IMG/VR virus record: IMGVR_UViG_3300032116_000374
Coordinates: 1-45,673 of that record
From: a virus
Strand: one strand, 5' to 3'
DNA: 45,673 nucleotides
Below, piece by piece: positions 1-45,673 of the stretch; position 1 is the first letter of the stretch; each line of letters starts with the position of its first letter. Under the pieces are notes generated by a model. The model was not told the DNA's origin and searched no databases. It saw nothing but the letters and a program-made list of their open reading frames with translations. Position numbers and translations under genes: made by a program.

Positions 1-172
1 AGATGTGGTACTGCGCATCATCAAAGGCCTTCACATCCAGAGGTGGGCCTTTTACAGTATTTGACCTGACGATTCTTTTTGGCTCTGAGAGGTTGAAGAG
101 CTGGGCAAAGCTCAAAGCCTCACAAAGGCATCCTTTCGCCACGTGCTTATGCTCTTTTAGGCTGTTTTTCAA
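1..172 (-). CDS. Partial unknown protein (C-terminal part outside the window)
   Basis: An open frame runs on the minus strand off the left edge without a stop. Possible starts are TTG at 172, which overlaps the end of the next gene upstream by 26 bases, or GTG at 142, which lies 4 bases beyond that gene's stop. The visible residues read as ordinary soluble protein (…CLCEALSFAQLFNL…) with no recognisable motif. The reading frame is open from 187 down to base 1 and continues the minus-strand gene order, which is the main reason to accept it. Function is unknown. Confidence 0.5.
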   Translation of the reverse strand, partial: MKNSLKEHKHVAKGCLCEALSFAQLFNLSEPKRIVRSNTVKGPPLDVKAFDDAQYHI

Positions 173-836
173 TGTCTTTGAAGGTTTTTACCACACCTCT
201 GTCACCTGCCACTTGGTCGAGACTTTGACCATAGAGCACAGTGTCTTCAGGTTGGATGTCAAAATAGTTCTCGATCTGACCTTTTAAGGCCCGCACAGAG
301 GCTGGATTGGCAGCCACTATTACCACAGACGGCTTAGCATCTGCTATTTCAGATGGTGGTTCAACAAGTGTGGAGAAGAGCGGTCGTATGGACGATATTT
401 TAGACGCTGGAATATAGTCAGATAGCGGCTTGTACTCAGCGTCAAGCACTCTTATCCCTGTGTCGAACTTTATCACCCCTCTCGTCACATAGGAGCGTAT
501 CTGATTAAAGTCGAAATCACCATCAACGCCATTGATCTGATAGACGTAATCCGTTCCATCTAGCTTCAGAGTCTTCGAAGCAGGTTTAGTCATGGAAGAA
601 CTCTTGTGGACGATGACTAGGCCATGCTTTTTCACAAGCTGGTCCACAAGCTCTTTTGAAGAATGAGTGATACGGACGTCACTTCCACTGCTCAAATCAT
701 CGACAAAAGCCTCAAGAGACCTGTTTAAGTCCATGGGCGAGTAGAAGCTTCCTCCATCGATATAGTGCTGGCCTGCTGTCAAAAAGACAGTCCCATACGG
801 CACCGACTCCATCAATGGTGTTCTACAAAACATCAT
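147..836 (-). CDS. Hypothetical protein, 229 aa
   Basis: I do not recognise this protein. It is soluble, with no signal peptide, membrane segment or clear catalytic motif. The frame is open further upstream to an ATG at 860, but that would overlap the start of the divergent Rad50-like gene at 847. I prefer the ATG pair at 836/833 because the 12-nt motif GTAGTTAGTNTG (834-845) ends exactly there, as it does at three other gene starts in the window. Only ten bases then separate this start from the divergent ATG at 847. No Shine-Dalgarno sequence is visible. Being next to a gp46-like gene suggests the gp47/SbcD position, but I see no metallophosphoesterase motifs (no DxH or GNHD), so I do not call it that. 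Confidence 0.75.
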   Translation of the reverse strand: MMFCRTPLMESVPYGTVFLTAGQHYIDGGSFYSPMDLNRSLEAFVDDLSSGSDVRITHSSKELVDQLVKKHGLVIVHKSSSMTKPASKTLKLDGTDYVYQINGVDGDFDFNQIRSYVTRGVIKFDTGIRVLDAEYKPLSDYIPASKISSIRPLFSTLVEPPSEIADAKPSVVIVAANPASVRALKGQIENYFDIQPEDTVLYGQSLDQVAGDRGVVKTFKDIEKQPKRA

Positions 837-845
837 ACTAACTAC
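834..845 (-). promoter_or_regulatory. GTAGTTAGTNTG motif, copy 1
   Basis: On the minus strand this reads GTAGTTAGTATG and is followed at once by ATG. It fills most of the ten-base gap between the divergent starts at 836 and 847. Copies 2-4 are at 6647, 27865 and 43235, each touching a start codon. The role is inferred: a promoter or initiation element, or a translation-start element. Confidence 0.5.
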
Positions 846-846
846 G

Positions 847-2784
847 ATGTCACAGTTCAAGCTTCGGAAAATCCAACTTAAGAATTGGATGACGATCCGT
901 GACCAAGAGATTGAGTTCCCAGACCAAGGATTGGTATTCGTCTCAGGTGTCGATGAGTCCAGTCAATTTGAATCCATAGGCTCTGGAAAAACCAGTCTGG
1001 GCGAAGCCCTAAGCATTGCGGTCTGTGGGATCCGTGGTAGATACTCCTCCCTAGGCCATTATAGCACGAATGAGAAAGGCAATACGTTGGTCATGGTTGA
1101 GGGGTCTTTCCAAGACAAAGGCCTGGTCATTGAGATGGGTTACAAGTTCAAAGACCTGTCCAAGACGGGTGAAGGCCTTCGTTTTAAGACAGGTGAGACA
1201 GTCATTTCAAGATCCCATGTGGACCTTACTCGAAATGAGTTGAGCCAGACTCTCGGCATCACTCCAGAAGTAGCAAAGTGGTCTGTCTACATTGATGGAG
1301 ATAACTTGGACTTCAGCTCACTCTCACAAACTCAAGCAGTTGAACTAATGATGGCTGCACTAGGCCAGCCATCGTGGGCATCATACTACGAGAAGGCCAA
1401 GAAAACTCTAAATGAACTTAAGAGTGATGTGGCTGCTAAAAAGTCATCCAAAGAAACCATGCTTGAGATGATTGAGACAACCAAGCAAGGTATCATCAAA
1501 GCCGGCGAGTTGCTAGACAAAGAGAAGACACACTTCGAGAACCAAAAGGCTGTGATGGCTCAACAACTGGAAGAAGCCACGAAGAAGCTGAAGGGCCTAG
1601 AGATTGAGATTGACGAAAGGGCTAAGAAACGTAAGGACATCAAAGCCAGTATCAAGAAGATTGAGGATAGCCTAGCAGAGCAAAATAAGGCTCTTGAGAT
1701 TGAAGAGATGAAGCTTAGAAATGAGAAGGCTCACATTTCTCAAGAAAAGAAGCCACTGACACTGATTGAAAATCAGGCAAGCAATGAACACTACAAAGCT
1801 GATCTGGACCTCAAAAATCTAAAGTTGAAGCCCAAAGAATGTCCCACATGCAAAAAACCTTGGGACAAAGGACCATCTGATTCTGACATTGAGAAAGCCC
1901 AAACCAAAGTCCAACAGGCTTCAGATAAGCTTAAACAAGTAAGAGCCCAGATTGATGAGATCCGTGACCGTGAGGATACCAAACAGCTGGAGATTGACGA
2001 GCACCAGAAGAAGCAACGACAGCTGAATGTAAAAGACCAGGTCAGAGGATTCTCAAACGAGTTGGATACTCTTGACAAGCTTGATGTTAAAGCCTCCAAT
2101 GAGTGCAAATCCTTAGAGGTACAGATTGCTCTACTAAACAAAGGGCCCTCAGACTCAAATCTTGTAAAAGCCCAAGGAATACTAGATTCCAAACAAGCCA
2201 GCCTTGTTGAGTACGAAGAAAAGCTAGTCAATGTGACAGCTGAACTAGAGGAGAATCAGGAGCTCTGTAAGGTGGTGGAATATTGGTCTGGGGCCTTCAA
2301 CAGTTCTGGCATACCAAACATGGTACTTTCCAGGTCAGTGGACCCACTGAATCAAGTGTCCATGGCATTGTCACACCGGATGTCTGGTGGCACCCTGGGC
2401 ATCTCCTATGAGACAACCAAAGAGTTGACCAGTGGAGCTGAGAAAAACTGCCTGAACATCAAGGTGAAGAATTCACGAGGTGCATCCAGAGTTACGGGCA
2501 ACTCAAAAGGTGAGAGTGGCCTGACTAACCTGATTGTGGCTGAAACAATCACTGAGGTTGGACGAGTTTCCTCTCGTATTGGATTTCGCTGGTATGATGA
2601 AGTGGTCAACTCACAGGATCCCAAGGTTCGCAAGTGCATACTGTCATATCTCAAAGAGACTGCGAATAGACTAGGAATCTTGATCTTTGTGGTTGATCAC
2701 CACCCAGAAGTCTCAGCCTATGCTGATCATGTCCTTAGAGCCACGAAAAGCAAAGAAGGTGTCACGACCTTCTCGTGGGTCTAA
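847..2784 (+). CDS. Rad50/SbcC-like SMC ATPase (T4 gp46-like)
   Basis: This is probably the ATPase subunit of a DNA end-processing nuclease complex, the T4 gp46/gp47 counterpart of Rad50-Mre11, which resects ends for recombination-dependent replication. The N-terminal residues include a Walker A motif ending GSGKTS at about 45-50. Two long charged coiled-coil arms follow (about 175-325 and 345-470). Between them is a single zinc-hook CPTC at about 332-335, typical of Rad50 apices. The C-terminal lobe has a Walker-B-like segment, WYDEVVNSQDP, and a late VVDHHPE that resembles a switch region. At 645 aa it is near the length of T4 gp46 (560 aa). The nuclease partner is not identified in the window. 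The start at ATG 847 has no Shine-Dalgarno sequence. The 3' end overlaps the convergent gene's stop by three bases. Confidence 0.9.
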   Translation: MSQFKLRKIQLKNWMTIRDQEIEFPDQGLVFVSGVDESSQFESIGSGKTSLGEALSIAVCGIRGRYSSLGHYSTNEKGNTLVMVEGSFQDKGLVIEMGYKFKDLSKTGEGLRFKTGETVISRSHVDLTRNELSQTLGITPEVAKWSVYIDGDNLDFSSLSQTQAVELMMAALGQPSWASYYEKAKKTLNELKSDVAAKKSSKETMLEMIETTKQGIIKAGELLDKEKTHFENQKAVMAQQLEEATKKLKGLEIEIDERAKKRKDIKASIKKIEDSLAEQNKALEIEEMKLRNEKAHISQEKKPLTLIENQASNEHYKADLDLKNLKLKPKECPTCKKPWDKGPSDSDIEKAQTKVQQASDKLKQVRAQIDEIRDREDTKQLEIDEHQKKQRQLNVKDQVRGFSNELDTLDKLDVKASNECKSLEVQIALLNKGPSDSNLVKAQGILDSKQASLVEYEEKLVNVTAELEENQELCKVVEYWSGAFNSSGIPNMVLSRSVDPLNQVSMALSHRMSGGTLGISYETTKELTSGAEKNCLNIKVKNSRGASRVTGNSKGESGLTNLIVAETITEVGRVSSRIGFRWYDEVVNSQDPKVRKCILSYLKETANRLGILIFVVDHHPEVSAYADHVLRATKSKEGVTTFSWV

Positions 2785-3782
2785 ATGCCTTGGTTGCTCA
2801 CAGTGTTCTGATTAAGATTGTTAGGATTCTCACCAATGCCCACATATCGGTTGAGTTGTGGCTGACCTTCAGTTAAAGGCACAGTGTTGTAGAGGTTTCC
2901 TAGCACGTCTTGGGCAAAAGCACTGAGACCACTGAGCTGGAATGGAGATGTAGCAGCTCCACCAAAGTAGTTTGAGAAGCCTGGAGCATGTACGAAAATG
3001 AATGAAAAGTCCGCAGATGTTGGGACGTTTCTGATTCCATTTGGCCCATATTCCACAGCACCTCTCATCCATGGGCCTTTAAGCTTAACACTGACACTGT
3101 TGACATAGCCGTAGCACCGAATTCCAGGGGCTCCATTACGATCACCAACCGATATCAAGTCTAATAGACAAGCTGGAGGAAACACAGTTGTGGCTTGACC
3201 AGCATTGCCATTAAAAGCAATCGATTCATCTTGGCCCACTGACGCTGGAGTGCCAACAGCTGATGAATCCTTTGGTGGATTTGGAGCTCCACCAGAATGA
3301 GTTGTGCCAGAAGCCGCAGAGTTATAGTAGTTTCCAACAGTAACAGATATGTTGGAGCGATCAGCGCTGTTGTTTATTGGCAACAAAAGTGAATGAAGCT
3401 TGGCTGACATTAGCAGCAAAGACAGTCCACCTTTACTGCAGAATGGATCCTGGTAGTGCAGTGAAAAAGAGATTGGAATCTTTAGAGGATTGGTTTTCTT
3501 GTAGAGATGTATGCCATCAGGAGTATATGGAGCTGAAGTTTGGCGGTAGTCAGCTTCTCTGGCCAACTCCACAATCTCAGGCATTGAAGGGAAGTTGATA
3601 ACCGTTGACGATGAAGCCTCGTTGCTTCGATTACTCGTCAAGTAGTCAGCCACGCCATTGTATGTAGAGCCCAGTGATACAAGACGACCAAGAACAGATG
3701 GACGTCTGTCCAACGGTCGTTGCGTGTTGACCGGAGGACTGATGTAGCCTTGTTTCTGGCTTATGGGGTATTGTGCGGGCAT
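2781..3782 (-). CDS. Putative baseplate/tail-tube-cap protein, 333 aa
   Basis: This is probably a virion protein that joins the tail tube to the baseplate. It sits directly downstream of the tape measure gene (gap of 3 bases), the position of gp48 and gp54 after gp29 in T4, and its length is close to theirs (364 and 320 aa in T4). The sequence is rich in Gly, Ser, Asn and Pro. It has a central block VNSVSVKLKGPW followed by a beta-rich stretch ending FSFIFVHAPGF, in the style of tail structural folds. A low-complexity Gly/Ser/Pro stretch occupies about residues 150-185. There is no enzyme motif. The structural role is inferred mainly from synteny. I cannot distinguish a gp48-like from a gp54-like assignment. 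Confidence 0.85.
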   Translation of the reverse strand: MPAQYPISQKQGYISPPVNTQRPLDRRPSVLGRLVSLGSTYNGVADYLTSNRSNEASSSTVINFPSMPEIVELAREADYRQTSAPYTPDGIHLYKKTNPLKIPISFSLHYQDPFCSKGGLSLLLMSAKLHSLLLPINNSADRSNISVTVGNYYNSAASGTTHSGGAPNPPKDSSAVGTPASVGQDESIAFNGNAGQATTVFPPACLLDLISVGDRNGAPGIRCYGYVNSVSVKLKGPWMRGAVEYGPNGIRNVPTSADFSFIFVHAPGFSNYFGGAATSPFQLSGLSAFAQDVLGNLYNTVPLTEGQPQLNRYVGIGENPNNLNQNTVSNQGI

Positions 3783-3785
3783 ATC

Positions 3786-6647
3786 TTAAAAAGCAGATTG
3801 TGTGGAGTAATCACCATATCTCTGGATTCGCTGCATCTGCTCGTAGAGGTCACGTTCGTCCTGTTGCTTACGAGCATCATCAGCTTGATTCTGTGAGATC
3901 GAAACTTGTCTCTCGAGATACTTAACCATTTCAGTTAGCAAGGCCAACTGATCAGTCTCATTCTTAGAAGGAGGACGACTCTCGGTGACAAGCTGGCTTT
4001 CCTTAGCTGCAATAGCATTTCTAAGGTAGATAACATCACGTTGAGCCAACTCACTCTTGAACTCAGCGGCTTGAGCGGCAGATATGGTTTGAGCGCCACT
4101 CGCTCCACTCATCATTTCAGCAATGTCTTTTTCACGAGTGGCAAGCATCTGGCCAAAACTTGTTGAACGACCACCAGCACCTTCAACAGTGATTGACTTC
4201 AACCTTTCAGCGTCAGTTAATCCTTCAGCAGTGCTTATTGAGGCGCCACGCGCTTCAGATGTGCGACGTAAAATGGCCTTTCGGATTGATTCAGCATCAC
4301 GGCCTCTGGCTTCATCATTTTCTCTACCTTGAGAAATTACGTCTCTTAAATCTGATACAGGATTTCTTCCAGTTACAAGCTTGTAGATTCCACCCGCAGC
4401 TAAGGTTAGTGCAGCAGCAACTAGTGTAAGAGGATTGACTAAGGCTAGTAAGGCTTTGGCCACAGGCACGAAAACTACCTTAAGAGGGTTAACCAGAAAA
4501 TTCATTAGCATGGCCCCTATGCCTGTGGAGGCCGCAGCACCTGCTGCGCCAGCTCCAGCACCCGCAGCTGACATAGCTCCTGAAACAGCTGCTCCAGTGC
4601 TAGTGGCCAGTAGTTGAGCATTTAAGGCCCGAAGTCCAGCCATGGCAATAGGAGCAACTATGGCCAACTGCTTGATGCTGTTGATTAGTAGTCCTAAAGC
4701 ACCCACGGCCACAACACCACCAACAACGGCGAGTGTCTCAAACACCAACGGAAGACCTCTGAGTTTTTCAAGCAGCCAAGCAACACCACCAGCCACCTGT
4801 GAAAGCACAGCAACAAATGGCCACATTCCAGCGGATAGCAGCTTCTGGAGGCTCTCAGATATGGATGAAACAGACTTTCCAAGGTTTGCTACTTCGTTGG
4901 CATATCGTTGATCTAACGATATAGAATCCTCTGTACGAGAGTTCAACTCTGCAGCGGCCTTAGACAGATTACGAAGTGACACCACAGACAGACCAGTTTG
5001 AACTGAAAGATCCTCGAGTATAGCAATCTGCTGGAGCATTGGCTGATTCTTTGTCAGCTGGTCCACATAGGCACCCATGCTGGCGATGAATCGTCTCTGC
5101 TCAGTGTCGTTGCCAAGATTCTCAGGATTGATGCCCAACGCCATGGCTGTCTGCATGCCCTCAGTCGTTGTGGCCATGCGCTTGAAAAACTGGACGTAGT
5201 CACCAGACATGCCAGTGAATTGACGAAGAGCATCATCAATCTTTAGTGTGCTCTTGATCACTTGGGCATAGTTGCTGATGTTGCCCATGATCATCAGGGC
5301 TTCGCCCAGGTCCTTAGTGAATCGGCCAAACTCATCAGCTGTGAGACGAGTGTTCTCACGAATGGTGGCCAGTGTGTCACCCATCTGAACCAGATCCACA
5401 CCAGCTTGCTTGGTGTAGAAGACCAGGTGTGCAGCATTGTCACCACTGATTCCAAGAGCCTCAGCCATCTTCACGGCCATGGCTGCAGATGTGGTTAACT
5501 CGTCCGTTCCAGCCTTGAAATTGAGTCTGCCGAGTGTGGCCATGGCTTCAACAGTGGTAGCCACTGTGCCACCACCTTGAAAGGCAGCTTTCAAACCTTG
5601 AGCGAAGAGAACACTGCGTGTGCCAATGTTGCTGGCAAACGTTTCAAAGCCTTTCTGAAAGGCGTCAAGCTGTGTCTTTACAAGACCATACAACTGGCCA
5701 AACAACGAGTCCTTGATCTCACCAATAAGTCTGAAACTGATGTCACGCAGTTGCTTAAATCTGTCTTCAGCAACATTTGTAAGAAGTTGTTTAGATGTAT
5801 CCCTGGCCCTCTGTACTAAGTCCTCAAATGCAGATATTGTCGAAGTGAGTGCTCCTGTTGGGTCAGCATTTCGTATGCGTTGCAGACTTGCCGCAACCAA
5901 ATCAGCTTGGCTGGTGAACTGGGTGACAACAGTCTTGCTCTTGTCCATCTCAGCTTGGAAGCTCTCTTGAAGAGCGCCAAGATTGAGCAACATGGCTCGA
6001 AGATTCTCAACATCAGATGCTTGAGTGGTTCTGATGGTGTCGGACAACTTCTTGATGTCAGTGGCTATGGTTTGAGCATCCGCGCTGATGGTAATGCTCA
6101 ATGCATTGAGGCCTGTCTCGTAGGACTCAAAGTTTTTAAGGGTGCCAGCCGCGATATTCTTGATCTTCTGACCAGCTGAATCACTGGTGTCAGTGAGAGC
6201 TGACGTGATCAGAGTCTTAAGCTTGAAGGCTTGAGAAACTGCACCAGACAAAGCAGACTGTCCAGCAATCTCATTTAGCCGGGTAAGCTCGTCATTGATT
6301 TGAGATATGCCTAGAGGAATACCAGCGGCTGTAGCTTGGGCCAAGGCATTTCCAATCTCGGTGATGGCAGTGCCCAACCCACCTGTCACTGAGGCTTGAA
6401 GCTGACGGTATTCGTTGGACAGACGACTAACTGCCACTCTGGCTTGATCAGTGGTTCTAGCATCACCAGTGATTGCCTTCAGAGTCTTAGACATCTGACC
6501 ACTGTTGAACACCGCATCGGCTTCCTTGATGCGCTTGACAAAAGAGTCAAAGTACTGACTAGTAACTTTTGTACTGTCAGCTATCGACTTACTTGATTGG
6601 GCCAACCCGTTGGCTAGTGCTTGTGCTTGAGCGGCTGCTGTCGTCAC
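3786..6647 (-). CDS. Tail tape measure protein (gp29-like), 953 aa
   Basis: Tape measure proteins fill the tail tube, set its length during assembly and are ejected ahead of the DNA. The evidence is length, a long helical N-terminal half rich in Ala, Gln, Thr and Lys (coiled-coil character up to about residue 620), then an Ala/Gly/Leu-rich hydrophobic region (about 630-770) with several membrane-like stretches such as GGVVAVGALGLLI, and a charged C-terminal helix. By the usual rule of about 0.15 nm per residue, 953 residues would fit a tail near 140 nm. The start is GTG at 6647, which follows the upstream stop as TAG-TCT-GTG. The same junction occurs with ATG at 28714 and 42913. The 12-nt start-associated motif ends at this GTG. 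Confidence 0.9.
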   Translation of the reverse strand: MTTAAAQAQALANGLAQSSKSIADSTKVTSQYFDSFVKRIKEADAVFNSGQMSKTLKAITGDARTTDQARVAVSRLSNEYRQLQASVTGGLGTAITEIGNALAQATAAGIPLGISQINDELTRLNEIAGQSALSGAVSQAFKLKTLITSALTDTSDSAGQKIKNIAAGTLKNFESYETGLNALSITISADAQTIATDIKKLSDTIRTTQASDVENLRAMLLNLGALQESFQAEMDKSKTVVTQFTSQADLVAASLQRIRNADPTGALTSTISAFEDLVQRARDTSKQLLTNVAEDRFKQLRDISFRLIGEIKDSLFGQLYGLVKTQLDAFQKGFETFASNIGTRSVLFAQGLKAAFQGGGTVATTVEAMATLGRLNFKAGTDELTTSAAMAVKMAEALGISGDNAAHLVFYTKQAGVDLVQMGDTLATIRENTRLTADEFGRFTKDLGEALMIMGNISNYAQVIKSTLKIDDALRQFTGMSGDYVQFFKRMATTTEGMQTAMALGINPENLGNDTEQRRFIASMGAYVDQLTKNQPMLQQIAILEDLSVQTGLSVVSLRNLSKAAAELNSRTEDSISLDQRYANEVANLGKSVSSISESLQKLLSAGMWPFVAVLSQVAGGVAWLLEKLRGLPLVFETLAVVGGVVAVGALGLLINSIKQLAIVAPIAMAGLRALNAQLLATSTGAAVSGAMSAAGAGAGAAGAAASTGIGAMLMNFLVNPLKVVFVPVAKALLALVNPLTLVAAALTLAAGGIYKLVTGRNPVSDLRDVISQGRENDEARGRDAESIRKAILRRTSEARGASISTAEGLTDAERLKSITVEGAGGRSTSFGQMLATREKDIAEMMSGASGAQTISAAQAAEFKSELAQRDVIYLRNAIAAKESQLVTESRPPSKNETDQLALLTEMVKYLERQVSISQNQADDARKQQDERDLYEQMQRIQRYGDYSTQSAF

Positions 6648-6658
6648 AGACTAACTAC
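6647..6658 (-). promoter_or_regulatory. GTAGTTAGTNTG motif, copy 2
   Basis: Minus-strand GTAGTTAGTCTG overlaps the last codons and stop of the glycosylase-like gene (Arg-Ser-stop). Its final base is the first base of the tape measure GTG start. See copies at 834, 27865 and 43235. Confidence 0.5.
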
Positions 6659-7334
6659 GTATCGTCGCAGCAGCGTACCAGAGTAGCAAATCTACTTTGC
6701 CAAGTGGCCAGTCAGCCATGCGAGGACAGGCATCTCGAGCACCCAGACAAAGGTTGTGGGCCGTATCAAATCCAAACTTCTTGGCCAGCCTAACAAGGTG
6801 CACATCAGGCTTTACCAATTGGACAGCTCCCAGATTACGTGCAAGGTGCATGGAGAGCGCTGGACCCATGAAGGCGATGTTTTGTATGGCCAACGGATCT
6901 CTGTCCTCCAGATAGCGTTTTCTAAAAGGAGACCAGCCCTCCCTTACCTCAGCTCTGGTCTTAAAGATAGCGTTGAACTTTGCATGGTTTCGCCAGATCT
7001 TAAAGACTTGATCTTTGTCCGGAGGACTGGCAATCTCTGACGGGACAAAGCGTCCACGGCCATCGACCAGGTTATGGGCCACAAGAAGTTTGTCATAGTT
7101 GGCTGTCACGGCCTTGGCTGAGAAACCACTGACATAGACGCACCAGAGGTAGTTTCTAAAGAAAAACTCCTCAGAGATCACGTCCACAGACGCCAAGCTA
7201 ATTGAGTTCCAGCTGTCATAAAACTCCTTACGGCAGTGCTCGTGGACGATTAACCAGGCGTGAAGAGCCATCTCGTCCAAGCTCTCAAAGTCAACGAGCT
7301 TCTTAGCTTTTACCTTCGTCTTGATACTTTCCAT
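6651..7334 (-). CDS. HhH-GPD-like DNA glycosylase homologue, 227 aa
   Basis: Probably a base-excision DNA glycosylase-fold protein. The C-terminal half has the features of the HhH-GPD superfamily: a hairpin-like segment NIAFMGPALSMHLARNL (about residues 152-168), then KPDVHLVRLAKKFGF (about 174-188), close to the family's invariant V/KPD-H-V-R-x-x-x-R-L-G. Near the end is WPLGKVDLLLWYAA, whose Asp is the likely catalytic Asp. I see no CxxC Fe-S loop of the EndoIII type. The N-terminal half is not recognised. Enzyme activity and substrate are not shown. It could act on phage-modified bases or in repair. The ATG at 7334 follows an A/T-rich stretch with no Shine-Dalgarno sequence. The tape measure gene follows after 3 bases. 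Confidence 0.7.
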   Translation of the reverse strand: MESIKTKVKAKKLVDFESLDEMALHAWLIVHEHCRKEFYDSWNSISLASVDVISEEFFFRNYLWCVYVSGFSAKAVTANYDKLLVAHNLVDGRGRFVPSEIASPPDKDQVFKIWRNHAKFNAIFKTRAEVREGWSPFRKRYLEDRDPLAIQNIAFMGPALSMHLARNLGAVQLVKPDVHLVRLAKKFGFDTAHNLCLGARDACPRMADWPLGKVDLLLWYAAATIRS

Positions 7335-7342
7335 GAAAAATG

Positions 7343-7371
7343 TTTACAATTTAGGGTGAGGTGAGTACACT
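7343..7371 (+). promoter_or_regulatory. Early-type promoter, TTTACA-17-TACACT
   Basis: The -35 box TTTACA (7343-7348, preceded by TG so it reads GTTTACA) and the -10 box TACACT (7366-7371) are 17 bases apart. This matches the GTTTAC style of T4 early promoters read by host sigma-70 polymerase. Only eight bases separate the -10 box from ATG 7380, so transcription would begin at or one or two bases from the start codon. The same layout occurs on the minus strand at 27066 and 31500. Confidence 0.7.
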
Positions 7372-7379
7372 GCTTCCAT

Positions 7380-8054
7380 ATGAATAACTCATATGGACAT
7401 AACCTGGTGACATCGATTAAGGATGTCGGTAGAAAAAATAAACCTGAAATTTGGGTCAGAAAGGTTGAATCGGCTCCAAGTCGTTTAGGAACAATGTATG
7501 CCCTAATTAGGGGTCCATTCTGGCCACCCTGTATCAGAAATGATTGTGGCTTAAATTCTCTAGACGATGTTACTACGAACAATTGGCTTTGTGATCAGTA
7601 CGATGAATGCTTAGATGCTTATGAGCACTATCTTCTTGTCAGAAAATATCTGAGTGGAACAACATTGCTTCAGTACTTTGAGCATGAAAAAGATGTTAAA
7701 GTAGTTGAACTGGACAATGTCAAAAATTTCAGGGAATTTTTTGAGAAAAATACGTCTAGGTTGTTGGCCCTGCTGTGCGGGCGCCAAGAGAAGATCCTTT
7801 TCTCGGTGACCATCGGTCATCGAGGATTCATCGGAACATCAAATAAAAGTTTGATGTTGAGTCAAGTAAAGCTATTTGGCAAGAAGACAACTTTGGCTGA
7901 CCATGTGTGGGTGAACTATACAAATGCTTGGTCAGTTGCTGAACCACTGATTGGAGGGAGAAAAGTCTACGTATTGGGTAAAGTTGTAAAATATAAGAGA
8001 AAAGACGGAACGACGGACTATTCCATCAAGGCAAGTAAGGTTATTCGTGCATGA
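7380..8054 (+). CDS. Hypothetical protein with OB-fold-like C-terminus, 224 aa
   Basis: A monocistronic gene between its own promoter (7343-7371) and a bidirectional terminator. It is one of five plus-strand genes here. Function is not recognised. The C-terminal 45 residues (VYVLGKVVKYKRKDGTTDY and on) look like an OB-type beta-barrel segment, which suggests nucleic-acid binding, but this is weak. The protein is soluble with several Cys, two of them near PPCIRNDCG. I take ATG 7380 because the frame opens there and the promoter points at it with an essentially leaderless geometry. The promoter type suggests early expression, which would make it a candidate host-takeover gene. Confidence 0.8.
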   Translation: MNNSYGHNLVTSIKDVGRKNKPEIWVRKVESAPSRLGTMYALIRGPFWPPCIRNDCGLNSLDDVTTNNWLCDQYDECLDAYEHYLLVRKYLSGTTLLQYFEHEKDVKVVELDNVKNFREFFEKNTSRLLALLCGRQEKILFSVTIGHRGFIGTSNKSLMLSQVKLFGKKTTLADHVWVNYTNAWSVAEPLIGGRKVYVLGKVVKYKRKDGTTDYSIKASKVIRA

Positions 8055-8057
8055 AAA

Positions 8058-8087
8058 AACCCACCTGGATTTCTCCAGGTGGGTTTT
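8058..8087. terminator. Bidirectional intrinsic terminator
   Basis: A perfect 12-bp stem (AACCCACCTGGA with TCCAGGTGGGTT) closes a 4-base loop TTTC. A run of T follows the stem on both strands: TTTT on plus and TTTTTT on minus (the A run at 8054-8059). It lies between two convergent genes, the 224-aa gene and the major capsid gene, and so ends transcription in both directions. Confidence 0.92.
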
Positions 8088-8102
8088 GTTGATCAGCTAA
8101 GC

Positions 8103-9554
8103 TTAGCCGATGACTGGACCGAAGGAGCTCGGGGCGTTCTGAACGATACCGCGAGCGTAGAACTTCGAGTTGATCATCTTCTTCGCGAAGCTGGTCGCGA
8201 AGCCCCGTTGATGGAGGAAGTCAGGCAGCATGATATCAGGGGTGGTGTACAGCTTCTGGTACTCAGCTAGGACGTAGCCGGTACGGAGGAACTGGTCACC
8301 CTTGTGGCCAACGAGGAACTCGTTGGTCGGATAGTGAGGATCAGCGAAGATCTTCTTGTTGCCGAGGTCACCGATGTAGGTGATGCCCTGCATCTCAACG
8401 CGGTTGTTACGCGGCACGAAGTGCGGCAGCGTGGCAACAACGGTGGCGGACTGGAGGCCGAGCAGCGCCCAGTTACCAGCAACCATGTTCGTCGAACCAA
8501 AGATGAAGTTGGAGGCAGTCTCCATAGCATCAATGAACGAGTACTTGTGGGTCTGGTAGTTGACGTTCGAGGGAGGCGTAGCATCCCAGGTAACGAAACC
8601 AGCGTCAGCACGGGCACGCAGGTCGAAGATGACCTGACGATGCTTCTGATACTGAAGCGCGTTGGTGATGGCGTTGAGCAGAATCGACTCAGCGCGGATG
8701 TTGTACATCGCGGAGAGGTTCTGATCAGCTTCCTCGGACCACACGGCCTTCAGCTTCATTACCTGCGCAGTGACAGGGGTGGAGCTGATCTTGACCTCGT
8801 AGTCCATGATCGACTGATTACCTTCCGAGTTGAACTGGTAGGTAACCGAGTACGAAGCAGTGGAGGAAACGCCGGTGACAGTGAAGGCACCGTTCACATA
8901 GTTCACAGTACCGCCAGTGATAGCACCAGTGGCGATAATCGCACCGTTGCCGTCATCAGTGGTTGTGTCGTTGCCGATCGTCAGCTGGACGGTGCCAGGA
9001 CGGAGCGGAGTCCACTCGAGGGTAGCAGCGCCACCAGCGAGAGCACCAGTCTCGTTAGAAACGAGCTCAGAGCTATCGTCATCGCGGTCAACCGCACCAC
9101 CGAGAGCGCGCCACATCGGAGCACCCTTAGGAGTCTGACCCTTACGACGACCAGTGATGATGTCGAGGTAGACGATCTGGGACACCGGACCAGCCATGGG
9201 CTGGAGGGCGACGAGCTGGTCGATGACATCATTCTCAGCCATGTTGGAGATGACTGGGAAGATCCACTTGTCGAAAGTGCCGAGGTTGGAAGTACGGGTA
9301 ACCTCATCGAGGCGACCGAACTTACGACGGCAGTTTTCGAGCATGATAGCGGCGATGGGCCGCTTGTACTCCGGCATGTGCGAGACGAACTGCTTCCATC
9401 CGAGAGCTTCCCAGAGTCCACGATCAGACCCCTCTGCTACTCCGACGTCAGTATCCGCCAGGCGCTTGCCCCACTCATAGATTTCGGTGAAGCGTGTTAC
9501 GCCACCGCCTTCTGTAGCCAGCTCAGGGCGGCCACTAGGTGCAATGATGACCAT
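8103..9554 (-). CDS. Major capsid protein, T4 gp23-like, 483 aa
   Basis: The main shell protein of the head. The segment FPVISNMAENDVIDQLVALQ (about residues 93-112) followed by PMAGPVSQIVYLD matches the gp23 family signature around VQPM..PTG.IF.L in the HK97-fold core. It lies directly downstream of the prohead protease-scaffold gene, the conserved gp21-gp22-gp23 order. An insertion-like beta-rich segment (about residues 170-245, Thr/Gly/Ala rich) could be a gp23-type insertion domain. GC content and codon choice look higher than in neighbours (many GTC, ACC, GAG), as expected for a highly expressed gene. The ATG at 9554 has no Shine-Dalgarno sequence; the 18-base gap is A/C rich. A bidirectional terminator follows the stop. 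Confidence 0.93.
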   Translation of the reverse strand: MVIIAPSGRPELATEGGGVTRFTEIYEWGKRLADTDVGVAEGSDRGLWEALGWKQFVSHMPEYKRPIAAIMLENCRRKFGRLDEVTRTSNLGTFDKWIFPVISNMAENDVIDQLVALQPMAGPVSQIVYLDIITGRRKGQTPKGAPMWRALGGAVDRDDDSSELVSNETGALAGGAATLEWTPLRPGTVQLTIGNDTTTDDGNGAIIATGAITGGTVNYVNGAFTVTGVSSTASYSVTYQFNSEGNQSIMDYEVKISSTPVTAQVMKLKAVWSEEADQNLSAMYNIRAESILLNAITNALQYQKHRQVIFDLRARADAGFVTWDATPPSNVNYQTHKYSFIDAMETASNFIFGSTNMVAGNWALLGLQSATVVATLPHFVPRNNRVEMQGITYIGDLGNKKIFADPHYPTNEFLVGHKGDQFLRTGYVLAEYQKLYTTPDIMLPDFLHQRGFATSFAKKMINSKFYARGIVQNAPSSFGPVIG

Positions 9555-9572
9555 ATTTTGTCGATGTTGTTG

Positions 9573-11129
9573 TTATTGTTGTGAACCCGAAGTCGAGAGA
9601 CGACGGGCAATGGCAATACTCTCACTAATGTTACGGGGATTGCCAACCGGAACCACAATGGTACCGAGCTTGCCCGTGTCCTTTGACTCAGTGACTGGGG
9701 TTGAAGTCTCAACCTTGGCCTCAGTAATAGTGGCCTTGGTTTCAACATTCTCCTTAGACTCATTCGTCGCAGGGACAGTGGTTGTTGAAGCCGCTGGGGT
9801 TTCAACCGCGGCAGCCTTAGGAGCTTCAGCCTTCTTAGCTGGCTGGATAGACTCACGCAGAGAGGCAAGAGCCTCTGGAGTCTTAGCTTCCTTCAACTTA
9901 GCCGCAAAATCAGTATCGGTCTTGAGCTTATCAGAAAACTCAAGCTCGAGAACTCGACGACCAAGGCGAACGACAGAGTCGTTGCTCTCGGCCTGAAGTG
10001 ACTTGTACCGCTTGGCCAGAATCTCCAGCGCAGTGGTAGCAACATCATACTTCTCATTCAGCGTACCCTGGTCAGCTTGAACGCTTTCAGCAAATTGCTT
10101 CCAGGCGCGGCCGCGGGCAAGGTTACGTTGGTTGACCTCCATCAACTTAGTGTTGGCGTCAAGCGATTCCTTGAGTTTGTTCTTCAAGGTCACGCCGGTT
10201 TGAACGATCTTCTCGGTGACTGAAAGCAGCTTCTGCTTCTCCACGCTGAGACGCTCAACTTGGGCAGTGGGGGCAGCAATAGCCGAGCTCCAGGTATTCT
10301 GGATGGCTGTAATCTCTTCGTGGAGACGTGTTCCGTCCCAACGACGATTAGCTGTATCCTCACTGCACCAAGCCTCAACATGCTGATGGAGAGTTTCCAT
10401 CTGGCGCATGCCTTCAGCGTACCGTTGTGGAGTCAGCTTGCTGACTTCCAGGCCCGCGAATGACTGCAATGACTGACGAATTTGATTCGCGTCCATGGTA
10501 TTTTTTGGTGTTTGTTTAGCTACTGGAGTTTTGGCTCCCTGAATCGAGCTCTCTGTTACAGTAGTAACGGAGCGCTTCGAAATCTTGGATTCACCGACTG
10601 GCTCAACTACGGCATTAGAAAAGCTGGGAGTCATTACAACGTCCCAGCCTTCGCAAATATAGTCTTCTTGGACTATGTCAATACCCTCTGAATTTTTAAC
10701 CAGGCTACCATAGCCTCTGCTTGAGACTGTTGGGTTGTAGCCAGCCGCAATCAACGCTTGCATCTTGCGGCCTTCAGCTGTGTCAAGGAATACTAGTTCA
10801 CCCGTTATAGATCCGTCCTCATTGAGCTGAGCGGATGTAACGATGTGGCTGATTGGGCTGAGCAATGTCACCTGACCATCAGATGGATGCTCAAGAAGAC
10901 CGAAAGTCTTATTCTCGGCTAAACGCTTACGAAGAAGACTTCCATCCTTGAAGTTGGCCTCCCAAACCTTTCTCGTATAGATTCGGCGATTACCATTGAC
11001 TTCGTCACAAAAGCCAAGGCGACCTATGGCCTTTGTGGCCTTAAAGCCACCACCGAGATCTTCATTGACTAGACCTTTCTGTCTATCAATGATGAAATCA
11101 CATGAATCAACAAGGTATTGCTTTGCCAC
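9573..11129 (-). CDS. Prohead protease fused to scaffold/core domain, 518 aa
   Basis: The N-terminal domain (about 1-180) is a gp21-type prohead serine protease: NRRIYTRKVWE at 47-57, the catalytic His in LLEHP (His81), and the Ser in VSSRGYG (Ser136/137), the usual H-then-S order of this fold. The remaining 330 residues contain a Thr/Lys/Ala linker (about 180-210), long helical coiled-coil sequence (about 210-430) and a low-complexity Ala/Lys/Glu/Thr tail. This resembles a gp22-like core scaffold. In T4 the protease and scaffold are separate genes, so this looks like a natural fusion in which the scaffold would carry the enzyme into the prohead. The start is GTG at 11129. A sharper domain boundary needs alignment. 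Confidence 0.9.
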   Translation of the reverse strand: MAKQYLVDSCDFIIDRQKGLVNEDLGGGFKATKAIGRLGFCDEVNGNRRIYTRKVWEANFKDGSLLRKRLAENKTFGLLEHPSDGQVTLLSPISHIVTSAQLNEDGSITGELVFLDTAEGRKMQALIAAGYNPTVSSRGYGSLVKNSEGIDIVQEDYICEGWDVVMTPSFSNAVVEPVGESKISKRSVTTVTESSIQGAKTPVAKQTPKNTMDANQIRQSLQSFAGLEVSKLTPQRYAEGMRQMETLHQHVEAWCSEDTANRRWDGTRLHEEITAIQNTWSSAIAAPTAQVERLSVEKQKLLSVTEKIVQTGVTLKNKLKESLDANTKLMEVNQRNLARGRAWKQFAESVQADQGTLNEKYDVATTALEILAKRYKSLQAESNDSVVRLGRRVLELEFSDKLKTDTDFAAKLKEAKTPEALASLRESIQPAKKAEAPKAAAVETPAASTTTVPATNESKENVETKATITEAKVETSTPVTESKDTGKLGTIVVPVGNPRNISESIAIARRLSTSGSQQ

Positions 11130-11218
11130 GTATTAAAAGCCAGGGTGTAAACGATGACTCAGACGTTTTATCTCTATCAGCGCTAAAATGATTGAACTTC
11201 AAAGCTAATCTTCGGACA
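11130..11218 (-). promoter_or_regulatory. Intergenic region upstream of the head genes; possible promoter
   Basis: An 89-base gap in front of the protease-capsid genes, one of the longest gene-free stretches here. On the minus strand it holds TTGAAG and TGATAG 17 bases apart, a possible sigma-70-like pair, an ATAAAA stretch that could be a late-type element, and a GTTTACA without a good partner. A head-gene promoter is expected here, but none of these is decisive. Confidence 0.3.
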
Positions 11219-11506
11219 TTACACCAATGGCTCTAATGGTGAGCGCTTGGGCGTCTTTGGGTTCTTGATTACAATTGTTGCATTATAGAAGTTCCAACAG
11301 TAGTCTAACGCCTTTTCAACTGCGTCCATATTGGCCCCACGCATTCTAAACCAACTACGGGCATCTTCTGGATCCAATTCCTCTGATGAGCCATCACTAA
11401 CATTAAGCACAAACCAGTCTAGGCCCGGTTCTCTTCTCAGCTCAATAGTAAGAGGTTGTGATGGTTGAACGGGCAGAGGTTCAACCATAGGTGGCTGATT
11501 CGACAT
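11219..11506 (-). CDS. Small hypothetical protein, 95 aa
   Basis: An unrecognised acidic protein with a Pro-rich N-terminus (repeated PxxPxQP), then a compact domain containing WFVLNVSDGSSEELDPEDA and a helix ending WNFYNATI. It has no membrane segment or Cys pair. The start is ATG 11506, with a TTG codon just before it. The divergent glycosyltransferase begins 26 bases away at 11533, so regulatory sequence for both must overlap coding DNA. The position next to the head genes does not reveal a role. Confidence 0.7.
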   Translation of the reverse strand: MSNQPPMVEPLPVQPSQPLTIELRREPGLDWFVLNVSDGSSEELDPEDARSWFRMRGANMDAVEKALDYCWNFYNATIVIKNPKTPKRSPLEPLV

Positions 11507-11532
11507 CAATCTAGATACAAGTTCTTGAGCAC

Positions 11533-12399
11533 ATGACTGCTATTGCCATTCTGACTTACAATCGTCTTCCGGCCTTGCAAAAGATTCTTGAAAGCATCAT
11601 GAATCAAAACAAAGTCAAAGACATAGCTATTTTTGAGGACTGTGGACAGCAGGACACCACTCGTTTTTGGCTCAATTCCACCTTGCCCAAAATACCAAGA
11701 CCAGATCTTATGGCCACACAGCACATTCTTGGTGGTGGAACTGTTCAAGCATTTCTAGGAACAGACAATCTGGGTGTTGCTGGCAACAGCAATAGAGCAC
11801 TTAAGTGGTTCATGGAGGAGACCACAGCCGATCATTTGCTGCTGTGCAATGATGATATTGAGTTTGTTGGAAATGCAGCCAAAGCTTATAGAGATGCTCA
11901 TGATGGAACCCAGATTGAGCTTTTTTGTTTCTGTGACTTCACAAGCACACAGTACAAGTGCACTCCTGTGATCTATAGGGGATTTGCTCTTAAAAAGCTT
12001 TCCAGAATGACTGGCATGATGATGTCAATCACGAGAAAGCTCGTGGAAAGTATTGGTTATTTTGATCCTCAATTTGGCCGATTTGGTGAGGAACACTGTG
12101 ACTATACCATAAGAGCTCGCTATGCTGGACACCAAAGCATCATGGGCATACAGCAGTATTGTGTGGACATCAATCCATCAATCCCAGTGCTTAAACATCA
12201 GGAGGTTAACTCAACAATATCACAGGCTGAAAAGCCAGAGTTAGACAGAGTGGCGAGCTTAACCATGAGAGAAAAGTCTAAGCGCTACCCATTTACAAGT
12301 CCATACCTTGGTTTTTCCTTAGTAAGAAATAGAATGACAGATTCTATGAATGAAGCTGGCATTCAGACCGAATTCCTACTGGGTCATACATCCATCTAG
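11533..12399 (+). CDS. Family-2-like glycosyltransferase, 288 aa
   Basis: A GT-A fold glycosyltransferase that would move a sugar from a nucleotide-sugar donor to an unknown acceptor. The N-terminal strand AIAILTYNRLPALQKILESI is the typical GT2 opening. NLGVAGNSNRAL (about 79-90) matches the nucleotide-binding N-x-G-x-x-x-x-N pattern. The metal-binding motif is NDDIEF at about 106-111. Later GYFDPQFGRFGEEHCDY holds the acceptor-side acidic residues. It is on the plus strand and its 3' end overlaps the convergent fucosyltransferase-like gene by 24 bases. The acceptor could be modified DNA, a virion protein or a host glycan. Confidence 0.85.
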   Translation: MTAIAILTYNRLPALQKILESIMNQNKVKDIAIFEDCGQQDTTRFWLNSTLPKIPRPDLMATQHILGGGTVQAFLGTDNLGVAGNSNRALKWFMEETTADHLLLCNDDIEFVGNAAKAYRDAHDGTQIELFCFCDFTSTQYKCTPVIYRGFALKKLSRMTGMMMSITRKLVESIGYFDPQFGRFGEEHCDYTIRARYAGHQSIMGIQQYCVDINPSIPVLKHQEVNSTISQAEKPELDRVASLTMREKSKRYPFTSPYLGFSLVRNRMTDSMNEAGIQTEFLLGHTSI

Positions 12400-13278
12400 G
12401 CGATTTAGGGCACAGCTAAGCATTTCGTCCTCGTTGGTCTCAAGTGAGAATGGTCCTTCTACAAATTCAAACCTACGACTTGGTGGACCTCCTATTGTTC
12501 CAACAGGCTTGTTGGACAAAAGACCTACAAACTGGCTAAACTGGCTTGATGACGAACCAAAAACAAACGCACATCCACTTAGATTCATCAAGTCTATGAC
12601 AGCGTCTTTAACACCATCCACTGAGCGGTAGGGATTTATGTCAAGATAATCAGCATGAAAATGTTCAGATAGAGATTGTTTTATCCGTAAATTTGGACAG
12701 CTTATGTAGAATCTAGTAGTGGGTCTTGCACTTACAATTCTGTGCATTAAAGCCTTAAATGCCTCTTCAGAGGCTCCACTAAAGCAGTCAAGGTGATTTA
12801 CACCTTCAGGCCTGTAGTCACCATATCTGAGATGGATTCCAATGTAAGATGAGTATTTCGAAGGAGACGCTTTGGCCAAGATCTCTCTTTTGAATGGAAT
12901 ACTTGACAGAAGTGTCTTAAGTGCATCTCTGTGATCTTCGGTGTGAAATTGTCCTGAAAATACTGGAGCAGTCCAAGACTTTATGACTATGATGTCGTGT
13001 GGATCATCTCTTCGTATGTTGGTGTATTCGTGAGGAGGAACTAAACCTGCATTGTAGACTTTACAGGTGACTCTAGCATCTAGTAGCCTGTATGACAACT
13101 CATGATCAGAAATAATGCTTAAATCTGAATCAAATATGTCCGTAAAGCTAACGTCCAACTCACTGTTTTTTGGCCAATAAATCTTAAAATCACGATTAAG
13201 ACTATCAGCGATTATTTTTGAACCCAACAGTGAGTGGATCCTATTGCAAAGTCCTGATGTGCAAGAAGCCACCAACAT
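12376..13278 (-). CDS. Fucosyltransferase-like protein, 300 aa
   Basis: Resembles the GT-B fucosyltransferases (GT11/GT23-type). The N-terminus SGLCNRIHSLLGSKIIAD (about 8-25) matches their G-x-x-N-R-x-x-x-x-x-x-x-x-A-x opening. IGIHLRYGDYR (about 149-159) matches the conserved H-x-R-x-G-D donor-site motif. The C-terminal SSSSQFSQFVGLLSNKP matches the S-x-F-S-x-x-x-x-L donor-binding end. The family assignment is by motif, and sugar specificity is not known. The start codon overlaps the preceding glycosyltransferase stop (TAATG), so the two are probably translationally coupled. Confidence 0.75.
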   Translation of the reverse strand: MLVASCTSGLCNRIHSLLGSKIIADSLNRDFKIYWPKNSELDVSFTDIFDSDLSIISDHELSYRLLDARVTCKVYNAGLVPPHEYTNIRRDDPHDIIVIKSWTAPVFSGQFHTEDHRDALKTLLSSIPFKREILAKASPSKYSSYIGIHLRYGDYRPEGVNHLDCFSGASEEAFKALMHRIVSARPTTRFYISCPNLRIKQSLSEHFHADYLDINPYRSVDGVKDAVIDLMNLSGCAFVFGSSSSQFSQFVGLLSNKPVGTIGGPPSRRFEFVEGPFSLETNEDEMLSCALNRLDGCMTQ

Positions 13279-14918
13279 TAAACAGGAGCACCTGGGTGAG
13301 TGTGTGAGACACTGAAGCCATCTTCAGCTTTGAATTTTGAGACAATCTGGTTTAGAAGATTTTTGTGATACGGAGTCAGATCGATCTTATTTTGCTCAGG
13401 CACATACAGACCGTCTGAACCATTCATCATGTGGCCAAAGTCCCAGATGTTTCGACCATGATAGAAACGAACGTATTGTGCTGGGTCACAATTCCAGTTA
13501 CCCACATGGTTATCAACACAAATAACTCTGTCTGAAAACCACTCCAGAAATTTTGTGTCCTCTCTTACTTCAAGAGAAAGATAACGGGCTGGTGTGGATC
13601 TTTCGTAGATAACTGACATCTGTTGGCCTGTGGGCATCTTGTCATAGAAAGCACAGTTGTTAGTCAACGAACACCGTATTTGCCAGATGAAAGTTGATAT
13701 GTGCTTCTCGCGTGTGTTGGCCATCTGATTCTCGATACGAGTGGGGTGGTGCCAGTCATCGTCGTCCCACGTCATACACCAGTCGCCTGTGGCATTCTCT
13801 ATCGACCAGTTTCTTAGATCACCAAGTGTTACTCCTTGGCCCTTAGTAACAAACACCTCCTTGATTCTAGCATCAGGGGTTTTGCACACTTTTTCGTTGC
13901 CATGGTTTATGATGACAAGTTCCTTATTGGACCACGTTTGGTCCAAGAAGCAACCAAGAGAAACTCTGGCAAGTGGGTAACGCTCAGCATTCTTGCCAGT
14001 GATCATCAGCGCTGATACTTTGGGCTTTTTCCACCCAGAGAAAAGTTGGGCCCTAAATAGAGTCCACTCAGTCTCCTCCACTCTTGGCCTTGTGATATTA
14101 CAGGCTGTCCAATTTATTGGATTGACCTTGATTCCTGACATGGTCCAATGCATCCATGTTGCGTGATCAGCGTTGTGCTGAAGTACTGGCATGGTATTCA
14201 TCACCACAACAGGAACAAGACTCACGTTAAAAAGGACACTGCCAATAGGTGATTGTTCCCACAGAACACTGTCCTTTCTAGCGACACAGACAGACTTAGA
14301 GACATTGCAGTACCAATCAGCAACCACGAAGAGGTAGTTGTTGGTCTCCATCAATGGCCAAATACGATTCACTAAGTCATCACACACCATGTCTCTAGCC
14401 ATGATGGGATACATAGTAGTTGGGATATTTTTAATCCTCGCCTGTCTAAAGGCTTCATTCGCACCAACTGACCACCAGTGTTGGCCATAGTCTATAACAT
14501 TTGTCTCCTTGGCCGACGTGGCATTCAACATTGGCGCACGTCCAGGATGTGTAATGGTAAGAAACCAACTTTTGCCTTTCAAAAGTGAATCAAGTTTGGC
14601 TATGCATTGATTCACTTGGTCATTGTTTTCGTCTGTTATTATTACAACAGCATGAAACACCGTTGATACTTTGAATGCGTCAACAGAATAAGGAATAACG
14701 ACCATACCGTTGTGGGTCATCGTTTCAGGTTCTTTCTTGACTTTTCCAACAGCTTTTGAGTATAGCCGCTGACAAGTTGAAGCGTCTAACAGTCCAGTGA
14801 CATTGATGCCGTTGTCTATTTGAAACGACCTTAAACACGTTTCAAATTTGTTAGACTTAGATACTTTGTATCCAAGAATAATCAAATACTCCTGGGCCGT
14901 TTTGACGTCGAGCTTCAT
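13278..14918 (-). CDS. Peptidoglycan-binding-like domain fused to family-2 glycosyltransferase, 546 aa
   Basis: The first ~55 residues match the PG_binding_1 three-helix pattern: QEYLIILGYKV…FETCLRSFQIDNGINVTGLLDASTC. The C-terminal ~250 residues form a GT2-type glycosyltransferase. Its opening is SALMITGKNAERYPLARVSL, then DQTWSNKELVIINHG, then a DDDD metal-binding cluster in MTWDDDDWHHPTRI (about 388-391). The middle (about 70-290) is not recognised but has alternating strands and helices that could be another glycosyltransferase-like fold. The start overlaps the membrane protein's stop (ATGA). A wall-binding module on a sugar transferase is unusual. It may act at the cell wall or be part of the virion. 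Confidence 0.75.
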   Translation of the reverse strand: MKLDVKTAQEYLIILGYKVSKSNKFETCLRSFQIDNGINVTGLLDASTCQRLYSKAVGKVKKEPETMTHNGMVVIPYSVDAFKVSTVFHAVVIITDENNDQVNQCIAKLDSLLKGKSWFLTITHPGRAPMLNATSAKETNVIDYGQHWWSVGANEAFRQARIKNIPTTMYPIMARDMVCDDLVNRIWPLMETNNYLFVVADWYCNVSKSVCVARKDSVLWEQSPIGSVLFNVSLVPVVVMNTMPVLQHNADHATWMHWTMSGIKVNPINWTACNITRPRVEETEWTLFRAQLFSGWKKPKVSALMITGKNAERYPLARVSLGCFLDQTWSNKELVIINHGNEKVCKTPDARIKEVFVTKGQGVTLGDLRNWSIENATGDWCMTWDDDDWHHPTRIENQMANTREKHISTFIWQIRCSLTNNCAFYDKMPTGQQMSVIYERSTPARYLSLEVREDTKFLEWFSDRVICVDNHVGNWNCDPAQYVRFYHGRNIWDFGHMMNGSDGLYVPEQNKIDLTPYHKNLLNQIVSKFKAEDGFSVSHTHPGAPV

Positions 14919-15235
14919 GGTTTACCACCAGACAGGTAGGTAGCAGCCATTCTGGCTGCTTCAAAACCAACGTTCTTGGTTTCTCCAATGCTCTTAATGA
15001 CAAAGTGCATGCACCTAAAGATTAGGATACACATCCACATCAAGTAGAAAAGAATGCCTCCCAAAAGTGCATTTGTGAGTGATTCTGGCCACACTTTGTA
15101 GATCACAAAGATTGCTATGGGCGAAGTGATGATTCCAAGTATGAATGGTGCATCAAACCACCGCAAAAAGCCCAGCATAACCAAGAAGTCAAATTGATTC
15201 TCTGGCTCACGAGGCAAGTCAAGATTAGTTTTCAT
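14915..15235 (-). CDS. Small membrane protein with two transmembrane segments, 106 aa
   Basis: An unrecognised protein with two or more hydrophobic helices: FILGIITSPIAIFVIYKVW at about 31-49, and ALLGGILFYLMWMCILIF at about 57-74. A short cytoplasmic-type N-terminus (…REPENQFDFLV) precedes them. It lies between a sigma-like gene and the PG-binding glycosyltransferase gene, with four-base ATGA overlaps at both ends. This implies one transcript and coupled translation. It could anchor a wall-targeting enzyme, be holin-like, or serve superinfection exclusion. No lysis-gene neighbours (endolysin, spanin) are visible. Confidence 0.75.
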   Translation of the reverse strand: MKTNLDLPREPENQFDFLVMLGFLRWFDAPFILGIITSPIAIFVIYKVWPESLTNALLGGILFYLMWMCILIFRCMHFVIKSIGETKNVGFEAARMAATYLSGGKP

Positions 15236-16740
15236 TCGAGGTCACCTTTCTGGATTTTTTCATTGGCCAACTGCTCAATGAGCTTGATTGAGTCCTTGAC
15301 AGAGGCATTCTTGTCCAGGTAATAGCCATTGGCCACTTGCACAAGCTTCTTCTTCAACTGAGATGATGGCCGGGTAAAACGCAAAGACAATTCACCATCA
15401 TCAGGATTCTTGCTCAACCATAAGATAGGTGACTTGCTTCCCTGCTTCAAAGCATAGGATATGATTTTCTCCTGGCTGCTGTCCTTTCTGGATTGTTCAG
15501 CTCGCTTGAAATTAGAGTTAAGGAAGTTGATGATTTCAACACTTCGCTCATTCACGCTGTCATCAACTGGGATGGTTGGAAGAGCCCGGATAGGCGCTTG
15601 GCTGTCACTGGTTGGCAAATCGATGTTGACTGCGGGTATTCTGTTTGTGCGACTTCCAAGAATAGATGGATGTGGAGTGATCTTGTCCAGGCCCAAAGAC
15701 CTCGTCTCAACCACACAGGCTGACTTAACTCCACAGCCCATACACTTTGGATGCTGATCTTCGTACATGATACCGAAGCAGCTCAACGCGAGTCCTTGAT
15801 CGACTGGAAGTCTGGCGTTGACGACTGACAGATGGTGCTTGACCTCCTCGTTGATCTTACTCAACATGTTACGGGCGGCTAAACTAAAAAGGCGTCTTAC
15901 AACGACTTTATCTGTGCTACGAGGAACCTCAACCCCAAACACTTTTGATAGAAAAGCGACTGAGGCATTCCATGAATAATCTTCAGAGGATGTTGACATA
16001 AAGACTTTGATTTTAGCTATAACCTGTTTGCGTACTTCCATAAAATGTTCAGTGGACATACCCAGTCCACTGGCCATATGGGAGTAATGGACTTTAAGAT
16101 TGGAGTTACGGCCATGTTTGGCCATGTCGCCCCACATCTCATACTTAGCGGATAGAACTGCTGCCGCGTTTGGTGCGCTAAGCTGTTGAACAACCAGCGA
16201 TTCAAGGGGTGTCAACACAGAACGCAAGTCCTCAAGAAGTTCAGCACCAAATGACCCAAAGTGATTGTCTGACTCTGGACACTCCAGACGTGACTCAACT
16301 TGCAGACGTGCCTCAGGATCATCGATGGAAATCTCAATAGGCTTGTGGTGTTCAGTAAGGAAGTCACCCTTTTCCGGTGGACGAATGCCAGTTCTTTTCA
16401 ATGTAAATCTGTGGCGTTGAACTTGTCCCTTAACATGGTTGTTCAGAGCAGTTTTGAGATACTTGAAAAATTCAAACCGGCTGCTAATTTCCATGTGTTT
16501 TCCATTGTGGAACAAGACACCAATTTTGACACGACACTCTGACCTCAACTCCTCTTCGGTGAGGTTGACACAGCCAGGATCAATGTATGGCCGAATTACA
16601 TTTTGAATCAGATTCTCAGTGTCTGAGGAAATCTCTTCAAAAACAGTTGGGCGATTTTCGAAATCGCATGGATGCACACAATGAAGTCGTGCATCCCTGT
16701 CTAACATTTTGTAGTCTATGACATCCTCATAGGAGGTCAT
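15232..16740 (-). CDS. Sigma-factor-like protein with Cys motif, 502 aa
   Basis: Probably a phage transcription factor related to sigma-70. LRSECRVKIGVLF followed by FEFFKYLKTALNNHVKGQVQ (about residues 80-115) resembles sigma region 2, the -10-binding helices. LLTPLESLVVQQL-like sequence and GLGMSTEHFMEVRKQVIAKI (about 185-260) resemble a region-4-style helix-turn-helix. A CFGIMYEDQHPKCMGCG…C segment near residue 345 is a possible zinc site. The C-terminal ~130 residues are not recognised. I choose ATG 16740, which overlaps the upstream gene by 14 bases. A start at 16773 would overlap by 47. It directly follows a second sigma-like gene. The sigma call rests on pattern, not alignment. Confidence 0.6.
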   Translation of the reverse strand: MTSYEDVIDYKMLDRDARLHCVHPCDFENRPTVFEEISSDTENLIQNVIRPYIDPGCVNLTEEELRSECRVKIGVLFHNGKHMEISSRFEFFKYLKTALNNHVKGQVQRHRFTLKRTGIRPPEKGDFLTEHHKPIEISIDDPEARLQVESRLECPESDNHFGSFGAELLEDLRSVLTPLESLVVQQLSAPNAAAVLSAKYEMWGDMAKHGRNSNLKVHYSHMASGLGMSTEHFMEVRKQVIAKIKVFMSTSSEDYSWNASVAFLSKVFGVEVPRSTDKVVVRRLFSLAARNMLSKINEEVKHHLSVVNARLPVDQGLALSCFGIMYEDQHPKCMGCGVKSACVVETRSLGLDKITPHPSILGSRTNRIPAVNIDLPTSDSQAPIRALPTIPVDDSVNERSVEIINFLNSNFKRAEQSRKDSSQEKIISYALKQGSKSPILWLSKNPDDGELSLRFTRPSSQLKKKLVQVANGYYLDKNASVKDSIKLIEQLANEKIQKGDLE

Positions 16741-17767
16741 CCTCTTCTCTGTCTTCGGGTGGGTAGTCATCATATACGGGGAACTCTCCAGACATCATTG
16801 GATTCATGATACCTGTCATGGTCACAAAGACATCTGTAGCAGATTTTTCTGTTTTACCAAAGCGTTTTGCTATCTTAGCGATAGCATCTGGATCCTTGTC
16901 AGAGTTTAGTATCTCCTGAACCATCTGACCCTGCTGCTTCATCCGAGCTATCTCAGCAATGGTTAGGACTTTCAATCTCTGGCCTCCAACACAAGCAAAT
17001 AACTTTAGGGCTGGCTTCCAACCGACAATATCAATGACTTGTGGCCATATGGTATTTCGGTACTGGGCCATGAATAGATCTTGATCTGTGAAACGTACAT
17101 ACTTTTCATCGTATAGCTCAGTTTTGATCTGTACGTGAGTCCAAGAGTAGAGGAACTTGGATGTGTCCATGCTAAGACCCCAGGCAAAAGCTGCACCACG
17201 AATGCAGTCTTGTCTTCTGTGATCATCTTCCATGATACATTCAATCATGTAACGTATGGCACCCCTCATCTCCTCAGACGCCCATGGAGCACTGATCCCT
17301 CGGATCTTAGTCAGAATGGCGTCTGATCTATCTTTGGCGTCTTGACCGTCATCTGTAAACCCAGAAAGTCGCTCAAGCGCAGCATCATCGTCTGTGCAAT
17401 GAACACGCTTGGTAAATGTTGTGGTCTTTACTAGCTCGGATCTGAAGACATTCTTAGCACAAGTAGACAGCCACGAAAAAAGGGACCCCTTAGCGGGGTC
17501 CCATTTCATGAGCCATTTAGGAATTTTCTCCTGTGCTGCTACCACCAATGAGTCTAGTGGTACGGTATGATGGAATTTTTCATGCTGTGCGAGACGCTTA
17601 AACATCTCGGTGGAGTCGGCAATGATAACCTCAAGGAGGTCCATTGCTTCCCAGGTCTTGTCTTCGTCTATCAGTCTTTTCCAATTAAGGACCAATGGTC
17701 GAATTTTTGACTCTGGGAAGATGTGCTCATCCTTAGTTCGGTTTGTGTCTTTGGCGACTCTCGGCAT
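16727..17767 (-). CDS. Sigma-70-region-2-like factor, 346 aa
   Basis: The segment WDPAKGSLFSWLSTCAKNVFR (about residues 89-109) closely follows the sigma region 2 signature D-P-x-K-G-x-F-x-x-W/Y-L-x-x-x-A-R-N. Helices around TIAEIARMKQQ and DPDAIAKIAKRFGKTEKSA (about 270-315) resemble region-4-type helix-turn-helix sequence. The acidic C-terminus (DDYPPEDREEDDLL) may contact RNA polymerase or a coactivator. This makes it a plausible gp55-type late sigma. It precedes a second sigma-like gene with overlap. The region-2 coding sequence itself contains a perfect intrinsic terminator in the sense orientation (17477-17503). The start is ATG 17767, four bases after the upstream stop. Confidence 0.75.
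   Translation of the reverse strand: MPRVAKDTNRTKDEHIFPESKIRPLVLNWKRLIDEDKTWEAMDLLEVIIADSTEMFKRLAQHEKFHHTVPLDSLVVAAQEKIPKWLMKWDPAKGSLFSWLSTCAKNVFRSELVKTTTFTKRVHCTDDDAALERLSGFTDDGQDAKDRSDAILTKIRGISAPWASEEMRGAIRYMIECIMEDDHRRQDCIRGAAFAWGLSMDTSKFLYSWTHVQIKTELYDEKYVRFTDQDLFMAQYRNTIWPQVIDIVGWKPALKLFACVGGQRLKVLTIAEIARMKQQGQMVQEILNSDKDPDAIAKIAKRFGKTEKSATDVFVTMTGIMNPMMSGEFPVYDDYPPEDREEDDLL
17477..17503 (-). terminator. Intragenic intrinsic terminator in the sigma-like gene
   Basis: In the sense (minus) direction an 8-bp perfect stem, GGGACCCC pairing GGGGTCCC, closes a GCTAA loop and is followed directly by TTTTTT. This has every feature of a factor-independent terminator, yet it encodes D-P-A-K-G-S-L-F of sigma region 2. 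On the opposite strand there is no T run, so it is directional. Function as an attenuator is inferred. Confidence 0.7.
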
Positions 17768-17771
17768 GATA

Positions 17772-18386
17772 CTAAGAACGCGACTTTCGGGAAGTCAACG
17801 TTCCAGCCTCAACATATTGACGACGAATGTCATCAATAGCTTTTACCCGAGCCTCGTGACCTGGCATCTTGTCATGTGATGACGCGATAAAATGCAGGCT
17901 GTTGGACAAAGCCACCAAACCCAGCACAAAACTGCCAGAAACGTGGCTTACGAACGCACCAGTGATGGATTCAACCAGGGCCAAATCCAGCTCTAGGTCA
18001 GCTGCAATACGCTTGGAAATCTCAGAGTGTTCAACAGTACCTGTTGGAACTCCCGAAGATTTGGCGGTGGATCCCGAGGACTTGACAACCGAAGGAGTCG
18101 ATGGGGCCTCATCTTCAGCCTCTGTTGGCGTGGCTGGCTGAGCTTCTGCCAAAAGCTCAAGAGCTAGTTTCACGACCTCGTCCTTACGTGGAGCGTAAGC
18201 GTTCTCAACCTTCTTGGTGACTTCAGCAGCCAACTTCAACACCTTTACAGGGGTGGGGCTGCCACGCTTGGGTACATCAATCTTTTCAGACTTGTTGATC
18301 TTACCTTTCAGCTCATCTGTGTTAAGAAGAATTTCTTCAATCTTTGACACAGTGGCGAATGTGACTACGTTTTCTTTCTTGTCCAT
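17772..18386 (-). CDS. Hypothetical protein, 204 aa
   Basis: Not recognised. The N-terminal ~75 residues are Lys-rich and helical (…KVLKLAAEVTKKVENAY). A low-complexity Pro/Thr/Ser/Glu linker spans about 85-125. The C-terminal region has a hydrophobic stretch FVSHVSGSFVLGLVALSNSLHF (about 147-168), possibly a buried helix rather than a membrane segment, and ends in a charged tail. It is the first gene of a probable transcript running into the two sigma-like genes, with a possible promoter at 18407-18434. The ATG at 18386 is preceded by an A-rich leader with no Shine-Dalgarno sequence. Confidence 0.75.
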   Translation of the reverse strand: MDKKENVVTFATVSKIEEILLNTDELKGKINKSEKIDVPKRGSPTPVKVLKLAAEVTKKVENAYAPRKDEVVKLALELLAEAQPATPTEAEDEAPSTPSVVKSSGSTAKSSGVPTGTVEHSEISKRIAADLELDLALVESITGAFVSHVSGSFVLGLVALSNSLHFIASSHDKMPGHEARVKAIDDIRRQYVEAGTLTSRKSRS

Positions 18387-18406
18387 GTTTGTTTACTTCG
18401 TTTTTG

Positions 18407-18434
18407 ATCCTAGTGACTTGTGGCGTTGGGTAAA
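18407..18434 (-). promoter_or_regulatory. Possible early-type promoter, TTTACC-16-TAGGAT
   Basis: Minus-strand TTTACC (18429-18434, within GTTTACC) and TAGGAT (18407-18412) are 16 bases apart. They lie in the 57-base gap before the 204-aa gene and the sigma-like genes. The -35 box sits inside an inverted repeat, TTGGG-TTTA-CCCAA (18426-18439), which could be an operator or weak hairpin. The -10 box is only a 4/6 match to TATAAT. Confidence 0.35.
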
Positions 18435-18443
18435 CCCAAATAC

Positions 18444-18911
18444 TCAACTATTGCTGTTTCCCATGATACGATTAAGCTCAGCGTTGGCCATCGACAGTGC
18501 TTCCAGCTCTGGGTTGTAGTTGCCATATCGACGAACGGTGGCTGTAAACTCCTGTACATCTGGTGATCGACTTCCAAGCTTTACTTCACCACTGTCTGTC
18601 AACTTGATGGATATGCGCATCAAAGCCTTATGAATGGCCGCCTCACGCTTGGCTGGAAAGTTTTGCCACGCATAGGCATCAAAAACTACGATGTAATGCT
18701 TGTCAATAAAAGCATTGAATGGTGCACCAACTTTCTTTAGCTGAGCAGGATCTCCCTTGCTTGCCACATACTCGTTGTCGCTGTTCATCTTGATTTTTAG
18801 GCAAGATGTGATGGAAACTCCGTGGGTTACCAGAGCTGTGAAATCTGACTCAGACAGCACGTCATTGACAAGCTGTTCAAGCTCAGAGCTTTGTTCGTAC
18901 TCAGTAGGCAT
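18444..18911 (-). CDS. Phage metallopeptidase-domain-like protein lacking HExxH, 155 aa
   Basis: The overall pattern recalls the putative phage metallopeptidase domain: a strand HYIVVFDAYAWQNF, a helix that normally carries HELCH, then GEVKLGSRSPDVQEFTATVR and RYGNYNPELEAL near the end (compare the family's H-D-V-E-E-F and Y-G-x-W-x-P-x-L). Where the zinc-binding HExxH should be, the sequence reads REAAIHKALMRISIK (about residues 89-103), so no HExxH is present. If the homology is right, this is a pseudoenzyme. It lies next to UvsX with a TAATG overlap, which suggests a replication or recombination accessory role. The homology call is from memory of the family pattern. Confidence 0.6.
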   Translation of the reverse strand: MPTEYEQSSELEQLVNDVLSESDFTALVTHGVSITSCLKIKMNSDNEYVASKGDPAQLKKVGAPFNAFIDKHYIVVFDAYAWQNFPAKREAAIHKALMRISIKLTDSGEVKLGSRSPDVQEFTATVRRYGNYNPELEALSMANAELNRIMGNSNS

Positions 18912-20218
18912 TAGATAAGGTCCTCGTCATCATCAGTTTTCTTGCGACCAAACATTTCATCATCGTCGTCATCAGACGCCAACGCATCAATCTGGGCTTC
19001 AGAGGAGAATATCTTTTTCTCTGTAGCAGCCCACAAGGCATCAAAGTCGACCTTGTGCTCGTTGTAGAATGCAGGCCAGTCAATTCGAGAGTCTATTGAA
19101 GGATTGGCCCTCTTAGACTCAAATGTGGTTGGTGTTACTCCATTTGCTTGGAATCTGAAAGAGATAGTTCCAGATTCATCCTTGGCCATATCTAGCATGA
19201 TGAAGGTTTCTAGCATGGAGAAGGTTTCGCTGAAACCACCACCCGCGCTATTCTCATCACCAAACAACAAAACCATTCGGCCTTTTCTCAATGGCTTCTT
19301 GACTCGATTCTTGACCGTCTTCATCTCAATCAAGAGACCATCCTCAAGCTTATTGTCTGGGTGTAGCTTGTACTTCTTAGGCACTTTTTGCACGAAGATA
19401 CGCTGAGACGCGTAGAACTTCAAGGCTCTGCCACCAAATGTAGCATAGTCATTCTCATCTGGCAGAGCATTTGGGTTCTTCTTCATCTTTTGAGCAAAAG
19501 AATCAGAGACCTGGTTGATGCAGAGCAGGCAGACATTGTGCTTATTGATCGCTCTGGAGACTCTCCGGAACGCAGAGCGTAGCTCCTTTGCATGTCTTGA
19601 GAAGTCCTGCTGTCCCCATTCCTGGTTAAGCTCCTGCTCAGTGGATGTTGATGCGATCGTGTCGATCACCACAAAGATGAACTGTTCACGATCTGTGTCC
19701 TTGGAACTCTCCTCAACAACCTTGACGATACGCTCAATGGCATCGAAGATCTGGCCAATGGTGTCACAACGACCAAGAATGAAGTCAGCTTTGACACCAT
19801 CAATGGTCAATGAGTTGTCATCAGAGAAAGATTGCTCATTGTCAATGTAGAGCACGTGGGTGTCAATTTTCTCCGGATCCAGTTTTTCATAAGTCGTCCT
19901 CTTGACATTATCAGTGCCAAAGGTTACCACACGCTTATAGATGTTTTTAAGCTGAGCACTGATGCCAGCCTTCTTGGCCAATGCTGTCTTGCCTGACGCA
20001 TCGATTCCATAAACCTCAATGATACGACCAAAAGGCAATGCGCCTGTCACGGCATCATACACCTTGTTGTCAATCATGAGGACATGCCTAACGTCTGATA
20101 GGATAGACGAAGACATACGGCCGAATTCGGCCAGTGGATCACCCTTCTTGTCTGAAGTAAGTTTCTGAAGGGCTGCAAGGACCTTGTCCTTGACTTGGGG
20201 TAGCGACGGTTTTTTCAT
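18911..20218 (-). CDS. uvsX: RecA/UvsX-type recombinase
   Basis: The strand-exchange ATPase of phage recombination and recombination-dependent replication. It coats ssDNA, pairs homologous duplex and helps start forks. Walker A is GIDASGKT (71-78) in the RecA-like context FGRIIEVYG. Walker B is FVVID at about 182-186, followed by TIASTSTEQE. CLLCINQVSDSF (about 230-241) matches the RecA/UvsX sensor region. The acidic C-terminus (DDDDDE…) is typical of UvsX/RecA tails that tune filament growth and partner binding. At 435 aa it is slightly longer than T4 UvsX (391). It directly follows the gp32-like gene with an ATGA overlap, so strand exchanger and ssDNA-binding protein are co-expressed. Confidence 0.92.
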   Translation of the reverse strand: MKKPSLPQVKDKVLAALQKLTSDKKGDPLAEFGRMSSSILSDVRHVLMIDNKVYDAVTGALPFGRIIEVYGIDASGKTALAKKAGISAQLKNIYKRVVTFGTDNVKRTTYEKLDPEKIDTHVLYIDNEQSFSDDNSLTIDGVKADFILGRCDTIGQIFDAIERIVKVVEESSKDTDREQFIFVVIDTIASTSTEQELNQEWGQQDFSRHAKELRSAFRRVSRAINKHNVCLLCINQVSDSFAQKMKKNPNALPDENDYATFGGRALKFYASQRIFVQKVPKKYKLHPDNKLEDGLLIEMKTVKNRVKKPLRKGRMVLLFGDENSAGGGFSETFSMLETFIMLDMAKDESGTISFRFQANGVTPTTFESKRANPSIDSRIDWPAFYNEHKVDFDALWAATEKKIFSSEAQIDALASDDDDDEMFGRKKTDDDEDLI

Positions 20219-21582
20219 TGCTGAGTACGGCTAATTGCACTGCGAAGTTTGTCCGACATGCGAGACGAAGGACGTGTCTGGACCTTCTCAACTGGGGCAG
20301 GAGGAGCATCCTCGATGCTGATATCGTCCACGTGAGCTTGAGGCACAGGATCACGGACCTCATCAGTCACATCATCGTCATCATCAACAGATGATACTCC
20401 GGATGATCTGGGCGCTTCTGGCTCAGTAACCTGACGAGCTGCTTGACGCAGACGATTGGATGGTGTTTGAACTGGCGCTTGAGCTGGAGCTTCAGCAGGT
20501 TCCTGGAAGTCAAATGGAACATCGTCATCATCTGCTGGGGCTGGAGCCTGAGCTCTAGGGGCAGGACGAGCTGACGGTACAGAGCGAGGAGCTGCTGGTG
20601 GCAATTGAGGACGAGGGGCTGGAACTCTTGGAGCTGAAGCACGAGGGGCTGGAGCTGGAGCTTCCTCTTGATCCAGATCATCATGCTGTTGAACACGAGG
20701 AGCCGGAGCCGAAGGACGAGGAGCCGGAGGTCTGGCTGAAGGACGAGGAGCCGGAGCATCATCGACGTGTCTTGGGGCTGGTCTACGGGTTGGAGTGGCA
20801 ATCTCAACTCGTCTCACGGCCTCTTCAAGCTTTTGGCAAGCAGCATCCATTTCGTCCGAGCCAAGAGGTCGGTAAGTCGGCATCTTGATACGGCTGTGGA
20901 TGTAGGCCATCAAGTTAACGCGATCTTCTCTGGTATAGTCTTGAGGGAAGATCGAACGAGACTCATCCTTTTGGAGGCTAATCTTGTTGTTAGCTCGCTT
21001 GACCACAAAGTCAACACCGATCTCTGGATCCAAGATGCTGTTGTTGGCCGACGGATTTTTGTCTTTGGCAAGACGATCACGATACCGCTTCCAGTACTCA
21101 ACAAGCTCAGTGAAATTGGTCTTGTTCAGCCAGAAACGATAGGGTGTCCACTGCTCATCACCCTCTGGGTAGAATGGCTCTTGCCCTTTGCTTTCCTTAG
21201 ACCACACCAAAGCGTAAGTCAGCCACTGGCTGTTAGCCGAAGCTTTGTAGCCAACAGTCGAGATATCACGATTGGAGTTCTCACGAAACTGCTCACTGAG
21301 ATCGCAGAGTGGGCAGTGAGAATCTGGGTTGCCACCACACTCAGGAGGAGTGGAGCGAGCACAGAAGTGCGGGCGTTTGTTGACCCAATGTTGAGCAATA
21401 CGGGCAAAGAAAGTCTTGCGCTCACCTAGAAGTGCTGGGAGGAATCTGATCATCCACAAATCGCCCTCTTTCTCAAGCTTGATCTGGTTGTCATCACGCT
21501 TGTTAGAGGCTGCTTTACGCTCCTTCTCGATGTCATCAAAGATGTCATCGCCGTAGTTGTCTGGACTGTACTGGTTACTCAT
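20215..21582 (-). CDS. gp32-like single-stranded DNA-binding protein, 455 aa
   Basis: Binds and protects ssDNA at forks and recombination intermediates. GDLWMIRFLPALL (about 40-52) matches the opening strand of gp32-type OB folds. A zinc-like cluster lies at HFCARSTPPEC…HCPLC (His72, Cys74, Cys82, Cys90, Cys93), as in T4 gp32. Aromatic-rich WLTYALVWSKES and YRFWLNKTNF follow. From about residue 270 the protein becomes a long Pro/Ala/Arg low-complexity linker. An acidic stretch (VDDDDDVTDEV) follows, like the acidic protein-interaction tail of gp32, though here it is followed by a basic end. T4 gp32 has 301 residues, so the linker makes this one much longer. UvsX follows with overlapping stop and start. 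Confidence 0.85.
   Translation of the reverse strand: MSNQYSPDNYGDDIFDDIEKERKAASNKRDDNQIKLEKEGDLWMIRFLPALLGERKTFFARIAQHWVNKRPHFCARSTPPECGGNPDSHCPLCDLSEQFRENSNRDISTVGYKASANSQWLTYALVWSKESKGQEPFYPEGDEQWTPYRFWLNKTNFTELVEYWKRYRDRLAKDKNPSANNSILDPEIGVDFVVKRANNKISLQKDESRSIFPQDYTREDRVNLMAYIHSRIKMPTYRPLGSDEMDAACQKLEEAVRRVEIATPTRRPAPRHVDDAPAPRPSARPPAPRPSAPAPRVQQHDDLDQEEAPAPAPRASAPRVPAPRPQLPPAAPRSVPSARPAPRAQAPAPADDDDVPFDFQEPAEAPAQAPVQTPSNRLRQAARQVTEPEAPRSSGVSSVDDDDDVTDEVRDPVPQAHVDDISIEDAPPAPVEKVQTRPSSRMSDKLRSAISRTQQ
20470..20780 (-). repeat. Pro-Ala-Arg low-complexity coding repeat in the gp32-like gene
   Basis: A degenerate repeat encoding APRPSAR/PAPR-type units. At the DNA level the plus strand shows recurring GACGAGGAGCCGGAG words, clearest at 20697-20757. 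It makes a flexible, positively charged linker between the OB-fold part and the acidic region. Such repeats can change length by slippage. Confidence 0.75.
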
Positions 21583-22033
21583 CGTCGTTTCCTGTTATTA
21601 GTTTTCTACGTGTCGATTCAGTTGAACGGACTAAGTCTAATTTGGCTTGCAGAACATATAGGAGATTGCTGAGTCTGGATGACCATCCCAAGATCTTGGA
21701 AAGTTCCTCATTGACTCTAATCACATCAGCGTCGATCTCTATCAATTGCTCAATGGCGTTCTCAGAGACTTTTCCTGGAATCTCATCTTGAGCTTTTCCA
21801 TTCTTAAGTCGAACAAAGGCCTGAGCTCTTACTGTTTTGACCTCTTGCTTCTTGATTCCCTTTTGTTCAATGACCCACTGCAACTGTTGATTGACCCATT
21901 CGATGATGGCTGGAAGCTCGACTGCAGCTTCGCCAATCTCTTCGTATGGATGCTTTAGGAAGACATCAAGGTTCAGAGTAAACTCAGAACCTAGATCTAT
22001 GATTCCCAATTCAGGAAGAGTGTGGTCACTCAT
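21575..22033 (-). CDS. Hypothetical protein, 152 aa
   Basis: Not recognised. It is acidic and helical, with ELPAIIEWVNQQLQWVIEQK (about 38-57) and a second long helix pair near the C-terminus (INEELSKILGW-like, then LLYVLQAKLDLVRSTESTRRK). It has no Cys motif or membrane segment. It overlaps the gp32-like gene by eight bases (ATGAGTAA) and the glycosyltransferase gene upstream by four. It therefore heads the coupled gp32-UvsX unit, and a replication accessory role is the simplest inference. Confidence 0.75.
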   Translation of the reverse strand: MSDHTLPELGIIDLGSEFTLNLDVFLKHPYEEIGEAAVELPAIIEWVNQQLQWVIEQKGIKKQEVKTVRAQAFVRLKNGKAQDEIPGKVSENAIEQLIEIDADVIRVNEELSKILGWSSRLSNLLYVLQAKLDLVRSTESTRRKLITGNDDE

Positions 22034-23205
22034 TGCTCTAACAGACTTAGTTTTTCCATGATGTCGTTGACACCAACATTAGCGAGAACTGCACAAAATT
22101 TCTGGGCTTCCTGCTCGGGACACTTTCTCTCAGGAAATCCTGAATATGCAAAACAGGGACTGTTTGGACAGGCCTCCTTTGCATGGATAGCCAAGTCCAT
22201 GTAGGCCTTGTCATAGCCTATACGGACACGAGGTGAATGAGGTCCCCACACAGAAATAGCTGGAACTCTACAGGCTTGTGCCATGTAAAGTGGTGCTGAG
22301 TCCAGGCAGAAGACACACTTGGACTTTGAAATTATGGTGAGAACAGAACGCAAGGGAAGATCACTTATGAGGTTGATGATCTTAGCCTGCTGTTGACTCA
22401 TCATTCTTAGCCGTTGAACAAATTCACCAGCAGGCATGTCCATGTCTGGCAACTCATGGCGCAATGAACCAATGATGAGCACGGGATGCTTCTGGGAAAG
22501 TTCGTGGATTAGGTTCAACCACAAACCATAAGGAGCTGATCTTACGACTCCATGAGAGAACGGAGCTACAACATAATATGGCTCAGACCTAAGGTCTATT
22601 TGCTTCTCAGACCAGATGGCGTGATAGAAAGCGTGTAAGCCACGAGTGTCTGACTCATCAAAACCCACAGACGGTCTCTTGTAGACTGGATCGATTGTTT
22701 TTGGATCAAAGCCAATCTGTCTGTAGAGCACATCGTAGACGTTAGGCTGTTCTCGGTCCTCGTTAAATTCAGTCACTGACTCAATAAACCAGTGGTAGTC
22801 ATACAGAGGAAGGGTGTCATAGACTGTTGGTCCATAGAGCGGAGTCTTAAGATGCAAGGCTGGATGGTTGTACAGCACGGAACCTCTATCAACCAAGCTT
22901 TTAAGAAAGAATTTTACCGTGCCACCAGACATGTGATGGAGGTAAGATAGTGGACCAGACAGAAAAAGAAGATCACCGATGCCACGGCTGCGGTGTCTTT
23001 CAACCAGTATCTTAGAGTTATTAAGGTTGATCAGTCCAACAAAAGGCTTGTGGTATGCACTGCCTTTGAGATCAGAAACTTCCTCTACCTGATCTTCAGA
23101 GAAACGGCTGGAGTACTCAGCGTTTACTACATATCTGTTTGGAGGGGTAAGAGACCACGTCTCTTGATCACATCGTGGCCACAAGACGGGCTTGGCCATT
23201 GTCAT
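22030..23205 (-). CDS. Heptosyltransferase-like glycosyltransferase (GT9), 391 aa
   Basis: A GT-B fold enzyme of the type that adds ADP-heptose to lipopolysaccharide. RHRSRGIGDLLFLSGPL (about 58-74 from this start) matches the family's R-x-x-G-x-G-D-x-L-x-x-T/S-P-x-L opening. APFSHGVVRSAPYGLWLNLI corresponds to the S/A-x-K-x-W-P segment. CLDSAPLYMAQACRVPAISVWGP is the hallmark D-S/T-x-x-x-H/Y-x-A-x-A-x-x-x-P donor-binding motif. The C-terminal Cys pattern (CPNSPC…KCPEQ) also occurs in GT9 proteins. The frame is open to ATG 23247, but ATG 23205 or 23199 gives a more natural N-terminus and less overlap with the upstream gene. The acceptor is unknown. Confidence 0.85.
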   Translation of the reverse strand: MTMAKPVLWPRCDQETWSLTPPNRYVVNAEYSSRFSEDQVEEVSDLKGSAYHKPFVGLINLNNSKILVERHRSRGIGDLLFLSGPLSYLHHMSGGTVKFFLKSLVDRGSVLYNHPALHLKTPLYGPTVYDTLPLYDYHWFIESVTEFNEDREQPNVYDVLYRQIGFDPKTIDPVYKRPSVGFDESDTRGLHAFYHAIWSEKQIDLRSEPYYVVAPFSHGVVRSAPYGLWLNLIHELSQKHPVLIIGSLRHELPDMDMPAGEFVQRLRMMSQQQAKIINLISDLPLRSVLTIISKSKCVFCLDSAPLYMAQACRVPAISVWGPHSPRVRIGYDKAYMDLAIHAKEACPNSPCFAYSGFPERKCPEQEAQKFCAVLANVGVNDIMEKLSLLEQ

Positions 23206-23560
23206 TACGAGCCACCGGGGATTGGAAAACTTCAAAGACTCTTTCATGCTGACTAGAACTCGGCAAGTAAAGAGCGTTGAGTCTAACTTGGTCCGGCAGC
23301 TTAATATCAGTCTTACGACAACAGCTTCTAGCTCCTATTCTGGCTTTTCTTCTAAAGATAATGTGGCTTTTAAGCAAGTCGGCACAACATCTAAAGACAG
23401 CAAGTTTTGTGCCATCCACCTTGTAAGTGAATGGTCTTAACTCCTTAGAGACCCGATAGATCATCTGGTGATAACCGGTCCAGTCTCTCTGTCTTCGCAA
23501 ATAATTGAGAATGGACCTCTCAATTACTGCTGGACTCAATGATCGTGTAACATCAGGCAT
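23168..23560 (-). CDS. Small basic hypothetical protein, 130 aa
   Basis: Not recognised. It is rich in Arg and Cys (FRCCADLL, RKARIGARSCCRK), so nucleic-acid or zinc binding is possible but unsupported. I accept it because its ATG at 23560 overlaps the upstream glycosyltransferase stop (ATGCCTGA) and the frame fills the gap to the next glycosyltransferase. Its last 38 bases overlap the chosen start of the GT9-like gene. Confidence 0.65.
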   Translation of the reverse strand: MPDVTRSLSPAVIERSILNYLRRQRDWTGYHQMIYRVSKELRPFTYKVDGTKLAVFRCCADLLKSHIIFRRKARIGARSCCRKTDIKLPDQVRLNALYLPSSSQHERVFEVFQSPVARNDNGQARLVATM

Positions 23561-24377
23561 CAATGTCAGTAGTGTCTAAATATGGGTGAATGGACGTTGG
23601 AATCTGGTCTATCTCAGCCTTGGTCCACTTGCGAACTCTGGGCCAAATTTGGTATGGACGATACATGTGAGCGTTCAACATACCAGGTTTAACATTCGGC
23701 AGTGTGTTGGCAATCCACCCTTCAAAATCATAAGAGGGGTCATCATAGTGTCCTGAAGTACGATGCTTATCGATGATCTCCTGCATGGTCTTTCGAGTCG
23801 CTGTGAAGTGGATTATGCCTCTTACATCCACAAGTTCAACGCCTCTGTGACCATCGGGCTTGCGACATTCAACAAAAGAAACTCCTGGCCCAATGTAAGC
23901 TGTGGCCATGTCCTTTGCACCTTCGATGGGATACCCTGGAAGGCCAATGGTGGGTATCATTCCAAGGGCTATGGAGGTGGGCTTGTAATCGGCCACAAAC
24001 CTCTTCATATTAAGGAAGTAATTCTTCTTCCACAGCTCATCGCCATCGACGATTATGATGTGCTCAAAACCAGATTCTCTGATCCACTGAACTGATTCAT
24101 TTCTGATGTGGGTCTCAACCTCGATCAGACTTCTGCCTGGCCTTCTGTATTTTGATACGCCAAAAGTCTTGACTCTCGCATTAGCCCCAAGATTGTTAAG
24201 TTCCTTGGCCACATTGTCAACCTGAAGCAAGTCCTCAGGCGGTGTGATTCTGCCATTCCAGTACTCATCTGGAACGCAGAAAAAGAAGTCTTGAAGACCT
24301 TCATCCAGAAGACGCTTACAAACCTCAAAAAGGCAGAAGTCATCTTTGGTGGCTTGAATGTATGCAGCGTATTTCAT
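23553..24377 (-). CDS. Glycosyltransferase-like protein, 274 aa
   Basis: Probably a GT-A fold glycosyltransferase of the type that processes branched glycans. It starts YAAYIQATKDDFCLFEVC, and the strand HIIIVDGDELW (about 105-115) carries a D-G-D metal-binding motif. Later FVECRKPDGHRGVELVDVRG and a His-rich segment IIHFTATRKTMQEIIDKHR (about 187-205) look like acceptor-side elements. It is coupled to its neighbours by ATGA-type overlaps on both sides, in a cluster with the GT2-like (24374) and GT9-like (22030) genes. The family is not certain. Confidence 0.7.
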   Translation of the reverse strand: MKYAAYIQATKDDFCLFEVCKRLLDEGLQDFFFCVPDEYWNGRITPPEDLLQVDNVAKELNNLGANARVKTFGVSKYRRPGRSLIEVETHIRNESVQWIRESGFEHIIIVDGDELWKKNYFLNMKRFVADYKPTSIALGMIPTIGLPGYPIEGAKDMATAYIGPGVSFVECRKPDGHRGVELVDVRGIIHFTATRKTMQEIIDKHRTSGHYDDPSYDFEGWIANTLPNVKPGMLNAHMYRPYQIWPRVRKWTKAEIDQIPTSIHPYLDTTDIDA

Positions 24378-25054
24378 AGATCTTTTGGGAAACCAGTGGA
24401 CTTACGATATTCGAACAAAGATTGGCCAGACTTGTATCTCTCAGGATTGGAATGATTCATGTCGACTACATCCTTCATTCGCATATTATTGTCTGGGTGA
24501 TAGTGGCTGAAAACAAGGTGAAGAGCTTTAATCATGATGCCATCTTGAATAGCATGGTATGTAAGCTCAGTATCACAGTACATTGACTTGTAACCGGGAT
24601 AGAAGAGATAACCCAGTTCATCGTGCCGTTCCTTCGTGACTATGGGCAATGTACACAAGTCTTTAACATAGCCATCATTTACCATCACAACATGACGACG
24701 ATTGATCCAGTCTTTGTCAGAGACCGCCAAGATCCTTTCGTTCCAACTTCTGATGGGGTAGAAGTCGTCAGATATGGCTATAAGTACTTTTCCATTGGCT
24801 TTCTTGGCTGCAGCATTCCAGCCTTTTACACAGGTCCCTGGAATGTCAGGCTGGATGACTACCTGACTCACGATGCCTTTTGATTTCAATGATTCATGGC
24901 ACTTGCAGGCAGATTCAATGCTGGCCGAGTCATCTTGATCGACTGCAATGATTATCTCAAAGCATGAGGTATCCGTTGCCATTTTTACCCATAGATCAGC
25001 CATGGGTCCAATGGCTGGTGGACGCCTTGATGTGTAGCAGAGCGAGTAAGTCAC
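24374..25054 (-). CDS. Family-2-like glycosyltransferase, 226 aa
   Basis: A GT-A glycosyltransferase. The strand FEIIIAVDQDDSAS (about 32-45) is followed by the nucleotide-binding-like PGTCVKGWNAAAKKANGKVLI. ISDDFYPIRSWNERI (about 93-107) gives the D-x-D-like metal site. It is the first gene of the minus-strand cluster 25054-22030 and overlaps the next gene by four bases. The 18-base gap to the SNF2 gene upstream has no promoter or terminator I can see, so it may be co-transcribed from the helicase promoter. Confidence 0.8.
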   Translation of the reverse strand: MTYSLCYTSRRPPAIGPMADLWVKMATDTSCFEIIIAVDQDDSASIESACKCHESLKSKGIVSQVVIQPDIPGTCVKGWNAAAKKANGKVLIAISDDFYPIRSWNERILAVSDKDWINRRHVVMVNDGYVKDLCTLPIVTKERHDELGYLFYPGYKSMYCDTELTYHAIQDGIMIKALHLVFSHYHPDNNMRMKDVVDMNHSNPERYKSGQSLFEYRKSTGFPKDL

Positions 25055-25072
25055 TCTGCTTAGAACAGCAAA

Positions 25073-27028
25073 TTATGAATTAAAGATAGTGGCGTAAATA
25101 TCACCAGGGATTTGACGGTGATATTTCTTAAGGATCTTCTTGCCAAGCAGAGCTTGCTTGGAGGTTAGGCCATGGCAACCGGCCAAAGCGTGTCCAATGA
25201 TAGTGTCACAACCATTGAAGCCAATGTCATCTCGCTGATGGGCACCGTCGCAGACACCGGCCAACATTCGCAAAGCGGTATGAATGGCGGAGATTTGCGC
25301 CTCAGGCATACCTTGGGCGCGATCAAGCTCCTTGTTAGAAACAGTGACCAGTTCAACGTTGGGATCCATAATGGCTGGCTCCTCAGCTTCAAGCTGGCCG
25401 ACAGTTCCATCCATGATTCGCTGCTTTTCCAGGATGATTTGGGCCATGCGAGCATCCAGTGAACCTTCAAGAGTCAGATGCTGAACCATGATGTTGGATG
25501 CAGTCTGACCGATACGATGTGTACGGTCTTCGCACTGGGTAACAGTAGCTGGCGTCCAGTCCAACTCGCCAAATACCACCCACGAGGAGGAGGTCATGTT
25601 GAAGCCAAGGCCCATGGCACGAATCGAACCACAGATCAACCAAGTATTCGGGTCATTGTTGAAACGATCAACAGACTGTTGTTTGGCCTCTGGCGTCATA
25701 CCGCCCATAACAATGGGAGCACCAGCGAAGTGGCTCGAGATAGTCTCAAGCACGTCTCGATGGTGGGCGAAGAAGATGATCTTGCGCTCAGGATTCTCCT
25801 CATGGAGATCTTTGAGATGTTCGATGATGTGGTCCAACTTGGCAAGCACCGTGTTGTGGCGAACTTTGGAGAGCTCGTCAAAAGACACACGGGCCTCATA
25901 CTTAAGAGCCTCCAGAGCTTTGTGATAGGCCTCCTTGTCCTCATTTACTTTGGCCAGCAGAAGAGCGGAGCGAAGCTCAATGAGACGAGATTGACGGGCA
26001 ACATAGGCTGCAAGTTCAGTCTGAACCGCCTCGTAGGCTGCACCAGTGGCAGGCAACTCAACAACTTGACGAAGCTTAGGCGGAAGCTCCTTGAGGACTT
26101 CAGCCTTCATCCGGCGAATCATCAGATTCTCACGGAGACGACGATTGAGTTGGGCCTGAAGGTTAGGCTTAGTGGAGCAGTACTTAAACTTGCGCCAGTC
26201 TGACCACTTCTCATTCAGTTCCTCTGGGGAGCAGAGAAGGGTAAGCAACGCCCACAGGTCATCAGTTTTGTTCCAGATAGGTGTGCCAGTCAAAGCGACA
26301 ACGTGCTTGGCAACCAGTGGCTTTAGAAAAGCGTAGCGTTGAGTACGAACGTTACGGATGTTGTGGGCCTCATCAATGACCATCAGATCGAAGCTACGGG
26401 ATAGAAGAGCGTGATGATTCTGCTTGAGGATGTCAAAGTTGATGATGACGATGTCAGTGTCAGGAACCTTAGAACCTTTGGCAACGCCAACTGTTCGGTC
26501 GTCAGTGAGCCACTTAGTGAGCTCGTTTTTCCAGTTGATCTTGAGGGAGGAGGGCACAACCACCAAAACCTTGCGAAGTTCTGGATGAAGGTTGATGATA
26601 CCAATCGCCTCGATGGTCTTGCCCAGACCCATTTCGTCGCCGATAAGAACGCCCCGTTTCAGCGTGGTCAGCGAGCTGTCAGTGTGGGCATACAAGATAC
26701 CGGCTCGCTGGTAGCCAAGGTAGTCGAAGCCCTCAGGAGCAGGTACGGTGATGTTGGCGTCTTCAGCTTGGCTAGCAGCCAGCTTCTCGATGTACTCTGG
26801 AGAAGGATCAGTCCAGAGGCAAGCTGTCCACTCACCTGTGGTATCGACCTTTTTGATGCTAACGCCGTGATTTTTGAGTTTCTCCTTGTTCGTCTTCCAG
26901 AGATCCCAGAAGTTACGGTCAGGAATGGCGTTGCGAACCTGGCGCAAACCGCGGCTGGTGTCGACCAGTCGAGGCTGGCTCCAAGGCAGGAGGTTGAGGA
27001 TGTTGATTGTCATAGTCGTCGCAGTCAT
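25073..27028 (-). CDS. SNF2-family helicase (SMARCAL1-like), 651 aa
   Basis: A double-stranded-DNA translocase of superfamily 2, probably remodelling forks or recombination intermediates, the job UvsW does in T4. Motif I is GDEMGLGKT (130-138), motif Ia VVVPSSLKINW, motif II DEAH (219-222), motif III LTGTP (246-250), and motif VI resembles QCEDRTHRIGQ, typical of SNF2 proteins. The 100-residue N-terminal region is not recognised. The promoter at 27037-27066 fires directly into it: the -10 box ends eight bases before ATG 27028, so the mRNA would be leaderless or nearly so. There is no Shine-Dalgarno sequence. ATG codons also occur at residue 6. Confidence 0.93.
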   Translation of the reverse strand: MTATTMTINILNLLPWSQPRLVDTSRGLRQVRNAIPDRNFWDLWKTNKEKLKNHGVSIKKVDTTGEWTACLWTDPSPEYIEKLAASQAEDANITVPAPEGFDYLGYQRAGILYAHTDSSLTTLKRGVLIGDEMGLGKTIEAIGIINLHPELRKVLVVVPSSLKINWKNELTKWLTDDRTVGVAKGSKVPDTDIVIINFDILKQNHHALLSRSFDLMVIDEAHNIRNVRTQRYAFLKPLVAKHVVALTGTPIWNKTDDLWALLTLLCSPEELNEKWSDWRKFKYCSTKPNLQAQLNRRLRENLMIRRMKAEVLKELPPKLRQVVELPATGAAYEAVQTELAAYVARQSRLIELRSALLLAKVNEDKEAYHKALEALKYEARVSFDELSKVRHNTVLAKLDHIIEHLKDLHEENPERKIIFFAHHRDVLETISSHFAGAPIVMGGMTPEAKQQSVDRFNNDPNTWLICGSIRAMGLGFNMTSSSWVVFGELDWTPATVTQCEDRTHRIGQTASNIMVQHLTLEGSLDARMAQIILEKQRIMDGTVGQLEAEEPAIMDPNVELVTVSNKELDRAQGMPEAQISAIHTALRMLAGVCDGAHQRDDIGFNGCDTIIGHALAGCHGLTSKQALLGKKILKKYHRQIPGDIYATIFNS

Positions 27029-27036
27029 CAGGGGTG

Positions 27037-27066
27037 AGTATACCTCCTGGCTGGGACGAATGTAAA
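27037..27066 (-). promoter_or_regulatory. Early-type promoter, TTTACA-18-TATACT
   Basis: Minus-strand TTTACA (27061-27066, within TTGTTTACA) and TATACT (27037-27042) are 18 bases apart. CACCCCTG then leads straight to ATG 27028. The core GGTATACTCACCC is shared with the promoter at 31471-31500. It drives the SNF2 helicase gene. Confidence 0.8.
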
Positions 27067-27118
27067 CAATCTTTTGAAAAAATTTCTAGAGCGTGCCAGA
27101 CGCAGCGAAATGCGCTTT

Positions 27119-27865
27119 TTAGTCTGTCGAGATGGCTGTAAGATACTGAGAATTCTTAAGAGTCTGAAGTAGCTCGTTCATTTGCTTCTCGCCATCAGCT
27201 CGCTTGTTGATGTCCAATGTCAGGTCCTTGACTGGACCTGGGATGGCGCCACTGAATTTGTTGAGGATGTCGCCGTAGAGATACCGTGACCGTGCCAAAG
27301 AGAAATCACGCACCCACTTGGCCTCGTACGGAGGAAGATCTTGCGTACGATTGAAATTCTCAAAAGCAGTAACACCGGCATGGTAACGCTCAATTGGGTT
27401 GTGGATGTATAGCGTTTTTGTGAACACGTCATACATCCAATCAGGCATCACAGAGGTGACGCGCTGCCATGTTTTTCTCCATCTTAGAAAGTTATCGTAC
27501 TCATCAAGGCCGGTACGAATAAGAGGAGCTGGTGATATAAGGTTACCGTAGAAAATTTCTGTTGGACTTGGAACATTGTCAACGAAATCAACATTGACAA
27601 TTCCTTGAGCACCAACGTCTACACCCTGCAAGTAGATCGTCTTGTTAGCTAAAAGCCGTATGGCACCATATCTGATTCTGGGCCTCCACAAGGAAATGTT
27701 GTTGAGACCCTCTTGAATGCTGTCATAGACGTGCTGCTCATGCAGCTCAACGTTAAAGATTGGAGATCCCAATTGACGGAAAATCCAATCTTTCAACTGG
27801 TCGGCACTGTACCCATAGAGAGGTAGAGTTGGACCGACGGCCAATGGAACTTCAGGGTTCGGCAC
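27119..27865 (-). CDS. Neck protein, gp13-like, 248 aa
   Basis: Probably a head-tail connector protein. LKDWIFRQLGSPIFNVELHEQHVYDSIQEGL (about 25-55) follows a pattern common in T4-like neck proteins: a helix, LGxPxxxVEL, then a D-x-I-x-x-x-L helix. The C-terminal part (AKWVRDFSLARSRYLYGDI, then KFSGAIPGPVKDLTLD and a KQMNELLQTL helix) also fits that family. The family recall is from pattern only. The start is GTG 27865, directly behind the fourth-base-variable motif GTAGTTAGTNTG. The stop is followed by a 90-base gap holding the SNF2 promoter. Confidence 0.75.
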   Translation of the reverse strand: MPNPEVPLAVGPTLPLYGYSADQLKDWIFRQLGSPIFNVELHEQHVYDSIQEGLNNISLWRPRIRYGAIRLLANKTIYLQGVDVGAQGIVNVDFVDNVPSPTEIFYGNLISPAPLIRTGLDEYDNFLRWRKTWQRVTSVMPDWMYDVFTKTLYIHNPIERYHAGVTAFENFNRTQDLPPYEAKWVRDFSLARSRYLYGDILNKFSGAIPGPVKDLTLDINKRADGEKQMNELLQTLKNSQYLTAISTD

Positions 27866-27876
27866 AAACTAACTAC
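27865..27876 (-). promoter_or_regulatory. GTAGTTAGTNTG motif, copy 3
   Basis: Minus-strand GTAGTTAGTTTG lies in the 18-base gap between the stop of the 276-aa gene and the GTG start of the neck gene, sharing its last base with the start codon. Here it lies wholly outside coding sequence apart from that base, so a codon bias cannot explain it. Confidence 0.5.
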
Positions 27877-27883
27877 ACAGCCA

Positions 27884-28714
27884 TCACTTTTTCTTTGGAT
27901 AGCGAGCCATGTAGCTATCAACCTGAGTAGGATACTTCTTGCGAAGGTAGCTTTCAAGCTGAGAACGGAACTGGAAATTTTTGGGTGGATTCTCCAAATC
28001 ACACACAAAGACAGTGGCTTCTTTAGACTCAAGCTGCTCTTTAGCATCCTCCAATGTTGGCATCACAATGTCCGGCACATTTGGCGTTGGGATGGAGGTA
28101 GGCGGAGGAGGGAGAGGTATCGAGGCTTTCTGGCCAGCAGTGTCAAGAGTCACTTTCTCATTCAACAGAGAGTTGTCCAGTTTGGATTTGGGCTTGTAAT
28201 TCTTAACATCGGCGTCATCATATTGGATCTCAGGTATAGACTCACCTCTGAATGGTGCGCCCTCTGTTTCAATAACACCAGACTTCTCCGTGGAGATCCT
28301 CGGCTTAGGAATCAGTCCAAGGCTGATGGCCTCTTGGATGGTCATCCCCTTGATGGGTGAGTTAGGCCCAGTGGCAGGCGATGGTGGTGCCAGGGTGGGA
28401 GTAACAAGTTTGCCGTCACCAGCATTCTTGATTGGAGCCGTCTGGATAACAGGCACCTGGCCACGTTCATCACGTGACATAACCCTATAAATATGAACCT
28501 GCTTATCTTTCAACACCTCTTTTGAAAGACGGTTCTTGCCAACATACGCATCAAACAAAGGATCATTGATGCGAACCTTTTGGCCAGCGGTGTTTAACGC
28601 TGTGATGAACTCACCTGGAGCTAAGGTGTAGGTCTGGCCAATAGCAGATATATTGATCTGTATTGGGAAGGTGTTGCCGTTAAAGTACCCACCAATGTTT
28701 GTAGTGTCAGACAT
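27884..28714 (-). CDS. Hypothetical, possibly virion-associated protein, 276 aa
   Basis: Not recognised. The N-terminal ~90 residues look like a small beta domain (NIGGYFNGNTFPIQINISAI…YTLAPGEFI). A long Pro-rich linker region contains the peptides TPTLAPPSPATGPNSP and IPLPPPPTSIPTPNVPD. The C-terminal 60 residues form a charged Lys-rich helical region. Its place just before the neck gene suggests a virion role. The ATG follows the RuvC-like stop as TAG-TCT-ATG. Confidence 0.75.
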   Translation of the reverse strand: MSDTTNIGGYFNGNTFPIQINISAIGQTYTLAPGEFITALNTAGQKVRINDPLFDAYVGKNRLSKEVLKDKQVHIYRVMSRDERGQVPVIQTAPIKNAGDGKLVTPTLAPPSPATGPNSPIKGMTIQEAISLGLIPKPRISTEKSGVIETEGAPFRGESIPEIQYDDADVKNYKPKSKLDNSLLNEKVTLDTAGQKASIPLPPPPTSIPTPNVPDIVMPTLEDAKEQLESKEATVFVCDLENPPKNFQFRSQLESYLRKKYPTQVDSYMARYPKKK

Positions 28715-28717
28715 AGA

Positions 28718-29302
28718 CTAAAGAATAGATTTTCCGAGATTCAAACGAACATGTGTCAAAATTGCGCAAAGAGAGTCTGCCATGGCCTCAGAGCGGCCTG
28801 GATGTATACTAAATACACCGTTTTTACGGGTTTTCTTTATGGGAAAGTTAACATCTGGCCAAGCATCCATAGCAGCTTTTACCATCTCTTCCTTCTCCGC
28901 ATGGTGGTTACCAGTACAAATACGCTTAGTATCATATGGGGAATAATACAAGACTTTGAACTGAAGATCAGCCTGCATTAGAGTTAGCAAAGCCACAGTG
29001 TAACCTGCGGCCATAGCCATCCCTTTGATAGCCAGGGCGCTCTTTGCACCACTGAGTGGCATCTCTACAACTACTAAGTCTGGACAGTGCTGAAGAACAA
29101 GGGAGCGCATCCATGTGCAGCTCTCACCAATACGTCGAGCATCATCCACAGCAACCTTAGTGTTTTTGTCAGACTGTCTCTCTGTTTCAAAGAATCCCGA
29201 GAATAGAAGTTTTGACTGGCGATGATCCCACTTGTCGCCAGTAAATTTGACAACGCTTAGGCCTGGTCGGCCATAACCGGCGTCTATTCCCATAACTGTC
29301 AT
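28718..29302 (-). CDS. RuvC-like Holliday-junction resolvase, 194 aa
   Basis: A metal-dependent endonuclease of the RuvC/RNase H-like fold, expected to cut Holliday junctions or branched replicative DNA before packaging. The first strand is VMGIDAGYGRPGLSVV with catalytic Asp7. The second acidic residue is in LVVVEMPLSGAKSA (Glu80), and the C-terminal helix EAMADSLCAIL supplies Asp176. These are the RuvC triad positions D…E…D. KEEMVKAAM matches the helix before the final acidic cluster. T4 uses an unrelated endonuclease VII for this, so this is a functional replacement. It follows the ligase gene with an 11-base gap. Confidence 0.85.
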   Translation of the reverse strand: MTVMGIDAGYGRPGLSVVKFTGDKWDHRQSKLLFSGFFETERQSDKNTKVAVDDARRIGESCTWMRSLVLQHCPDLVVVEMPLSGAKSALAIKGMAMAAGYTVALLTLMQADLQFKVLYYSPYDTKRICTGNHHAEKEEMVKAAMDAWPDVNFPIKKTRKNGVFSIHPGRSEAMADSLCAILTHVRLNLGKSIL

Positions 29303-29313
29303 GCAGGACAGAA

Positions 29314-31299
29314 CTATTCTTCGAAGTTGTCAGACATCTTAATCTCCATTGGAAGTCCCATAATGTCGTAGAGCTCTTTCTCACTGATGCACTGTGTGCC
29401 ATTCTTTCTAGCATCAGCCGACTTGTTATTGCCAGCACCATCACCCACCACCAGATAGTGGACCTTCTTACTGACTGAGGACTTAACTGACCCACCAAGG
29501 GACTCAATCTTAGCTGACACTTCATCACGAGAACCACTCAACATACCACCCGTGATACAGAAGACTTTGCCAACCAGAGGGCCAGACTTCTTCTCATCTT
29601 CAAAGACAAAACCAAGGCCGATGAGTTTCTCAAGCTCGGCCATGTTGTCATCATGTTCGAAGTAATTTCGAAAGTTAGAGAACGTCACAGGTCCCAACAG
29701 TTTCGAAACTTCATCCAAATTATCAAGCATGTCTGGCAGTGAATTCCACCGGTTGGCCAGCTCTTTGCAAGTGGTGACTCCAATGCCATCAATTCCAAGG
29801 GCATGAAGCTTACGCCACAGGGGTGCAGTCTTGGCCTTCTTCAAACCAGCAGCAACACGCTTGGACGCTGCAACACCTAGAAAGGAAAGATCATCAGCTG
29901 CAAACAAGTCTGAGAGACTGTTGATGCCTCGATCAACCATTGCCTTGATGCTCTGCTCACCACAACCATCAATGTCCAATGACTGCTTCTTGACTGCATG
30001 CTCGAGACGAGCAAACACCTGGTCCTTGCACATACGAGCAGTGCAGACAATGGCCACCTTGTTGGCGAGACGATCGACGGCTGAGTTGCAGCATGGACAC
30101 CTATCCGGCATAGACCAAACCCCTCGGCTTAGCTTGTTTGCCACACCCACAACCTGTGGAATGATCTCAGCAGCCTTCTGGATGATGACTTCATCGCCGA
30201 TATTGAGGCCCAGTCGTTGGATCTCGTCAGCATTGTGAAGACTGGCACGCTTTACAACTGTGCCAGCCAGATTTACGGGCTGCAACTCAGCCACTGGAGT
30301 CAGTGTGCCCAGTCGACCAACTTGTACTGTGATACCAAGGAGCTTGGTGACCTTCCGCTCAGGTGGGAACTTGTAGGATGTGGCCCAGTTTGGAGCACGG
30401 TTGTTGAGGCCCAGGGTGACCTGTGTCTTAATGTCGTTGACCTTGAAAACCAGCCCATCGATATCATAGTCCAATGTGCTTCGTCCAATAGACCAACCCT
30501 CGATAGCGGATTTTACTTGGTCAAGATCAAAAAGATTGATGACAGGAACTCCATTTTCTAGAGGAGTCCTGAAGCCGAGAGCCTGCAACTGTTTCAAACG
30601 TTCATGCTGGCTTACTGCATCAGCTGTGCCCACGTAGTCAGACTTTACGACATGGTAAGCCAAGAAAGCCAGGCCACGTTCAGCCACATCTGCCGGGTTT
30701 TTTCGCTTCATCGATCCAGCAGCCGCATTGCGAGGGTTGGCAAACAGCTCGTCGCCCTCCTTCTCCAGCTTAGCATTGAGTCGTTCAAACTGTTTCTTGG
30801 GCATGTAGACCTCACCACGAACCTCGCCACTAAACTGAGGAGTGAGAGGGATGGACTTGATCGTGCGAGCATTTGCTGTGACATCGTCACCCACCGAACC
30901 GTCACCACGTGTGATGGCTTTTACAAGCTGACCATCCTTGTAGATCAAGGACATCGAGAGGCCATCAATCTTTGGCTCGACCACACCCAAGGGATTGGCT
31001 TGATCACGGACTTTGCCTTTGAAGTAGCCGACCACTTCCTCAGCCGCGAATGTGTTTTCGAGTGAGAGCATGGCTACACAGTGCTTGACCTTCTCGAAGC
31101 TGTCGATCGACTGGCTGCCCACACGAGCGGTCGGTGAGTTGGGATCTGCCAACTCAGGGAACTGGGCCTCAAGAGTCTGAAGCTCCTTGAAAAGCTGGTC
31201 GTAGTGCTCGTCAGTGATAGTCGGCTGAGCAAGCACATGGTAGTTGTGGATATGCTGGTGAAGCTCGCTACGGAGCTGGTGGAGTCGTTGAGCGCTCAT
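29314..31299 (-). CDS. ligA: NAD+-dependent DNA ligase
   Basis: Seals nicks using NAD+. The order of domains is complete: domain Ia (HNYHVLAQPTITDEHYDQLF, about 18-37), the adenylation active site EPKIDG with Lys110, then the OB fold, a four-Cys zinc finger (CPCC…CTARMC, about 395-420), helix-hairpin-helix repeats (about 430-545) and a C-terminal BRCT domain (about 582-650). At 661 aa it matches bacterial LigA (about 670). T4-like phages usually carry an ATP-dependent ligase, so a full-length bacterial-type enzyme here probably reflects acquisition from a bacterium. The start overlaps the upstream 55-aa gene (ATGA). Confidence 0.96.
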   Translation of the reverse strand: MSAQRLHQLRSELHQHIHNYHVLAQPTITDEHYDQLFKELQTLEAQFPELADPNSPTARVGSQSIDSFEKVKHCVAMLSLENTFAAEEVVGYFKGKVRDQANPLGVVEPKIDGLSMSLIYKDGQLVKAITRGDGSVGDDVTANARTIKSIPLTPQFSGEVRGEVYMPKKQFERLNAKLEKEGDELFANPRNAAAGSMKRKNPADVAERGLAFLAYHVVKSDYVGTADAVSQHERLKQLQALGFRTPLENGVPVINLFDLDQVKSAIEGWSIGRSTLDYDIDGLVFKVNDIKTQVTLGLNNRAPNWATSYKFPPERKVTKLLGITVQVGRLGTLTPVAELQPVNLAGTVVKRASLHNADEIQRLGLNIGDEVIIQKAAEIIPQVVGVANKLSRGVWSMPDRCPCCNSAVDRLANKVAIVCTARMCKDQVFARLEHAVKKQSLDIDGCGEQSIKAMVDRGINSLSDLFAADDLSFLGVAASKRVAAGLKKAKTAPLWRKLHALGIDGIGVTTCKELANRWNSLPDMLDNLDEVSKLLGPVTFSNFRNYFEHDDNMAELEKLIGLGFVFEDEKKSGPLVGKVFCITGGMLSGSRDEVSAKIESLGGSVKSSVSKKVHYLVVGDGAGNNKSADARKNGTQCISEKELYDIMGLPMEIKMSDNFEE

Positions 31300-31463
31300 G
31301 CGTAGAATCCTTCGATGTTTCTCATAAGAACTTCGTGATGCATGGCCTCAAGCATGGGCCAATCGTCCATCAGGTCGATGACAGTCTGTTCATCGTCGCC
31401 CATGGGAAATTCCTTGTCGAGAAGCGTGGCGGATAAAGTCTGTTCTTGAAGAGTAGCTGACAT
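31296..31463 (-). CDS. Small acidic protein, 55 aa, upstream of the ligase
   Basis: A short ORF from ATG 31463 to the TGA at 31296, starting MSATLQEQTL and ending RNIEGFYA. It is acidic and Met-rich, with no known motif. Three points support it: a strong promoter (31471-31500) whose start point falls at this ATG, an ATGA overlap with the ligase start, and no competing frame. It could be a real small protein or a leader peptide whose translation lets ribosomes reach the ligase start. Confidence 0.75.
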   Translation of the reverse strand: MSATLQEQTLSATLLDKEFPMGDDEQTVIDLMDDWPMLEAMHHEVLMRNIEGFYA

Positions 31464-31470
31464 GAGGGTG

Positions 31471-31500
31471 AGTATACCTCAGGACCTTAAAATTTGTAAA
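31471..31500 (-). promoter_or_regulatory. Early-type promoter, TTTACA-18-TATACT
   Basis: Minus-strand TTTACA (31495-31500, within TGTTTACA) and TATACT (31471-31476) are 18 bases apart, then CACCCTC and ATG 31463. It shares GAGGTATACTCACCC with the promoter at 27037. It probably drives the 55-aa gene, ligase and RuvC-like gene as an early unit. Confidence 0.82.
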
Positions 31501-31507
31501 CAAAAAA

Positions 31508-31867
31508 GTGGACAAAATCGAAATTATCTCTCTGGTCTGCACCTTTGGCGTGGTGTCCTGTGGTCTGGCCGTGATTGTGGCCGCAACGGTCCGCGTGATC
31601 AAAGACATCTTCAAGGGTCCGCCTCACAACCCAGTCACTGTGCCTTCAAACCAGCCGACTCTCTCCTTGGTCCCAGCCTATGAGATGGCCGAGGACAAAC
31701 CAAGAAGGCGCCGTCGATCTCAAGGACCAACAGCACCTTCCTGTGAATTCTGTGGTGAGGACTTAGCTAGAGCTCAAATCATTCGTAGCGAGTCACACGA
31801 TGATCAGACATTCTTGATAAAAGAGTGTCCCTCATGCAAGAGGGAGTGTAGCATCGAGTCAAAGTAA
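31508..31867 (+). CDS. Membrane-anchored zinc-ribbon-like protein, 119 aa
   Basis: The N-terminal ~30 residues are a single hydrophobic helix, [20 protein letters not shown], with few residues before it. A Pro-rich linker and a highly basic RRRRR cluster (about 68-72) follow. The C-terminal domain has two Cys pairs, CEFC (about 79-82) and CPSC (about 108-111), which would form a zinc ribbon. It is probably tethered to the inner membrane with the ribbon in the cytoplasm. The start is GTG 31508, 44 bases from the divergent 55-aa gene, with an A-rich leader and no Shine-Dalgarno sequence. It is followed by the tRNA gene on the same strand. Confidence 0.8.
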
Positions 31868-31873
31868 GTTAGT

Positions 31874-31961
31874 GGAGAGGTGGCAGAGTGGTTTAATGCA
31901 GCGGTCTTGAAAACCGCAGTGGGTAACTCCACCGGGGGTTCGAATCCCTCCCTCTCCGCCA
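31874..31961 (+). tRNA. tRNA-Ser, anticodon UGA
   Basis: A complete cloverleaf. The acceptor stem GGAGAGG (31874-31880) pairs with CCTCTCC (31951-31957), followed by discriminator G and an encoded CCA. The anticodon stem GCGGT/ACCGC closes the loop CTTGAAA with anticodon TGA at 31908-31910. A long variable arm, as in class II tRNAs, and the T-arm GGGTTCGAATCCC are present. It reads UCA, and by wobble other UCN codons. It is the only tRNA I see here. Confidence 0.96.
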
Positions 31962-31972
31962 CTTACTTCCGC

Positions 31973-32114
31973 AAAACCCTCCATCCCTTCAAATCCGGCA
32001 GCTTCAAGGATTCAGTAATCCAGGGCGTTGCCAGAAATAACGGACTGCGACAGTGACTTCTTAAGTGATCCAGCCCCAAAACCCTTCAATCCGTCAAATC
32101 CAGCAGCTTCAAGA
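31973..32114 (-). repeat. In-frame duplication: 37-bp copies at 31973-32009 and 32078-32114
   Basis: The two copies are identical at about 31 of 37 positions and offset by 105 bases (35 codons). The upstream copy codes LEAAGFDGLKGFG inside the 128-aa protein. The second, in the same frame but after its TGA stop, would code LEAAGFEGMEGFA. It lies between that stop and the tRNA gene and looks like a repeat unit cut off from the gene. Confidence 0.75.
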
Positions 32115-32398
32115 GCTGTGCTAATCTGACCAATCACTGGATAGTCCCTCGGGTCCCCGTAGAATTCATCAAACTCATTAAGAGGGTTATCGGCGTCTAT
32201 GATGATAGACGTTGTGTGGGAATCACTCCCATTGTAGCCAGTGGTGTAGACGTAGTTACCGCCTTCACTATCACCCACACGAACCACCTCCCCATCGTTT
32301 ACTATGGCCACAACCTTTATATTTGCGCCACTGGGGTGGTAGATGTGCTCTCCTAGCAGTCTACGAATTACTCTTTCAGCCTTTGTCTTGACATTCAT
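32012..32398 (-). CDS. Hypothetical protein, 128 aa; possible capsid-targeted protein
   Basis: Not recognised. The N-terminal helix (KTKAERVIRRLLGE) ends in L-G-E, which fits the T4 prohead-protease cleavage pattern (L/I-x-E). A small beta domain follows (…IKVVAIVNDGEVVRVGD, YVYTTGYNGSD). The C-terminus carries the LEAAGFDGLKGFG unit, of which a second copy lies in frame after the stop, so the gene may once have been longer. Last gene of the minus-strand cluster 37809-32012. The start follows the upstream stop as TGA-TCT-ATG. Confidence 0.7.
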   Translation of the reverse strand: MNVKTKAERVIRRLLGEHIYHPSGANIKVVAIVNDGEVVRVGDSEGGNYVYTTGYNGSDSHTTSIIIDADNPLNEFDEFYGDPRDYPVIGQISTALEAAGFDGLKGFGAGSLKKSLSQSVISGNALDY

Positions 32399-32401
32399 AG
32401 A

Positions 32402-33550
32402 TCATTCTTCACTCTGGGATTCATCTTCAGCTTTGATCTCGTCCACTAAATTTTTGAGATACTGTAGACCCTCAGGTGTCTCGCTGAAAATACTACGTAC
32501 GACTCCAGCGAACTCATCAGCCGAAAGTGAAGTGATGTGGTTGAGAATGCGTGGGATGTATTCAGCCGCATCAATCTTGTTGACCAAGTGATTGAAGTGC
32601 ATCCAGACTGCCGGTCCCTTCATGATACCCCACTCCTCCTGGCTCAAGGTGTCAGCGTCTTTATAGACTCTGGCTCTAACACTTGGGTCCTCAATGACGT
32701 TGTGAAATACCACCTCGTAGAGTCCCTTAGCAAGCTCATGAATGAGCAAGGGGAAGTTTATGGCTGTGGCATTGATGGTGTAGACGTCCTCACCATCGTC
32801 ATCCTGCTCAACCCCGATGGACTCTTGGCCACCATGCTTTCCACCAAAAACGTCCTCTGGTTTCATCCAGTAGGACAAGTCACCCAAAGCTGTCATCTTG
32901 CCATACAGCTTTATGAGATCCGGGTCTATCTCATTCAGTCTTTCGGCCGCAAGGTGGTAAGCATGCGTCTTGTTGACCGCAGCTCCCTGAATTAGAAAGT
33001 TGATGAACTTACGCTTGTTGACCTCTTGATCAAACTGAGCTTTTATCTCAGGAACATCCAAGCCCAAGTCAGAGACCTCCTCATCACTAGGCTCCTCTGG
33101 ATCGATGTTGTCCATGTTTTGGGCATTCATCTCCTCAGGCATCTCAGGCATGAGTCGAGCATTGATTCTCAACTTGCCGTCGATGTAGGCCTCACGAGCA
33201 TCCTTGAACTCAGGCAGATCAAGGACAATGGCCACGGCCAACTCCTCAAGCTCTGATCGATAGTCTTCCTCCTTTTGAACGACAGTTTGAACTGTGTTCA
33301 TAAGAGTGTTCATAATCTCGTGTGGTCTGAGACTTCTTACATCTCGACCCATGGAACGACTTACACCCTGCAAAACCTTTCCATAGGCTTGTGTGGCGGC
33401 CTTCTCACCATACTCGCCCTCTGGAAAAGCTGGATTAGTTGACAGTGGAGTTTGACGGGTGTCAATCTTCTGTCGCTTCTGTGGGTTGATAAGATGGCCA
33501 CCCTCACCTGGATCCATGGCCATCTCAACTAGTGTTTTGGCTTTTTTCAT
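32402..33550 (-). CDS. Hypothetical protein, 382 aa
   Basis: Function not recognised. It is strongly acidic, especially about 130-170 (MPEEMNAQNMDNIDPEEPSD) and the end (DESQSEE). A helical region contains FPLLIHELAKGLYEV (about 268-282); the HEL there is not part of a full HExxH. Many charged helices give it a structural look. It is coupled to its neighbours: the start overlaps the 79-aa gene's stop (TAATG), and its stop is three bases before the 128-aa gene. It may be an internal virion or scaffold-associated protein, inferred from company only. Confidence 0.75.
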   Translation of the reverse strand: MKKAKTLVEMAMDPGEGGHLINPQKRQKIDTRQTPLSTNPAFPEGEYGEKAATQAYGKVLQGVSRSMGRDVRSLRPHEIMNTLMNTVQTVVQKEEDYRSELEELAVAIVLDLPEFKDAREAYIDGKLRINARLMPEMPEEMNAQNMDNIDPEEPSDEEVSDLGLDVPEIKAQFDQEVNKRKFINFLIQGAAVNKTHAYHLAAERLNEIDPDLIKLYGKMTALGDLSYWMKPEDVFGGKHGGQESIGVEQDDDGEDVYTINATAINFPLLIHELAKGLYEVVFHNVIEDPSVRARVYKDADTLSQEEWGIMKGPAVWMHFNHLVNKIDAAEYIPRILNHITSLSADEFAGVVRSIFSETPEGLQYLKNLVDEIKAEDESQSEE

Positions 33551-33789
33551 TAGCTCAAACCAGGCCAGACGCCTGGAGCTGTGGTTCCAGTTTCGACCTC
33601 AATGGCCTTGGGTGCTGGCTTGGGTCCACGCTGTGGTCCTCTGAAAGGATTGGGGTGCTTGCGCTGTGGCTTAGTCTCAGGCCTGGCTGGTCCGGGCATC
33701 GGCTTAGTCGCTGGCTTAGTCACAGGCTCCTCAACTGGGGCCGCTGGAGCCTCATTGAGGATTCGAGAGATAATTTGCTTGGCGTTCAT
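33550..33789 (-). CDS. Pro-rich small protein with capsid-targeting-like leader, 79 aa
   Basis: The first 13 residues, MNAKQIISRILNE, form an amphipathic helix ending L-N-E before APAAP. This resembles T4 internal-protein leaders (helix ending I-A-E, then Ala) that guide proteins into the prohead and are removed by the gp21 protease. The rest is disordered and rich in Pro, Lys and Arg (KPATKPMPGPARPETKP). If cut, a short basic peptide would stay in the head with the DNA. It is a small gene accepted because of tight TAATG and three-base junctions with both neighbours. Confidence 0.7.
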   Translation of the reverse strand: MNAKQIISRILNEAPAAPVEEPVTKPATKPMPGPARPETKPQRKHPNPFRGPQRGPKPAPKAIEVETGTTAPGVWPGLS

Positions 33790-33791
33790 TG

Positions 33792-35432
33792 TTAGGCGTT
33801 TTGTTCCATCGACTTTGAGATAAAGTTCCAGACAATTGGAGCATCCTTCTTGATGCGCTGGGTTAGCTCAGGGGTAATACCACTGGTGTCTCCAGTGTTA
33901 CGAACATACATGGCCAGAGGCAGATAGCACATGATGCCATCCTCTGATTGTCCATTACCTTTTGAGGCCCATTCAAAAGCCTTCTGCTTGTAGTCTGGGA
34001 AACCGCTTGGATCCTTCTTCAGCTCCTTAACCATGATGCTATAGTAGGCAGCCAAAGCAGCAGGAGTTTGCTCAATGATAGGATGGAGATCAGGCACCCA
34101 ATCTTTAATGGATCGAGCAGCATAACCCATTGCCAACCATGGGTTGGAGTAGATGTATGAAAGAGCCTCTTGAGTTGGATATTTCCAACCGAAGTTTTTC
34201 ATGAACTCGATGGCATCTTTAGCAGCCAACTGTGCAGCCGTGCTGGAGCCACCAAACTCACCTGCAGCTTTCTTGAAGATAGTCGTTACAGCTTGATCAA
34301 TGCCTTCCTTCTCAATCAAGTCAGCGTGGCTTCTGGTCCAAGGGTTCTTGTTGATGATAGCTTTTCTCAGCTTATCTGGCATTTCAAGGCCAAGCAACTC
34401 TACTGATAGGGCAGCATTGGCATCATTGTCATCACGGTCTTTTACACTGCCTGATCTGATGTCTGAAAGGGCGTAGGGAATGCCATCCTTTCTAAACATG
34501 TAGGCAGGGTTTTCTGGACCCATGTGGTAGGTGTTCTTGAAGAAATTAGGGTCTTTAACGCACCAGCCACGGAACTGACCACCATCAGACTTTCTTCCCA
34601 TGCCAGCTGGGTTAAAATTCTTGGAAGCTTGATCAGGTGTGGTCACTGCATAGAGATCATAGTAGTGACCATACTTCTCAGTGGCTGAAACAAACTTGAT
34701 TCCAGGCTCATCGGGTAGACGATCACGAGACTTGGTGACTTCCTCACCTTTTTCACCACGTGTAACGGCACTGATCAGTGATGCAAGGGTCGGGTATCTC
34801 TCGATGCTCTTGGCACCGGTGAAGTTTGCATCTTGACGCTTGGCCTCAAACTTGGTGATTGCATCCAAGATCTGAGCGCTATCCTCTGGCAGAATAATGT
34901 CGTCCTTCTTGATCAAGCCCATCAACCACGGGAAATAACCAGACTTCAACACAGGTTTATTGCCCAGTTGGCCTGTTGTAGGATCGATCAACCTCAGTGG
35001 GAAACGCTTGTCAATCTCAGCAAAAAGCTTCTTAACTTCAGCCTCTTTCTTGGCATTTGAAGCTAGGTTTTGAGACTGATTTACTACATCAGCTAAAGCA
35101 TCAAATGTTGGATACTGAAGGATGTTTTTGTTTCCTTGGAAAGCTGGAATCTTCTTCGCAGCTTCAAAGCCAACGATCGCACTTCTGATTTGATCAGGCT
35201 CCGCAGGGAGATTGCCACCCGCATTCTTTACAATCTTGGCCAACCAATCCATGTAGGATCCATTAGCTGTTGGGTCAATCTCAGCTATGGCTGTCATCTG
35301 CTCAATTGGTAGGCCTGTTCTCTTGGCTAAGCCACGAGCTCTATCAGACTTGAGTTGGCTAAGCTGCTCAATCAGCATTTTGGCTGATGTACCAGCCAAA
35401 ATGCCATCAATGATGTATTCCCAAGTTGTCAT
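33792..35432 (-). CDS. Hypothetical protein with duplicated DPT/Y-x-WL module, 546 aa
   Basis: The N-terminal half contains an imperfect internal duplication. Unit 1 (about 50-125) reads AEIDPTANGSYMDWLAKI… then PAEPDQIRSAIVGFEAAKK. Unit 2 (about 145-235) reads LIDPTTGQLGN…YFPWLMGLIKKDDIILPED then ILDAITKFEAKRQ and a similar R/QYPT end. The C-terminal half has FRGWCVKDPNFFKNTY and YMFRKDGIPYALSDIRSGSVKDRDDN, a W-C-plus-strand arrangement I have seen in other large-phage proteins of unknown role. No catalytic motif is clear. It is coupled to the next gene upstream (ATGA). Confidence 0.8.
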   Translation of the reverse strand: MTTWEYIIDGILAGTSAKMLIEQLSQLKSDRARGLAKRTGLPIEQMTAIAEIDPTANGSYMDWLAKIVKNAGGNLPAEPDQIRSAIVGFEAAKKIPAFQGNKNILQYPTFDALADVVNQSQNLASNAKKEAEVKKLFAEIDKRFPLRLIDPTTGQLGNKPVLKSGYFPWLMGLIKKDDIILPEDSAQILDAITKFEAKRQDANFTGAKSIERYPTLASLISAVTRGEKGEEVTKSRDRLPDEPGIKFVSATEKYGHYYDLYAVTTPDQASKNFNPAGMGRKSDGGQFRGWCVKDPNFFKNTYHMGPENPAYMFRKDGIPYALSDIRSGSVKDRDDNDANAALSVELLGLEMPDKLRKAIINKNPWTRSHADLIEKEGIDQAVTTIFKKAAGEFGGSSTAAQLAAKDAIEFMKNFGWKYPTQEALSYIYSNPWLAMGYAARSIKDWVPDLHPIIEQTPAALAAYYSIMVKELKKDPSGFPDYKQKAFEWASKGNGQSEDGIMCYLPLAMYVRNTGDTSGITPELTQRIKKDAPIVWNFISKSMEQNA

Positions 35433-36094
35433 TTTCTAAAAGCTTCAGTTACTTTGTGCACCAAAGACATGTAAGCCGTTCGCACAGATGTCTCTGCAAC
35501 ACTACTAAGTCCAGATAAAATACAATCAGCAAAAGCTGCGTTGAAGTGCTGATAGACATCAGCGGGTGCGTAGACAGAAACCAGTGGTATCAGGCTGTAA
35601 GGTTTCTGGCCTGTGGCAAACTCTGATGTGGTTCCCCACTGCAAAACGTTTATGTTTTTAGATGATACGACCGTCTGACCATTGGACAGCAGGCCATTTG
35701 ATAAGTGAATGGCAACCAACCGATCTGTTGCTCGTTCAATGGACTGAACAATCGCTTGGAATGATGGGTACTCACCACTTGAAAGCTTACCTTGGAACAA
35801 GTTTACCTGGTCAAGTCTTGCTTTTACAAGACGTTTCTCCCAGAGATCTTGTGAGTGCTCGCCACACTGGCCAAGCAGGAAGTCACCCAGCTCGAATAGT
35901 ATGGCCTTAATAGCCTCAAAAGATGTCTTCTTGATGAGGACTGGGTAGATGTGAACCAGCAGTGACTGGCCATCAAAGGTAATACTGACATCACGACCAG
36001 TCGCTGAGTTAGTCTCAATGACAACGCGAACAGGCTTGTAGCCCGCGTTTTCGAGGACTTTGTTCAGTGTCGAAGAGATTTCCTCGATGGTCAT
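35429..36094 (-). CDS. Hypothetical protein, 221 aa
   Basis: Not recognised. The N-terminal helix MTIEEISSTLNKVLENAGYKP is followed by a beta-rich stretch (VRVVIETNS, DVSITFDGQSLLVHIYPV) and a helical middle with GDFLLGQCGEHS. The C-terminal part is hydrophobic-helical (YSLIPLVSVYAPADVYQHF) but not clearly membrane-spanning. It overlaps both neighbours by four bases and so belongs to the same coupled cluster. Confidence 0.75.
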   Translation of the reverse strand: MTIEEISSTLNKVLENAGYKPVRVVIETNSATGRDVSITFDGQSLLVHIYPVLIKKTSFEAIKAILFELGDFLLGQCGEHSQDLWEKRLVKARLDQVNLFQGKLSSGEYPSFQAIVQSIERATDRLVAIHLSNGLLSNGQTVVSSKNINVLQWGTTSEFATGQKPYSLIPLVSVYAPADVYQHFNAAFADCILSGLSSVAETSVRTAYMSLVHKVTEAFRK

Positions 36095-36606
36095 TGAGGT
36101 ATTTGTCTAATCGTCTGGTTCATACCCGGTCCAGGGTTGTAAGGAACTGTTGGACCAGAGGCAGGCTTTTGTTTCACTGGCACTGAGCCTGGTTGAATCT
36201 TCTGCTCAGGTTGGGCAAACTTTCTAAGCTGATTCTTCTTGTAAGAGGTTTCAGCTCTGCTAGGTCCTTTGCCAGGAGGAAAGCTAAGCTTGTAATCTTC
36301 GCCCTCTTTTGACTGAACAGTGGCTGTGTAGGTTGCACCATCAGAAGCCACAACGACTGAGTCGCCCACACCTGGCTCATAGTCTGAGTCATCCTCCTCA
36401 GCCAGCGTTCTCATTTGCTCAATAAACGCTTCAAGAGGAGTTATGAGCATTGCACCGTTGTCACTGTCTTGGATGAGCCAGCGACGATTCAGGGCTTCCT
36501 GGAAGCCATCTGGGCCAAGTAAAAGAATCAACTCACCATTCATGATAAATGGTGATGGACGCTTGCGTACCTCGAGAATCTTCTTGGCTATCTGTGACGT
36601 TTTCAT
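36091..36606 (-). CDS. Hypothetical protein with SH3-like segment, 171 aa
   Basis: Not recognised as a family. The leader MKTSQIAKKILE resembles the amphipathic leaders of two other genes in this cluster. A middle segment GDSVVVASDGATYTATVQSK (about 82-101) looks like a small SH3-type beta-barrel. The C-terminus is Pro/Gln-rich and disordered (GPTVPYNPGPGMNQTIRQIP). The start overlaps the upstream stop (TAATG). Confidence 0.7.
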   Translation of the reverse strand: MKTSQIAKKILEVRKRPSPFIMNGELILLLGPDGFQEALNRRWLIQDSDNGAMLITPLEAFIEQMRTLAEEDDSDYEPGVGDSVVVASDGATYTATVQSKEGEDYKLSFPPGKGPSRAETSYKKNQLRKFAQPEQKIQPGSVPVKQKPASGPTVPYNPGPGMNQTIRQIPQ

Positions 36607-37145
36607 TAAGGTTTTCTAGTAGGGGTAAGTGGCGTGGCGGGCTGGGGTGTTGTACTTCCAGGGGTCGGTGGAAGCTGTTCAGCTGGGGGTGTGGCCAATT
36701 TGTCAGCATCAGCACCAAAGTCTGAAGTAAGCTCCTTACCAATTGAACCCATGCGAGGTGTTGGACCCGGTTGAATACCAGCAGCAGATCTCGGCAACTC
36801 TTCCTCTGAGGCCTTAAGCTTGTTCAGCTGGTCTCTTAGGTTTGAGAAGTAGTCCTTTAGGTTCCAGTTATCGACAGCCAGAACCTCTGCTCCGCTGGCC
36901 AGCGTATTGACATCTTCAATGTTGATGGACCCAGACAGAGGATTGCCTCTCCATATCTTCAGATATGTGGACAGCTTGTCAGTATATGGACGGTTTCTGG
37001 CCGCCTCATATGTTGTGAGCATTCTGTCAAGTTGACGCTCTATGTTGCCGTGCCAACCAACAATGCCTTCTCCAGAATAGACTTCTACAAGATGGTTGTC
37101 TCGTACAGATTCAGAAAGATAGGCAATTGAGTCGTAGTCTCTCAT
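36606..37145 (-). CDS. Hypothetical protein with Pro/Thr-rich tail, 179 aa
   Basis: Not recognised. ATG 37145 is preferred because it comes one base after the upstream stop (TAA-C-ATG). A longer frame reaches 37193 but overlaps that gene. The N-terminal ~110 residues are folded-looking (IAYLSESVRDNHLVEVYSGE, YLKIWRGNPLSGSI). The last ~60 are Pro/Thr/Ala-rich (QLPPTPGSTTPQPATPLTP) and probably disordered. Membership of the coupled cluster is the only functional clue. Confidence 0.7.
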   Translation of the reverse strand: MRDYDSIAYLSESVRDNHLVEVYSGEGIVGWHGNIERQLDRMLTTYEAARNRPYTDKLSTYLKIWRGNPLSGSINIEDVNTLASGAEVLAVDNWNLKDYFSNLRDQLNKLKASEEELPRSAAGIQPGPTPRMGSIGKELTSDFGADADKLATPPAEQLPPTPGSTTPQPATPLTPTRKP

Positions 37146-37146
37146 G

Positions 37147-37809
37147 TTATTTGGAAGAACGACCAAGGATGTCATTGACCTTCGCAGCATCAACTTTGTA
37201 ACCCTTGGCTTTCATTCTTTTTACAATTTCTGAGGTTTCAAGCCTCTTTAAGGCTCTGACCTCGTCCTCGCACTCCAAGACCATCTTGATTAGATTCTCA
37301 GCCTTTATGATGGACTCATTGGTCTCCTTGGCCTGTAGTTTTCTCTTGGGGTCTTCCTCATCGTGGCTGAAGGTGTCAGCCACATCTCTCATCATCTTGT
37401 CGAGGTTGACATCCTTCTGGTCATTCTTAAGAGGGCCATCGTGGAGATCTAGCTCAAGGAATCTGATGCGATAATCTGTCTGGTTTGGATCAGAATCTCC
37501 ACAGATATTCATCACCCAGCCAAGTTCGGCCAACTTTTCCATTCCATCTGGAGACTCGAGGCTGTTTACAGCAGCCTGGTAATCTTTAGCAGAATCAAAA
37601 TGAGCAACCACAGACGCATACTCAGGCACAAGCTTGTCATCTGGCACACTGACACCGATGGCAGAAAGGGCCTTATTTAAGGGTCCTTTTTTAACTTCTA
37701 TCCTGTTCTCCGTCTTGATTTGCTCAGCTAAATTAAGGAGATCATCACGAAAATCGTTGTCCTCCTGAGCATCGTACAGATAGTTGATTAAAGCCTTAAG
37801 GTCTTTCAT
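37147..37809 (-). CDS. Hypothetical acidic protein, 220 aa
   Basis: Not recognised. Charged and helical throughout. The C-terminal ~70 residues (KLQAKETNESIIKAENLIKMV, RALKRLETSEIVKRMKAKG) look like a coiled coil followed by a helical domain. I choose ATG 37809 (MKDLKALINYL); the frame extends to 37878, but that would overlap the divergent helicase start. It heads the eight-gene minus-strand cluster. The divergent helicase ATG is only 22 bases away, and the gap holds TAACTACTAC, a partial match to the start-associated motif. Confidence 0.72.
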   Translation of the reverse strand: MKDLKALINYLYDAQEDNDFRDDLLNLAEQIKTENRIEVKKGPLNKALSAIGVSVPDDKLVPEYASVVAHFDSAKDYQAAVNSLESPDGMEKLAELGWVMNICGDSDPNQTDYRIRFLELDLHDGPLKNDQKDVNLDKMMRDVADTFSHDEEDPKRKLQAKETNESIIKAENLIKMVLECEDEVRALKRLETSEIVKRMKAKGYKVDAAKVNDILGRSSK

Positions 37810-37831
37810 TTCTATGGTAACTACTACAACC

Positions 37832-39412
37832 ATGCTTGACTTTTTCCCTCTGTCTAAACCCAGAGAAAAACAAGTCAAAGCCGTTCAGTTCATCCAAGCT
37901 GCAATAGAACGCGGGTACAAGCACATTGTTGTTTCGGCTCCCACTGGAACAGGTAAAACAGCCATTGGTGCCACTTTGTGCCTATGGGCAGCCAGTCAAA
38001 ATGCATCAAGTCTGAGAGGTGAGCCAGGAGGATACTATCTGGTAACTCAAAAGATGCTACAAGATCAGCTTGAGAAAGACTTCGTAAAGCATCCACAGTT
38101 CGGGTGTGCGTCACTCAAGTCAGCCGCGGCCTATGAGTGTGATGAACCCAGATTTAAGAATTGTGAGATTGGTCGTACAAAGAACAAGTGTGGCGGATGC
38201 ACAAAGTACAATCCACTCAAAGAAAAATTCTTGACATCTACCATTGGAGTTACTAACTATTCCTACTTTATCACCGAGAAGTTGAACGTGGGCAAGATGC
38301 CCACTAGAAGAGTTATGGTGCTGGACGAGTGTCACAACATCGAACGTCTTCTTGTTAGATTCTTTGACATTACAGTTGGCCAAGAACAGATGGATGATGT
38401 TGAAGTATTGGACAGGATCCCTGAATTTTCTAGCATAAATCATTTCATTTTGTGGTGTAACAACGTGTATAAACCCCGTCTAAAAGAAAAAGCTGAAAAC
38501 ATGGCCAGTGTGGCCCACAGCAGTGAAGCAGTTGAGGACATCAATAAGGCTATGAAGCTGGCCATGCAGCTTCAAAAGCTATGTAGGGCTCTGGATTCAA
38601 TGAATGCCAATCCACAGGATTGGGTGTTTTGGAGTCAAGAAGACCAGAAGATCAAAGGTAAGCAGTACATCGCCAGGCCACTCTATGCCCATGAGTTCAC
38701 ATCATCACTCTTTGGAGACTCTGATGTAATCTTGCACATGTCAGCTTTCCCAGGCGACAAAATCACCTACTGTCAGTCATTAGGTTTGGATCCTAATGAC
38801 GTTGCATGGATTGGTCTTGGCTCAACATTTCCAGTGGAAAATCGACCAATCCACATCGCCTCTGTAGGGTCGATGAGCATGAGAAACATTGATGCCACTT
38901 TGCCAGTCTTGATAAAATACACCATTCGAATCATGGACAAATTCCATGACAAGAAGGGACTCATACACTGCAACTCGTACAAAGTTGGTCAAGCCTTATA
39001 TGATGCTTTGAATGATACTGCACATAGCAATCGTATCATCTATCCCAAGAGTGCCGAAGAAAGAGAGCAGGCATTCAATGACCACGCAAACTCAAAGATG
39101 CCCACAGTGATAATCAGCCCATCCATGACGGAGGGTTTTGACTTTGCTGGCACATTGGCTGAGTGGCAGATCATTGCTAAAGTGCCATTCCCAAATATGG
39201 GAGACAAGCACACATGCAAACGAAAGGACGTGGATGACAACTGGTACAAGATGGAAACCATCAAGACCATAGTCCAAGCTTGTGGACGAATTGTCAGATC
39301 AGAGACCGATAAGGGTACCACCTACATCATGGACTCTGATATCAACAGACTGCTAGACTACAACTCTAACCTCTTCCCAAAGTGGTGGTTGTCAGCTATG
39401 ATTAGGCGTTAG
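37832..39412 (+). CDS. XPD/DinG-like Fe-S helicase, 526 aa
   Basis: A 5'-3' superfamily 2 DNA helicase of the XPD/DinG/Rad3 type, which unwinds damaged, R-loop or forked DNA. Walker A is SAPTGTGKTA (35-44). A four-Cys cluster with the Fe-S spacing lies at Cys103, Cys111, Cys120 and Cys123, between motifs I and II as in XPD. Motif II is DECH (165-168). Motif V-like SPSMTEGFDFAG and motif VI VQACGRIVRSETDKG end the second RecA domain. At 526 aa it is shorter than bacterial DinG (about 715). It is on the plus strand with no co-directional neighbour. ATG 37832 is chosen, but ATG 37814 is possible. No Shine-Dalgarno sequence. Confidence 0.9.
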   Translation: MLDFFPLSKPREKQVKAVQFIQAAIERGYKHIVVSAPTGTGKTAIGATLCLWAASQNASSLRGEPGGYYLVTQKMLQDQLEKDFVKHPQFGCASLKSAAAYECDEPRFKNCEIGRTKNKCGGCTKYNPLKEKFLTSTIGVTNYSYFITEKLNVGKMPTRRVMVLDECHNIERLLVRFFDITVGQEQMDDVEVLDRIPEFSSINHFILWCNNVYKPRLKEKAENMASVAHSSEAVEDINKAMKLAMQLQKLCRALDSMNANPQDWVFWSQEDQKIKGKQYIARPLYAHEFTSSLFGDSDVILHMSAFPGDKITYCQSLGLDPNDVAWIGLGSTFPVENRPIHIASVGSMSMRNIDATLPVLIKYTIRIMDKFHDKKGLIHCNSYKVGQALYDALNDTAHSNRIIYPKSAEEREQAFNDHANSKMPTVIISPSMTEGFDFAGTLAEWQIIAKVPFPNMGDKHTCKRKDVDDNWYKMETIKTIVQACGRIVRSETDKGTTYIMDSDINRLLDYNSNLFPKWWLSAMIRR

Positions 39413-39414
39413 GC

Positions 39415-41727
39415 TTATATTGTGCCACTGCTGGTCGGTGGCATTATTTCTGGGCCAATTCCAAGAAATGCGTCAGTTGCCACGTAGAAACCTTGCGTCA
39501 ACATCCATGCTGTGGCAGACAGCAATTGTGGGCTGGTTATCTCAGAAAGAGAAAGGACAGACCCATCACTTAGTCCAAGCGTGCCAGATGTAAGGTACTG
39601 AAGACCATTTGGAATAATAGCAGGGTTTCCAACATCAAGGGGACCCGCAGGCCTAAAAGCGAGGTTGAATCGCGTTTCTTGAGTCTCCAACTGTGAAATC
39701 CAATTTTGCGTTGAAGACCTATTCCACTGATACACTGTTGAAGACACTTCTATTCTTGGGTCTTGATAGTCGGCAATAGCATTGAAAGAATCCACAACGC
39801 TATTGAAAGCCCTGTTAAGCATAGACCATGGATAGTTTCCAAGGCCGTCAACATTCTGTGATAGAGCCAGATTCTTGCTTCTTCCAAGCTGTACTTGGTT
39901 GATTGCGAGAGCTGGAAGATTTGAATTCTGTACGAGATTTACAAGGATAGAAGGATTAGAAACTGTAGACCCTGGACTAAACTTGAACACAGCTACATCG
40001 GGTCTATTTCTGAGTCCATTACACTCAAACAAGGCCGATCCCACTTCTGTGTTTCCATTCATCAATGCTGCATTCATCTTGATGGACAGTGGAGTCACAT
40101 CAGACGATACAAAACGAATGTCAAGCACTTTTAGCTGTGATGTGGAAGCTGCTGGGCCCGTCCACGAAATAGACAGTTGGGCATTTGTGCCAGTGGCTAA
40201 AAGATTGAATGTTTTCTTGACAACATCACCATCTTGATAACCCTCTGCTCCAAAAACAAGTGGAGATGTGCTGACTATGGAACCACCAAATGAGATCAGC
40301 ACAGGGAAATCATTAGGGGTGTCACCGCCATAGTTTGTGTAAGAGACCTCAAACTGATAGTTTCCAGGCAACAGTTCAAACGAGTAGTCAGCCGTGGTAG
40401 ATACCGCAGCTGGGAACAATCCACCAGAGTCTTGAGTGGGTGTGAGGCCATTCAGTTGGCATCCAAGCACTTCATAGTAAGACTGTGGTATGATTGTCAT
40501 GCCCACATAGACATCACCCGCAGTTATGGCAGGAAGGGACTGGAGCCGTATGGCGTTGGTTAGTGTCAACTGAACATTTTGCACCAAACCACCTTGGTCT
40601 ATAGCCGCACAGTAGGCTCCGGAAAGAAGAGAAGATTTCGACTGTCCTTCAGTTAACACTAGTTGGCCAGCTTTTTGAGCGTAAAATGCACTGTCTTGCT
40701 TGGCCAATGTGTTTACTACGAAATCGATTTGGTCAGTTCCAGGTCCACTAATAACCGTGGAGTTATTTACAAAAGGCTGAGGTTGTGGTATATGAATTGT
40801 GTTAGCACTAGGAGGATACCACCTCAGCAAGCCAGTGTCAGTGTAGTAAACGATCTTGTATCTTCCTGTCAGTCTTGGCTCAGCGACCCAAACACGAGTA
40901 TGGGCCGTGTCTTGAGAGGGATCGTGGCTATACCACTCTGCTTCTAGGCCTGTAGTGCCACTAGAAACTACTTGAATTATCAGCTGTTCAGCTGTAATGA
41001 ACGGGTTCTTTAAGAAGTTTTCTACGTTGGCAACATAGACACCAAGACTGTTGTCATTAAAAGCCAAGGTCTTATCCGGCTTTGAGAACAGATCAACGTC
41101 TAAACGTAAAACTGGGTTGATACCTTCATTGACTGGACTTCCGTCTGCGAATGACCAAACATCATTGATACTACCCACTGCCGTGCCATGGGTATCAACA
41201 CTGATCACAGGTGGGTTGACAAAAATATTGGACGTTCTGGCTAGAGTTTCATGTAGCAAAAGATCTCTGCCATAGAGATCTTTATCAGCTGTCACCTCAT
41301 CATAGGGAACAGACGAAGGAACCACATAGGAAACTGTGCCAAATTGATTAACTGTTATGGACCTATCTGCGGATGAGTCAGGTAGCACTGGATAGGTCAT
41401 GCCTAACTGACGAGGTCTCTCAACACGAGTGCCAAAAACTGTGGCAGCATTAGAGCTCACTGTAACCACTGCTGCGGCCACTGCGTGGTCACGTCCAATC
41501 AGCTCCAAATCTCTCTTCTGATAATCATACCAGTCAAAAAGACCATATGGGTTTATCAGAGTGGATGTCTCAACAAGAGTACCACCTGTTGGAACAACTA
41601 AACCTTCTGACACAAGTGTGCCATTGACATAGAGGACATTTGAAGCTGGACGATTGTACAAAATCGTTCCAGTGGTGTCAACTATGGCATCAGGAATCTG
41701 AGGTGGAATCTTAAGCTGTTGGATCAT
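39415..41727 (-). CDS. Large virion-like structural protein, 770 aa
   Basis: Not recognised as a family, but the composition is that of a virion protein: beta-rich, with much Ser, Thr, Val, Asn and Pro, no catalytic motif and almost no Cys. The N-terminal ~160 residues contain VDTTGTILYNRPASNVLYVN and repeated VVPSSVPYDEV-like strands. The middle (about 440-560) has a jelly-roll-like stretch (FELLPGNYQFEVSYTNYGGD), reminiscent of a carbohydrate-binding beta-sandwich. It is the last gene of the TerL-gp53 group with ATGA overlap. It could be a tail sheath-associated, neck or fibre protein. Length and composition do not decide. Confidence 0.8.
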   Translation of the reverse strand: MIQQLKIPPQIPDAIVDTTGTILYNRPASNVLYVNGTLVSEGLVVPTGGTLVETSTLINPYGLFDWYDYQKRDLELIGRDHAVAAAVVTVSSNAATVFGTRVERPRQLGMTYPVLPDSSADRSITVNQFGTVSYVVPSSVPYDEVTADKDLYGRDLLLHETLARTSNIFVNPPVISVDTHGTAVGSINDVWSFADGSPVNEGINPVLRLDVDLFSKPDKTLAFNDNSLGVYVANVENFLKNPFITAEQLIIQVVSSGTTGLEAEWYSHDPSQDTAHTRVWVAEPRLTGRYKIVYYTDTGLLRWYPPSANTIHIPQPQPFVNNSTVISGPGTDQIDFVVNTLAKQDSAFYAQKAGQLVLTEGQSKSSLLSGAYCAAIDQGGLVQNVQLTLTNAIRLQSLPAITAGDVYVGMTIIPQSYYEVLGCQLNGLTPTQDSGGLFPAAVSTTADYSFELLPGNYQFEVSYTNYGGDTPNDFPVLISFGGSIVSTSPLVFGAEGYQDGDVVKKTFNLLATGTNAQLSISWTGPAASTSQLKVLDIRFVSSDVTPLSIKMNAALMNGNTEVGSALFECNGLRNRPDVAVFKFSPGSTVSNPSILVNLVQNSNLPALAINQVQLGRSKNLALSQNVDGLGNYPWSMLNRAFNSVVDSFNAIADYQDPRIEVSSTVYQWNRSSTQNWISQLETQETRFNLAFRPAGPLDVGNPAIIPNGLQYLTSGTLGLSDGSVLSLSEITSPQLLSATAWMLTQGFYVATDAFLGIGPEIMPPTSSGTI

Positions 41728-42401
41728 ATGCCACGAGTGTATCGCATGGCGGTATTCACAGCGACATGCAACTCAAAGTTTCTGGTATTGTTAAGAACAG
41801 AGACAGCAATCTTATCTGGGCCCGTGTATCGTCTGGGTTGAAAAGGTGATCCGGCTACAACACCAACCAAGGATGTTGTCAGAATCGACTCAGGATAGCC
41901 GCCAGGAAGATTGAACTTGTCAGGCGATGTTGACTGTATGCCACAGACTGCAGCGCCCATAGACTTATTTATGATGTTGGGCACCGTGGGTGTCAAAATG
42001 AAATAGCTATCTTGAGCTCCAGTGGCAGGGTTTGTGATGCCCGTGGAGTTTACCACTTGAACTTGAGTGGATGACAGATACCCAGTTACGTAGGACTGTT
42101 GGTTATTGGACCACGTTATCATGGAACCCACATCAGATGAGAGAAAGAATGGCTCATTTGACGTCACAGTCATTGTGGCACCAGGTGATGTATCAACTGC
42201 TTTTGATGCTGTAACCAGCAAGCTATTTCTTTGAACACCAACCAGATCAGTGACGTGCATGCAAATCCATGGTACTGACAAGGCATCCAGATAGGCCAGC
42301 TGAACCAGTGAAACTATCACTGATTTTCCAGGACTTATGACGGTTTCAGGTAGACAACCGCCAATGGTCTTTATGCTGCTAAATTGTTGCGGTGTTATCA
42401 T
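41724..42401 (-). CDS. Virion-like protein, 225 aa
   Basis: Not recognised. Rich in Val, Ser, Thr, Pro and Asn, with beta-strand patterns throughout (TMTVTSNEPFFLSSDVGSMI, SYVTGYLSSTQVQVVN) and no charged helices. It looks like a structural or adhesion protein. It overlaps both the 770-aa gene and the 171-aa gene by four bases (ATGA), so all three are probably expressed together and may form one substructure. FNLPGGYPESIL and GSPFQPRRYTGPDK give no family clue. Confidence 0.75.
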   Translation of the reverse strand: MITPQQFSSIKTIGGCLPETVISPGKSVIVSLVQLAYLDALSVPWICMHVTDLVGVQRNSLLVTASKAVDTSPGATMTVTSNEPFFLSSDVGSMITWSNNQQSYVTGYLSSTQVQVVNSTGITNPATGAQDSYFILTPTVPNIINKSMGAAVCGIQSTSPDKFNLPGGYPESILTTSLVGVVAGSPFQPRRYTGPDKIAVSVLNNTRNFELHVAVNTAMRYTRGI

Positions 42402-42913
42402 AGCTTTAACCGAATCTGAGATGACACAATCATCTTCAAATCAACGTTGTATAGCTGTGATGTGGTCACTGTTGAGGTGGTGCTTTCACAGTTATTCACA
42501 ATCACCACCGAATAGAAACCAGGCTCAGTGATCTCCAACTCTGCAGCAGAGCTGGCTCTAACGTATGTGCCAACCGAATCAGCTGAAATCACATCAGCCG
42601 CAGTACCAACCCACGTAACACTCTGAGGATCAGTTGTTGCAGAGAAGTCCTTTGCAATGCCAATGTATGAAATACCATAGCTGTTGTTCAGCAGCTTGAT
42701 GTTAAACTGGTTACATTGATTTCCCAAAGGAAGATCCACGCCAGCAATTGAAGCACTAGTGACTGTCAGATTCATGTCCTTGTAGACAAGAGTCTGGCCT
42801 TCACTCAGGCTGAATGTTGCAACCACAAGCCAATCGCCTGAACGGACCAGGGTGCTTGGCATTGATATGGGCAAATCAATAATTGACTCTAACTCTTGAG
42901 TTGTGAGGAACAT
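42398..42913 (-). CDS. Virion-like protein, 171 aa
   Basis: Not recognised. Beta-rich composition with few charges (LVVATFSLSEGQTLVYKDMN, FNIKLLNNSYGISYIG). The C-terminal half has EITEPGFYSVVIVNNCE, a beta-sandwich-like end. Start ATG 42913 follows the gp53-like gene's stop as TAG-TCT-ATG, the same junction as at 28714. A role in the tail or its fibres is inferred from neighbours. Confidence 0.75.
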   Translation of the reverse strand: MFLTTQELESIIDLPISMPSTLVRSGDWLVVATFSLSEGQTLVYKDMNLTVTSASIAGVDLPLGNQCNQFNIKLLNNSYGISYIGIAKDFSATTDPQSVTWVGTAADVISADSVGTYVRASSAAELEITEPGFYSVVIVNNCESTTSTVTTSQLYNVDLKMIVSSQIRLKL

Positions 42914-42916
42914 AGA

Positions 42917-43234
42917 CTATACGTTTAGAATTCCAAGTGCAGACAATCTTGATCTTAGTGGAATGCGGATTTCAGCTCCAGATGCTACACCCGCAATTGG
43001 ATCGATAAGATTGTTTACTAGTGCAATGACCCACCACAGCTCTGGAGTGCCATAATGTAGCTGAGATATGAGGTCCAGACGTCTCTCGCCAGCTAGGGTT
43101 ACCCTGTAGAGAGTGTCAGAAGCATCTGGCACGATAGGAGGGTTGAGCAAACCAGTGACGATATTGCCATTGACGCTGTAAACTGGCGTCTGAGACAACA
43201 TTGAAAATGGTGGCAGTGTGACTCGCTGGTCCAT
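42917..43234 (-). CDS. Baseplate wedge protein, gp53-like, 105 aa
   Basis: The segment RLDLISQLHYGTPELWWVIA (about 52-71) followed by LVNNLIDPIAGVASGAEIRIP closely follows the gp53 family pattern: D-x-I-x-x-x-Y-G-x-P-x-L-W-W-I/V-I-A-x-x-N, then a G-x-x-L/I-x-I-P close, a LysM-related fold found in baseplate wedges and tail X proteins. T4 gp53 is longer (196 aa), so this may be a minimal version. ATG 43234 is directly preceded by motif copy 4; a GTG at 43237 is an alternative. It lies just downstream of TerL. Confidence 0.85.
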   Translation of the reverse strand: MDQRVTLPPFSMLSQTPVYSVNGNIVTGLLNPPIVPDASDTLYRVTLAGERRLDLISQLHYGTPELWWVIALVNNLIDPIAGVASGAEIRIPLRSRLSALGILNV

Positions 43235-43246
43235 CACACTAACTAC
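43235..43246 (-). promoter_or_regulatory. GTAGTTAGTNTG motif, copy 4
   Basis: Minus-strand GTAGTTAGTGTG begins in the last codons of TerL (its first TAG is the TerL stop) and ends one base before the ATG of the gp53-like gene. See copies at 834, 6647 and 27865. Confidence 0.5.
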
Positions 43247-45300
43247 GCCTCAAAAACACTATTCGGCCGGGCACCCAAACTTTGAGGTAGCACGATGCTA
43301 ATGGGTGGCTTCTCCTCTTCAGCCACGTTTGAGTCTGGCATTATGGCTGGTATGGTGGCGTCTATGGCCACATTCGAACCTGTTTTTGAGGTATATGAGA
43401 TTGCGTTGTAATATGCTCCAGCTGCAGAGTCTGAAGTATCTTTGCTGCCACCTTCTTCCTCTGGCGGGTGATCTATTTTGTCTGGAAGATCAAGCAGCTC
43501 TGCAGCCTCATACATCAGCTGGTCTTGTCTAAACAAACGCAACCGTAATTCCTGAATGGCAGATCTCCACTCATAGTATGGCGTTTTGGTGCGATCCATG
43601 GACAGCTTGTCCACGTTGAAACCACCGGCTTGGAGAGTTTGCAATGGCATTTCTGATTGCCATTGGTCAGCGGTTATTAGGCCAAATTTGAAACCAGCAT
43701 AATCTCTAAGCCAAAAGAAGAAATTCTGTATCTTACCCAGTGAAATGGGTGCGGCTTCACCTGCTGTTATGGTGAGAATAAAGTCGTATTCGAAGACTAA
43801 CCTGTACTCTTGAAATACTTCACCGGCCCTGTACGTTTCAACCTTTTGTCTGCCGACAAGGTGGCCAACAGAGACACCAGCCATGGTCTGTGTGGCCAAA
43901 TCAACGTGGGCAAATCTTAGGGCCTCAGGGTGTCTTGCTGGTATGACACGACTAAATCTTCTGGTGAGAAATGAAGATTGGTCCAAATACTGATAGAGCT
44001 CTGCTTTATCATCAGTGGCCAGAGTAACAGTTTTAAGCTTACATGGATTCACTATGCCATCAGCCACAGAAAGATCAAGGCATCTTTCAAGATCCACAGT
44101 GGATGGAAGCAGCTTGTGAGAGCCACCCACCGATATGCCAGCAATGTCCATCAGATATTGCTTGGTTGATCGTCTAAAACCGTCGTAATAGTCCTCTGGA
44201 ACTAGTTCAGTTCTAGCACCAGACGAAGCACTTTCGTGTGGACCGGCCCCTTCAATGGGTGTGCCATCATGAAGATACCAGCCACTTAAAACTCGTGGTT
44301 CCTCACTCTTCAAACCATAGCTTACTTTGAAGTATCTGTGGCTGAGGCGAAGAGTGTGCTTTTTGATTGTATAGACTGCAAACTGGTAGATTGTTTGGCG
44401 TCTTGGCTGATTAGAGTCTAGGATCTCCTTCTTGACTTTTTCAGTGAAGGAGGACTCGTCCGCTGCAGATGAGGCCAGCAAGCTAATAGCTGGCAAAAAG
44501 CCTTTGAACTTTTGAAACCGGTTTTGGATACGAGCTCTGACGTTGTTGTACAGACTGTATGCCTTTAGATTTGGATTCTTCTCAAGACGGAAGTTACCTT
44601 CGTCCAGCAGAATCCCCATCATGTTTTTGCCAATGACGTGCCATCCTTTCGAACCAGCATTGACAGTGATGTTGTTGCCTAGATCAATAAGGTTGTCTGT
44701 GTACTTCTTATCCGGATTGAAGCCGCAGACCTCGCGAAAGAACGGGCTTTGGCCCATGAACTCCATCGCATCACCGAAGACTGTTTCACGAACTGCCGCA
44801 CGAGTAATTGACAGGATTGAGAAGTAGATCTCAGTGCCACGGCTCATGCCGAAGAAGTGGCCTGGATTTCTCAGCAAACGAGACAACGCTATTCGATACA
44901 GGATGATAACACAGCACACCCATGATTTACCAATGCCCAAAGATCCTGTGACGACAGTGTTATGGACCTGAGAGTTAAGGTCAAAATCCTTTAGAAGAAT
45001 GTCACGCCAGCCAGGGAAGATACCCTCGTTGTCTTCAGACGGTCTGGTTCTTGAACCAAGCCAGTAGTCGTCGGTGATAAACTCCTCGATGGAAGGTGGC
45101 CGTCTAACGTAGTCAACCTTCCAAAAGTTCTCAAGAATGTCAATGTCACCAAACTCACCACTTCTAAGTTTGGTAACCAACTCTTCAAACAGTCTTTTCT
45201 CGTGGTCGTTAAGGGACGCTATCAGGTGAACGTACTCCTGACTGTCCGCTATCATTATTTCTTCCAGGGTGGAGTCCACCCTCTCTGTCAGCATTTGCAT
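43243..45300 (-). CDS. Terminase large subunit, 685 aa
   Basis: The packaging motor: an ATPase that drives DNA into the prohead and a nuclease that cuts the concatemer. Walker A is GSLGIGKS (119-126), and Walker B ends MMGILLDEGNF (Asp233, Glu234). The C-terminal RNase H-like nuclease has acidic residues in RFAHVDLATQ (Asp466), LITADQWQSEM (Asp544) and the final GSKDTSDSAAGAY (Asp620/623), the triad order of TerL nucleases. A long insertion-like region (about 330-400) is not recognised. ATG 45300 is the frame's first Met; MLTERV two codons on is an alternative. The gap of 26 bases from the upstream gene has no clear Shine-Dalgarno sequence. Confidence 0.92.
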   Translation of the reverse strand: MQMLTERVDSTLEEIMIADSQEYVHLIASLNDHEKRLFEELVTKLRSGEFGDIDILENFWKVDYVRRPPSIEEFITDDYWLGSRTRPSEDNEGIFPGWRDILLKDFDLNSQVHNTVVTGSLGIGKSWVCCVIILYRIALSRLLRNPGHFFGMSRGTEIYFSILSITRAAVRETVFGDAMEFMGQSPFFREVCGFNPDKKYTDNLIDLGNNITVNAGSKGWHVIGKNMMGILLDEGNFRLEKNPNLKAYSLYNNVRARIQNRFQKFKGFLPAISLLASSAADESSFTEKVKKEILDSNQPRRQTIYQFAVYTIKKHTLRLSHRYFKVSYGLKSEEPRVLSGWYLHDGTPIEGAGPHESASSGARTELVPEDYYDGFRRSTKQYLMDIAGISVGGSHKLLPSTVDLERCLDLSVADGIVNPCKLKTVTLATDDKAELYQYLDQSSFLTRRFSRVIPARHPEALRFAHVDLATQTMAGVSVGHLVGRQKVETYRAGEVFQEYRLVFEYDFILTITAGEAAPISLGKIQNFFFWLRDYAGFKFGLITADQWQSEMPLQTLQAGGFNVDKLSMDRTKTPYYEWRSAIQELRLRLFRQDQLMYEAAELLDLPDKIDHPPEEEGGSKDTSDSAAGAYYNAISYTSKTGSNVAIDATIPAIMPDSNVAEEEKPPISIVLPQSLGARPNSVFEA

Positions 45301-45326
45301 GATCAGCTTCGTCTGGAAGATCTATT

Positions 45327-45673
45327 CTATTCGAGGTCTGGCTTTTTATCACTATCCCCAGATCCAGTGGGACTAGTGGGTTTTCCCGATCCGCCATCCT
45401 TTTTGAGGAGTCCATGGATTATCTTTCGTATGATTTCTCGTCCCTGAGGAGATGTCTTGTCATAACGAGAAAGTGAATCACCCACGGCCTTCTTCTGAGC
45501 ATAGTCAACCTTGTCCACAAGACCCTTGGAATCTTTGATGGGTGTAGGTTTAAGATGAACTTGTAATTCAGCCATGTCGGTCTGAATCATCTTCATGAAG
45601 AGCAAGGCTTCGTTAGGCGTCAGATCGGAACGCTCCAATGATGATAGCATGAAGCGCTCCAGTCTATCTCTGG
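45327..45673 (-). CDS. Hypothetical protein upstream of TerL (may be partial)
   Basis: The frame has an ATG at 45650 but stays open to the window's right edge (45673), so the true start may lie outside. Visible residues are helical and charged (NEALLFMKMIQTDMAELQVHL, SPQGREIIRKIIHGLLKKD), then a Gly/Ser/Pro-rich tail ending KKPDLE. The slot before TerL is often taken by the small terminase subunit, which is also a small helical protein, but no helix-turn-helix motif is clear. I therefore leave the function open. Confidence 0.7.
   Translation of the reverse strand, partial: RDRLERFMLSSLERSDLTPNEALLFMKMIQTDMAELQVHLKPTPIKDSKGLVDKVDYAQKKAVGDSLSRYDKTSPQGREIIRKIIHGLLKKDGGSGKPTSPTGSGDSDKKPDLE

Follow-up and report, generated by a model that had tools for sequence, protein, structure and literature searches.

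A terminator-like hairpin within a sigma factor-like gene of a freshwater phage

A freshwater phage carries a terminator-like hairpin within the reading frame of a sigma factor-like gene. The reading that we prefer, at a probability of roughly 60%, is that this element is a strong, lineage-specific cryptic intrinsic terminator lying inside a translated gene, where it is masked by translating ribosomes. Because 16 relatives lack it, a fortuitous structure that ribosomes usually conceal is a likelier explanation than a conserved switch. Three points are inferred: RNA polymerase would respond to the structure, translating ribosomes would hide it, and the phage would tolerate it without selection in its favor.

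A strong hairpin inside a coding region

On the minus strand, positions 17502-17476 read GGGACCCC-GCTAA-GGGGTCCC-TTTTTT. The stem-loop (17482-17502; GGGACCCCGCTAAGGGGTCCC), apparent both in the sequence and in RNA folding, consists of eight Watson-Crick pairs, seven of which are G-C, closed by a loop of five nucleotides. Abutting the stem is a tract of six T (17476-17481, minus strand) that forms parts of codons L96, F97 and S98. An earlier note had described the structure of this hairpin correctly and had placed it in the correct gene, with coordinates that were off by one (now 17476-17502). The hairpin lies 265 nt from the start of the 1,041-nt gene (17767-16727, minus strand; 346 amino acids) and spans codons W89 (second and third positions)-D-P-A-K-G-S-L-F97.

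This arrangement of a GC-rich stem, a short loop and at least five T directly thereafter is that of an intrinsic terminator. The predicted folding energy of the hairpin is -17.7 to -18.9 kcal/mol, with -18.9 for the 27-nt segment, and its terminator score is d = 45.2, where d was calculated in the style of d'Aubenton-Carafa. Among all genes of the window (the whole stretch of DNA that was analysed, 45,673 nucleotides), there is no second strong terminator of this class in sense orientation. A longer hairpin, extending approximately from 17466 to 17514 on the same strand, can form when CAUGAAA upstream pairs with UUUCGUG at and after the U tract. Inspection of the predicted fold around the site gave one extended hairpin and no clear alternative structure.

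The window also supplies a yardstick. An apparently genuine bidirectional terminator with a 10-bp stem flanked by A6 and T4 lies between convergent genes at 8060-8083, following the gene for a gp23-like capsid protein (Gp23 match, E = 1.3e-27). It scores d = 42.1, which is comparable to the value of the in-gene hairpin, and on this basis we consider the observation sound. Since such a terminator follows the capsid gene, the phage polymerase plausibly uses intrinsic termination. Another terminator-like sequence, GGGCCTTATTTAAGGGTCC-TTTTTT, is located at 37668-37686 on the plus strand, about 100 nt upstream of a plus-strand helicase reading frame (37784-39412) and antisense to the reading frame at 37147-37878.

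The gene and its neighborhood

The 346-amino-acid protein looks like a member of the sigma70 family, in agreement with the earlier note and short of proof. It has a weak match to the Pfam family Sigma70_r2 (E = 0.019, below the cut-off, residues 86-114), and sigma factors head the Foldseek matches of its AlphaFold model in the PDB (the best match has E = 0.008 and a probability of 0.99, with a low global TM of 0.23). Its start codon is 4 bp from a 204-amino-acid gene located directly upstream in the same cluster (17772-18386, minus strand), and a UvsX/RecA-like recombinase (18911-20218, minus strand) belongs to the same conserved gene block.

Downstream, and overlapping the sigma-like gene, is a conserved partner gene of 513 amino acids (15232-16773, minus strand). 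It had been proposed as a second sigma-like gene, which we could not confirm: Pfam and structure searches gave no Pfam sigma match for this protein, and the weak matches to ECF sigma factors were mixed with unrelated ones. Its invariant cysteines (C332, C344, C347 and C353 in the numbering of the family alignment) are possibly a metal-binding site.

Other products of the 45.7-kb window, which is a virus record of IMG/VR, include T4-like gp23, a prohead protease, UvsX/RecA, an NAD-dependent ligase and helicases, and relatives on contigs of up to 238 kb suggest that the phage belongs to a jumbo phage group. A 546-amino-acid protein (13278-14918, minus strand) has an odd combination of peptidoglycan-binding and family 2 glycosyltransferase domains.

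Amino acid constraint and codon choice

With TCN for Ser and CTN for Leu, the encoded amino acids fix five of the eight base pairs (W2-L1, D1-S2, D2-S1, P1-G2 and P2-G1). The full set of eight forms in 2.3% of synonymous codings, and the full set together with T6 in 0.23%. When codons were resampled synonymously according to the window's own codon usage, 54 out of 200,000 trials re-created a GC-rich 8-bp terminator with T6 at the site (p = 2.7e-4). For occurrence anywhere in the 41 kb of coding DNA of the window, the fraction was 0.00055 of 9,072 trials (8 bp, at least six G-C, T6), and looser criteria gave 0.0018 (T5/6) and 0.025 (7 bp, at least five G-C, T5/6). These p values overstate significance, because the criteria were post hoc and a large scan had singled out the site, and therefore they alone do not prove selection. 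Chance formation through the D-P and K-G codons, the alternative offered by the earlier note, is partly right in view of the five pairs that follow from the amino acids. The site is less frequent than expected from the choice among synonymous codons.

Several codons at the site are rare (GGG, 5%; CCC, 13%; TCC, 15%). Local mRNA structure here is more stable than that of synonymous codings (z = -4.7, p = 0.001), the sole such region in the gene, and flanking codons contribute pairing outside the core stem (p = 0.023 by synonymous resampling). Across approximately 315 kb of reading frames, just three or four in-gene sites have d > 0, including one that a relative (L033; see below) has at the corresponding codons. 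The rare codons, low p values, pairing by the flanks and scarcity of in-gene sites are a hint of selection.

The same arms were sought throughout IMG/VR by a scan for GGGACCCC-N3-8-GGGGTCCC-T5, which returned 30 stretches, three of them from the present species. In the other 27 stretches, the hairpin lies outside reading frames or no more than about 200 nt from the end of the covering frame; these frames were called mechanically, and several are short or doubtful and probably spurious. Only in the present species does the hairpin sit in a conserved gene as far as 747 nt from the stop codon. This distribution is consistent with a genuine terminator sequence at an uncommon location.

Absence of the hairpin from divergent relatives

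L002-L004, three contigs of the phage's own species, are 99.6-99.8% identical over 11 kb and carry an identical hairpin, with one SNP in the gene and none in the hairpin, and are too similar to be informative about conservation. We also gathered 16 divergent orthologs (36-44% identity) from IMG/VR, leaving aside L027 and L029, which at the hairpin site appear to duplicate L026 and L028. The sigma-like and 513-amino-acid genes adjoin in the same order in all 16, and the RecA-like gene is upstream in 14 of the 16 loci.

The hairpin stem is missing from every one of these orthologs, because the Ser encoded by the 3' arm is there replaced by Arg or Lys. The Asp of the stem is replaced as well, mostly by Gln and otherwise by Ser, Arg, Asn or Lys. 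The family motif is W-x-[PR]-x-[KR]-G-[RK]-[LI]-F-[SAT]-W, and G94 is the sole invariant residue among DPAKGS; W89, L96 ([LI] in the motif), F97 and W99 nearby are also invariant. The hairpin does encode DPAKGSLF, as had been noted, whereas the conservation ascribed to DPAKGS is confined to that glycine. One ortholog (L026) retains the codons CTT TTT TCG, and with them T6, without the stem. Fold stability for the relatives combined gave p = 0.06.

The absence from all 16 orthologs rules out a conserved attenuator and leaves the designed attenuator of the earlier note unsupported. That note had held that relatives breaking the stem by synonymous changes would speak against it; they do break the stem, in keeping with the spirit of this argument, mainly by the amino acid replacements described above. 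A core regulatory role is unlikely because the hairpin is not conserved, and a lineage-specific role is conceivable.

A scan of whole genes for terminator-like sites was positive in one of the 16 relatives. This representative (L033) has a different and weaker terminator-like hairpin, TGGCTCTTGCGTTGGCAACCGCGCAAGGGCCG-TTTGTTTTCC, formed at the same codons from other arms (d = 17.1). Synonymous resampling of the 16 relatives predicts 0.05 sites with d > 0 and 0.006 with d of at least 17. That the L033 hairpin exceeds chance is suggestive, a hint and no demonstration, and it is missing from the nearest relative of L033, the 61%-identical L071 (on the same contig as L035).

No relatives were found among GenBank phages by protein search or in GTDB genomes by scans, and the scans used on IMG/VR found none that is 45-99% identical to the window. 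A further pattern scan added one contig only, which is non-homologous.

Two relatives have an apparent LAGLIDADG intein in the sigma-like gene (L040:4603-6714, 367 aa; L041:1943-3904), right after the W..KG.[LI]FSWF motif and at insertion points that are equal or within two residues of each other. The assignment is based on matches to LAGLIDADG_2 (E about 2e-17) and Intein_splicing (E about 1e-6, below the cut-off). Literature searches, covering mostly titles and abstracts, found no description of a phage sigma factor with an intein.

Possible mechanism and alternative explanations

The protein motif W-D-P-x-x-G-S-L-F-S, when encoded with GAC, CCC, GGG, TCC, CTT and TTT, yields an inverted repeat followed by six T. 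During normal infection, the leading ribosome would cover the stem as RNA polymerase crosses the U tract, and full-length mRNA would be made. Should ribosomes fall behind or fail to initiate, transcription could end at the hairpin, which would lower expression of the sigma-like gene and of the gene downstream. The hairpin is thus expected to have little effect while the mRNA is translated well, and to act conditionally in other circumstances.

Closely trailing ribosomes are known to keep intrinsic terminator hairpins from forming, and uncoupling frees those that lie within genes (PMC5021804). In a set of 255 E. coli genes, 49 were predicted to contain internal terminators, and those of narY and rsxC were tested (PMC5021804). 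These two likewise combine a GC-rich stem and a U tract within a reading frame and are expected to be suppressed by ribosomes, whereas the present example resides in a phage gene and is known from its sequence. Intragenic 3' ends are also induced by azithromycin in Pseudomonas aeruginosa (PMC8297930).

A rather unlikely rival is a translation-coupled attenuator peculiar to this lineage. Lagging ribosomes would here permit a stop after about 290 nt of the sigma-like gene, so that the output of this gene and of the one downstream would depend on translation or on an antiterminator of the phage. The rarity of the site (p = 2.7e-4 locally; 5.5e-4 to 0.025 for coding DNA of the whole window) argues for this possibility, although the criteria were post hoc, as do the rare codons and the local mRNA structure with z = -4.7 that is unique in the gene. 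The L033 hairpin at the same codons, where 0.05 were expected in 16 relatives, points the same way, but it is lost in the 61%-identical L035/L071, and the other 15 of the 16 relatives have no terminator-like hairpin of any kind at the site. Moreover, no leader peptide, antiterminator hairpin or antiterminator gene was recognized in the window, many genes of which have no family match. Attenuators of the pyrL or trp leader type similarly use a terminator that depends on ribosome position; the phage hairpin differs from them in that it is not in a leader, is not conserved, and is accompanied by no recognized leader peptide or alternative hairpin.

We judge it improbable that the RNA structure instead serves in pausing of polymerase or ribosomes, in mRNA stability or in the release of a short 5' mRNA fragment. 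The strong local fold, flanks included, is compatible with such roles, and the numerous 3' ends internal to reading frames in E. coli can yield functional RNAs (PMC7815308). However, the structure is not conserved and no specific partner was found. Equally doubtful is a more far-reaching proposal that, in some members of the jumbo group, the mRNA for the most conserved motif of the sigma-like factor also serves as an intrinsic terminator that arose separately in two or more lineages, and acts as a built-in sensor that permits the sigma factor only when translation keeps pace.

The symmetric stem could form on both strands, but on the plus strand it is followed by ATTTCATG rather than a T run, with the six-base run preceding it as A6, and it is thus very improbable that the hairpin ends an antisense transcript. 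Programmed frameshifting on the T run is unlikely because the other frames after the tract yield tails of only 7 or 14 residues.

Implications

If the hairpin causes termination in vivo, the output of a phage sigma-like factor would depend on ribosome traffic, which would constitute a simple form of feedback. We know of no such feedback in any relative of this phage. If it does not, the hairpin neatly illustrates that strong cryptic terminators can result from protein motifs, and it warns against taking in-gene terminator predictions for regulators.
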